A stretch of DNA of 64,000 nucleotides from Acanthochlamys bracteata (lineage: Eukaryota > Streptophyta > Magnoliopsida > Pandanales > Velloziaceae), in the NCBI GenBank assembly GCA_019914995.1, contig CM034129.1:10285725-10349724 (forward strand), read 5' to 3'. Both the position numbers and the translations under genes were made by a program. Of the stretch, positions 1-64,000 are shown one piece after another. Within the stretch, counting starts at the first letter, position 1, and the number at the start of each line of letters is the position of its first letter. Under the pieces are notes generated by a model that made no database searches, was not told the origin of the DNA, and saw nothing but the letters and a program-made list of their open reading frames with translations.

Positions 1-580
1 GAAGGTTCAATGAAAATGGAGCCTTCAGCGCTATACCATCATATCTGTCGCTTGGATTCAGTTGCAAGTAGTTCAGGTGCAAGTTTGACTCGAGTTGCAT
101 TGGATATGTCTTTTTATTTCAGTTTACTGCTTTTCTCCTTCATACACGAAGACATAAAGAACTTAGAGGAGCGTCTTCTATTGCTACTCTTGTTAGATCA
201 ATTTGCAATTTAAGATAACAATATATGCATGGTAGCTTTAATGATCGGAACTTCTCTATGAAACTAACAGAAACTTCACTCATCTGAGTGCTGTGAAGAC
301 AAGACTGGGAAACTAGAGATGATATCTCCACCGATTGACTTTATTACATGGGGTATGAGTAATTTAGCTCGTCTGTCCTCACCAGCCTGGTTTAAAAGGC
401 CTATTCCCCAATGACTTATGGAGTTTTAGGTACTTGAGGAACATGATTTAGTGAGTAATACGTAACTTTAGGGGGTGTTCGCAGTTTGATATGATGATTT
501 AGAGTTACAGAAATGAACATATACTTTTACCATTGAGCACAAAACCATTCCTAAGTGGCCTTCGTCATGCATTCATGCAG
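1..580 (+). other. Unresolved upstream part of the first gene
   Basis: This stretch precedes two supported 3' exons and probably holds further exons or introns of the same gene. Short open stretches that read like protein occur in different frames: about 3-70 (containing AFSAIPSYLSLGFS), about 150-213 (HKELRGASSIATLVRS) and about 297-405 (MISPPIDFITWGMSNLARL). I could not join them in frame with good splice sites. They may be exons whose borders I missed, or remains of a decayed gene. Nothing in them identifies a family to me. Confidence 0.25.
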
Positions 581-928
581 AAGTTTCAGATCAGAACTTC
601 ACTGATGAAGAAGTTGAAAGGTTATCTTGCAGGAGAAAAAGAGTGAGGACATCATTTACTAATGGAGAATTCAGAGATCAAGTAATCTATGGACTTCTTC
701 TTTGTTTCTTTTTTTTTTCGCCTTCATTTTCTTTAATTTTTCTTTTTTATAACTTAAAGACATCGGACAATTTCTTTTGTTGAAAATTTTTACTGGCATC
801 TCCTTTCGAAATTTTTGCAGGTTGTTCCATCTGGGTTACCTTCTAACAAACCAAATTCTGAAGAACCACAATCAGATAATTCTTGCGTCAACAGAGAAGA
901 TGAAAAATCCCGGAACATCAAGCATTGA
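581..928 (+). CDS. 3' terminal exons of an unrecognised gene
   Basis: Two exons join in frame. Exon 581-681 follows a CAG acceptor and reads DEEVERLSCRRKRVRTSF, with two leading bases completing a codon from upstream. It ends at a GTAATC donor. Exon 821-928 follows a TTTTTGCAG acceptor at phase 0 and ends with TGA at 926-928. The tail is hydrophilic, rich in Ser, Asn, Glu and Lys, with a basic RRKR cluster that could act as a nuclear localisation signal. I do not recognise the family. The gene starts outside the window or in the unresolved segment before it. The strength of the call rests on the two consistent splice junctions and the single stop. Confidence 0.4.
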
Positions 929-2454
929 TACTAAAATTCAGTAGCTCACAGGGAAACAGAAAGAATTTTCCGTGCGGCCACTAAGCAGCTTTCTTTCTTT
1001 AACAGTTAACAGCACGAGTGGCACTTCAGATCGAGTCCAGCAAACTATGTTTTGCACTCTGCAGCATATGTTATGTTACTATATAAATGCTTGCTTCTAT
1101 TTGCTTCTCTTGAGCACTAGTATAGTATCTGGTACTACAGACTGCAGAGTAATCTTCAAAGAAGAAACTAAATCTTTTACATAAAATGTGTTCAGTTGAT
1201 TGTTCCAGATTGCATTGATGATAAGAGGTTCCACATTCAAAAAATGAAAAAATGCCACAAAATTATAATCAAGAATAACTAAATTGTTTAAAATATGAAG
1301 CAAACGCCTGCCAAGTTTCACCGCCACAATCCCGTACAAACACAAAACAAGAAAATTCCTGTAAATCCAAAAACAGTCCACACTCTTCAAATATTTGCAG
1401 CTGCTCTGCCTTTCTCCGGCGAAATCTTCCCTTCTCCATCACCACAACAACGTTTTCACTCTCCCAAACGAGAGTCGTAGATCAAGAAAGACAACAACTT
1501 CGAGATCGAGATCAGGCGGATGAGAGAGTTGTTGTGAGAGATTGAAGAAAACTTGGGTGATCAGTTGTTCTAATCTTTGGTTCCTGAAGATGTTCGGGTG
1601 TTTCAGAACGGTGATAACTCCGGCACGCTTGATATTAGACCAGGCAGCCATGGATCAGCTGTAAGATTCAAAATCTACGCAGTTCACTTTTTGTGTTGGT
1701 TGTTTTCTTAAAATAAAAATAAAAAAAAAGTATTTGCTTTTTCAATTGGGATTGTTGTGACATTACTTAGAAATTTCTGATTCAAGTTGAAATTGTTGAA
1801 ATTGAAGTGGTGACTGATTATTTCTTGAAAGAAAAACTGAGTAGCAGCTATTTGTTACTGTATCTACTTCATGATCTACTAATCTTGTAAGTTTTCGAAT
1901 TTGTTGTTTCTTGTGTTCAAGCCCTTGTTTGGTAATTCGTCTATTATATGTGTGTCTCGTGGCTCTACTGGAAATATAACAATGATGAAAAGGTAATGCT
2001 ATATCAATAATTCTTTTCTACCAACTCAGTGTCTCATTTGTGTCAGTTTTGATTAATCCGTTAATACATCTTATGTTGAACTATGTACTACCTTATCGAT
2101 ATTTGGTTGGATGCAAGGTGAGCCATTTGAGCAGAACTCTCAGTATTTGAGCCGAACGCTTTAGCATTCGTGAATTTGCGGTGCTGTTAGATTGCTCGAG
2201 TATTAGGCTAAATATGGCTTCCCCTTAAAATGTGCTTGTGTTAAAGCAGCTATAAGCGTTACCTAACATAGGCCTATAGACTTATTGTAGGCTTGCAGCA
2301 TCATTGCTTTGGTATATACGAATATGATGCATTCTATGATCATGCAAGCATCTGTTATTTCTCTGTAGAATGCAGACTCAGGACTTGCTCACACTTATGA
2401 TCAATGCTTATGCAGTAACTTTTGTGTATGCTTAAGCATGCTTGACCTGCTTTC
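929..2454 (+). other. Spacer with a possible leader exon
   Basis: After the stop at 928 the DNA looks like 3' UTR and spacer. At 1400-1660 a pyrimidine-rich, then GA-rich stretch resembles a plant 5' leader. It runs into an ATG at 1590 (MFGCFRTVITPARLILDQ) and a GTAAG donor at 1662. A reverse-strand open frame covers the same bases at 1439-1651. I could not find a second exon that continues the forward frame. It may be the first exon of a small gene or an untranslated exon. From 1700 to 2454 I see no coding structure. Confidence 0.25.
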
Positions 2455-3066
2455 CGGTAGATTTCATACTAGAATCATGGCTCCATTGCAAGCTTCCAAT
2501 GGGATCCCTCAACATAACTACAATATCTGCGTTCCCGAATGCCTCAACCAACGCTCCCCATCTCCTCATGGAGTTCATACAAAGCAGCCATTGTCTCCTC
2601 TTCTCATCATATAAATCTGCGTCCAAGGAGAGACCTTGTTCCTTACCCCGACTACCTTAAGGATTTCCACGAGGACACTAATCTGGATAAAATAAAGATA
2701 AGAGTTCTAGATACTGCAGGTACAACCATACTGGTCTATCCCTCTTCTTACAAGGTGCCATTTCTCCCACAGCCATTGACACTAATATAATGATTGCAGA
2801 AAAGATGGACAAAATGTTACGGAAGAGATAAAGGGCGGTCCATTGCCCAACTTAGCAAAGGAGAATGTTCGTATCTGGGTAGACAAATGTGCTACAAGTA
2901 GCAAGCAGTTGGACGGAACAGAAAGAACAGAATTGGTCAACAGGAGATAAGGTCATCAAGAACAAGACGATTGAGAATTGATCTCTCTGCAAATTTACCA
3001 AGACTGTTCGGTCAAGAAATCACAAACAAGGTGGTAGAAACTATACGAAAGGCTTACGGAGTATAA
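2455..3066 (+). pseudogene. Red chlorophyll catabolite reductase (RCCR/ACD2) relic
   Basis: RCCR reduces red chlorophyll catabolite to a primary fluorescent catabolite in plastids during chlorophyll breakdown. Pieces of the protein are readable in order but in different frames: PVDFILESWLHCKLP, SLNITTISAFPNAST and FIQSS from about 2455; RRDLVPYPDYLKDFHEDT from about 2625; ISPTAI from about 2762; IWVDKCATSSKQLDGTERTE from 2874; DKVIKNKTIE from 2949; and the C-terminus from about 2977 (PRLFGQEITNKVVETIRK, then AYGV and TAA at 3064-3066). At least four frame changes separate them, so no full product can be made. The N-terminal half and transit peptide are not visible upstream. The matching family motifs are recalled, not searched. 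The intact centrin gene just downstream makes this the expected RCCR position by synteny with Arabidopsis. Confidence 0.85.
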
Positions 3067-3126
3067 AGAGCATTTCTGACATTCTGCTTATTGATAAGCA
3101 GCTCATTGCTGCAGCAATTTGTGCCT

Positions 3127-3457
3127 AGTGTGTAGGATTTTCGAATAAATTTTGTATATAACTTTGTCACTCCAAAGTTTGTAAATAGATGTTCTACTCA
3201 AAGTTGCAAAGGAAAAACATATATTTTACAAATGCCGTTGGTCTTGAGAAAACTCTTGTTGTTCTATCAGTTGTGAAATTTTTTTACATCAAACGCTGTG
3301 AAATTTGAAAAGAAGAAAAATTGTTCAGTAAGTTTTAGCTACTCTTATCTATTCTCTCATTACCAAACTGAACAAAGTTTGGGCTACTAATCTTACTTTT
3401 AACATATGGTAGCCCAAAAGTGCAAATTTTCTTTTATTTTCTTAAGTTTCACTATAA
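3127..3457. other. Spacer after the RCCR relic
   Basis: No coding structure is visible here. The segment is probably former 3' flanking DNA of the RCCR relic, and it ends at the target-site duplication of the transposon that follows. Confidence 0.4.
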
Positions 3458-3693
3458 GGGCGTGTTTATCAACCTCCTTAAACTCTACTTTCCTTAGACT
3501 CAAATTTCATATAAATACATATAAAAATTAAAATAAATTTTTTTATCAATAAAATTTTTTTTAAAATTCAAATTTAAAACTTACTAAAAATATATAATTA
3601 ATATAAATTTTTATTTTTTATTAAATATTTTTTATTTTATTTTTTAAATTTATTTTCTAAAAACTCCACTTCCATCTCTAGGTAAACACGCCC
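3458..3693. mobile_element. Tourist-like MITE (PIF/Harbinger type)
   Basis: A 236-bp AT-rich element ends in the inverted repeats GGGCGTGTTTA and TAAACACGCCC. It is flanked by TAA direct repeats at 3455-3457 and 3694-3696, the 3-bp TWA target duplication of PIF/Harbinger-derived MITEs. It has no coding capacity. A second element of nearly the same length with related ends lies at 37611-37847. Confidence 0.8.
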
Positions 3694-3759
3694 TAAATAA
3701 GATTGGTTTTTCTCTTTCACAGATTTATTAGAACAGCGAGATTTTCTGAAGGATTAAGT

Positions 3760-4012
3760 GACGTTTTGATAGTACTTATGAAATAAAGTTTTTTTAAAAT
3801 AAAAAATATTTTTATTTTTGTTAAAAAATAAGTTTTATATTTTTGCTTCTAAAAAAATAATAAAAATATATAATAAAAAAAATTTTTTTTAGAATTTTTT
3901 TATACTATCTAAATTTTAAATAAAATTTTTAAATATTAATAAAATATGTATTAAAAAATATAAAATAAAAAAAATTAGAAAAACTGCTTATGATAAGTAT
4001 TGCCAAACAGCT
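3760..4012. mobile_element. Probable hAT-like MITE
   Basis: The left end GTTTTGATAGTACTTATG at 3763-3780 matches the reverse complement of the right end (GTTTGGCAATACTTATCA, 4008 back to 3991) with a few mismatches. The interior is almost pure A/T. No clean target-site duplication is visible, so the exact borders and superfamily are uncertain. Confidence 0.45.
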
Positions 4013-4019
4013 CTTACGA

Positions 4020-4938
4020 CATTGACGCGATTTAAATGGTTAGTTGACTCTCTTTGCCCGATTCTTTGTTTTCTTTGAAACAATTTTTTGGTTTTAGTTT
4101 GAATCAATTCTTTTTGTCTTTGAAACAATTTTTAGTCAACAAGACCGATCGATTTCGTAATCTGTTTTTTGTTTAATCAAGGAAAGATTGAAGCTTTCAG
4201 ATACAAAAAATGGAGGAAAGATTGAAGCTCTTGCTGACAAAGTTTAGCTTTTTTGTTCTTAGGAACAGATTGAAATGGTTAAATACATGGAGTTTGTGTT
4301 CGATAGCCAACTCTGGTAGACATTGTTGTTGGTATTCATTGTAAGGAAACCAAGGAGTTGAAATTTTCTTCTATTGGATCCTAGTTTGTTTGATTTCTCC
4401 TTTGTTTTGTCTCACCCTAAACTGAAAGAGAGAGAGGGAGAGATTTTGATTTGATCAAGGAGTAACTTAAAGCTTTTGCTGATAGATTTTATCTCTCTTT
4501 TATTTCTTGATCGGAAGTGCTCAGGAATCTTAGACCTTGAAATTGCAAGCTGTGGCAGTTCTGTGCTCATCGTAGTTGTTAAAGATTTTTAAGGAACCAA
4601 AAAGTTTAAATGATAAGATGGTGGAAATACTGTTTCTAGGAGGTAATATGAAATTATGAAGCTAGAATCATTATTTCATCAGGGATTGACAAAGTTTGAA
4701 ACTCTGAATGGAAGCAAAATTTAATTCTCAATTGGTTTCAGTATGTGATACCAAGAATAGTTCTTTCTATAGATTTATTCATTCATTAATCCTGAAAAAT
4801 GTTAGAAGTGCAATTGTGCTATTGGTTGTTTCTCTTTGTCAATGCTCTGATGCTTGTAGACATCATGTATAAAGTATTTTGCAGTTATATTCAATTGATG
4901 GCAGGCTAAATCAAGAGCTGTGGTTTTTCCCCTGTTAG
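4020..4938 (+). other. Centrin promoter and 5' leader region
   Basis: This region should hold the centrin promoter, leader and initiating exon, which I could not define. Imperfect direct repeats are present: CTTTGAAACAATTTTT recurs near 4073 and 4119, GGAAAGATTGAAGCT occurs near 4181 and 4213, and a looser copy of this block appears near 4456. None of the ATG codons I checked joins in frame to the acceptor at 4937-4938 through a convincing donor. Confidence 0.35.
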
Positions 4939-6555
4939 GAAAGTTATACTTCTAGAGTATCTTCAAGGAGAGAAAAGCCTAGAGGCCGTCATCATGGGAT
5001 ATCCAAGCAGAAAAAGCAAGAAATAAAAGAAACCTTCGAACTATTTGATACTGATGGTTCTGGTAGGTCGCAAATTTTGGATGTTCTATACATATTTGAT
5101 GTTGTACTTTGCTAATTGTTAATATCAAATGTATCCTTGTTGCTAGGAACCATCGATGCCAAAGAACTGAACGTTGCCATGAGGTAGTGTTTTGTCTTTT
5201 ACAATTTGTTCTATACTGCAAAGTTTTTCACTATGCTTTGGCACTTACTTGAGCTATCTTTTTGCAGGGCTTTGGGATTTGAAATGACCGAAGAGGTAAA
5301 TTGGCTGAATTAAGTCCTCTTTCTTAAGATACCTTTTCCCAGGCATTTTCTCATGCATTACCATCATGCCAGTTACATTTGGTCTTCTTTATTTATTTAT
5401 TTTATTTTTTATTTTTTGCTTGTAAAAAATGCTAGTCGATTTGTCATAGAAGAACTCGGGAAGGGAATATTAACATGTAAAGCAATTATTTTTTGTTGTC
5501 GATGGAGCTGACACGTTCAATGAGTTTTTCTGCAATTCCACTCTAGGTTTTGGGTAACTTGAAAGCCGAGATGCCATGGGCATTCATAGGCTTTTCAAAT
5601 TCCTCTTTCTTTGTAGATGGATTTGATTCTATCTCTGCTCACTGAGTTTTGGTTGTGGCATCTTCTTACTGTCTTCGCTATAGGCAAGACATTTATCTAT
5701 TGACTCAGCTATATGACTAGTATCAACATATTGTTCTACTGCTCTCAATATTCTAAACACACTCTAACAGTACATTATGTACTTCCAGCAAATCACTAAC
5801 ATGATTGCTGATGTTGACAAAGATGGGAGTGGTGCAATTGATTTCGAAGAATTTATGCACATGATGACCGCTAAGATGGGTGAAAGGGACACTAAAGAGG
5901 AGCTAATGAAAGCCTTTCATATTCTGGACCATGATGATAACGTAAAATTTTGAACCATTACCTTGTCTCTCCTTTCTTATATCTATCCGTGCCTAAACTT
6001 TAAGTCATTCCAGGGAAGGATATCTGGATCTGACATAATACCTATTGCTAAGGATTTGGGTGAGAGCTTCAGCACTGATGAGGTCAGCGAGATGATTAGA
6101 GAAGCAGATAGGGATGGTAAGTTTCATTTCCACTTTGAGTAGTTATACCTCTTATCCAGCTTTTCACAGTCTGGTTTTGTTGCTCTTGAAATGGAAAATG
6201 TGTGTAAGCAGTTTCTCCGTGGTATTAACTAATGAGTTTATGACCATTGTACGAAGGTATGCATTAACTAGAGTTTTCCAGTTACCGGAAACAGATAGGG
6301 AATCAGTTGTAAAAATTATGAGTAGTTACCGATACTGAAATCCTAGACCTCCTCCACCCTACAAGGATGGATGCTTGGGCAAACTTCAACTGTTGCTCAT
6401 TCCTTTTGATAATTGTTTTAAAAAAATCTATCAGTTAGACTATTTGTTTGTATACTGTTTTTCTTACATATATGTATGTTGACGATGCAGGCGATGGAGA
6501 AGTTGATATGGATGAGTTCTTGAGGATCATGAGGAGGACAAGCTACAGTTATTAG
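4939..6555 (+). CDS. Centrin (caltractin-like EF-hand protein)
   Basis: Centrins are small calcium-binding proteins. In plants they are linked to microtubule organisation, and the Arabidopsis CEN2 protein to nucleotide excision repair. Six exons join in frame: 4939-5062, 5147-5183, 5268-5295, 5789-5941, 6014-6116 and 6491-6555, giving 169 residues after an undefined start. Four EF-hand loops are visible: [36 protein letters not shown] and [12 protein letters not shown]. The third has Asp instead of Glu at loop position 12, as in other plant centrins. The basic N-terminus ([11 protein letters not shown]) and the C-terminus (MRRTSYSY) fit the family. The initiator Met must lie in an upstream exon ending at phase 0, because the frame is open to the acceptor at 4938 without an ATG. 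Family identity is very secure; whether it is the CEN1 or CEN2 orthologue is not. Confidence 0.93.
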
Positions 6556-6984
6556 ATGTTACACTTTTCTGCTGAGAGGTCTTGTTACCTCTAGAATTCA
6601 ATGGCGTTTATTTGAAGGTATTAGAATGTGCTGATGTTGTAATCCACAGTTAAAACTTATATATTCTTTGTGAAATATCTCTTACATTCAGATCAAGTTA
6701 CAAGAGCATAATGTTATTGTTGTGGTTATTTCAAACAGCCAATTTGAGATGAATTTGGGTAACTTAACATCTGGTGCATAAATTTTCTCGTTACTATTTT
6801 GGTACCATGTAATTCCCGAAATTCTGAAAATCGTGGGACAGTTCTCCTACGTTCTTCAACAAAGTTCTTCAATATGAAATTATGAAGGGCAAAATTTTCA
6901 GTAAGTTTCGCCGGAATGAAGAACTGCGTTTCTTCCCTGAATCGATAAGAATAGAAACTGGCCGTTTTCTCACTTTATGCTTCC
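6556..6984. other. Centrin 3' flank
   Basis: Probable 3' UTR of centrin up to about 6700, then spacer. No coding structure seen. Confidence 0.4.
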
Positions 6985-7317
6985 CTACCTGATCTTAGCA
7001 GATTCAATACACGTTCCTGAGCTCGAACTATGCGGAATTAGCTCGATTAACATCCTCCCGACTGCATCTCCAATTTCAATATTTCTACAGCAATGGCAAG
7101 CTCCGAGACTCAAGCAAGCTGCCAGAAGACGTAATAAGGTATTCGCCGGAGAGATCATGTATGCAGGCATAAAGTTCTGTTCTTGGCGCAACCTGTAATC
7201 TTCAAGCATTAGTTCGAACAACCTTTGCTGATCTTCCCCGACGAAACCTGCAAGGCTGCAAGCTGATAGTATCCTAAGAAAGGCTACAACATCCGGTTCT
7301 AACATAGCTTCTTGCAT
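6985..7317 (-). pseudogene. Pentatricopeptide repeat (PPR) gene relic
   Basis: On the minus strand a 110-codon frame resembles the C-terminal part of a PLS-type PPR protein, the organelle RNA-binding family. LEPDVVAFLRILSACSLAG corresponds to the common LEPDVVTFLSVLSACSHAG signature, RLFELMLEDY to the following helix, and GRMLIELIPHSSSS to the E motif that usually reads RLIELEPxNSGxY. Between them the usual residues are scrambled (MPAYMISPANTLLRLLAA) and repeat lengths are lost. No further PPR repeats are visible in frame upstream and no start is evident. I read it as a degraded fragment, not a gene. The motif comparison is from memory. Confidence 0.6.
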
Positions 7318-8133
7318 CTAGGAGAAAAACTGCAATGGCGGATTCACCATTTCTATGCATTCTGTATGCATTAATCATTATACTCGATGGAAAGGTTCAA
7401 ACAATTGAATATACCTTCCACTGTAGATAAAAACCTGCATCTAGCAAGCATGTCCATGTCTGGGAAATCTATTGTTGAATGTAACCATTGATAATGGAAA
7501 TGGAGAATTGTATGGAGTAAATCTATTGTTGTTTGCAGACTTCGAGAAGATGAACATGAACATATGCTAACTTTACTTCGCTGGATTGGAAGTGCTTTTC
7601 AAAAAAAAAAAAAATCATATTTTCAATAACTTTTATAATATTTTATAAAAAAATTTTTAAAATTTAAAATTATAAAAAAATTTTACTTATTTTTATTATT
7701 TTAAAAATAAAAAATAAAATTATTTAGAAAAAAAAACTTCCAAATTGCACCTTCTGCTGCTACGATTCTGGAACTGTTAGAGCTCCATCGTTTTTTCTAT
7801 CTGATAAAAGGATAAATTGCAATTTTCTTTTTTTTCTGAGGGAAAAAATTGATTGAAGAATTTGACAGAATTATCAATCATGGATTGGGAAACTACCGAA
7901 AATTTTGAGACATCATTGACTGCTTCTGCTTCTGAATCAGTTGATTTTGAATTTTATTAAAAAATCACGAGTCAAAAAGTTCAAGAAGTTGAAACAATGT
8001 TCAATACGAATTAATTATTCATGCCGACAAGCAGCAACCTTCTCACAATCTCACGCTTATTCCCTAGTTGACTAAAATCTTTTAATAAAAAACTGTCGAA
8101 AGACCGTTACTTGATTTCACTTTGATGTTAGAT
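7318..8133. other. AT-rich spacer upstream of the ERF gene
   Basis: No coding structure. A/T runs at 7600-7735 could be part of an old MITE, but I could not pair clear ends. Confidence 0.4.
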
Positions 8134-8483
8134 TAACGTTGACAATTGACTTCCGCCCAAAAATACAACAGATAAACATCTGCCACGTGTACATTGTTAG
8201 TGACGTTATCAGTTACATCATCAAATTCTTCCACGTTGGCACGTGCTTCAAATTCTCACTCTCATGTGAAACTTAATTTGTGATTCAAAAGTTTTTATTT
8301 TTTAAATTCGTGCGGAAAGCGAGTAAAAGACGTTCGAAGGTTTCATACCTTACGAAAAAAGCCACGTACCTAAATCCTACGTTGTAGACACTGCCACGTC
8401 AGCAAAACTGTGGTCTCCTTGTTAGGTTATATATCTCCCTCTCTGTTTTCTCTCTGCGTTTCATTCCCGCCAAAAGAAAGAAA
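8134..8483 (+). promoter_or_regulatory. ERF gene promoter with G-boxes, W-box and TGACG motifs
   Basis: The 350 bp before the ERF start codon is dense in known plant cis-elements. CACGTG G-box/ABRE cores occur at 8184-8189 and 8240-8245. TGACG occurs at 8201-8205. TTGAC W-box cores occur around 8139 and 8147. More ACGT cores appear near 8364 (CCACGTACC) and 8395 (CCACGTCAG). A TATA-like TTATATAT lies at about 8427-8434, roughly 50 bp before the ATG. The combination fits stress or ABA control, as is usual for group X ERFs. Binding itself is inferred. Confidence 0.6.
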
Positions 8484-9251
8484 ATGGTTCCAAGAGAAGA
8501 CCGAAATTCTCCGGCGGAGCAATCGAAGAAGCCGTCGGTTACGCAAACAGCATCGTATCCCGACGTTGTTTTTCAACCGTCAGGTGAACGAGAGCATGCC
8601 ATTCTGGTTTCGGCACTCGAGCACGTGATCTCCGGTGCAGCATCTAGTACTGCTTCTACTGCTTTCACGTTACCGGAATTTTCGACTCCGGCAAATACTC
8701 AGCTATGTCCCAAATGCAAGATTCCTGGTTGTATCGGTTGCGAGTTTTTTTCAGCCCCTGCAACAACAATTCCAGGTCCTAGCAGCAGTGATGATCAGAG
8801 AAGGAGAGGGAGGAGAGAAAAGAAGAACAAGTACAGAGGAGTACGGCAACGTCCATGGGGAAAATGGGCGGCGGAGATACGTGACCCTCACCGACAAATT
8901 AGGAAATGGTTAGGAACTTTCGGCTCTGCTGAAGAAGCTGCGAGAGCTTACGATATCGCAGCTATCGAGTTTAGAGGACCAAGAGCGAAGCTGAACTTTC
9001 CGTTTCCGGATCAGTCTATTCAAATTCAAGAAGAGATAAGGGATGCTGATTTACTAGGTCCGTCGACGAGTTCGTTCGAGTTCGAGCAGCAGCAACAGAC
9101 TGGTTCTTCTAGTGATCAAGGTCATGTAGTAACAGAAATAGGTGGGATTTGGGAAGATTTGCAAGACCTTGTTCCGTTGGATGATAATGTGCAGTGGAAT
9201 GATGCCGGAGGAAGTCTACCCTCACCGCCTCCGGGGACTTCTTCTGCTTGA
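8484..9251 (+). CDS. Group X ERF transcription factor (AP2/ERF)
   Basis: A 255-residue intronless gene for a nuclear DNA-binding protein of the AP2/ERF family. The AP2 domain covers about residues 117-174, from [18 protein letters not shown] to RGPRAKLNF, with the Ala and Asp of the WAAEIRD block that mark ERF-type (GCC-box) rather than DREB-type domains. A basic stretch ([11 protein letters not shown]) just before it is a likely nuclear signal. Residues 75-86 form [12 protein letters not shown], a CX2CX4CX2C cluster. This is the CMX-1 putative zinc motif that defines ERF group X in Arabidopsis (ABR1, RRTF1/ERF109, RAP2.6 relatives). The C-terminal tail is acidic and Gln/Ser-rich, suitable for activation. 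The ATG at 8484 follows AAGAAA and is the only reasonable start. Which group X member it matches is not resolved. Confidence 0.93.
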
Positions 9252-10929
9252 TTAATCTTCTCACAACAACTCACGGCTTCTTCTTCTTTTTTTTTATTAT
9301 TTTTTTTATAAATTTTTTTTAAGCATTTGCAGATTCTGTAAGTGCTTTGCTTTTGTTGTATTTTAATACAAGGCTTTGCTTTTTTTTAGCATTGCAGGAT
9401 TTAATTTTTACTAAATCTTGTAATGCTTTACTTGTAACAAAGCCCTTCTAATAAAAATTCTTTAATAATATCCATTAAGGATTAGAGTATGGGGTCATTA
9501 TTTAGCTAAATAGAGTTTGCTTATTCTAAATTGTAAAGTAGAAAATAAAATATTTTACGTGCGTTGTTACGTACGGGCATGTTTGATCCTTTAGCAGTTA
9601 TTTTTAATACACATTTTTTATACCAAAAATATTTATTTTTTTAAAAGTAAAATTTCAAACTATTATACAAGTTTTATTAAAAAATATGAATTAAAATTTG
9701 AAATAAAAAATTAGAAAAGTAAAATTGAAAATGAATAGAAAATAGAAAGTAAGAGTCTACTGTGTGCTAACAAGTATTCATATAACTCGGGTTTCTTTAT
9801 ATGATAAATAATTCAAAAAATATTTTTCATCAAAATTTAAATTTAAATTTATTTTTTTAAAATTTATTATTTTATATTTATTGATAAATTTACTTTTAAA
9901 TAATAAATAGGATTCCTCATTAGAAACGTGTCAATTACGAGTAATGAAAACCGGCAGAAAAGCAAAAGCAATCTGAAATCGATTTCATAAATAGTATATT
10001 TAAAAAAAACATTTTTAAATGGCCAGCACGGTTTTGTTGAACATAAAACTTAAGAGAACTTTCGAGATGTTTCTACTTTGAGTTAAGTGACATTACGATT
10101 TATTTACAATAAAGGTTTTTAATAAGTCTTTAAAAAGCGATATGTCGTTTGACGGTATTTATAACGCTTGCATTTTATTATAAAAAGCTTTATATTTTTG
10201 ATAATTTTTTGAGTATTTAAAAAAATAAAAATCAGAAAGTATAGATGAATTGCAAATCGCACAATTTTTATATATTTTTTGATAAAAATAATCAAATTTA
10301 TTTTTGAAGAAGTTTAAACATAAGTTTTAGTTTAATTTTTTTATATTAAGCACTACTAAATATTTCATAATTTCTCAATTTGAATTCTGATATTTAATTG
10401 TATTTACAATTAAATTAAAATTAATTTTTAGTATCTAATTCATAGACTAATTGTATATCAAAATAAATTTGTAGAAAAATTATTTTTTTTATAATTGAAA
10501 CACGACTTTAACGACAATCACTTTTGAAGTAGACTGAGGATGCACTGCACATATACACCGGGAGCATCACGAATGCTTATTAAAAATAAATTTTTTTTAA
10601 AATGAATGATATTTTAGAATATTTAAACGAGTTTTTATTTTTTTATTTAAAATAATAATAATTACGTAATAATAAAATTTTATGATGTAAAATTTTTTTA
10701 TATTTTATAATTTTTAAAAAAATTCTGTAAAATTTTTTATAAAGTTTATTAAAAATTTAAATAATTATAAATTGAAATAAAAAGAAAATAATAAGAAAGG
10801 AATGAACAACAGCAAGCATCCCCTTAATTGGGCTTTTAATTAGACATATACAACTGAACTTCCGTCTATTATATTCTGTAGTGCACCAGGCTTCATTTTG
10901 GGCCGTACTAAGAAATGGGCTTCAAACAC
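9252..10929. other. ERF 3' UTR and AT-rich spacer
   Basis: The first 200 bp is probably the ERF 3' UTR, with AATAAA-like signals near 9450. The rest is very AT-rich with several homopolymer runs. Sequence at about 10083 (TTAAGTGACATTACGAT) resembles the outer left part of the hAT-like element near 3755 and may be another decayed copy ending near 10530. I see no coding structure. Confidence 0.35.
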
Positions 10930-10981
10930 TGACGTGGTCACTTGGAAGAGTTCTATTATCTTGTCCTTATTTCTGACGTGG
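10930..10981. promoter_or_regulatory. Paired TGACGTGG elements upstream of the WEB1-like gene
   Basis: TGACGTGG occurs at 10930-10937 and again at 10974-10981, 44 bp apart and about 200 bp before the GA-rich leader of the WEB1-like gene. This is a hybrid C/G-box ACGT element bound by bZIP factors such as HY5. Light control would suit a chloroplast photorelocation gene, but this is inference from motif and position. Confidence 0.45.
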
Positions 10982-11179
10982 CAACTTGGTAACGGTCAGA
11001 AGCTACCGTTCTACTACCCAACGTCCACCGCGTGTTCTTAGAAATTTAATAAAATAATTAAATAAAAAGAAAAAAAGAAGAACCTTAGTGGAGTAGAATT
11101 ACTATAATTACTTATTAACAATTATTACAGAAGTAAACACTTGTTTTATTATAATGATGAAAACAAAAAAGAAAAGAAA

Positions 11180-12504
11180 AAACAGAATTTTGTAAAGAGA
11201 TAGAACAGAGGAACAACTTGGAGAGAGAGAAGAGAGAGGAAAAGAGAAGAAAAGATTTGAAGACAGTTGTCGAAATCGAATCTTTCTTCATTCTTTTTTA
11301 ATTTCAATCGATTCATGATCAAGAACTGTGTAAGTTTAATTCTTTTTCTTCCTTTTTTTTGTTCTTTATTTTAGTTCCTTAAGCTTTTTTGTGTTTCTGA
11401 GTTGAATTAAGTTTGACTTCAGATAAATTTTGGAGCTGGGTTTTTTAACTCTGGTTGAAATTGATCACCTTAGGCTTCTAGGGAACTTGAATTGAGCTGG
11501 GTTTCTTTGATAATTAAGAATTTTTATTTTTTGTTGGATTTGGTAATTTGATTTGTGTGCTAATTGATGTTAGTTTTACAAACATGCTGGTAGTTTAACT
11601 GTCTTGATTATAGTACAAGAACTGGTTTTGAATGAATTTGTTGAGTCTCTCCCAAGTCAACTCATGTAGTCTTCCTCAGAGTCGCTGGGAGCATCTGTAA
11701 CTGTACAGAATTTGGTAGTTGATAGTTTTTATAATTGGGGTATAAAGCTTTGTGTGATCGCTGTTTTGGAGTTGCAGTTAGTTCAACAATTGAAAAAAGC
11801 TATTGAATTTAATGATTTTGGTTTAAGACAGAAATGCACATCTATATATTGACTGGATTGGCTTGAGTGGTACCCAGAATATGATATGCATGTTAGGACT
11901 GATGCCTTTGGAAATGACCTTTTGCAAGGTTTGATGTTCTTAGTTAAGAACATCGTTAGATGCCATCATGAACATAGCAAGAAAATGTCATGAGCTGCTT
12001 CTGCAGTAGAATTACATTGATATATGGTACGCTAATGCACAGGACTTGCTTTGAAATTCGTTTCTGGCCTCATGCAGATTCAAGATGTTAGGTTCTTCTA
12101 GACCGAAGATCCATTCTTTCTCATTTCGTACACTAGATTTAGTAGCTCGTCTGGATTTCAGAACGAATTCATGGTAATGAGTTCTTGTTTAAATTTATTG
12201 TAGCTGGATGAGTTTGTTTTTATTGATGGAATACATGTGTAGGCCATTTTGTTGGGACTTCTTTTTCTAGACGAGCCATTTTGTAGGACTATTCTCAATT
12301 CATTATAGTAAAGTTTCATCGCCCTAATCTTTTTATGGTGAATGTTTATTGTTGCATCTTGGATGGTGGCTTCTGATTTAGGTATAGATGGAATTTGCAT
12401 TCTTTTGGAGTATTTATAAATTATAATGGATCGGTTCTTCTTACTTAGTCTCCTTTGTGAATGTTGTTTGCTTTTGTTCCTCAGCAAATGAATGTTGTCG
12501 ACTG
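11180..12504 (+). other. Intron-containing 5' leader of the WEB1-like gene with uORFs
   Basis: A GA-rich leader (about 11190-11329) ends at a GTAAGT donor at 11330. A second leader exon is likely at 12078-12173, between CAG and GTAATG. The main coding exon follows the CAG at 12482-12484. In the spliced leader an ATG at about 12085 (MLGSSRPKIHSFSF...) would run into the next exon and stop just before the main start. ATGs at 12488 and 12492 are also out of frame. These upstream ORFs could dampen translation. The exon borders are my reading of splice motifs. Confidence 0.45.
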
Positions 12505-15500
12505 ATGGATCATTCAGCACAATCGGATCGAAACTCTGGGAGTGTTTCTCTAGTACCAACGACAGCATCAGAAACTAGCAAAGACTTGTTGGTTCTTGGT
12601 GATGATAAGGTTAAGAATAATACTTCTTCATCTATTATTGATGAAAGCATGGTAACCCATCAGCAGAAGTCAGAGACAGAGGCTGCTCAGGTTCGACCTC
12701 CAGAAAGCAACCAATTAAAGCCTGTATTGTTAGAGAGAGCAAATGATACACCAACCACTGGCAGGGATGTGTTATCTACACCCAATGAAAGATCAGATAG
12801 CAAAGAGAATCATCATGAAAGTAATAGTGCTCCAATTGAACCTGTTGAAGTGCACAAGACAGAAGATGGTTCTCTTTTATCGGATGGGTTAAACGGCAGA
12901 CAAATGGAGGCTGGTACAAAAAACAAAGCACCTGAATCAGCAGAACATTCTAACAAGTCGGAGAGTGAGGTGAAAATAACAGAAAACACATTGGAACCAG
13001 GTGGCTCTTCCCTGTCTAGTACAGAAAACAAAGCACCCAAATCAGCAGAGTCTTCTAATAAGATGGACACTGAGGTGAAAATAACAGAACACACATTGGA
13101 GTCAGTTGACACTTCCTTGTTACCCAATGGTCTCACAGAAGAACCTAACAATATAAGAAAGCAGATAGAAAATGGAAAGTCTGTTACCACTGCTGGATTT
13201 CCATCTGATGATCACAAGATTGATTCGTGCCAGATAAAACAGAACAAAAGCGTGCCTCAGGTTTTGTCCAGTGAGCTCACTCCCCCTAAAGTTGTGAATG
13301 TGAATGCTCAAAAGAAGACACGAGATTTAAATAGTTCTTCTCCACGTGCACAAGAAGGCGCTGTTAACAGGGCTTTAGTAGACACCGCGGCACCTTTTGA
13401 ATCAGTTAGAGAAGCTGTCACAAAATTTGGAGGAATTGTAGATTGGAAGGCCCATAAAGCACAGACTTTGGAGGTATAACCGTATTCATTTCTTTACTCT
13501 TATGAACTGGGAACTGCAGAAAGAATATAAAATACAAACGGTTTTACAAATAAATATATCTTTGAACTTCATCTTCAGTATAATACTATAATTGTACAAA
13601 AGCCAATTTGAATGCATATATTCCACGAACCACAAGAAGATAATAAAATTGTTTGTGTAATATCCTATGTAAGTATATCTACTGTGTTTTTGTTTCTAAG
13701 TTTTGCATATTATGGGAAACCGTGTTTTTTTATTTACAAGACAAGTATCTCATTAGGATCATCAGGTTTAGTGATAATCAGTGTATTACAAAGTGGATGT
13801 CATTCTTGTGTCATTTTATTTTGATGAAGCTTACATCCTGTTGTTCATTTCAGAAGCACAAAAATGTTCAAGTTGAACTTCAGAAAGTCCAAGAGGAAAT
13901 CCCTAAAATCAAAGAGCAATTTGAAGTCTCTGAAACTGCAAAAGCTCAAGTTCTGATGGAACTAGATGCCACCAAGCGACTCATTGAAGAATTGAAGCTC
14001 AACCTGGAGAGAGCTCAAACTGAAGAGGGCCAGGCCAAGCAGGATGCTGAACTTGCCCAACTGAGGGTCGAAGAATTGGAGCAAGGAATAGCTGAGGAAG
14101 CCAGTGTTGCAGCAAAGGCGCAGCTTGAAGTTGCCAAAGCAAGGTATGTGGCTGCAGTTGCAGATTTGAAATCAACGAAGGAGGAACTAGAAACATTACA
14201 ACAAGAGTATGCTTCTATAGCTAATGAAAGGGACATTGCAATTAAGAAAGCTGAAGAAGCTGTGTCTGCTTCCAAGGAGATTGAGAAGACTGTTGAGGAC
14301 CTAACTCTTGAACATATCACTGCAAAGGAATCACTGGAATCAGCACATGCTGCACACCTTGAAGTAGAAGAGCATATAATTGGTGCTTCCTTGGCAAAGG
14401 AGCAAGATATCTTGACTTGGGAAAAGGAGCTCAAGCAGGCAGAGGAAGAAATGCAGCAGCTCAATGAACAGATTTTGCTGACAAAGGATCTCAGGTCAAA
14501 GCTAGACACAGAATCCAGGGTGTTGCAGAACCTCAAAGCTGAATTGGCTGCCTACATGAAAGCAAAACTGAACCAGGAGGCCTCGAACAAAGAGGAAAAA
14601 CAACAAAGGGAGGATGCACAAGGAGAAAATCAAACAATTTCATCTTCAGAGGCAGCTTTGGCTTTAATCAGGAAGGAGCTTGATGAAATAAAGGTAACCA
14701 TTGAGAATGCAAAAGATGAGATAAAGTGCCTTCAAGTTGCATCTTTATCCCTGAAATCCGAATTGGAAAAGGGGAGAAGTGAACTTAATTCCATGAGGCA
14801 AAGGGAAGGAATGGCATCAATAGCAGTTGCTTCTCTTGAAGCTGAAGTTAGTAGGGTGGAAGAAGAAATAGAACAAGTTCGAGTGAAGGAGAGGGAAGCA
14901 AGAGACAAGATGGTCGAGCTGCCCAAATTATTACAACAAGCCGCCAAGCAGGTGGATGAAGCAAAAACAGCTCGGCAGCTAGCACAAGAAGAACAAAAGA
15001 AGGCAAAAGATGAATTGGAACAAGTCAAAGTTAGCACAAGTGTCATAGAAAGCAGGCTGATTGCTGCCTTAAAGGAGATAGAGGCAGCCAGGGCTTCTGA
15101 GAAACTGGCGCAAGCTGCAATCAAGGCATTAGAGGAAAGTGAGCAGGCGACTTACACAGGAGGTGAGGACTCCCCTACTGGAGTCACTCTTCTGTTAGAT
15201 GAATACTACAATCTTAGCAAGCGAGCTCATGAAGCAGAGGAGCTTGCCTTCATGAGAGTTAACACTGCTGTTGCTCAAATTCAAGTGGCCAAAGAATCTG
15301 AGCAACAAGCCTTAGCGAGATTGGAAGAAGCTAACAGGAAGATGGTTGACAGGAAGGAAACATTAAAACTCACAATGGACCATGCAGAGAAGGCCAAACT
15401 AGGAAAATTGAATGCAGAGCAGGAACTTAGGAACTGGAGATCGGAGCATAAGCTAAGAAGAGCAAGTGACGCTGCTTCAGTTGGAGCTTTTCCTCCGAGG

Positions 15501-15725
15501 AGCAACCCGACTAGTTTTGAAGACAGCAGAGAAGAGAAAATTTTCAGCAGAGGCGAGCCTTCTGCTGTTTCAGTTCATCCAACACCAAAACCTGAACTAT
15601 ACACACCTACTACTAATAAAACCGATAACCTGCTCAAGGATAAGAAGCTGAGGAAGAAGAAATCCCTATTTCCTCGACTCGCTACTATGCTATCAATGAA
15701 AAGGGCAGCACATCCAGCAAAGTGA
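12505..15725 (+). CDS. WEB1-like coiled-coil protein (DUF827/WEB family)
   Basis: WEB1 (weak chloroplast movement under blue light 1) acts in the cytoplasm with PMI2 to keep up chloroplast photorelocation speed through actin control. Two coding exons join at phase 0: 12505-13473 and 13854-15725, about 946 residues. The first 290 residues are low-complexity, acidic and Ser-rich. The signature [20 protein letters not shown], then KAHKAQTLE, closes exon 1 and leads into a coiled coil of roughly 450 residues rich in Glu, Lys, Ala and Leu ([16 protein letters not shown] and onward). The C-terminal tail is basic ([15 protein letters not shown]). Arabidopsis WEB1 is shorter, about 800 residues; part of the difference is the disordered N-terminus. 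The start at 12505 is the first in-frame ATG after the acceptor. The reading frame upstream of 13854 is intronic and should not be taken as coding. Confidence 0.92.
12918..13127 (+). repeat. Two-copy 105-bp in-frame repeat inside WEB1-like exon 1
   Basis: Two tandem 105-bp units (about 12918-13022 and 13023-13127) encode 35-residue repeats. [20 protein letters not shown] is matched by [20 protein letters not shown], followed in both by a TE(N/H)TLE block. The period is a multiple of three, so the frame is kept. It lies in the disordered N-terminal part and explains some of the extra length of this protein. Confidence 0.85.
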
Positions 15726-16557
15726 TAAAAACACTGAAGTTTGCTATTGTTGTACATTCATGTGCTCGTAATGTATACTTCTAATAGCATTTAGTCCGAT
15801 ATTGATAAACTCAGAATGCTTGTATAGGAAGAGTGCTTGCTATACTGCAATGGATTTTGCCAACTTTTGTTTTTTTGTTTTTGTTTACCTGTATATGTGT
15901 TCTGTGATCAAATGTAAACCTTTGAAAGATTTTTTTACTTCATATATAGTGTAAAATATATATGCTTGATGTCTTTCCTGTAAAGTGAATGATATTGTTG
16001 AATTTTTGTCTTCATTAGTAGACTTGCTTATTTTTGAAAGAAAGTGTATGTTTAGCATTAAGATTTGTGGTACTTTTTCATTTCTCAATAAAATTTTAAA
16101 CTATTACAAAAAAATTTTAATTTAAAAGTATAAATATATTATTTATTTATATATATATCCATAATTTATACTTTTTTAAGAAAAAAATAAATTTATTTTC
16201 TGAAAAACTTTAAAAGTTTATTTTGAGAAAATTTTAAAATCTTCAAAAAATAAATTTCATTATATGTTAGATTGTTTTGGAAATCCTTCAAATGAATAGT
16301 GCACAATGAGTAGTATCGGAGTCGCCACGACATGGCCCATACATTTCCGCCCGAAATGTATTCAGATAATTTTGGCCCAAACAATTTCTTATTCGTTCGA
16401 TTGATTTGGAACACAACATTTCACACATATATACCCAGATCAGAGCACATCTACAGATTAGAGCACACCATTTGCAAATAACAGAGCTAAAGAAAGTTTC
16501 AATCAACGACAAAATTTTCCAATTTCTTTCTGAGAATTTTCAGAGGAATAGAGAGAG
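15726..16557. other. WEB1-like 3' UTR, spacer and leader of the next gene
   Basis: 15726 to about 16080 looks like 3' UTR. The middle is AT-rich with no coding structure. From about 16400 to 16557 the DNA resembles a 5' leader ending in GAGAGAG before the ATG at 16558. Confidence 0.4.
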
Positions 16558-19518
16558 ATGGCGATCATTCGTGGCGAGACCATTATATCTTCTTCACCTC
16601 CAGCCTCTCACCGCTTCAGGCACTCTTTCTTTCTTTTTCTTTTTTTGATCTCGATCACTATCTAACTTGTTTGATTATTTTTTGTATTAAATTTTTTATT
16701 TTTTTCCTTATTTTATACGTAATTGGAGTAGAAAGGAACGATGTTTCTTATTTTGTTTACTAGCTATCTATCTATGTTCTTTTAAAATTTCTGACCCATA
16801 TTTTAAGTTAATTACTTTGAATTGTTAGTTTCCTGCTCTTATAAAGACTGGTGGAGGTTTCTGAGGTATGATCCTGTTTACTTGTAATTTTGTCTTGAAG
16901 ATTTAGTATAAATTTTGGGACAACGTGGCTGTGTTCTTCATAGTGAGATGCTTATCTTGACATTGATCACTTGAAAAAGATTGATACTTAACCTTTCCAA
17001 AGGCCAAGAACAGATTGATACTTGACCTTTCCAAAGGCCAGTATGAGAAATGATCATTGCATATGATACAGGCTAGCCGTATCTCGAATTGAGTTAAAAA
17101 GAAAGAAGCGAGTGCACTAGGTTTCTGATGTTGTAGTTTGCTATAAAATTCTATGAAAAGAAGTATTCTACTACATGTTGGCATCCAGTGTAAGGTTCAC
17201 TATGCCTTGGGAGGCTTGTAAATCAATAGCATAGTTGGATAGCAAAAAGAAAATTATGGTTTCTCTATGTAGGTTGTAGTCTAGTTTATGGTGTCCTGTC
17301 AATCTTCATTAAAACAGGTAGGAAACTGTAAAGGATATTCACCATTGGCTATTTAGGATGTTTCATTTTGGGTTGTTCAGCTAGCTGTGTATCTCTTCTC
17401 AGTTGGAACTAATAATTTGAATATCTGTAGTCTTACTGTGATCTACAATGTTTGCTTCAATTTTGGGTTCTAGATACGCTGGGGCTTACAGTAACTAGAA
17501 TAGGAATGGTGGTTGTCTTTCCTACACCTGGATGATGTCGTTTGGTTATGTCCAGCTTCTTTTGTTTTTCCTTTTTGAAACTAATATCCTGCTTTGGATT
17601 TGTATTGCTGTAATGATGCTTGGGCTTGCGTTGATTCTTTCTTGTGGGTTTCAACTATCAAAAGTGGAATAAGAAGGGGTTTTATTTTACTTTACTACAT
17701 TTGATTACTAGTACTAGTTTATTGGTCTGCTTGTTAACCTGGTTCAATAAAGCCCAAAGACATTATCTTTTGGTTATTGTTGTCAGAATGTATGCTGGTT
17801 GAATCTATATTTTGAGTTGGTTATCTCGTGGGTCTCTCGCTGTTCTTTTCCCCTAAAATTTAGGTAATGTTGATATGTTGTTATTTTGATAGAGTTTATT
17901 GTTTGAACTTTTAGTGTTTTCAATGTGGCTTTTATATGTTCAATGTTTGAATATCCTAAATCTTTTGGAGAATTTTGAAACTCGAAGGGAAACGCTGACA
18001 TTAACTGTTATGCATGGTTAAAGTTTTAATCTTTCACACAGTAATCTGCGACTTGGTGAACTGTATTTAGTTACAAATGTTACAAGCGATTCTATTGCAA
18101 GAGATATAGGTGGACTCTTAGGAGTTGCTGGCAGGCAGGCTTCACTGCCAATAGTGCTGTGTTGCAGCTCTTGTGATGACTTGATGCTGTCTGCTCTTAT
18201 GTCTCCAACCTCTCCTTCATCTCACTTTCCCCTCTGGTAGTTTCAAATATTGCTGTCTCTATGGTGGTGATTTTCGTTTTGTTGCTAGTTGGTTGAGTTG
18301 TGGTTTGAAAAATGGTTTGAGAAATGGATCTTTGTCTTCTTTAGAAATTTCATATGGTTATCATCTGTCATTGCAAATAGGATGAAGTTTTTCTATGGGA
18401 ATTTGAGTTGTTTGTAAATCTCAGAGGATCATAAAATAAGTGCTTTGTATTTTCTGAGTTGTACTCGGGGGACTTAACTCATGTATATGACTCTACAGTG
18501 TTTTGTCTGAGCTTATTGCCTTACCTTTCAGAATAAATGTGGTGCTTGCAATGTGCCTATCACTCTCAGGTTTCAACTGGTTCAACTAATACTTTGTTGT
18601 CTCTTACATAGTACTTGAGAGGATTGAACTAGTTCATTTGACTTGGTACCTTGAGGAAAGATTCTCCATTGAAATAGAGGAAAGAGCGAGAGTATATATT
18701 TCAGACAAAGTAGGTAGTCTCTAGAGGATTTACAAATTCTAGAATTCTGATGAAAATATACTTTTAAGAAATATTTTGATAGTAATACTTAAGTGTAATG
18801 TTGTAACATGATCATTTATGAGCAATTTGCTGACATATGTAGCTTTACGATGTTTGTGATTGCAGTACAGTGACCAAGCTGAAACTAGCATCAGTACTTA
18901 AAAAGTTCCGCTTGGCTATTGCAGAATGGAACCGTAAGGTTAATGCTTGCCATGAGGACAGCCTTGGAACTGAAGATGCTAAACAGAAATCGTGTATGAT
19001 CGTTATGACTGATGCTTGTCTTCCATCAGTAGTTCCTGGAGAGCAACCGGTTTTAGCACGACTTATTATCGGTTATGAGTAGCTACAAAGAAGGTATATC
19101 TCATATATTTTTGAAACTCTCATCTCTGTTGCAATTTCTCAGTTAAAAAGAAGGTATAATGTTCGAGCTCTTTGCAAAAACTGTCTTTAGCTTAACAAAC
19201 ATACAGCATTTTTACATATTCTATGCAGGTAACATACATGAGGCGCAGTTCTACTTGCTTGGCACCAGGTTCCATTCTTGTATTTCTATATTCCAAATCA
19301 AAGATTTTACTGTAAAATTTTGTCTATTTGAATTCTCAGATGGAATACTGATCAACTTGGTAGTTGGGGGTTGTCACCATTGCAGAAAGCTGTGGAATCA
19401 CCATTGCAGAAATGCCTATCAATGTTAGTTCCTCACTTTTCCCTGCGATTCCGCTGTTACTTTGAGAGTGACCGATTCTTTTCTTATTCACAATGCAGAT
19501 TTCTCTGAGATCTTATAG
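16558..19518 (+). pseudogene. Disrupted eIF4A-like gene (DEAD-box C-terminal-like)
   Basis: The protein resembles the C-terminal RecA-like half of eIF4A without the helicase core, as in the Arabidopsis protein I recall as initiation factor 4A-like (At4g37020). Exons: 16558-16619 (MAIIRGETIISSSPPASHRF), 18866-19093 (KLKLASVLKKFRLAIAEWNR, then SCMIVMTDACLP), 19229-19268 (VTYMRRSSTCLAP), 19340-19423 (DGILINLVVG, then ITIAEMPIN) and 19499-19518. Breaks: TAG at 19080-19082 with a one-base loss where the family reads a short LPTKK-like stretch; a frame change after LVVGG near 19372; and a two-base excess in the last exon before SEIL. The first intron would also need a GC donor at 16620. Together these argue for a pseudogene, although transcription of a shorter product ending at 19082 cannot be excluded. 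The large first intron (2.2 kb) shows nothing else coding. Confidence 0.7.
16978..17045. repeat. Two-copy 34-bp tandem repeat
   Basis: AGATTGATACTTAACCTTTC at 16978 recurs with one change 34 bp later, followed in both copies by CAAAGGCCA. It lies in the long first intron of the eIF4A-like locus. Confidence 0.8.
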
Positions 19519-19680
19519 CACTAGCAGAACTCTTCTTGTTGGTATACCGAAATACAGATAAGATGCCTGAATTTTTCTTCTTTGTCGGACAAGAATCAAA
19601 GTTCCAAAAATTCCCCTTCTGTTAGGGTACACTTACATGGTGATGTTTATGTTATTGAAATCAGACAAGTATAAAGTATA

Positions 19681-22429
19681 TCATTGAAAATTCCGGCGAT
19701 CCGTGATTTTGATCTGCCAGTGGCCGTCGGTGTACCCGTTGTCTTGCGCCTTATCTCGTTCTTCAACCAAATCAGCTTTCCTTTGTGACGAAAGCCTGCA
19801 AACTCCATTGATCAACCGTTGATCGATCTCATCGTACATCTTCCACCACCGCCGGTGTGCAGTATCGCTCGCGTAAACCCTTTGATCGTCGACGTTCCAG
19901 TTACAGTCGTAGTCTCTGTAACATAACCACGGCTTCAATCCTAAATAGTGCACTGCGTAAGCGGCCGGCGGATCTGCGGCAAACATGTGGTTCTTCACCA
20001 TTGTTTCCGCAGATGTATTCGCCCAGAAGTTCTTTAAGTAGTTCACTCGCCGTGGTAACCGGTGCCACCACACGAAAACTTCGTTCAAGAAACCCTGATC
20101 ACCGCCGTTATACGAAACAACTTCCGCGCGTCTACTCATCAGCACCTTGAACGTGTTCTCCGACGGTTCTATAACCATGACACCGGAGTTGAAAATAACA
20201 CCGTCATTGCCGACAGCAGACATCTCCGGTAATGTAAACAAGAAGTCGAGGTTGCGTAAGACGAGAATGTCGGCGTCGATGAAGACGAGTTTACGGTACT
20301 GCGTTAACTGCCATAAACGGAGCTTGCTGTAGTTGTACTCGTTGTAGGATTTCGTCTTCGCCTTCGGGTTTCGAATTCGTTTGATATTACGGAGCTTCCA
20401 TCCTGCAGCGGCTAGAGCGTTAAGCTTCCGGCCACGGATAGTCCTGTCATGGAGGAGGATCAGGTCCCGATGAGACCCGCTTTGGCGGATGCTATGAGCT
20501 AAAACTACAGCGCCGCAGACGTAGACATCGGAGGAATGTAGGACCGTGACGTAGGCTTCCGGCAGCCTAGGGTTCGCCGGAGTAGCTAGCTTAGATAGGT
20601 CCACTTCTTCGTTGCCTTCTGTAATGTTTTAAACGGGAACATTATTTATCTGAATCCTATGACTATAAATACATGTTAATATTTTCACCTTTTGAAATAA
20701 ATTTCTTACAGTATCTAAATTTTTTATAAAAAAATTAATAAAATATAATTATGTATAATTTTTTTAATTAAAATAAGTCAAATTTATCTTTCAAAAATTT
20801 AAACATAAATATTTTTTTTAAATACTCCAAAACTTTCTCTTAATCTTATGATTATAACTATATAACAGATTTATCTAAAACTCTTACGACATGCATGCAC
20901 GTGTTATGTCAAACATTATTAATTAATCAATGACTGTTTGTGGAATTATTGGTTAATAGAAAGATCAAACTAACAAGTAACTGATACAAACTAATAATAC
21001 TAACTATAAAAAATTGTTTTATATAACGTCACGCCTTAGCAAAGCAAAAATATTTAATCATAATAACATGGTTAGCTGTTATAGTTTTTGAATGTTTAAT
21101 TGTGTACCTAACTTTCAGATTTCATTTGCTATTAATTTTTTATCTGAATCGATAATTTAGTTTATTTTAATTATGACATGTTCTAATTGAAACTTACTTT
21201 TTATAAAAAAATTTCACATTAAAATTTTAGTTTATTTTAACTGCATAGCACAGCTAATCAAGACACCAATTTAAATCTAAACAATCATAATCCTAACAAC
21301 TAAAGAGCTGAGCAGATTTGGCATATGACTCAATTAAGTAACTACAATTAAATTATTAATAAATTTATGCAATTATTCAACAATTAAATCTATAAAATAA
21401 GACAATTAATGTAAATAAATAACATAATAATTTTTTTTTGTTACCTTCTTTCCAAAGGGGCAAGGCAAGCTTGCAAGAACCAACAGGCAACTTCACCTTG
21501 TCTTCCAACCTTGTACCATCAGCTTCATAGAACCAGAACTCACCTTCCCTCCTCACCAAATCATCACTGCTAAAAACTTCAATCATCGGCCGACAAGTTC
21601 CGGCAATCACAAGCCTAACCTTTCCATTCCCATCCCTCTTCCCTTTCCTCGCGGCCACGTTCGCAGCAGCCAAGTGAACCTGAAATCTGTGCACGTCTCG
21701 TGCCCAATCTTTCTCCGGCCACTTGCATTGAACTCTGGCAACGATCACATCTATGTCTTCGGTTATGTTGGATAACTCCGGCATAGGTAGCTCCGGACAT
21801 AATGCGCCTTCGTTCTCTTCTTCTTCGTCGATCCATTCTGGAAACAAGTGTTTCCATTCCAGGGTTTCAGGGACTTTCTCGAAGCTCACCTGTGTAACTC
21901 TAGCAGTAGTACTACTCTTCCCGATCATCTGCCATACTGCAGTGTCTTCGTCTCCGATGTTTATTAACGCGATTTTCGGATCTCGAGGCAAGTCGGCGAC
22001 GAAGTTTGTCAGAGAATTGTTTAATATATAATTCCTCTCCTTCGTCTTCTTCTCTTCATTAATACTAATTCCTTCTTCAACCTTTCAGAACAAAACTAAC
22101 AAAAAAACATTACTAATTTGCCATCATCATTGAACAACAAAATCTTCAAAAAATTATCAGAAACAATTAAAATAAAAACAAGATTGCATGCATATAGTAG
22201 CTAAATCATAAAAGTTTAATTACGAGAGAAATTAAAAGGTTACAACTTACCTTACCTGATCATTATTGTCAGAAGAAGGACAGTGATGAAGAAGAAAATT
22301 TTCAGAGAAGGGTGATGGTGTTTGGAGAAGAAGGAAGATGTAGATGAAGATGAAGAAAGCAAGGCAGCAAACAAGATTAATCTTGATGTTCGCAAGAGGT
22401 TTAGAGCTTGATGACATGATCGTCTTCAC
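19681..22429 (-). CDS. GUX/PGSIP glucuronosyltransferase (GT8)
   Basis: Enzymes of this clade add glucuronic acid to xylan from UDP-glucuronate in the Golgi. Three exons on the minus strand join in frame: 22429-22256, 22081-21445 and 20618-19681, giving 582 residues. Residues about 15-35 are a single hydrophobic anchor (LVCCLAFFIFIYIFLLL), which fits a type II Golgi protein. The GT8 domain starts near residue 285 (EAYVTVLHSSDVYVCGAVVL). The metal-binding DXD is DAD at about 385-387 within FIDADILVL. NSGVMVIEPS, NGGDQGFLNE and HYLGLKPW are the further conserved blocks of glycogenin-like GT8 enzymes. Length agrees with Arabidopsis GUX proteins (about 550-660). A second in-frame ATG lies four codons after the first. 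Intron 2 (21444-20619) is AT-rich with no other features. The exact GUX number is not resolved, and activity toward xylan is inferred from the family. Confidence 0.93.
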
Positions 22430-24640
22430 TATCTAGCTTTGATCTGTTTGTTCTTATTTATTTCTAGTAGTGACTCCAACTTATATAACATAGCTAGTAG
22501 CTACTACACCTACGCGTTCATAAATTAAAATCTAAATGATTTTCGATCGGACGGTAAAAATTAAACTAAGACGATGTTTGAAAGTTATTCTAAAAAAGAA
22601 TTGTTTTTAAATTAAAAATATTTCTTTCTTAAAAAAAGTTTTATTTTTTATCTTAAAAATATTAAATTTTTTGTATTTAAATTTTTTATACCTTCTAAAA
22701 TTTAAAATAAATTCTATAAAATATTATAATTATAAAATTAAAATTAAAGTAAAATCCAATATGCACTAAATGGTACTGTGGATATATTCGTTATGTTTTT
22801 ATTATTCTCCCGTATATATATTTAAAAGTTAAATTTGTTATTAATTATTAGAACGTATTTTCAAATATTGGTAATTTTATTTTTTATTGTTAATTTTGAA
22901 ATTCTGAATATATTTAATTTGTATAAAAAAAATTCAAAATTTTATTTTACGTACAAAATTTTAGTCTAATTTTTTTATTTACACACCTTTCAATATAATT
23001 CTAATTTTTAATTTACTTTAAAAATTATTAAAATATAAAATTTGAATTCTATTTTCAATTTATTTTTTAAAAAATTCTATTTTTTTATTTTTTATTTTCA
23101 CCACAAATTTATAAAAACATTTTAAATCCGCCTTTAGTCAAAGGGGAGTGACATGACATGATCAAGTAGTAGCTAACGTATGCATGAATTGATAGAACAT
23201 AAATTACAACAAAAGTTTGAACAAATTATAATTTATTGTTTTCTTTTATTATCTTGTCCTTAGCTTGTAGTAGGTGAGCTCCTATTATTAATGTTTAAGG
23301 AGGAAAATAATAATAATTATGTTTGAAATGGTTCGAGTAAGTAAAATAAAGATTTCTTTTCTTTTAATATCTTATCCGTGCGTTTTTAAATAACCGAATT
23401 TAAGTTCTGCACGCAGAAGTGAATTTATAGAAATAATTTTTTTTTGAAAAGTAGATTAAAAATAAATTTAATTTTTATATTTAATTTTATTTAAAATAAA
23501 ATTGAAAATAAAAAATTAAGTTTTAAAAATTAAAATAATAAGTTTCTAAACAGTTAAATAAAAATGAGTTATGAGTTTAATGAATAATTGAAATATGTGA
23601 TTTGAAATTTTAAATTTGACGGGAGTAAATAAAATTCAAATCATTTAAACAACGATCCTTGGTTGTAGATATTTCATTTTTTGGGAGATTTAAATTGCTA
23701 AAAGTACTTTTAAGATTAGTTATTTTTGTTAAAGATCATTAATATACTAACTAGAACAATTTTATCCTTTGCAATAAGAACAAAATTTACAGAATCTACT
23801 TCATTTTATTAATTAATTTTCATTTGGTGGTACTTCACATCAAACAAATAAAGTAGTATTAAAAATCTCCATGTTTGTAATTATTTTTTAAAAAATAAAG
23901 CTTAAGCAAATTACATATTCAGCTCACAGATGTTTAATGGTAAAAAAAAATGCTTTTTTTTTTGTGACATACAATCAGGAAGTTCCAATGTAGCTTTCTA
24001 AAATGTATAAACAAAAAATTTTATCTAAAGAGTTTGACAATACTCTGAAAAATCTAGTCCAATATAAAACCTTAAAGCCAATAAATTCTTAAACTCTCTA
24101 ATATATTTATCAAATTTTTTTAAAAAAAAATTTCCTCTGATTATTTGACTAACCTGCTTCACTCTTGTACCCAACAGTGCAGCAGAGGGATCAGAGAAAC
24201 TGATGCTAATAGCAGCGGCGTGAAATTTTCGAAATACTTTTTAATTTTATTTCGTTCTGACTTTTTAACTTCAATAAAATTTTAAATATATAAAATATTT
24301 TAATTCATAAAACTTTATTTTTTTAAATAAAAACTTATTATCTAAATATTTTTTATTTAAAAAAAAATTGTAAGTACTCTAACTTCGCAGAAAAAGCTGG
24401 GCATGAAAATAGTTTTCGAGGAGTTCTGCAAAATATTGTGTACTTTCCTTCTGCAGTAAAACTGTTCTAAACTGATACCAAAATCGTTTCCTTCAGTACC
24501 AAAAATGTTATGTACTTTTGTCATACAGCTTCAAAAGGCCACGGAGAAACAGGTAACTATGATCGAATCAGTATTCTGTACAAAGATAGGAAATAGACCA
24601 AAGAAAATCGAACAAAACTTCACATTGATACCAAATGTTG
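22430..24640. other. AT-rich spacer between GUX and PAH genes
   Basis: The first ~100 bp is the GUX promoter side, with TATATAA-like sequence near 22480. The rest is AT-rich with many homopolymer runs and no coding structure. Segments at 22560-22800 and 24230-24380 have the composition of decayed MITEs, but I could not pair ends. Confidence 0.35.
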
Positions 24641-25430
24641 CAGATTATGCACCTGTATAAATGGTGCACAAATAATCCATTTCTCCTGAGTCTATTATAT
24701 CACTGTACAAACTTGTCGGGGGTATATAAGTCTGATTTTCGCCCGTTGCATGTGTTCGTGTATGTATATAACAACATTCACCAATAATCAATCGTTTTCC
24801 GCTTAAACCAACCATGATTGGCCTGCCATTTACAGAAAAGAGCAAGTAACGTCAACTGCGTTGTGAAGCAATAATGATTATGCATTTATAAAAGGAGCAC
24901 AATCTTCATTTCCATAAAAATTCAGCGCAAGCAATTTCTCTTAACTTGAAGTATATGGAGTTCAAACCAATGGATATATCTGTTGTTAAAAGAGACATTC
25001 AGCAACTCCTCCAGTAAGTTGCAGGTGCGAACTCATGCATATATGATACAACAGTGTGTGTAACTCATAAGACACCCTATTGATCAACCCCTGTGGGAAT
25101 TCTGCAGAATTTTTGCTTGCACCAACACGCACTAAGCGATCCACTTTAGAGTAGCATGCAAGTTAATATGTGTCTGAAAGGGGGGCCTAAATTTGCAAGG
25201 GGCTGACTTGTGTAAAACTAGCTATCAGCTTGTGTGAATTCCCACCCACCACAGTAAGGTCAACAAGAGCATACTTTTTCGGAATGTTTAGCTCCTGAAA
25301 ATTCTTTAAAGATTTCAAACATTATTGGAAACTAAAAACGACCATACCTGCAGAAAGAAAGGAATGCATGGATGAACTTCTCACGACTCCATATGTATGG
25401 GGTTCTTTGTGTGAGGAATTAGAAACATTG
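24641..25430 (-). other. 3' region of the PAH gene
   Basis: This stretch lies after the PAH stop codon on the minus strand. Composition resembles 3' UTR and flank. Short open frames on the minus strand (24645-24845, and 25322-25522 which overlaps the last exon) lack coding character. The poly(A) site is not defined. Confidence 0.35.
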
Positions 25431-28400
25431 TCACAAATCATCATTGGACAAAGGCAATTTCCAGTAATTCCAATTATTGAAGTCCTCCTGAATAATGTAA
25501 CATAAGTTTGAGTCATTAGCAATGAGAATGATTCAAAAAATGAATGTGAGATATGTGAGCAAATTATAATTAGTTAACACAGTAACATATATGCTTCACC
25601 TGCTCAGCTGAGGACATGGCTGGAAACATGCTGTTGACTAAGTCATGCAATGATGTATACGATTTTGTGTGAACTCTACTGTTTACAGCAACCTCACCCT
25701 GGGTATTACATAAAAAAACAAAATTACATATCAAGTTTTCTTATGAAGTTAAGCCATTATCAAACTTATTGAAAATATAATCACTCATAATGATGCACCT
25801 TAGGATTGATGATAAAGATCTTGCCTTTAGGGATTCCGACCTTCAAGTAGCTAATTTCGTCAGTATCTCTGTTCCCAAAACCAGCATAGAATGGATTGCA
25901 ATCAGCAGGAAACAATGCCCTAATAGCCTGATGGTAGTAAAGAGCATGTTAGCCAAGATGGATGTAATAATGTGAAAAGTCTTAAAAAGCTGGTGGACCT
26001 CACCTCTAAGCATGAAATCTTAAATTCATGCGGTGCTCTTCTGATTACTGCAATTGAAAAAGTAATAAAATCATATTTCAGAGTAAAATTTAAAATGTGA
26101 TAAATTCTAAGAAATGTTCAACAAACTTTCAAAAAAACAGATGAGTCCTGAGTTGCAGAAATTACTGTGCCATAAATTATTCTTTCAGGTTGCCTGCCAA
26201 TATCAGTCTCTGAAGTATACCCGAAGGCATCAAATCATTTCATTTGGCAACAAATGCCATGCTTATGTAAAATGAACCTTATAAAACAACAATTGGCTAC
26301 AGAAGGACATACAGGTCGTACAATATTTTTCATTCACACATTGATTAAAAAATTAGACATCATCAACTGTACATTGCTCGCTTATGTCACCATTAATGCT
26401 CAGTTCAAGCATTATTCATACAAGTGACGCAACTATGGAGAACAAAAAAGGAAAAAAAGAAGAAAATAAGAGATAATAGTTTAACTATGTAATTTCTGGA
26501 ACCCTAATATATTGGAACTGAGAAAATCACCAAGTTGATGAATCTTTGGCTATGTTCCAATCTTGCACATGTTTTTCACCAGACTAATAAGAGCTGTATA
26601 GGTAGGCTTTTGGGAGGTTTTTTGCAACTTTACATGTTCTGATGCAAGATTATTGAAATCCCTCTCACCACCTCATACTTTCAATGTAGGTTTTCCTTCA
26701 CCTCTTTATTGCTATAAAATGCAAAAGAAACCACCAAAAACCTGTTTTGGCCTCTCTGGAACAGACAAGATTAGTTTAAATTATTTCTCTCCAGATCAGA
26801 AAATTTATTGGAAGATTAACCAAGAACTGATTATGGATACAACACTGAACTCCTCAATCCTCTTACATTCAAACAATCCTTGACGCAAATAAAAAAAGCT
26901 TTATGGGCTCGATCCTGCTATTGTTGATGACAATAGTACTTGCATTCCTACCTAGAAAGCAGATATAAAAAACCCAGGAATAAAAAACAAAAGGAATATG
27001 ATGATCAAAACTCAGCAGTCTGGTATGCGAATATGATGATCAAAACAACCACTGACAAAGATGAACATTGTTTTGGTGCATATTACCAAGTCTGAATGGC
27101 ATAGTCAAGTTCAAGTAACTATTGCTAAGAATGCATGCAATTTGGGAAGCTGTATAGGGTTAATGTTTATTTCACACACCTTCCCTATAAAGTGATGGGA
27201 AGAGACCATCTGGAGATATAACTACAGGGCCATCGGGCAAAGCTTTCCCATCCTGAAAATCCAAACACAAACTTTGCCACAGACACTTTGCACAAAACAA
27301 AGCACAACAACCACGAGAAACAAATTACCTGCTTAAGATTAAACAGAAACTGACGTGTTAAATACGCTTGAGAAATGGAGCGTGCACTTAGAAAGAGCAG
27401 CTGGTATCCATTGTCCTGTAGAAAATGAAATATAGCAACAGATTGAACAAATAAAATATCACAGAGTGCAAGGACAACAATTAGTTGGTTCTTTCAGTTT
27501 GCAAATCACGCCTTACTGAAAAGTCAACGATATTCTCATAAATCGCAAGTACACTGCATAAAAGACAATCCTCACAATAGCAAGTTCATATCCTAGTACA
27601 TCAAATCTAGTTCCTACTGCTTACAACAGACAAAGCCAATAAATAGATATAGCATGAACAAGAGACTCCTTCACATTTGTCATGCAATTTAAGATGTGCA
27701 ACAACTTGCCCTATGATGTTCTTCATGTTTAATGCTTCTGAAGAAAGGCATTGCAAAGAGTGCTAATGCACTACTACATTATGCAGCCTTACCTTAATTG
27801 CAGAAAATAGATTAGCAACACCAGTCTGGGACCAGTCTATACCAACTAGAGGCATGAACTGACCAAGAACGTCTGACCTGTCATAACGACAATTATCAAT
27901 TACACCAACTAAAGCAACATTGAGACGTATCTCAAATACAGAAACACCAAGTGCCTCAAAAACATATAAAAATTAAATTGCATCCAAGTGAATCACCTGG
28001 TAATTGTTCCATCAACATCTGAAATGACTATGCGAGTGTTCCATTTCCACAAATATATCCTCGCATCCACCTGTTGATAAGAAAAGAAGACAGGCTAGTT
28101 ATTGTCAGTTTGAAAGAGGAAAACATGGGATTATAAGCAAACTGATAAGCATTGCTGGACTTTTGACCTGTTGCTGCCCAAGCATCGGGGTTGAGAAAGT
28201 GAATGTTACCACATTCTGACCTTCTCTAAGATTCAAGGAGGCAAGTTGTTCAGACGTTGGAGTGAGAACCTTCTTTCTAGCAAAATTAAGCCTGTCACTT
28301 TCCAATCTGTCTTTCTTGCTTACCCCGACAGGGCCTGATCTGACATTGCCAATGGTTTTCGATTTCCTGAGACCGAATGGCCAGATTCTCCAATTTCCAC

Positions 28401-31211
28401 CAGACTGCACAATCTCTGTTGTAGTATCTGCATTGAGATTTTCACTGGCTCGGTTGACAGGTATCATGCCTAGTGGTTGAATTATCTGTTCCTGACCAAA
28501 AGAAACCATTCCCAAAATGATAGGTGCAGCTGCTTCCCATGGAAAATATCGACCACCAATTCTTACAACTACGTTTTTGTTTTTCACAATTGATGGGCCC
28601 AAAGTAGAAAATTCCTCCATATTCACCTTTCCGGTATCAAATGCACGAGATGCTGCATCAGCTCCCATCCCTTCATATAGTAAGTGTCTGCACAGAGATA
28701 ACTCTGCATGCATTTAGGAGTGTATCATGAGTTCAGTAAAACTAAAAGAGACATAATACAAAAGCCAGCTATGTTGGTATTTTAGCACGCTATCATGCAG
28801 CCTTAGAACAATTGAGCATAACATTATCTTCTACAGCATTAAGATCTGACACTGTGACAACACAAGTCTAATCTTCAGGAATAATGATGTCACACTGTTC
28901 AAATGACTGACGATGATCTGCTAATGATGAGTAAAGCAGCATCAGAGATTTTACCTACAACAGGAGTTGGGGCATCACTACCAGCTTTGACAGTAGAGTC
29001 AGTAAGTTGCCCAGCCAGCAGTTTACTTAAGGCATCTTCTTCCAGTTTTGAGGAGGCAAGAGCTTCGGTTTTAATAATATAATGTGTAACACCAGAATTC
29101 AGTGACCTACTTAAAGGCTCCACAGTAGATTCTTCAAGATTGTTGATATTGGAACTAGTAGTTGGTAAAGATCTTATTAATGCTTTGGTTTCCCCCAAAT
29201 CTTCCTTGATCCTAGGTATATTTATAGGACAACTTCGAGGACTTGAAATATCAGAATGGTGGCCAAAGGAACGACTCTGATCTGCGTATTTCAACTCTGC
29301 CCCATTTGAATCACTTCCAGAATTGTCTAAAGCATGATGCTCTTCATCTTCATCACTGTGTGATGATTCATGGTGAACGTCTTTATCAGTAACACCATCG
29401 ATCTGACCAAATATGCCTTGATCATCACCATCTGCATTTCCTGAGAACAGGATATGGGTCTTATCTGTTCTTATCGATCCTTCATTTGCATAAACTTCAT
29501 TCTGGAAAATTTCCATTTTGTTTATGCAACTTTGCTTCTCCTGAGACATTTCTTGCACATGGCCTTGTTCTCTAATACCGGGCTGTGAAGAAGCGCTTAC
29601 AACTTCTCCCTCGACAATGGTTACATGGGGAGAGTAACCACCGAAGCTATTTCCCTTCCCATTTTCAGAATCCTTATTACTTCTGTCGTTGATTTCAAGG
29701 TTCTCAGAGGTCAACGCATAGCTGCCTCCTGATATTTCCATGTTCTGGTGGGAGAATCCATTGCAATTTCCCCTAATATATGTAGCTGACTTGGATGATG
29801 GAACTACTTCAGAATCAAGCTGAACTATTTCCCTAACAGATTCAGTTTGTGGTACAAAATGCTTAGCTGATCCTGAACTTTCAGTCTCTTGGATAGTCAT
29901 AGAAGAAACATCAAAACTGACAGTTGTTTTTCCTGCTGTTTTGTGGTAGATTAAAGAGGCGACCTCCTCTTCGTTAGGAATACTATGCCTTTCCTCTTCA
30001 TTCTGCTGCATGTCATGGAGACCTGAGCCTGAATAAGGACTCTGACTAAGAGGTGAATTTATGAGAAGAGCATCATTAGATGCTGTGGCATTTTCAACTC
30101 CCCTCAAGTTGGACATCATCTCATCCTTATCACCTACAACCCCAGCTTCCACAATGTAACTCTCAGCAACCTCCTCATGGATTCTTAAAGGAGGACTAGA
30201 CTCAATGGTAGAAGATGCCACTTCAAAATGTTCAAAGTGTTCCTCAATGACTTTACATGCCTGAGGACTACTAGCAATTTCCTCAAGATGAGATGCCGCT
30301 AGTTCTTGGTTAGTTGAAAGAAGAAATTCAGTAGTTTCGGCACTCACTGGACTTGGACTAAGCCCAGATACCTGATCTGTTCTAACACGTTGAGGACTGT
30401 GAAACCTAATCTCTTCAACATACTCAGTAGTATATATGGTGGTCTTGATGTTATCGTTGACACCTTCATTATGAGGATTTGCTGGTTTTCCATCACTAAG
30501 TTCAGTGGTTTGCAAAGTTCCATGTGAATCTCCTTCTCTATCTGATTTTTCAGCATCTTGTTTTTCATTTTGAGATGCTTTTTCAACAGATGGGACCGGA
30601 TGGCGATCCTTAGTTGGGAGATTGGTCGACCACTTCATCTCCAAAAGATCTGCTGCAAACTCTGCTCGATCTAACGAGCTCACTCTTTCCACATCGGCTA
30701 CCTTCTTGTCATCCTTCATCGACCTCCTTCCAAACATAAGACCAAAAATCCGAGGGCCCTTGGTTGATTTTCGAGTAATGATCTTCTTCCCATCACCCAT
30801 CTCAACCTTCACTTCAGAAACAATTTCCTGATGACCACCATCATAGTTGTAGCTCTGCACTTCTCTGAACAGCTCACTTTGATCTGTCTCATCACCAGAT
30901 GATGGTGGCGACACAGAGACAGAGGTATCTCCACCCTCAGACGCCAAAGCGAAATAAGCTTCTCCCTTATGGTCCAAATACATCTTAAACCCGGCATCAA
31001 CACCATTGACACAGATATTAACATTCTTCTCCTTCGTTTTAAGAACCCCTTGGAATTTACCGAAGCGTACATACCAAGGAGAAGATTTGAAACTGCCATC
31101 GGGCTGCTGGACAACAATGATATCAACAGCACCACCAAAGGGATGGAAGGGACCAGAAACGGTATAGACCCCTCTGGTTATGTAGCTCCCTAGACGTTCT
31201 ACGGCATACAT
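25431..31211 (-). CDS. PAH2: Lipin-type phosphatidate phosphatase (PAH2-like)
   Basis: PAH enzymes dephosphorylate phosphatidate to diacylglycerol at the ER; loss of PAH1 and PAH2 in Arabidopsis raises phospholipid synthesis. Ten exons join in frame: 31211-28955, 28703-28168, 28070-27997, 27877-27793, 27415-27329, 27252-27180, 26047-26004, 25927-25799, 25698-25600 and 25487-25431, giving 1146 residues. The N-LIP domain opens the protein ([18 protein letters not shown], then [14 protein letters not shown]). A ~600-residue acidic, Ser-rich linker follows. The LNS2/HAD domain carries the catalytic DVDGT at residues 949-953, followed by ITRSDVLGQ, and continues through [14 protein letters not shown] to the C-terminal WNYWKLPL. 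All parts needed for Mg-dependent phosphatase activity are present. The start [10 protein letters not shown] matches the family, although an in-frame ATG lies 12 codons upstream. N-terminal sequence is closer to PAH2 than to PAH1 as I recall them. Confidence 0.95.
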
Positions 31212-31939
31212 CCTCCCGAAAACAAATCTTCCACCACCGAATATCATATAAGCGATCCGAAAACAACGAGACAAATCAAATTCTCAAGAAGTACCACCAG
31301 CAAAAAAGGTAACCAATGCTCAATTGACTAAAAGACAGAATTTTTTATCCGCAATCAAATCATTATTATAACTTCAAACCAACACAGAGATCCAATCCAA
31401 CCACTGCAAATATCAAATCACAATGACCATGAATCAAAATTCTTCTCTAATCATAGAAAAGAATGAACAAACAAATCAGAAATCAAATAACAGCAACAAA
31501 TTCAATGCCTCAGACTCAAATCAAAATTTCAACAAATTCTGTAATTTTCCGGACCGAAAATTATAAATGCAAAGAATTTAGAACGAATAGTTCCGGGGTA
31601 ACAGAAGGAAAAGGTGTTGAATCTCTATGAGGCAATTCGTCGAACAGAAAGTTGGCAAAATGAAGTGGTGAAGGAATTGAAAGAAGAAGAGAAGGAAAGG
31701 AGAGGAATCCATCGAAGGGATATTCGGCAGAGAATGATGCTTAGAATCATCAACATGTCAGAAACTGTATCCTGTGTAATAAGATAACAAGTAGTCCCTG
31801 ACCACGTGTCGCAACACAATTAGATAGTGACCTGCAAAGTGGCCAATATTTTTTCGCCGCGTTTCGAGTAATAAGGTATACGTTACCGTGCGCCGCCCAC
31901 CGCCTATGCGGAAACGCGTTCCCTGTTTTCATACTATTA
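31212..31939 (-). other. PAH2-like gene leader and promoter
   Basis: On the minus strand, 31740-31620 is a TTC/CTT-rich leader typical of plant genes. The DNA between it and the start codon looks intronic. An in-frame ATG at 31247-31245 would add 12 residues (MIFGGGRFVFGR) if it lies in the mature leader. The TSS is not defined. Confidence 0.4.
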
Positions 31940-34890
31940 GGGCCCTGTTTGGTTATGCTTTTTTCGAGCTTAAAGCTCGAAAAATAGTAATTCAAGCGTT
32001 TGGATGCGTATGTTTTAAACTGCCAAAAACGGCTTTAAACAATGAAAAATAGAAAGCTCCAATTTGATGCTTTCAAAGTAAAGCCGCGCGGGGCTTTCCT
32101 TGCTAGATGTATTAAATGTCAATTTTGCTCGCTGTAAGTTAGCACAATTACAATATTATATGTATTTCAACCAGACTTATTTTCATTATTCTCATTTCAT
32201 TTCCTTATTTCCTCCCGTTCGCTCTCGCTATCGCTGCCGATCGCTCATTCTCTGGCGGGGATCATTCTCTAAATTCCGATGCCGATCCTGTTATATTTTT
32301 TCTCCGGCATTCTTATTCGCTATCGTTCATCTTACTGCCCTCAATTTGGTATAACCAGCATCGCTAGTACGTCAGGCCGCAAATTCTATATCGGCCGAAA
32401 CTCTAAATCTGTGTTGATCTTGTCGTTTCTTTTCCTCCGGCATCCTTCATTGGCTGCCGTTCATCCTGCTGCCATCAGTTTGGTAAAACTCCGTTTGCTG
32501 GTGCATCGGGCCCCTTTTGGCTATTATAAATTCTTCTCAAGTTACAAAGTTCTAGTATTTGATTTCTAGGGTTTTTAATTTATCTTCGACAATTTCCGAC
32601 GAAGGCAAAAGCTTCGATTTTTTCGACCATAGCTTCAACGAAGCTTAAGAGAATCATGGCAGCACCAATTGTAAGCTCTCTGTTTCTTCTCAAGTTACAA
32701 AACTCTAGTGTTTGATTTTGTTAATCGGTATTAATTTTATCTTGTTCATTTTTCTTAAATTCTCTCGCAGAATCTCATTCAGATTAAGTGTAAGTATTGA
32801 TGATATCATTCATTTTGATTTCATTGTCTGGTTTAAAGATTGAAGCTTCTTCTGTTTTCGTTTCTTTTTGTTTCTTTTCTTCTTTTTTTTTTTTGCAGAA
32901 AGCGCACATTCAGATTTTATTGTTTGAATAGAAGGATTTGATGATCTAAGGCCGCATCATTGTAAGTTCACAGATTCAACTCAGTAGGACAGTGAATTTT
33001 TGGAAGTAAAGTTTTGCTTGTGTTTTCATTAACTAATGTTAATGATTGATGCATAACTAGTGATTTTCCAGTACGTAATTGTTCCTTTTATTCGCGATCT
33101 CTTGTTGAGCTATAATTTGATTTGAGGAATTTCTACTTTGATGAGAAAATCACGGCTAATTTTATTGTACATGTATATAATAGTGGACATATGATTTGCA
33201 AATTTCCTACTTTACTAAATGAATCATTATAGCTTGAATTAATATATATGGATTAAGTCTTACCTGGTTTTTTTGTTTGCACCGCAAACAGAATAGCTAT
33301 TCACTGATTTGAAAATTTTTCTCTTTTTATTTTTTTGTGTTGAAATGGATGTTAGCTAGGGTGACCTAGCTTGCAGATGTAAGTCTATGATGGTTTTGCA
33401 TTGTGTGTAGTGTTTGAATGCTATGCATGTGATAGATTGTTGCATTCCAGCTTGTGTTGAAAACCTTAATGCTACTAACTAATATGGAAGTTTTAGTTTG
33501 TGTGGAAATGGATACTAACTAGAACCTCTCCAGTTGTTCATTTAGATATATTCAAGCAACTTTCTGTTGCCTGGTGCAGGCCCGAAAATTTTGAATTGAA
33601 CTTATATTAATGGTTTTCTTATATTGTATGATATGCAAATGCATGTTATATGTAGCATGAGTTCCCATACTATATGAGTAGTGTTAATTGCTAAGCTCTT
33701 TTTAGTTTTTCTTATGGTTCTAGCCATTAGAAGAGAGAGCCAGAACCATGATGGCAAGATTACTTTGTCCAAGGATTAGTTATGTTCACAACTTCTCAAA
33801 GCTTGTGAAGGCATAAATATCATGAGCCCCCATTTTCATTAATTTGCTTTCTATAGAATCTAGCTTGAATGATAATCTATAGTTCCACACTTATTATTAA
33901 TTTGGTTATGCAGTAAGGATCTCTTTTACATTATTGTGTAAAATTTAGTTAACTTGCATCATATCTTGCAGGTAATTTCATTGGTGGTGACGATAGTGGT
34001 GCATTCATTGGTAGAGATTCTGCAAGTGCTGGAGTAGCAAGTTCTACTGGTGGCGATGCGATGCCCCTGTAGCTAAGGAGAAAACCATCCCAGGCCAGTT
34101 CCCAACACTTAAGAAATAGGGAGAATCTAAGAAATTTTGTTTGAGTTATTTAGACTTTTCAGTTGTAAATTAAAGATGCTTTTAAAAAAGATTTCCGTGT
34201 ATTTGTATGGATAATATTTGAATGAGAATTACTGCTTTAAATTTGATCCCTAGTGCATTGTTCTAGAGGTTGTCATTAAATATTCAATTTAGTTTGTGTA
34301 TTTAGAGTTCATTTCAAAGTAAATGTACTCAAAGTATTGATTTGAAATTTTAAGATTCATGATGTTATAATGAAGGTTAAAAGTCATAAATATTATTCGA
34401 AAAATTTAATATAAGCTATTTTCGTATAAGAAAATATAAGAAACGTTTAATCATTAGATAAAAATATTATTTAAAATCAATAATTTCATATAACAATTTT
34501 TAATAAATATTATTTAATTTAATTATTGATTTATACTAAAATATAATATGCTAATATATTTATAAATATTAATATCAAGTATTTATACAATTATTATATA
34601 ATAAAAAATATTAAATTTAAAAAGTAAATAACATCTAACAAAGAATTATAAATTTGATAATATATCAATAGGTCATTTCAGTCATTATATACTTCATATA
34701 GAAATAAGTATAAGTTTAGCCAAACACTTCATTTAGCTTTCAGCATTAAAAGCACGATACAGTAACAATTTATCCAAACACTTTTCAGTATAAAGCTATT
34801 TTTATAACAAAAATTTCACAGCCGCTTACAGTACTCTAAAGCAGCTTTATTTCAAAAGCACAAAAGTTTGATCACATCCAAACGGGACCA
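31940..34890. mobile_element. Non-autonomous hAT-like element with gene-like cargo
   Basis: The left end GGGCCCTGTTTGG at 31940 matches the reverse complement of the right end (TGGTCCCGTTTGG, ending 34890) at 10 of 13 positions. Both flanks carry repeated subterminal TTTGG, CCAAA and AAAGC/GCTTT motifs, as in hAT elements. A clean 8-bp target duplication is not visible. No transposase is seen. The interior has a GC-richer leader-like part (32200-32600), an ATG exon-like start MAAPI with a GTAAGC donor near 32656, and a last exon-like block at 33972-34119 that reads GNFIGGDDSGAFIGRD and then, in another frame, VAKEKTIPGQFPTLKK before TAG. This looks like a captured, frameshifted host gene piece. 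The alternative is an ordinary small gene flanked by two unrelated short hAT MITEs. Confidence 0.5.
32297..32511. repeat. Diverged direct repeat inside the hAT-like element
   Basis: The block starting TTTCTCCGGCATTC near 32299 recurs, diverged, near 32431 as TTCCTCCGGCATCC. Both continue through CGTTCATC, CTGCC, CAGTTTGGTA or CAATTTGGTA, and end in a GGCC near 32376 and 32510. The offset is about 132 bp and each copy about 80 bp. Confidence 0.7.
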
Positions 34891-34894
34891 ATAT

Positions 34895-35154
34895 GGCTAC
34901 GTTTGGTAGTAACATAACAAAAGCAGCTTTTTTAACTTTTCTTCATTTTACGTATTTTAATATATATTTTATAAGTATTTAAAAAATTTATTTAAAAATT
35001 TAGATAGTGTAGAAAAATTTTAAGTAATGAGATCTTTTTATTGCATATTTTTATTATTTTTTTGAAATAAGAAAAATAGAACTCGTTTTTTAAAAAAAAT
35101 AAAAATATTTTCATTTCAAAAAAGCTATATTTCATAAACAATTCCAAACACACC
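34895..35154. mobile_element. hAT-like MITE abutting the larger element
   Basis: The left end GGCTACGTTTGGTA and the reverse complement of the right end (AGGTGTGTTTGGAA) share GTTTGG and the following AT-rich stretch leading to AGCTTTTTT on both sides. The interior is A/T-rich. No clear target duplication. It begins five bases after the right end of the 3-kb element, which suggests insertion next to, or into, a related end. Confidence 0.5.
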
Positions 35155-36220
35155 TAAAATAAAATGTATTTATATTTTTTTAAAGATAATAATAAATAAT
35201 AATAAATTTACTATATAATTTTTTTATATTTTTAAATTTTTAAATAAATTTTTTAAATATTTATAAAAAATATATTAGAAAACGTAAAATTAAAAATTAA
35301 AAATTTATTTTTAAAATAATCATCGGCAAACATCTTCTAACTATTATTTTTAACTCTTCTCTAAACAAAACAAGAAAAAACAAAAAAAACAAGGAAAAGA
35401 AAATGTTGGTTTTTACCTTTTTGATAAAATTCCTATTATTATTATTGTCTCGTTTTTGTTGCAATTATTATTATGATTGTGTTATTGCTTAAGTTTGCTA
35501 GAGCCTAGATGTCTTCAAATTTTCATGCTTCTTAAATTAAAATCTTGAACTTTACTCGAAACATATAATTTAATTTCAAATTCACCTTCTTAACTTATAA
35601 TATGGAATAAACATGAACGGTAATATGAGTGATTTGGTTTTACTGCTACCTGAACCACTGTAAAGTTTATTTTAAATACACTTAACTTTACTTTCTTTCT
35701 TCAAATTTTAAATTTAACCGCTTTAAGTATTTTAATTATCATTCTAAACTCTATTTTCATACCAAATTCAACTTCTATCAAAATTTAATTTTAAATTTTA
35801 ATTTTATTTATTTTAAATATCACTCTAAATTCTATTTTTAATAAACTCTATTTTTCATCGAATTTTATTTTTATAAACTTTAATTTCACAAAACTCAATT
35901 AAGTACATTTAAAACACCTCTAACATAATTTCCGTAAGTCACGAACTAATGGAAAGTACCTTGATTGTATGATCAGTATATTTACATTATATTTTCATCT
36001 GATCATGAAAAAGATACAATATTTTGTAGCTTCTTTTTTCGTTCCATGGCAAGAGAAGGAAGGGATACATCCAGAAAAACATATATACTACTTACAAAGA
36101 AACTACTATCGATCAGCTGGCAAATGCATCATGTACATTTGGCATCCGCAGGCGCTCAACTTATATACATTGATGGGAAGAAAGCACGATATTTTAGCAG
36201 ACTATCGTACACGCTGGAGT
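35155..36220. other. AT-rich spacer and 3' flank of the DUF829 gene
   Basis: No coding structure. 35650-35920 contains repeated TTTAAATT and TCTATTTT blocks that may be a decayed MITE. From about 35960 to 36220 the minus strand is probably 3' UTR of the DUF829 gene. The plus-strand open frames there lie antisense to that gene's end and have no homology I recognise. Confidence 0.35.
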
Positions 36221-39200
36221 TTACAATCTAGAGCGCCGTATTCCTCTAATAGGGTTGAAAGAACCATGCCCTCGAGCAGAACCAAATGTTTGCCTCCCAC
36301 TTGTTGGAAAGGTTGGTTTTATGTCCCATTCTTCTATGTTCTTGGGAACACAAACATCGAAAAGGATCTGGCCTAGAACACTGTTCGCATTGATGGCTGG
36401 TGGGTTCTGCAGCTGAAATGAACTACCTTCTTTAGCTTCATTGTACTCCAAGGATCTTGGTAAGAAAGCATCGTCATTTGGTTCAAATCTTAGTCTCCTT
36501 GAGTTCTTGTTTAAGGGCAGATCAGCCCTTCTGCTAAGAGAACCTTCCATGTCTACTTTTTCTCCATTTGTATATTGCCTTTGCTGCAAGTAGATTGCTG
36601 ATGCTTTCTGTAACAACTTAACTATTGCATGTCTGTATTCAGCTCCATGATGCTTGTAATGGCCTAAGGATAGAAAATTGATGAAGAAGGTGTTAAACAC
36701 AGTTAAAATCTAATAATGCACGAAAAAGAACAGTGTTGATCGCATTAATTACAGTTAGCTCCTTGTTAAGCAAAAATTATAACCAGCACAAAAATGGTCA
36801 AATCAGGTGAAGAACATACCTACATGAGGGGAACTGATCCAATTTGCTACTGTAATGTCACCACCAAGCTCCCTAATTCTTTGAACAAAATTACATACAA
36901 CTGGGAAGGGAGCAAATTCATCGTCTTCAGAACAACAGACAAGGAATGGACTCATATGCTGTAAATGTCCATTTAACAAAACATCAGGGCGATTAGGAAA
37001 ATATCACAAGTTTACAAATCAATGAGAAAGGTTGGGACTACTAAAGATGGAAGCCTTACAGCAGATCTGTACAGTGCTTGCCAATATTCCTCATGCTGTG
37101 CTTCAAAACGCTTTAGACAAAAAGCATCTAGCCCAGAAGCTACTGTCCTTGCCGTCCATGACATTACTTTTTGAAGGTTTGTTGATTTTTTTGTACTAGG
37201 ACGAATGACAAATCTAGTGCCTAAATCACTAGTGAAATCTATGGGGGCGGAATCGTATATTTGTCCACAAATGCTATCTTTTATCAGTAGAACTTCATCC
37301 TTCAGAAAATCAAATGAGCAAAAAACTTCAGAAAATAATAATTAACATACAGATTAATTGATGGCACATAACTTGAAAAGTATGAGTAGAGGGGTTGAAG
37401 AGAAGGAAAGACATCTACAATATGAAAAAGAAGGATGAGAATCTCAATTTTGGCATCGTCTACAAAATTTTGGACTATATAGTAAAGTTCTACAAACAAA
37501 GAAAGCCCTTGCTTAGCTTGTTCAAAAAAACCTTATTAGGGAAATACATTGATCTAATACAATGCTTTAAACAGAGAAAGATAAGATAGGTGAAGTGCTG
37601 CATTGGCTAAGGGCTTGTTTACCTTAAGATAAACTCACTTTTGAAAATGAATTTAAAAAATAAAATTAAAAATTAAAATATTTTTTAAAATACGTTTTTA
37701 GATTTATTTTGTATTAAAAGTGAATCTTAAATTGAATTTTAGAAAATAAACTTTTGATAAAAAATAATTTATTTTAAAATTTTTATCTATTTTGTATTAA
37801 AAGTGACTTTGAAAAAAAGTGAGTTTGGTGGCTTGGTAAACAAGCCTTAAAGAAAAAGATAAGTAACAAGAGCATACCAGACAAGCTTGCCCTTTACATT
37901 TCCCTTCAATCAACTGCCAATTTGAAAAAAATAAAAATAAAAATGTAAGTTTAATTTGTGTATCCAATTTTACATGATTATGCTCAAATAAATGTAGAAG
38001 TAGACTATTAAAGAAAGAAACTATAGAGAGAAAAGTGCATTAGCAGACAACAAGTTTACTCCTTACCTGAAGAACCTTGTACATGCAACCCTTTACTCCC
38101 CCAGAGAAAGCAGCAAATACAATTGGACTTGGTCTTAATTTCAATTCCTGTTATTACAATAAAAGGAAGGTAGCATATGATACTTTTCTAGCATAGCTAT
38201 ATCAAGGGAACTAAGTATGAGGGATTCAGAATATTAAGAAAAAAACGTGCTAGCTATTAAATAATTGCACTGTGCTTCAAGGAAAAGTAAACTTTTTCTA
38301 AAAAGAGGCAGGATACCAACCTTTATAAGCTCATGTAGGACACCAAATGCTTGTGACGTGGCCTTCTCTGCAGAAAAACTGTTCAAACACAACATAATTA
38401 CAATTATACAGGCGTAAAAGACTACAAGGAAATTTTCATGCTCATCCAACAAGAAAACAAAATCATGTGTGAACAGAAAACACGATAGATGGCATCCGAT
38501 GATATCTCATTGGGCTATATCTCATTTATCATCCCAAGTCAGTCATAAGAATAGCCTACATATGAACCAAACCACCTTGATCGCATCTATGTAAAGGCGA
38601 GCTTCTGCAATGCAAAGACAACTCCACCATTTTATACCCCAGCAAAACCTTTTATTCCCAACACTAACTTATGAGTTCCTACCAAAACACAGCAAATTGA
38701 GGCCTTTGCTGCTAGCAAAACCTTTCACACTTCTGCTATTTACTAGCTACGTCTACTAAATAACAGATACGTACTTGTTTGTGCATCCTATGCTCCAAAA
38801 CACAGATCCATTTCTCTAATTATCATTTCATTGAGCTAGAAATCCAGTGAAGCGGAAAACTTTAACTAAGGAATTTCACATGATTCCTTTTGTACAGAAC
38901 TCAAGAGCCAACAACTGTTGCACATTCCACACTGAAACTCATCCTGCTCTCAAAAACATGCAATACCCACTTCTCTAACTATAATATCCCCGTGCAAAAA
39001 ATCCAGTCAAGCGGGAATTTCGAAGTAAAGAATCTCAAAATTCCATTTGGCCGAAACTCAAGAACCAATAATTCATACCGTTCCCACTTAAACAATCAAC
39101 TGGAGCTAAAAACTCACATAAAGCGAAAATCTTTAGCAAGTAAATATCAATTGGAACCAAATTTTGAGCAGAATCAAAATGTTTTTCATTTTTCCCTTAC

Positions 39201-39397
39201 AGGGTGAATAAATCACAGTGGCAAACTAAAGGTTTCCACCCAACAGAAAGATACAGCTCAACGAACGGCTTCAAATCGCTCTCGTTACTCGAAGGCCAAG
39301 CAAACAAAACAACGATCCCCTCAACTGCTTTCGACGCAGCATCGCCGTCGATGACGCCCCAGTAAAGCTTCGCGCCACCACCTCCGCCGCCCCACAT
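36221..39397 (-). CDS. TMEM53/DUF829 alpha/beta-hydrolase-like protein
   Basis: Seven exons join in frame: 39397-39201, 38378-38321, 38147-38067, 37913-37878, 37299-37060, 36958-36820 and 36663-36221, giving 397 residues. The fold is an alpha/beta hydrolase of the DUF829 family. It begins with the conserved VEGIVVLFAWPSSNES and GWKPLVCHCDL blocks. A nucleophile elbow FSGGVKG places Ser near residue 100, an acidic SEDDEFAP near 214-221 and HVGHYKHH near 249. This is the usual Ser-Asp-His order of the family, so catalysis is plausible, but no substrate is established for plant members. The C-terminal ~110 residues are hydrophilic and extend past the typical hydrolase core. The start ATG at 39397 begins MWGGGGGG; a longer frame upstream lacks family similarity. 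Intron 4 carries a MITE. Confidence 0.9.
37611..37847. mobile_element. Tourist-like MITE in a DUF829 gene intron
   Basis: A 237-bp AT-rich element ends in GGGCTTGTTTACC and GGTAAACAAGCCT. It is flanked by TAA at 37608-37610 and 37848-37850. Length, target site and ends match the element at 3458-3693 closely enough to place them in one family. It sits inside intron 4 and leaves the splice sites untouched. Confidence 0.8.
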
Positions 39398-40725
39398 CTC
39401 CTAAAAAAAGAACAACAAATCAACGATCGAAGATTGAGTTCATCGCTGATTAATAGCAATTCGATCACTTGTAACACCAATTATAATAATTTTTTTGGAA
39501 ATTTTGGGAAAAAAATTGGGAAGAAATTTTGGAGAAGAGAGAGTCAATAGTATTGGGTAGAGAGCTAAAAGCTGACCTCAATGTTAACAATCAACGAGAT
39601 TTACAATTTCAAGCTTTAATTACATATTTCGGCAATATAGACTCTCTATTAAAAATTGTGATCCTTTATAAGTTGCTTGCTTGGCATTGGAACACCAAAG
39701 CTTCTACCTTTCATATTTTAGTTTTATCCGAATTTATTTCGTTAAAAACTTACTTTCAGATATAATAAAATATAAAACATATTTATAAATTCATTTTAAA
39801 ATGCAATCGAATATACAAAATAAATTTATTTTTCAAACTCACTGTTAAAAAAATTCACTTTATACAAATTTTTTTTTAAAAACTCGTTTCTGTAATCAAA
39901 TTAGACTTTAATCTTGTAGAAATTTAGTTCTTAGGCAGAAATTTTGAACGATAATATTTGATAAATTTACTCTAAAAAGTGTAATAGGCGTGAAAGGATT
40001 AGTATAGGTATATTATTGTTATCGTTAGTAATGGAGAAATAAATTTTATACATAATTGGGGTGGTTGCTTTAAGTTGAGGATAATATATTGCTTCTGGAG
40101 ATTTTCAGTTGAACAACGAGAACCAGAAGAAAAAGAGAAAAAAGAAACAGGTGGTCAATTGATTCATGTTTTCGTAATAATTCATGTGGTTACCAGTAAA
40201 GATAATGATCCAGGTAGTAGGACTAGGGACCAACCAACTACTCGTGTTTTGTTTTTACAAACCAAAAAAAACAAATCAACATCAACCAGTTCTATTATAC
40301 AGTCTTCAATTTCTCATGCAATATCTGTATCTAAACAGCACAGAAATCCACTTGTTTACAACTAAAAAATAATAACTTTATTTCAGCAAAGCAATTCAAG
40401 TTGAGTTTGTCAAATTAACAGCAGCTACAATAATCGTGTGAGAGCAACTATCTGGTTATCAATTATGTCAACTACAATAAGAAAAAGAAAATAATAAACA
40501 TAATGCAATTATAAACTCTAGTAGTCAATACAGAAGAATACTATTAATAAGGTTGAAAGAGATGTTTCGGAAACCTGGATAATGGTAGTTGAGACGTAAA
40601 GTTTAATAGGAGTTAAAACGGTGAATCAGCACACCAACTCACCAGTTTCTCAAATTTGAACTTGAAGCCAATAAAGAATAAGTGAATACTCTAAAACATG
40701 ACATAGTCGGCGGAAAAGCGTAAGC
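39398..40725. other. Spacer between the DUF829 and ORC2 genes
   Basis: 39398 to about 39560 should be promoter and leader of the minus-strand DUF829 gene. 39740-40010 is AT-rich. The remainder up to the ORC2 stop is probably its 3' UTR and flank. A plus-strand open frame at 40075-40365 has no coding character that I recognise. Confidence 0.35.
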
Positions 40726-43700
40726 TTAGTTCAATTCTCGTAACAACTTCTCAAGTGCTTCTGACGTTAGAGGTATATAGAGACAGTCCTGGCCATCCAA
40801 ATGCCTTCTGGTTTTCACTAGCTCATGGTCTTTGAACTCAGTGAGATGAGAATTGAGGGTAATTTGGCTGCTAACCAGAAAAAGCTCACGGGATGTGGTG
40901 TACAGAGTATTGACAGGCATACCTGAGAAAGCAAATACAGCACGTACAGCCTACATGCAGAAAGAAGTTTTTCCAATAAAAACAAGTTATGGAAGAATGA
41001 CTTACCTTCCTCTTTTGGGTTGGCTAGCTGATATTCTGCAAGAACCTTGAACACACTCTGCGCATTCGGGGTCAAACTCTGTAACACTATCAACGCAGTT
41101 CTAGTAGTTTGTGGCGCCGTGCCACTAGCTAGAATCAATGGGTAAAAGATACCTTCCACTTTATAAGACTGATAGGTGGGAACATGGTACCACAACCAAT
41201 TGAACTGCATATGAACCATCTTCTTATTCCACACTGGTGCAATCAAATAGAGATCCATGTCAATAGGAACTGTCAGTATATAAGTATTAAAACTAAATGT
41301 AGAATAGCTTCATCAATGTAGAAGCACTTAAAGAGCTCAGAAAGAAATTTCATGAGAACAGATTCCACATTCATCCTGAAGAAGGGAATTAGTAAAGATG
41401 CCTGGAGATAACATACATAAAGTGGTGTTAACATGGTCCATGGAAGCAATCATACGAACATGAGAAGAGCATGCCATTTGTGCGAGATACTGTTGAGATT
41501 CTGAATCTCGCAAAGCTGGTCCATCGATATTGTGGACAACAACGCACACAAAGCAATCATTCTCATCAGAATCTGGTCTATTGAGAAATGAGAATACATG
41601 CTCCATATTCTGTGAGCTAAACTCTTGGACTTTGGACTTGTTCCCTGACGAATGTTTCCTTGTAGCTTTCTCTTGTTCCTGCAGAAGTTCTGCAGTAGTA
41701 ACAGCAACCTGCAAAATAAGCTCATCTGTAAAACAAATGATATAGTAGAAACATAACTGCATTAGATAGACTACTCCCCTATAAGTGCCTCAGGAGACGA
41801 AGGAATACAAGTTGAGATAGTGCTTTTCCACCCCAAAAACCAGCAGTGTTTGCAAAGGTATTCAGAATGTAGAAGCAAAAAAGAAATAGACATACTCTGA
41901 TGGCTTTGAAAAGATTACATATCTAAAAAATTCGTTCTCTGCATAATATGAGCCTCAGAAGAAAAATAATTTAAATTGTCGTAGTAGAAATAAACATTTA
42001 CCACAGTATCCTTGTCGACTCTGAAATAAACATTTTGTCGAGACTAGTTAACCAATCCTATATGCCATAGAAGCTCGACAGACAAAAAAGTTATGGGACG
42101 GATTCATACAAATTGGTCATTGTTAATACTACTAAGCAGCACCTGAATGAGATTCATGCAGATTAGAGCTTGATTGCTGTCTATAAACTATGCAAGAAAA
42201 TAAAAACTTGAGTTATTACTCGCATACAGGAAACTACAGCTAAGTGAAGAACATGTATAACAAAAACTTAATGGAAACTTGAAAGATGACAATGCAAGGA
42301 AACTAAACCTAATACATCAACTAGGGAGGATGCCAGATGAGAAAAACCAAATCTACAACTTTGAAAGTGTGCTCTTTTACGTCCTAGTAGATAGACATAA
42401 AAAACCAACATCAAAAGTCTCAAGCCTTAAACTTTGAAGTCGTGAACATGGCTAGAATAGGTCGATCAAAACAATAATAAGAACGCCTCACAATTGAAAT
42501 CCCTATTGTATAAGATTCCGTGATGTTCAGGTTTTTAATTTTATACCAATTCTATAGCAACAACGACAAGAAAAGAGCCAAAAAGTAACTTTTGTAGCTG
42601 AACTTTTGGCTACGATGAATCTAAAAACGATCAGTAAGTGTGTCAGGAAACAAAACTATAGATATAGTAGTTCGAACCTACACCATGAGAACCATCAAGT
42701 TATGATGATGACTAGGAAAAGTATGAGTTTTACTTAGGGCGTATTTCAAACGCCCGTAATTCCACTTTTTCTCGCCAGATTTGGAGTTCCAAATAGTTCA
42801 TATATTTCATTTGCATAAGGAACTCAGGATTCCACTTCCACATGCAAAACTCCAGTTTCAACTTTCTTATTTGCACACCTCCCAATGCAATTCTATCTTT
42901 CAATTTTCAACTCACTTCCAAAAACTATTGAAATACAAAAATTTGAACTCCACTTCAACTCATTTTTCAAGAAACTCTACTTCCTACTTTTCATTTTTAT
43001 GAAACTCAGTTACGGATGTTTGCAACACGTCCTTAGAGAAAAACTATTAGAAGGAATTTTAAAAACTGCAATAATTAATGAAAATGTATCACTAGTCAAA
43101 AGTAATACTTGTTTCATGTTGACAGAAGGGAGATAGCCATTAATTACGACCACACCATAAGCAGTTAATGCTATTGAAGCAAAATCTTCAAGCAAGAACT
43201 TTTTAGAGCCAAAGCCATACATCAAGAGGCCAAAGCCACACCTGTAATAGAGGAAAGGGATATTTCACAGATCTTCAAAGAATACTATGTTGTCATGTTA
43301 TTCGTTTCTTAGGTGAACCAATGACTGAAATAAAAGCACTACACAGTACAAATTACAGTCAAGTTCCTCATATATAAGGAACATCAATTAGATAATATTA
43401 TCAATGTATACAGGTAACTATTGCTGTTATTGTAATAGGAATACAGGCTCCTTGCTGGGGGTACATATATATGTCTTCAAAAGAAATTTGCATTATCAGG
43501 TTTTTAGAATGCTAAGTGAAAATTTATTCTTTTAATGTTCAAGCAGAAGCACTGCCAGTAAAGTTGAATAGTTAGTAATTGACTTCAGTGAACTACAGAA
43601 CAGAGGTTTATCAAGAATATTGCAGCAAAAGAAATGAAGTCTCTTACCTTAGCTCAACAAGCCAGTTATGGTAGAGATTTTTATAGCTTCGTAACAAAGA

Positions 43701-44696
43701 TGCTATCTCTTTCTCATGTTTCCCTGGAATTCCAGATGCTGCTGCTCTCAAGGTCTACGCAAAAATGTTTGTATGAGCACATCTGACTGACAAAAATCAT
43801 GACTTATGAACCAGAAAGCGAAAGGAAAGTATTGTGGTTTTTTTTTGCACTGTCAAGAGCAACAAAGATGAAAAACTAATGATTTTAAACTTATTGCTCT
43901 GCACATGACAATGTAAAACTAAAGACAGTTTTGTTGCCTTGCAGTAATGCTTGAAAAAGAGGCAATTTGGTTCACACAATCACACTTATCTGAAACCTCA
44001 AAGACATCTAAATTCGAAAACATGCTGTCTTTGACACTAAGGAACAGTACGCAAAGTCCGTGGCTCGGTTTCAAAACCGTACATGGAGCTAACAATTGCC
44101 AAAAGCAAATCTTGAAGTACTGATATTTTTCTTAAGCATCTGAGTTTTCTTCAGCAACTGCTAATCCATAAGAAGCTTAAAATATAGTTAAATGCCACAA
44201 GAACAGCTCTTGAAATTCTCTAAGAACCCTTTCAAGAAGTGCATCTGAAACGAAGTAAGCTAATCCAGTGTTATGCATTAACATCTAACCAACATTTAGA
44301 TTAAACACATACGTCTAAAAAGTCCAAATTTATCTTCAATAGCAGCAGTAAGCAAAATTCCGCTAACTACTACATTAGAACGTTTGTCATTAACTTGGAT
44401 TCTGAAATAACTCTAAATTAAGAAGATTCATTTTCTTTACAAAAAAAAAAAAAAAACACCAGATTTAACTAATTATTTTCTTCAATAGCAGCAGAGTGAG
44501 TGAGCACCTGTTCATCAACGAGATCGATGTCGGAGAGCTTGCGAGCCGATTTCTTCAAACCAGCAGAACCGTGAAGCTCTTTCGAGAGGAAATAATTCCT
44601 TGAAAAACCCAGCTCTTCTTCATCTTCCTCTTCCTCTTCTTCAATCTCTTCTCGATCGCTTCGATTCAATTTTTTGCTGCTCGAATATTTTGACAT
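40726..44696 (-). CDS. ORC2: Origin recognition complex subunit 2
   Basis: ORC2 is a core subunit of the complex that marks replication origins and loads MCM helicase. Six exons join in frame: 44696-44508, 43754-43648, 43241-43109, 41708-41417, 41233-41006 and 40922-40726, giving 381 residues; Arabidopsis ORC2 is about 363. The N-terminus is acidic ([20 protein letters not shown]) and leads to [10 protein letters not shown]. The AAA-like core shows [60 protein letters not shown] and [16 protein letters not shown]. The C-terminal winged-helix region holds [19 protein letters not shown]. All regions match plant ORC2 as I recall it. The intron between exons 3 and 4 (1.4 kb) carries a MITE. The gene is divergent from TRAPPC5, and an E2F-type palindrome lies about 90 bp before the ATG. 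Confidence 0.96.
42737..43032. mobile_element. Tourist-like MITE in an ORC2 intron
   Basis: A 296-bp element has 23-bp imperfect inverted ends: GGGCGTATTTCAAACGCCC and, on the other strand, GGACGTGTTGCAAACATCC, both followed by GTAA; 18 of 23 positions match. TTA flanks it at 42734-42736 and 43033-43035. It lies in ORC2 intron 3 and overlaps no exon. Confidence 0.75.
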
Positions 44697-44782
44697 TTGC
44701 TTCTTGATTAATCTTTTTGCTCTTCGATCTGGAATTTGGGTTCTGTTAGAGTTGTCAGCCCTAGAATTTTCACAGTTGTTTC

Positions 44783-44798
44783 TTTCCCGCGCGCGGGA
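44783..44798. promoter_or_regulatory. E2F-type palindrome in the ORC2 promoter
   Basis: TTTCCCGC at 44783-44790 is the consensus E2F site. It is embedded in the perfect 14-bp palindrome TCCCGCGCGCGGGA at 44785-44798, so a second core reads on the other strand. It lies about 90 bp upstream of the ORC2 start codon. Plant ORC genes are known E2F targets, so S-phase control is a reasonable inference. Confidence 0.75.
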
Positions 44799-44884
44799 TT
44801 GCGGCCGTTTGTTGAATCGCTAATTTGAGGTGCCTAGCTGCAATTTTGTAAAACGTTTCTGTGGAATTGATTTGTCTATGATGT

Positions 44885-46285
44885 ACCAGATGACAAAATT
44901 AGTAAACTCAATAATTAGGGACATGATATTGCGAATATGTAAACCAAGTTATATAGGATGTCATAAAATACAAATGATACGTCTATATTGCAAAAAAGAA
45001 CAACCATAATTTTGCATATCACATCACTAATATTTTCGTATGAATTTATTAGAGGGTCGTTTACGCAAACAGTATCCCATGAATTCCAGATCCATGCCAC
45101 TAAAACTCTTATTACAATGTATAGAACCCCGAACAGCAAAAGTTTAATAGAGGGTCTAATTATGTACTCGTGTTGCACATTGATCGCACTTAATAATCTT
45201 ATTACGATTTATAGGGCCCAAATTTTGAAGTGATAATATGAAACTAGCAGACTATTCTGCAAAATCTAATTTTACGATATTTTGCATATTCATGCTACTA
45301 ATGAAAGTATTACAGTTTATAAACCCCTAAATGTTTATATAAGCAATAACACAAAACTTACTCCCTATATTTCAAACAGAACTTTCAAATTCTGGATATC
45401 ATGAACTAAGGGTCTTATTAGAAGGGTGTTAATCCTATCTTAGTAGAATTCATAGTCCAAGTTATACAGAAATTAAAAATTTTGATGGGCTTGTATTTAC
45501 AATATCAAGACAGCCACAATTGTCATGTTCGTTCCACTTTACATTTTTATAAGAAACAACGAACCTCACTGACAAAAGCGATAAATTAAAATTACGGATA
45601 TCTTTTGCAAACATGAACAAGATTTGGCATATTCATCCCCAAACAATCTTACGATTTGGCATATTCATACCTGTTGACACGTAATATCAAACCTAGTAGA
45701 CCCATTTTACAAACTTATATATATTATATCTTGAATTTTTATTTCAACTAATAATATTATTACAATTCATAAACCAAGTTTTATGGACAGTGATAAGATA
45801 CAAATAATGTGTTTATATTGCAAACAAGATACTCAGATTTTGCGTTTTATCCAGATATATAGAATTTATAGGCCTCTGTATGTTACAAGAAATACTGAAA
45901 ACTTAGTGGCTTATTTTCGCAAAACATATCACATGATATTTGATTGATCATCCCACTAAGAAACTTATTGGAAATGATTGACCCAATGACCCCTAAACGC
46001 CAAAAGTGATAAAAAAAAATAGAGGTTGCGTTGTGAAACAATGAGTATATCCTTTGCATATTAATCCTTATAAATGTATTACTACATTTTATGAACCCAT
46101 AAATATTAAAAGCTGATGTAAAAACTAGTGCGTCTATTTCGCGAAAAGGGCATAAATCATATTGTGCATGTTTATCACTTGAATAATTGTATTTAAATGA
46201 TGAGGCCCCTAATTGTCAAATGTAATATTTGTAAGTTATTGAACAGTGTTCACAAATAAATAATAGTTCTAAGGGGTATCGGTAG
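44885..46285. repeat. Decayed tandem array, period about 105 bp
   Basis: About twelve diverged units of roughly 100-115 bp fill the space between ORC2 and TRAPPC5. Each unit repeats the same word order: TTATTACNATTTATA, then ACCCC or GCCC, an A/T block with GTGATAA, AAACTAG, TATTTTGCAAA, TTTTGCATATTCAT and a CACTAA-like end. Clear unit starts are near 45108, 45198, 45308, 45755, 45858, 45961, 46074 and 46185. No open frame spans units and none resembles a protein. It is an old minisatellite or satellite remnant of unknown role. Confidence 0.8.
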
Positions 46286-46568
46286 TTCAATCCTGTATTT
46301 GTGGCGCCAATTTGCACTTTTCTTAAAGTTGCTAATAGGGACCGGCACTGCAAAATTCATAATCATTTCACTTCTATTCTTCTTCTGTTTTCTTCTTTCG
46401 ATCAGATCTCGGTTTCGATTCGATTCGGATAGCTGCCTCGGGATTCGTGTTTTTTTTTTTCTCCGGCGATCGAGAGGTAGATCATCGGTGCTTGGGGATT
46501 TGTGCTCGCTGGTGATTCATAGGTAGAAGAAGATTAGCTGGTTTAAGATTCGTGAAACGAGATAAGCC

Positions 46569-49237
46569 ATGATCGGAGTAGGGAAGGTGAAGCAGTACGT
46601 TAACGTTCTCGATAAGCCACTCAGCAGGGGTAGACAAGAGGTACTACTAGTACGGCAAAGAAAATTAGATTGAAATTAGTAGCAGAAATTTTGATGAAGT
46701 TAGATATTTGCTATATAATATACAGAATTAAGATCGCTACGATGAAACGTTGTATGTGTCTGTGATAAATATGAAGTCGTGGTATTCTAGTTCTTCATAG
46801 CTGTCAACATGTTTACCAGTTTTATCGGGTGTTGCTCTTTTAATTAAAAATTGGCTTTTTATGTGGTGCTTTTGTCTGCAGGTAAGTTTGAGTGCTTTTG
46901 CATTCTTGTTCTCTGAGTTAGTGCAGTGTAACCAGACTCAGGTTGACAACATTGCGGAACTAGAGAGAAGGTACCTTGTCCTAATATTTTGAACTTTGTG
47001 TGTTTCTATTGATGTATATTTCTTTTCCTTACTCTCCTTTAGTTTACTTTTAATCCATCTAAAGATACTCAAAGGAGAAGTAATTTCTATGAAGCTTAAG
47101 TTGGTATCAGCTGCATAATTTTCTATGTCTGTTCCAGTGGTTTAACTGGTTATCTGTTGTAAGTTATGCTGATGTAATCGCTTGTAATTCTTGAAGTTGA
47201 ACTATCTATCATTCATGTATGCGACATGAGTATTTCTTGTGTTACCAATTGTCATGCAAATGACATTCCCTTAAAATCTTTACCTTTTTACAGAAAAGTG
47301 CTCCTGTATTCATGTTTTGATTTTCTTTCTACGCTTATGTAGAACCCCTTTCTCACTGTTTGGTGATGACTACCATACTTTTCTTTTAGAGCTGCCTATT
47401 ATCTTTTGAGTAGTTGCTTATATCATTTTTCTTAGGCTAAAAACTACGTATCCTAATAGTTATTGGCAATTATATATCTTCATTTAACAATTAATGCTGA
47501 ATTTAAACAGGCTAGAGGATGCAGGTTATGCTGTAGGAGTACGAGTTCTTGAGCTTGTTTGCCATAGAGATAAGGTATGAAATATTTTGTTTGATCTATG
47601 GTTGTGAAAGCCTCCTACAAGTGACATAGACCACAATATTATGTTAAGAACCAGAAAGGTTTATTCGTGTCTTTGACTTCTAAAAAAAAACCTGAAATTA
47701 TTATCATGGAATTCTGAAAGTGGAGCCAGATCATAGTTTTGGGAGTTCCATTATTTTGTAACATGCTGTACCATGTCATTGGACTAGACATGAGTGATTT
47801 TCTTATGCTATAGCTTTCAAAAAGAAGTGAATGCTTCTAAAGTTGGTTTTATGTATATACACTCACACATTTTGACTATAACCTGCCTAATGATTAGCAA
47901 TTAAACTTCAGTTATGCAGTGTCTACATTTTATGGATTTATTCAGTGCTTATTGCATGCATGGAAAAACTGTTGTGTCCTTTTATGATTTAAGTTAGCAA
48001 AAAGAGCAGAATAGCGTGAGGATCTAGATTTGCTAACTTGATTCTTAATGCTATAGGCCTTCTAAAACAGTGCTGAGATCTGTGATTCTGCTTGTCCTAA
48101 TCTCCCAGTTAACACGTACAAAATGGCTTTACTTGCTGCTAGGACCATTGGCATAATGTCTTTGGACTGTGTCAACAATCATGCCATATGAATTGGTAAT
48201 TACTCTCAGATGGCATATTTTGGATGTTGAATGCAGGGTAATAGGAGGGAAACACGTCTTCTTGGGATATTATCCTTTGTGCACAGCACGGCGTGGAAGG
48301 TTTTATTTGGAAAGGTAATTTACTTGTTCACATTTCCTCTTGGGTAATTGCTATGTAATTTTTTTCTCAAAGGATGCTGATGTCTGTGCTGTTTAAATTT
48401 CCTCATTCCATGCAAACAAAATTTTGTTTAAGGCAAACTGTAAAACTATTATCCTTAACTTCCATGTTAATTATCTAATCATTATACCATAGATGAATCT
48501 CTGTATGGTAGTTGGTGGCTGTAGACATGGTTTAGCTGTAGCTGTCTAGGTTATGTGCGTCTCATGTGTTTTACTTGACTCAGCTCCATTAAACTTCTAG
48601 GTAGCTGATTCTCTTGAGAAAGGTACTGAACATGAAGATGAGTACATGATCAGTGAGAAAGAGCTTCTTGTAAACCGGTATCCATCACGTCTCCTAGTCT
48701 ACAAATGTTCCATAAATTTTCTCTCTTTGCATTCTTTGACTGTGTGCCTTTGCGTCTGTTAGATTCATATCTGTGCCCAAAGATATGGGCACGTTCAACT
48801 GTGGAGCTTTTGTGTCTGGCATTGTGAAGGTATCCTGCGTTATTGTTTGTATATCTTCAGGTTTACACTGATAAATATGGATAAGTTATTTCTTATTGTA
48901 TTCTAGGGTATCTTAGAAAGCTCGGGTTTCCCTGCTGTAGTGACTGCCCACTTTGTGCCTGTGGAAGGGCAACAAAGGCCTCGAACCACTATTTTAATAA
49001 AGTTTGCAGAAGAGGTGAGTCAGATTTGCAATGATGATGTTCATGCCTCCATGCCTCTATCCTCAATTTTGTATTGTTTGTTGAAACGGCAAACTTCCAT
49101 ACGCAAGATTAGTTTTTGTATTTCCGAAGTGTTATTACTTGTGTGAAGATGTTACGCTATTGTCACCCTCAGGCGAGCTGTATGTTTTCATTTCTCTATA
49201 ACAGGTGCTGAGAAGAGAAGCCAGACTTGGTGGCTGA
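46569..49237 (+). CDS. TRS31: TRAPP complex subunit 5 (TRAPPC5/Trs31)
   Basis: This Bet3-family core subunit of the TRAPP tethering complex acts in vesicle traffic at the Golgi and activates Rab GTPases. Eight exons join in frame: 46569-46640, 46882-46970, 47511-47574, 48237-48314, 48601-48677, 48763-48829, 48907-49014 and 49205-49237, giving 195 residues, the usual size. Conserved stretches include VSLSAFAFLFSELVQ, LEDAGYAVGVRVLELVCHRD, ETRLLGILSFVHSTAWKVLF, GTFNCGAFVSGIVKGIL and TTILIKFAEEVLRRE. Every junction follows GT-AG and keeps phase. The ATG at 46569 lies after a TTC/CTT-rich leader (46370-46560). The gene is transcribed away from ORC2, with the tandem array between them. Confidence 0.96.
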
Positions 49238-49671
49238 TGTGTAGATGGGTTTTGTTTTCTTCCAAGGGCATGCACCTTCTTTGAACCACTAACAGCATGC
49301 TGAATGGTCTACACCGACATTTATACACAACTGGCTCTAGCTTATGCACCACTACACACCTCCGATGCTTGGCATTAGTTCTTGCTGAGATATTTGTGGA
49401 ACTTAAGTGGCTATTATCTTCAATGTACTCTGCTTGAGCATCAAGAAACTTGAAATTTTGATTCAAGTGTAAAACCTTGTCTAAGGATTTCGTGTAGTTT
49501 GGTAATTGCTTAGTTCAGTGATAGCCATCGTTGTATCAGAAACGGAGTTGTAATATTAATGCAAAGATGCACTGTTCTAATAATTCTGGTGAACACTTTT
49601 AATTATGATCTTTGTTTCATGTATCCATTACGTGAATGGCATATGGAGTATAATCTCACTCATGATTTTCT
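49238..49671 (+). other. TRAPPC5 3' flank
   Basis: Probably the TRAPPC5 3' UTR up to about 49590, where AATAAT-like signals occur, followed by a short spacer. No coding structure. Confidence 0.4.
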
Positions 49672-50025
49672 GTGTCAGCACTTCGCATGCTAACCAATGG
49701 CAACTTCTCTCTCTTCTGCGCCACCAAACTCCTTCGATGGTACGCTGCCGCCGGCGATCTCTACTCCACTCACAGCTCTATTCCAGAATGCGTTGGTGTT
49801 TCACCCAACGCATGCGCTATCCCTTCCGTTCTACGTTCATCTGGTTCTGCTGCAACTGTCGCAGCTCTTCATGCTGAGGTCGTTAACTTCACAACTGGCG
49901 ACGCAAACGCTGTAATCAATGCATGTTGCAAGGTGTTCGACGAGTCCCTCCAACGAGACCTTGTCTCTTGTAACTCTCTAATTCTTTTAGGCATTATTTG
50001 GATTATATATTTTGGTCGTGAATGA
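49672..50025 (+). pseudogene. Second pentatricopeptide repeat (PPR) gene relic
   Basis: A 117-codon frame carries PPR-like pieces. LLRWYAAAGDLYS resembles the first helix region of many PPR proteins. SPNACAIPSVLRSSGSAA corresponds to PNxYTFPSVLKASG-type motifs. KVFDESLQRDLVSCNSLI corresponds to KVFDEMxxRDVVSWNSLI. The pieces are too close together: whole helices are missing between AEVVNF, TGDANAVINACC and KVFDE. The frame ends at 50025 without further repeats, and there is no targeting peptide. I interpret it as an internally deleted relic. Motif comparison is from memory. Confidence 0.6.
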
Positions 50026-51234
50026 TAGTGATGGTGAAGTATTTAATATATCTTAGTTGTGTTTATTTTTATTTCATTAAAAATAAGAAAGAAATAATGG
50101 TGCTAAAATTATAGTAAATTGATGATGAAATATATACACACTAATTTTGTAGGTACATATAGTTCTTTTATTTTTTTATTTTTAATTATTTAATATTTAT
50201 TTTAATTAGATATTTTTTAATTAAATATCTATTTTAATTAATATATATTAATTTTATTATAATAATTTATAATTTTTATATTTATTAATTTAATTGATTT
50301 TAGTTGATAGATAAAATAATAAAACTATATGATCAAATTTTTAAATAAAATTTTTTAATTTTATTAAATTATATCAAATATTAATAAAAAACTTAAACTA
50401 ATATAAAAAATTAATCTAAAAGTTATATTAAAAATTAATTTAAATTATATTAATCAAATTAGTTTAAAATTATATTAATAAAAATTTAATTAATATAAAT
50501 AAAGGACATTTGATATAAATTTTTTATAAAAAATTTATTTTTATTACTCATTCATTTATTTAGTTATTCAAATATAGTTAATTTGTTATCTTTACTATAT
50601 ATCCAAATATCGTAAAATTAAATAATTATTATTTTTTATTTATTCTCTTATTATTTTTCTAATCTATCATCTTATTTTTATTTTTAACCATTTCTCCGGA
50701 CATATCGTTAGTTTTTTTTTTGTAATGTGTCAAAATAAACAACTTGTTCGTAATAGGAACTCAAAATAAATTTCCAACTGGTTCTTAGGAAGGACTACTT
50801 GACAAATAAGAACTAGGTCAAAGTCTAATGCTATTTTAATTTTAATTTTAAGAGTCGCTATAAAATTTTTTTAATTTTAGAAACAAGTTTATATTTTAAA
50901 AAAATATATTTAAAAAGTATATAAAAAATTATGTGATGTATAATTTATTTATATATTTTTTTAAAAATAAATTTATAATATTATAAATTAAATAAAGATA
51001 AAAAAGCAATTTAGAAGTAATCTCAAATATGCACTAATTTGTTTCTAGAGGTCCATTAATGCAATTCAATAAAAGGAGAAGTAAAGAAAATAATGTATTT
51101 GTATAATTGATTGATTTAATTAAACTTCGCTACCACCACATTCACAGCACTACTTCAACATTCCTAGCGCCGGTGATCACCGGACTGTTCGACAGAGTAC
51201 AGAAAACTAGAGAATGAGATGAAGAGTTAGGAAG
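50026..51234. other. AT-rich spacer upstream of the PAN-domain gene
   Basis: Extremely AT-rich DNA with many ATTAATAT-type runs at 50160-50680 and no coding structure. From about 51130 the composition changes to a leader-like sequence with two short upstream ATG frames (at about 51215 and 51220), both closed before the main start at 51235. Confidence 0.4.
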
Positions 51235-54200
51235 ATGGGTAGCTACAAGAAAGCAGCAGCTGCAGTTTGTTTCGTGAATCTCGTTGTGGCTTTCTTCGTT
51301 CTACGCTCGCTCTACTCGCTCTCTTCTTCCTTAGCTGCTGCAAATTCTGTATTGGAGAGTCAAGAATCTGCTCCTAATCCCTTCTTTGGTAATCTCGTAG
51401 TAAAAAAATAGCTATTACTCTCTGGGAGTTTGCAGTGAACTTTTGTGCTGTTATAGGGGGGGTTTATAATTGGTTGTTTATCTACGGCAAAGTTCTTTAC
51501 CCAAGAATCAAGAATCTGCTCCTAATCCATTCTTTGGTAATCATTGTTGTTTCAGAAAATAAAAAAGATGGTTTCTTTTTGTGGAGTTAGAGTGAAATTT
51601 CGTGCTGTTATAGAATTTAGAGGGATTTATAACTAGCAGTTTAGAGATTTATGGCTATCTCGTGTTGATCTCACTGAATAAATAAAGAAACAGATATTTG
51701 TCATGGCTGTCTTGAAAACTTGCCTCAAATTTGCAATATAGTTTCTTCTTGGGGTGAATCTCTGTATACCGAAATGGAAACAAAGTTTTCTTTTTTAAAA
51801 TTCTGAAATAAATAAGAATATATGATTGTTTGGAAGATTGGATAGACGAATGTTTTGTTATGCAGATGGATCTTTGAGAAACAAATGGAGCAATGTAGTT
51901 ATGAATATATAATAGTTTCCTCCAAACTAATGTGTAGTTAATAGAATGATTTGGTAAAATTTTAGCAGTGTTGGACTGTAGCTCCAATGGGAGTATGGTT
52001 TAAAAAGTTGCTTGAATAAGAAAATTATGTGCAGTATAAAGAAAGCATTTAGAGGTAAGGATGCCCAGGTTTTGCTTTTTTGGATTCTGTCGGAATATTC
52101 AGTCACTAGCATCTTTTTCTTTTGATTTATACAGATTTTAAGTATTCCGATGATCAGATCAAGCGAATAGAAGGGTCGATAGTGATACAGAGGGAATTAA
52201 AGCCAGTCAAGCTTGTTGACCTGGTAGAATCTGATTCTTTATGACTTTCATAGGCATGATCTTTGACTTATGTCTCCTAATGATAATGTGCATTACGAAT
52301 TCACTTCGTTTGTTTGAAAACAAAGGTAAAGAAGTTAAAGAAAAAACTTCGCAAGGAGGAGAAAAGGTGGGAGCTTTCTTATTCTGTTAAGCAGAAACTG
52401 AGTGAAGAGATTTTGGAGAGGTTAAAGATGTTGAATGACAGTGCTAGTGCTGCTGAACAAAGAGGTGCCATTGTTTTCTTTAAATTATTTGACTTATTTA
52501 GTTTGTTCAGTTTAAACTTGAAGTAAGGTGTTAACTTAACTTGAATTATGCAGTTTTTTTATATTGGGGGTACTTTTCAACTCTGGAGATAATGTTAGTG
52601 CTGGGTCAGATATAATGCAGCACCTATATTCCCCTTTCAGCCTTTCTGTAAATTGGTACTTTATAGATCAATATATATAGGAATTGAATTTCCATTTTGT
52701 GATCTTAAATAATAGATCTTATCGTTGGGTGTCTATGCTTCTCTAAATTGTTTTCTTGCTTTATGAAGATTGAGGCATGCATTTTAATACATAATAAATA
52801 TGGCCTATAAATATACTTGAAGGAGACTATCATAAAGCACTCTTTTTCAGCAAATGCATTTTAATACATAATAAATATGCCTTTTCTATGATTACAGGCA
52901 AAGAAGTCGATTTGAGTCATGAAGTCTTCTGAACTCTAGCATATATTTATGAATCTTCTACTTTTTATAAGCAGTTATCTGTGATGATAGTTATGAGCTT
53001 CTGAAAGCAGTATTTCTGCATGACCTTTTCTTTCTTCCTCCCACATATAGTCTACATGTAACTCCTACTCAGTAAACATGTAATCTGATCTTTCCTTCTT
53101 CTAAATATAGTCACAAGTTCTATTTTTGCTACTTGTGAGCAGAAGCAGTGGAATTGTGGCGTATTGAGAAGCTCAAGGCAGTTAAGAAGATTATGGGTGA
53201 AAACTCAAGATCTGATCCAACAATTCTACACACAGAAGCAAGTATGATCTAGTTAAATGCAAATTTATCGTCATACATCCAAATACATGGTTTCTTGTCT
53301 GCCTTTCTTGCTTCTGAACTGACTACACTATCTTTTCAGGACAAGTTTCTTTTATGACGGGACGGATTTTTGTTTTGTATGCAGAGATGCTTGCAAGAGC
53401 CTTGCAATTTAGCTGGCACACACTTTCAGAAGATATTGGGCTTTGGATTCCTATGGAGGTTGTGAACATAGAAAATATCACCGAAAGTGAAAAACAGTTA
53501 GGTACTGCTCTTACTTGAGACTCTCGAGCCATAAAATATACATGCTAATGTTACCTTGCTGTAAAGATTTGAAAGAAACAAATTCTGATGATTAGGTGTT
53601 TCAGATGCTCTAGCTAGAGCTATAGATAGCAATCTGGGAACAACCTAGGCCAACTAAGGTTGTGTAACATGTGCCTTATTTGGGATGAGTTGAGCTTAAG
53701 ATGGCTATGTTCCTGATTTACAATGCGGTGCTACACCTGTTGATTTCTGTTTTTGCTATAATGAGGGCTCATATTGATGATGTTTTGGCTTTTTTTTACT
53801 CTTAGGAGAACAAGAAGAAGAAATTGTACCTGGGAGACCACTGCCCTCTGAATGCCATGCTGAGCTACACACAGATTATGATGGTACTGCTGTGAGGTGG
53901 GGTCTCACTCATCACAAAGAAACTGCTGCCGACTGTTGCCAGGCATGTTTAGATCAGGCAGAAAATGCAAAGCCTGGAGAAATGAAGTGCAACATATGGG
54001 TTTATTGCCCATCAGAGTTTGGATGCTTTTCCCCTGATAAATATGAACACAAACACCAGGAGTGCTGGCTGAAACAGGTAATACGTGTTACTTAAACCAA
54101 AATTTTATTTGGTTCAAATTCGACATATTGTTGATTTACCCAGTCTAGCAAGTGACACGTTGTACATCCTAGTGATGTTTATTGTATAGTTAGTCCCTGA

Positions 54201-54741
54201 TGTTCCTCCATTTATTATCTGGTCTGGTCATTTTTTAACTGAAATAGTAGCGGTTAAGCAGATATTCATTGTTATGGGCAACTAATGACTGCTTAAATTA
54301 TGTGGTGACCAAATATCATATTTGCAAAATAAGCTACTTGCCAGGAAAATAGGGCTTGGATTTTATAACATACACAAACACTTCTACAGCTTTGTAGACT
54401 AGTTGATATCTGCCTTTTCGGCTTCTTATACACAAAAGCACTTACTGACATTAGAAGTTGTCGCTCTCTTCTCTGACTGAGAAGCTGAGAGAAATGATCA
54501 TAGGCAGCTTATCATACTACAAAATCCCTGCCAGTGACTTGCTCGCAATGCTTTTGATCTCCTTCAATTGAATGTTGTGCAATTTTTGCTCTATATTCTC
54601 TACTGTCTAATTTTGAAGTTTGTCATGCAGTCTCATAAGCCTCGGTTGAACTTCAAGGACAAGTACTCTGAGGAATACAGAAACTCTCACCCTACGGCTC
54701 CCGTTGTTGTTCCTTGGATGTCTGGTGTCATAAGTCTATGA
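51235..54741 (+). CDS. Membrane-anchored PAN/apple-like domain protein
   Basis: Seven exons join in frame: 51235-51388, 52135-52223, 52326-52464, 53143-53241, 53385-53501, 53806-54077 and 54631-54741, giving 326 residues. Residues about 8-32 form one hydrophobic segment (VCFVNLVVAFFVLRSLYSL), probably a signal anchor. Residues about 80-160 are highly charged and helical (VKKLKKKLRKEEKRWELS, EILERLKML), a likely coiled coil. The C-terminal 120 residues hold a Cys-rich module: CHAELHTDYDG, DCCQACLDQ, CNIWVYCP, FGCFSP and ECWLKQ. The spacing is that of a PAN/apple-like fold seen in uncharacterised plant and algal proteins. No biochemical role is known to me; a lumenal or extracellular binding module is inferred. 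The intron after exon 1 contains a duplicate of the exon 1 end. Confidence 0.88.
51361..51655 (+). repeat. 148-bp tandem duplication including a splice donor
   Basis: CAAGAATCTGCTCCTAATCC and the following TTCTTTGGTAATC at 51361-51393, the end of exon 1 with its donor, recur at 51509 with one mismatch. Similarity continues after it (GTGCTGTTATAG and TTTATAA in both copies). The period is 148 bp. The second copy offers a decoy donor inside intron 1. Confidence 0.85.
52777..52885. repeat. Separated direct repeat in an intron
   Basis: ATGCATTTTAATACATAATA with the following AATATG occurs at about 52777 and again about 77 bp later. It is exact over about 26 bp and lies in intron 3 of the PAN-domain gene. 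Confidence 0.8.
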
Positions 54742-55345
54742 ACATTTCTTACTGAATCTGTCTATCAAAATTTTCTTCAAATGTATTTTCAAGGAAAAAT
54801 ACTGTGTGTTTCTTCAGAATTCTTAGAGAATTTCTTACTGAATTCAAGTTCATCTATTTCAAGTCTTGGAAGAACACGCACATAGTAAATTATGTTCAGC
54901 TTATTTTTTTAAAAAGATATAAATTTTCAACTATAATATTCATAATAATTCACTTTCTAACAATTTATTTTCAGCTTAAAATAACACACCATGTATCAAA
55001 CACAGAAGAAATCTTGGAGACGAGAAAGTGAATATTGGAGATTAAAAATTATAATATTGGTGAAACTTATGTGGCCTTAGTTTGGCAGAGTTTACTTAAC
55101 CTGATTTACTTAATATTATTTATGGCAGTCCTAGATTGCAATTATTGATTTTATCATACCTGCTTTTCTTCGTATTTACAATTCCTTCACGCCACAAACT
55201 CTCTTTCCTTTTCTCTCTCTCTACAAGAAACAAGACCAAGAAAAAAGGCCTCAGTTTAGCAGCTTCTCTCTCGCGTGAATCTCGAAGCCGCGAAATCAAA
55301 GTCAAATCAAAATCTCGTGGGAATTCAGATTACTGCCTCGGGTTT
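54742..55345. other. Spacer between the PAN-domain and CTLH genes
   Basis: 54742 to about 55050 is 3' UTR and AT-rich spacer. 55130-55345 is the leader and promoter side of the CTLH gene, with CTCTCTCT runs. The plus frame is open through the leader from 55136, but family-like sequence begins only after 55346. Confidence 0.4.
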
Positions 55346-58300
55346 ATGGAATTAACAACGCCGGTGAATTGGACCGTTCTCGATTCGCTCGTTGTCGATT
55401 TCGCCAGATCCGAACATCTCATCACTTCTGATGATGATGATGATGATTCAGTCGATGCTGCTAACGTGGCCTCATCTAAAGCGTCGTCGTCAGAGGAAGC
55501 TTATAGAAACAGAGTTCTGATCCGCCTCGTTCGCCGGTGCGTGGAATCCGGTGACGTTGATGCTGCTGCTTCGTTGCTCCGCCGCCACACTCCTTCTGTT
55601 GCTGATGATCACCGTGTTCTCTTCCGCTTACACAAGCAGGTACTTGGAAAAAAAAATTTCATTGAAAATTTGGCTTGGTTTTAGTGTTTATTTCGATATC
55701 TGTTCCTGTTTCAGTAGCATAGATAGCTCACAGTTATCTTCATTGTAATGTTTAATGTTTCAAGTTTTAGCTCACATTTATGAGTTTTCGTTTTTTGATT
55801 AATTCATTGAATCTTTTGTTTATAATAAATTTTGAATTCTATTCAGTTAAGGTAGAAACTTGGTTACACCTTGTATTACAGTGGTAGCCATTTGAAGTTT
55901 AGGTATTAGTGGAGTTACCTATTCTGAAAATTGTTTTAGCTTTCAGTTTGTTTGAATTTTCTCTTTTTTTAAAAAAAATTATTTCTGTATGGTTTAAAGC
56001 GAACTGATCATTGTGCTTTTTTGTTGGGATTTCTAGAAATTCATTGAGTTGTTAAAGAGCGGGACAGAGAACAATAGGGAGTTGGCTATCGAGCATCTCC
56101 GGATTGCACTTGCTCCATGTGCTCTTGATGCTTACCCAGTAATTTACTCTTTCTTGATTCATGCTTATTCAGATATGAATATGTTGTTTTTTTCCCTATT
56201 TTCCTTCTTTTTGTACATTTGTCAAAATTTTAAAGTTCATTAAGTTTGGAGAATTTTGAATTTATGAACTTCAGCACGTGTTCTCAAACAAAATGGGACT
56301 GGCCACTATAATTGATTGTTGATGCAATCACATGAGAAGTTATTGAATTCAGACATTTGCGGTTTTTGTTGTCATAAAATAGACGTACTTTGATCCTGAT
56401 ACCCTTTGATATCCAAGAGAAAATTTCATTGCCTGCTATGTACTTCACCTGATTAGTTGTTAATGAAGGTTGTCATATTAAAACCAATAGTTCAAAACGG
56501 ATTCCATTCGTGCTGATGGTGAGAGTGTGCTTTATACAAAGGTCACCAACGGAGTTGATAGTTTTCTTTTTAGTTGGTTTTGATGACCAGAAGTGTTTGT
56601 GGAAAAATGTTAACTTCCTAGTATATTTATTTCCTATAAAGAGTTTGGGGGATTTAGTATCCAGGTACAAGGGGTGGTTCTCATCCATTTAACTACTTAA
56701 GAACCAAGAAGATATCAATGAGTTTTCTTACAAAAATCAGGATTTGTACTAAAACTGTGTATAACTTTTAAAATGCTTGTTTATTGTGATAATAGTTGTG
56801 GATGAACTGTGTACATGTTGGCAGCTACCGAGTAGCTCGTGGTGTTGGTCCTTGGGTCTTGATTGCTGCATATGATATGATGATTGTGCTCTAGTCCTGT
56901 AGCTGCACAAACTAGAGTGTTACTTTATGCTATGAAAGTCGTCCATGATCATGCCTTCATGGCATGGCTAGGAGACTGTTGTACTACATTTACTACAACT
57001 GAAAAGATATTCTTTCACCTTGAGGACCTTGGAACCAATCATAGCGACATGGATAGTAAAGGTATATGTTCTGTGATTCATCAATGGAGCTAGTATATGT
57101 TAGGATAAGAAAAGAAGTTATCTTGGATGTGATGTTGTTAAATGTTTTAGAGCAGAATTATTTCCGGAGTATATATTATATTAAATTGGAAATTTTCCTT
57201 AGACAGTTAAAGGCACTGTATATTGTTTACTCTCAGTGGAGATTGAGATTGGAGACTATGTAATAAAGGATGCTTTTTTACGCCTTGAATAAGTGAAGGA
57301 TGCTTTTTTACTCCTTGAATAGATTTTATTGACACTCTTAAGAGTGCTCTACATTCAGTTTCTCTTTATTTGGGACTCAAGGTGCTCTTTGTTCTCTGAA
57401 GGAAGCTTACGAGGAGTTCAAGCATATTCTCTTGGCATTAATTTATAATAAAGAGGACTCAGCTTCTCCTGTGGCAAATGAGGTGATTCATTTTGAACTC
57501 TTTTTGCATATCATAAGTGCAATTGCTAATATACATTTGACTTTGGGGGACTCAGCATCACCTTCGATTGCTGCGTTGTATATGACAATCACGCAAAACT
57601 CTTATTGCACACTGCAGTATTCATATGAGCATCTTATGACACTTTACTTTTTGGTTTTTTGAGCCTCATGCGAGTTGTTTATTAATGTTGATGCTTTGAA
57701 TAAGAGACTTTATTTCTCTTCCAGTGGTCTGTGAAGAGAAGATATGAACTTGCTGGATTACTTTCTTCGATATTGAGAGCTCACTTACAGGCATATGACC
57801 CTCTCTTTTTGTTGACATTGAGATACTTAATAAGGTAATTTCAGGGTATAGATTGTTTCTGTTGTTGTAGTTTGCAAGGAACAGGCCTTATTGACCTTTC
57901 TTCTCTTTCTTTTTAATTGTTTGATGACATGTAGCATCCACAAAGTATTTTGCTCTCGTCAGGGAATTGCATCTCCTATATCAGATCTTACACAGAGGTT
58001 GCTTTTTGAGGATCGTGATCCCCCTGCAACCTCCCAAGACACCTTGATGGAGGCTCCTCCTTTTGATGAGGTACATTCTTCTTGAGAAATGTTTGCCCAT
58101 GAGAAATTTACTTGGGATTTTGATTTTTAGTGGAAAATGTAGGCTGATATACAAGCCCTTGCACATGCTGTGGAGTTGACGAGACAAGATGCAGTCGATA
58201 GTTTAAGATTGGCTAAAGGAGATTTATTCCAGGCATTTCAGGTTCCTCTCTTTCTTTCCACAAACATTAACCATGTGTGTTTGTACTTGTGCATGTGTCT

Positions 58301-61300
58301 CTGTTTGCGTTTGTAGATGTGAATGTTGATGTAGAATGAGTTACTATGCTCTCAATCCTCTGCAGGTGAAAGATCATCAGAGGATAGCATATTGTCAAGT
58401 TAAAATATAATCTCTGTGGTATTAATATTTGTTAGTATTTGAATGAAAAGGAAAATGTTCCTGTTAGTATGATAACTCATTGGTCTAGGCACAACAGCTG
58501 TTGGAATCTTGAGAGTGCAACCTTGATAGTCTAGTATACTCTGACTTCAAGAAATGCTTCTTGTTTTTAAAATATAGCTGATTTGACCTTCTCCAATTAT
58601 GTTTAGACAATTCCTCCATTTTTTTACTAGGATATAGGCCTTCTTTGCCATGCTGTTGATAATTTTTTGAAGACCTGAAAAGGTAGAGTATACCTAATGT
58701 TAGAGTATGTACTACACATGTTTGTGTATTTTGGCTCTTTGTGAATAAACTTTGCATAACTAGTTTCTACAGAAAATTTAAAGTTCCATAGCTGATCTGA
58801 TAATGAATTTGTCTTGTGGTGGTATTGCTCAAAATTACTGGCGCCACATCTTTGTTTGGAAGGATAAGGTACCACATTTGATGGGTCGTAAGGTTTTGTT
58901 GATCTAAGAAGATCATTAGTTTGCTAGTTGTTGAACTTCCAGTTCAGGTCACTGAATTTTCCCAAATTCAATGCTATTCTCTGACCATTACATCAAATTG
59001 CAGTTATGACTCCTATAGATAACAGATTCAGGTCTACCAATAGACAAATTGTTAAGCCGTATCACGATGTGAGGAACTACCATTGTTGAAGAGTGCCAAC
59101 TAGATTGGGGGGTTTGAGGGTTACTTCTTGACCTTCTAAAGAAATATGTTCCCTTACTGTTTTCTTAACCTTTGTCTAAAGAAATTTTTTCCTGATATTT
59201 TGCTAAGACTTAACTCTTTTTTTTTCTCTATAATATTCTCTATCATAATGCATGCTACTTTCTGTACAGTATTCTTTGGTTCCATTTCTAAAACTCTCAT
59301 TTTCTTACATTTAATTAATTTTCTGCTCGCTGTTGTTTGAATATATGAGGCTTCCGTAGTGCGACGGTTGAGGATGCTATATGGGGCTAGATTTGAATTA
59401 AACATTCGTAGGAAGATTCCAGGAACCTAATTCTAGCAACTAAACTCGAAAAACGTGTGAATATCTGAAAATAGTTTATTGTAAGGATTTAATGTAAATC
59501 TTTCATATGTGTATCTCAGAATGAGTTGTGCCGGATGAGGGTGGATGTTCCTATGCTTGGTGAGCTTGTTCATGAGTACTGTATATACAGGGGGATGGTA
59601 GATGGTGTTCCTGCACCTCCTACAGGTAGTTTTTTGTGATTGCTTCAAGTTAGTTTGTTATAGGAGCTTTTTACTTTATGTATCCTAATCTACCTTCTTG
59701 ATCTTTGGAATCAGAACCTGCACGTAGTTTGTCCATAAATTGCTGTTCCTCGGAGGCAAAGTGTTCAACCAGTAGATTTTCTGATGGTGAAGCCTCTGTA
59801 AACAATGCTGATGTTGAAGGTGCTCAAGAAGTCAATTCTGATGTAATAAGTGTGCAAAGTAATGATGCTGAGATGAGAGTTACTCCTGAGACGGTAGATT
59901 GTTCCACTAGCACGATTACCGGAACCTCTTACAGAAGGCTAAGGAGATGCAGAAATCAAGCTTCAGGGGAAAGAGGGCGCAAAAGGTGGAGAGGTCGGAC
60001 CGAGGAACTAGATTTTTTCGGAGATCCTTCTTTTGTCAGAGGAAGTGGGGAAGGTGCTTGCTTATTTCCTAGTGGATGTGGGGATGAAATGCATGATAAA
60101 AAGGCAAGCTTTCTTTTTAGTTGGAGGCTTTATGTTTGACATTGTTGATTCAAGACTAACTGCTTATGTTTTTCTTTAGGCATCTATAACCCATTCTCTC
60201 TCAGAGAAGGTCAGTGCTACACAAAATCAGAAGTATGAAATCATTCTGGAATTGATGGATTTGGCCAAAAAAGGGATGACAGCTGAAGTTGTTGAGGAAA
60301 TAAATGCCATGGATCCTGAGTTTTTCACTCAAAATCCTGTTATCTTGTTCCAACTTAAACAGGTGCTTAATAATTTATTTTGCAAACTCTTATTGCTTCA
60401 TATTGTTCAACTAACACTTGTTGCTTCATATTACTCAATGATCTCCTTAGTCTTTTTGGCGTGCGTTTATTGCATTGTTGCCAGATTGAGTTTCTTAAAC
60501 TGGTTGCTGCTGGTAATCATGCTATGGCTCTAAGAGTTGCAAGTTCCCATCTAGGCCCTCTTGCTTCTAGAGATGAATCATTAGTGAAACCTCTGAAGGA
60601 AACTTTGTTGGGATTGCTCGCATCAAGTGAAGATGCAGTTGCTAAACGCATATCATTATCTACTGTAACTACTTCTCTCCAGGTAATAATTGTTCCTCAT
60701 CGAATATATTTAAGCAGCAAGTCCCAGTTGCTGATCTTTCTAACTTTTAATATGCATGTTTACTTCTATTATTGGAATTGTTTACGATAGTACCTAGTTT
60801 AATCTTCAACACTATTTTTTTATTCAATTTCTTGATATTAAGAATAAACTCTTGAAAGTATCAATCTTGCACTTGAACTCAATGGCTCACTCAAACTATG
60901 TTCAGCATACTGATAACTATGCATTTCGAACTTTAAATCACCACAACAAAAGTGATGGCTCTTGGAAATGACTCTTCTATTGACTTCGCTACGAAAAAGT
61001 TTTTCCTTAAATGATCCATAAAGACTGCCATTTAGCATAAACTTTTTTCAAAAAAGTCATCTTAGTTGTGGCATGTTGTCTTCTTGCAAAACATAAACCA
61101 TTGCTAAATTTAGGAACAAGACGTTCAAGAGCTGCATGCAAGTTTGCAACAGCCCATTGCTAAGTTTTAGGAACATGACTTTTCACAACAACATGCAAGC
61201 ATGCAACAGCCTATTGATCTTTTCCTCATGTGGGAATATGGCTTTTCAAGTACATACCAACTCAAGTGCAAGCTGGCTTTCTTTGTTCTCAGAGATGTTC

Positions 61301-62528
61301 CATTCTATGAGAATAGATTATCTTATCCAAGGTTGTCATAATCGGGATTTTAGGTAAGATTGTTCCATTTAAGTAGAATCTTAAAATTGGGAGTTTAAGT
61401 AAGATCGTAAGATTTTAAATACCGGCAAAAAATTTTATAACTTTTTTTTTTTAATACCTATAAAAGTTTTAGATAATATTTATTAAAATTTTTTAATAAC
61501 TTCAAAATTTTTGTTAATACCTCTAAAAATTTAAATAAATTTTGTAGAAAACCCTCTAAATTTAACCAAAAACTCCTTCATAGATTTTATAAAAACCCTC
61601 GAAATATATATGTAATTGTAAAATTTTATAGAAAATCCTCCCACAAAGAACTATTAAACCCCGATCTTACTATGATCTTACAAGAAATGCGATTGTGTGT
61701 GAAATAGGATCATTTTTGTTGATGCAAAATCGTATCTTTGGTTTTATGATTTAATTGGGATTTTGATAACCATGATCTTGTCTTATTATCTTGAAAAGTT
61801 TGACATATTTAATGGTCAGAATTAGCTAAAAGAACTATTATGCAAACAACCAACTTAGAGACATGGGTATTTTATTGCCCATGACTGATTCCACATTCTT
61901 CTCTGATTGGATGTAGGTTGCAATGAGTAGGAGGTATGGTGTTGAAGAGCCACAACTTATGAAGATTATGAGAGCTACTCTTTACTCGCATAATGAGTGG
62001 TACAAGCTCCAAATGTGCAAAGACCGTTTTGAAGAATATTTGAAAATAAGCCATCTGAAGGAGATTGATTCTTCCTTGAACAAGGACAGTATGACAAAAG
62101 ATTCTGCAGCCAGTAGCACCGATACTTCCTCACAGGTTACTAGTTCAAGCATCAAGCTTCCAGGAGATGGTTGCAGTCCAACTCAAGTCTCCTCCAGTGA
62201 AGCCGTTTGTGATGAAAATGCAATTGTTAAAGTCATGGTAGGTCATCAAAATTTTACTTGAGCAGGTTAGCTTGAGAAGTTGCCGTTTTAAAATTTGTCT
62301 GTTAACTTCTTGATTGTTAACTGGCAGAGAGTCGACTCAAGTTCTTGTGGTTATGCATCATTGTAACCAGCATTATGCCTTGCCTTAAGAATCTCTTAAA
62401 CTTCCTCCTTAATATGTCCATCTAAATGGTTGCAGGAGTTTCTTGCGTTGCCTAGGGCAGATGCCATCCATCTTCTCAACCAATACAATGGGAATGCAGA
62501 AGCGGTCATCCAACAAATCTTTGGATAG
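55346..62528 (+). CDS. CTLH-domain protein with C-terminal UBA-like helix bundle
   Basis: Twelve exons join in frame: 55346-55639, 56037-56138, 57402-57482, 57725-57834, 57935-58070, 58143-58241, 59520-59625, 59715-60103, 60180-60362, 60485-60682, 61917-62237 and 62436-62528, giving 703 residues. Residues about 452-515 are a CTLH domain (YEIILELMDLAKKGMTAEVV, then FFTQNPVILFQLKQIEFLKL), followed by a CRA-like helical stretch (NHAMALRVASSHLGPL). CTLH proteins work as scaffolds, for example in GID/CTLH ubiquitin ligases. The N-terminal 300 residues are also helical. The middle (about 310-440) is Ser- and Arg-rich and disordered, with RRLRRCRNQASGERGRKRWR as a possible nuclear signal. The last 30 residues (ALPRADAIHLLNQYNGNAEA) resemble a UBA-type helix pair. 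I see no LisH motif. The intron 60104-60179 is GC-AG. Partners are inferred, not shown. Confidence 0.88.
57266..57322. repeat. Two-copy 30-bp tandem repeat
   Basis: AAGGATGCTTTTTTACGCCT continues with TGAATA and repeats 30 bp later with one change. It lies in the second intron of the CTLH gene, about 80 bp before exon 3. Confidence 0.85.
61085..61255. repeat. Three diverged tandem units of about 55 bp
   Basis: Units begin near 61085, 61137 and 61194. Each has a GCAAG or GCAAA start, then CAACAGCC or CATAAACC, ATTGCTAA or ATTGATC, and an AGGAAC or GGGAAT block with ACTTTTC or GCTTTTC. They lie in the intron between exons 10 and 11 of the CTLH gene. Confidence 0.65.
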
Positions 62529-63297
62529 TTGTAGATATAATGTACAGTTTCTGATATTTTTGTCCTGGCTATAAATTTCAAGCATTTTGTATTCGTTCTG
62601 TCAATCATAGCAACACATTCTTCTTTTTCAGTGTGGCAGAGGTACATTTTCTTTCCTCCCACATACCTGTGCAGTTTCTCTCAACTGCTTTGAAGCTTAA
62701 TCCTAATGAGGTAAGTTAGTTTCGGCAATATTTATGTATAGATGTTTCGAGAGAAACTTGGTTAATTGAGAAGAAAGTCCCCTTTCTGAAAGCGTCGTCC
62801 TGCTATCTTGTTATGTATTTTTCTTAGCTTGAGAGTTTTTTATTGCATCAGCCACCGTTGATCAGTCACTGTTGCCCGTTTTATTTGCGTCATGAAGTTG
62901 CTCACCAAGTATTCGATCATATGCATCAATGAAAGTTGTGGAATGTTAAATATGCTAGCCATATTACTTTTATAACAGGTACCCACATTCTGATTTGTCC
63001 AAATAAGTGCGTTTAGCTGAAATATTTAAAAAACTAATTATTGTTGATAATTAGGAAACGTTTTTACTTAATCGTGTTTAGAGAGATAATCTCACGAGTG
63101 CATTAAACATTCCATTTGTAACATTGATTCTCGTCTTCTTTTTTTTTTTGAAAATTATGTATTGCTGAAAGTTTCACTCCAGTAAATTAATAAAATTTAC
63201 CAAAAGCTTAAAGATGAAAATAAAAACATAGGTGATAGGTGATCAATAAACCAACAAAAACAAATTTTTGGCAAGAAATCTTTATAAAACCGATCGA
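62529..63297. other. Convergent 3' flanks of the CTLH and carboxylesterase genes
   Basis: The two genes face each other with their 3' ends. 62529 to about 62900 is probably the CTLH 3' UTR. About 63180-63297 is probably the 3' UTR of the minus-strand carboxylesterase. No other coding structure is visible. Confidence 0.4.
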
Positions 63298-64000
63298 TCA
63301 ATAACTACCAATGAATTCCTTGATCTTCTTATTTATTTCGATTGCGTTTTCGCATTCCGGCTTGGGAAAATGAAAGCAGTGATCTTCACCGGCGCTTTCC
63401 ACAACCTCCGCTTCCCCGTCCCACCCGCTCTTATTCAGAGCATCAACATAAGCTCTTCCTCTCTCTTTCAACAAATCTTTCTCTGCAACAAACACAAGCA
63501 GTCTCTTGCAATCGAAATCCCTCAAGTTGGGAGCTCCGGGCGCCATCGGGTTGATCAACGGGTCGTCGCGCCCAATGGTTCCCGGACACAAGTACTCCCA
63601 TTGAATATCAACAATCGAAGGATTGAGAAACCTTCCTTCGACGTCTTCGATTTCGCTTTCGAATTTCTGTTCACCCCAGAAGTAAGGGTGAACCATTATC
63701 ATTCCTTCTACCTTCATTCCTGTTCTTGCCGTTGTTTTCGTGATCACCATGTTGTGAGCTATGTTAGCTCCAGCGCTGTCTCCTGCGACAAAGATTCTGT
63801 TATAATCCGCGTACTGATTCAACCATTGATCATCTTTACACGCAGCAATCCATTCAAGAGCTGCCGCGCTGTCTTCGTAAGCTACAGGGAGAAAGTGTTC
63901 AGGCGCGTTACGGTAATCGATGGAGACAGCAACGACTTTGCACTCGCTCACGATGGTGTCCATAAATTTATGGTACCACGGCGAGCGAGCAGAGCCAAGA
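63298..64000 (-). CDS. Plant carboxylesterase (CXE/GID1-like hydrolase), 5' end cut by window
   Basis: The minus-strand frame runs out of the window at 64000; its visible part is 233 residues of an enzyme normally about 320 long. It belongs to the alpha/beta-hydrolase fold-3 carboxylesterase family (CXE, HSR203J-like, related to the gibberellin receptor GID1). Visible motifs are SARSPWYHKF, VAVSIDYRNAPEH, the nucleophile elbow GDSAGANIAHNM, VHPYFWGE, NPMAPGAPNL, the acid region VFVAEKDLL and the catalytic His in GEDHCFHF. Ser, Asp and His are all present, so this is an active-type esterase rather than a GID1 receptor, which replaces the His. The HGG oxyanion-hole motif should lie just beyond the window edge. 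ATG at 63963 is internal and not the start, because the similarity continues upstream of it. Substrate is unknown. Confidence 0.92.
   Translation of the reverse strand, partial: LGSARSPWYHKFMDTIVSECKVVAVSIDYRNAPEHFLPVAYEDSAAALEWIAACKDDQWLNQYADYNRIFVAGDSAGANIAHNMVITKTTARTGMKVEGMIMVHPYFWGEQKFESEIEDVEGRFLNPSIVDIQWEYLCPGTIGRDDPLINPMAPGAPNLRDFDCKRLLVFVAEKDLLKERGRAYVDALNKSGWDGEAEVVESAGEDHCFHFPKPECENAIEINKKIKEFIGSY

Follow-up and report, generated by a model that had tools for sequence, protein, structure and literature searches.

A decayed duplicate of RCCR/ACD2 beside a centrin-type gene in the genome of Acanthochlamys bracteata

RCCR and duplicated pseudogenes in plants

Red chlorophyll catabolite reductase (RCCR) detoxifies chlorophyll breakdown products at the step from RCC to pFCC, and duplicated pseudogenes are known in plants as remnants of the gene loss that follows genome duplication. 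In the portions of the literature available to us, Arabidopsis RCCR is given as At4g37000 (PMC2716323) and its expression as constitutive (PMC3572010), two stereospecific classes of RCCR are described (PMC4950323), and soybean has RCCR1 and RCCR2, with expression measured for both (PMC4736698). The literature found on red chlorophyll catabolite reductase together with pseudogenes describes, as far as its available text goes, no RCCR pseudogene, and a literature search on RCCR/ACCELERATED CELL DEATH 2 as a single copy found nothing.

Here we analyze a broken RCCR copy within a window of 64,000 nucleotides from A. bracteata (GCA_019914995.1, contig CM034129.1, hereafter C4), and compare it with an intact copy on another large contig of the same assembly (C6). 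The locus resembles RCCR/ACD2 of Arabidopsis (At4g37000; family PF06405; structures 2ZXK and 3AGA) in that both of its exons match the intact copy on C6 and its pieces match PF06405, but differs from it in having no readable frame and in the changes to its start and splice acceptor. As in soybean, going by the available part of that report (PMC4736698), more than one RCCR gene lies in a genome with past duplications, although here one of the copies is broken. With post-duplication plant pseudogenes the locus shares a collinear block, one complete and one decayed copy, and a dS within the range of its neighbors, and nothing was found that sets it apart from them; the relic is a routine duplicated pseudogene in an ordinary setting.

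Structure and lesions of the relic

Judged by its sequence, the forward strand of the window at 1396-3066 is a nonfunctional duplicate (pseudogene) of RCCR/ACD2 consisting of two decayed exons, and it would be expected to make no protein. Lesions were counted in an alignment to the intact C6 copy, with the C6 reading frame as reference. Exon 1 (1396-1660) has an altered start ATG, a 22-base deletion and two stops in the aligned frame, TGA at 1535 and TAA at 1571, while the donor GT is kept at 1661. The intron that follows (1661-2456, ~0.8 kb) is 67.8% identical to that of the intact copy (466 of 687 aligned bases), and its acceptor AG has become CG at 2455-2456. Exon 2 (2457-3066) carries eight indels, seven of them frame-breaking, together with three stops at 2693, 2699 and 2708, and keeps its terminal TAA. 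Across both exons, which are 82.6% identical to those of C6 (717 of 868 aligned bases), the ten indels measure 1, 22, 1, 2, 1, 3, 2, 2, 1 and 1 bases, nine of the ten not being multiples of three, and each of the five internal stops arose by a single-base substitution. No single open RCCR frame runs through the relic, as the nine frame-breaking indels and five internal stops interrupt it.

Similarity to the RCCR family extends over most of these remains. A PF06405 profile search of the genome matched exon 2 at 2454-2597 (E 5.1e-16) and 2608-3051 (E 9.5e-12), with a further match in this exon at E 4.2e-8, and exon 1 at 1520-1678 (profile positions 6-60, E 4.2e-5); in a protein search of the genome, exon 1 also matched residues 21-102 of the C6 protein with 51% identity (E 1.9e-14). 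When the frame pieces of exon 2 were scanned singly, four of five matched PF06405 (E 8.4e-19, 1.1e-6, 1.5e-6 and 1.2e-7), the exception being 2691-2831, and the exon 1 piece at 1574-1711 reached 17.8 bits on its own, below the Pfam cut-off of 24.9 bits. Read through their stops, the relic pieces cover profile positions 6-60, 54-102 and 106-253 of 253.

These results bear out much of a sequence-only reading of the window, which had recognized a frameshifted RCCR copy at 2455-3066 beside centrin. The family match, the frame-breaking indels and stops that make it a pseudogene relative to C6, and the neighboring EF-hand (centrin-type) gene at ~4.9-6.6 kb are all found, and the frame changes it had placed at about 2600, 2700-2760, 2945 and 2975 fit those seen against the intact copy at ~2587, 2609, 2689, 2737, 2789, 2941 and 2976, plus the in-frame loss of three bases at 2715. 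It had also described the N-terminal half as missing. This does not hold, as the decayed exon 1 is recognizable upstream of the intron, which was probably overlooked.

The intact copy and the duplicated block

The search for other copies covered the whole assembly (195.5 Mb, 557 contigs). RCCR loci were found only on C4, within the window, and on C6, whichever of three queries was used: these two account for 6 of 6 PF06405 profile matches, 8 of 8 C6-protein matches and 2 of 2 relic-DNA matches, and no third locus was found in the 557 contigs. The C6 gene lies on the reverse strand at C6:707310-705666, with exons at 707310-707023 and 706274-705666, a GT-AG intron and an 897-base coding sequence of 298 codons plus stop. 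Its protein spans PF06405 positions 1-253 of 253 (E 5e-113), and its matches among solved structures are three distinct sequences, all of them RCCR chains (E 3.2e-74 to 8.7e-74). The catalytic Glu and Asp, which we take to be E154 and D291 of Arabidopsis RCCR, are both conserved at the aligned residues, as read from a structure-sequence alignment with a numbering offset of 43 applied by hand. We would expect the C6 copy to be expressed and active.

At the position of Arabidopsis F218, presumably the residue that steers pFCC stereochemistry, the second exon of the intact gene (C6:705666-706274) encodes isoleucine, and the 3AGB sequence has valine there. F218 is not mentioned in the literature found on RCCR stereospecificity.

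Two other members of the chlorophyll breakdown pathway belong to the PaO and Staygreen families. The family profiles, which could also pick up related proteins that have other roles, gave six PaO matches in the genome and 22 exon-level Staygreen matches on contigs C3, C5, C16 and C18. Several of the Staygreen matches lie on C3 and C18 and may point to extra copies, unlike RCCR with its one complete copy.

The surroundings of the two RCCR copies correspond as well. Based on tblastx pieces above 60 bits, and with C6:620501-740500 as the stretch compared, the window contig from -27.8 kb to +64 kb relative to the window start shows inverted collinearity, with gaps, to C6:725.9-661.4 kb, a block of ~92 kb on the window contig. 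The order is broken by a piece at 34.9 kb that matches C6:690.5 kb out of order and by one at 42.7 kb that matches C6:664.7 kb both out of order and in the opposite orientation, and the last two pieces (63.3-64.0 kb) also lie in the opposite orientation. Upstream, the two RCCR copies share a neighbor, part of which occupies 1-900 (+) of the window and which may be a cold-regulated, COR27/28-like gene; the piece of its open reading frame (ORF) on C6 has no Pfam match. Downstream of each lies a centrin-type EF-hand gene, in the window at 4942-6555 (+), where six coding exons are seen downstream of a further first exon. RCCR and centrin are presumably adjacent in Arabidopsis too (At4g37000 and At4g37010). 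The relic thus has an intact paralogue within a collinear block, and by these comparisons the window and C6 copies are a segmental duplicate pair of which one readable gene is left; the duplication was probably whole-genome in nature.

Elsewhere in the window, ORFs at 13647-15725, 19681-20628 and 41337-41789 match WEMBL (E 1.3e-194), glycosyl transferase 8 and ORC2, and no tblastx piece above 60 bits was found for them in C6:620501-740500, an absence that the loss of one copy of several genes would predict. A 105-base unit is repeated in tandem (two copies, 82% matches) at 12914-13120, inside a 350-codon ORF at 12427-13479 that directly precedes the WEMBL ORF. Tandem-repeat, tRNA and Rfam scans of the window gave nothing bearing on the RCCR question.

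Constraint, time of loss and alternative readings

Over 278 codons, with gapped codons and stops left out, the relic and the C6 copy differ at dS 0.437 and dN 0.133, which shows past constraint on the RCCR pair. Eleven neighboring block pieces give dS of 0.18-0.60, and the five with dN/dS of at most 0.33 give 0.39-0.60, a range that includes the relic's value; the pieces behind these estimates are ungapped tblastx matches, of which some may be in the wrong frame, and one has a dN/dS of 1.36. Set against Arabidopsis at 242 sites, relic and C6 agree with each other at 184; the Arabidopsis residue is shared by C6 only at 20 (including one stop in the relic) and by the relic only at 3, and all differ at 35. 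Conserved residues have been lost disproportionately from the relic, 20 against 3.

Estimates of neutral divergence for RCCR disagree, with dS at 0.437, intron divergence at 0.42 and fourfold sites at a corrected 0.30 (21 of 84 differing), and the time of loss is therefore loose. A simulation at a neutral divergence (K) of 0.44 predicted 113-122 replacements under full freedom (lowest 95% bound 97), against 74 observed, which suggested a late loss. This suggestion was weakened by a wider grid fitted jointly to the 74 replacements, 5 stops and 146 base differences, which shows dependence on K, the fitting unconstrained share being 0.4-1.0 at K 0.30, 0.4-0.7 at K 0.37, 0.3-0.6 at K 0.44 and 0.3-0.4 at K 0.50. 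With some uncertainty, the relic may have spent 30-60% of its time as a duplicate without constraint at dS 0.44, and 40-100% at 0.30. Function was probably retained for a while once the gene had been duplicated, and the fit at K 0.30 also allows loss soon after duplication.

We are highly confident that the C4 copy is the decayed member of a collinear duplicate pair whose C6 member was kept complete. A segmental duplication, probably whole-genome, would have produced two collinear regions, each with the upstream neighbor, RCCR and the centrin-type gene; at some point the C4 copy would have been freed from selection and acquired frameshifts, stops and changes to its start and splice site, while the C6 copy would have kept its complete enzyme frame.

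It is improbable that selection maintained both copies through more than half of the period following duplication, perhaps with tissues or a chloroplast/mitochondrial role divided between them, before one was lost, or that the relic survives as a regulatory transcript. Continued transcription of the relic as a noncoding RNA acting on its intact partner, for which the exon identity between the copies and the kept splice donor might speak, is very unlikely given the changed splice acceptor and heavily lesioned exons; the Rfam scan found no family at gathering score in the window, which says little on an undescribed RNA. Still harder to credit is a working second RCCR whose frame changes stem from errors of assembly or sequencing. 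Such errors would accord with the single-base size of five of the ten exon indels and with the past constraint on the pair, but the lesions also include five substitution stops and a 22-base deletion, both atypical of homopolymer error, three 2-base indels and an altered start and splice acceptor, and the decay of residues common with Arabidopsis is biased toward the relic. Moreover, the six centrin-type exons next door show no indels against C6, by eye on the alignment, compared with ten in the RCCR exons. Because of this mix of lesions and the indel-free neighboring exons, assembly error is unlikely.

Loss of RCCR from the species, and with it the step from RCC to pFCC, which the sequence-only reading had raised should no intact copy exist elsewhere and which the broken window copy alone might suggest, can be dismissed in view of the complete C6 gene with its full-length family match and the PaO and Staygreen family matches also in the genome. 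At the level of sequence, no RCCR step is missing: the complete C6 copy is present in the assembly and the gene is not lost. The interest of the finding falls accordingly, as it depended on there being no other copy, and a false alarm is removed. The decayed copy is one example of a chlorophyll-detoxification gene that, once duplicated, went back to one readable copy. It also cautions that a relic at a conserved position can be mistaken for the loss of a pathway step when its intact duplicate sits elsewhere.
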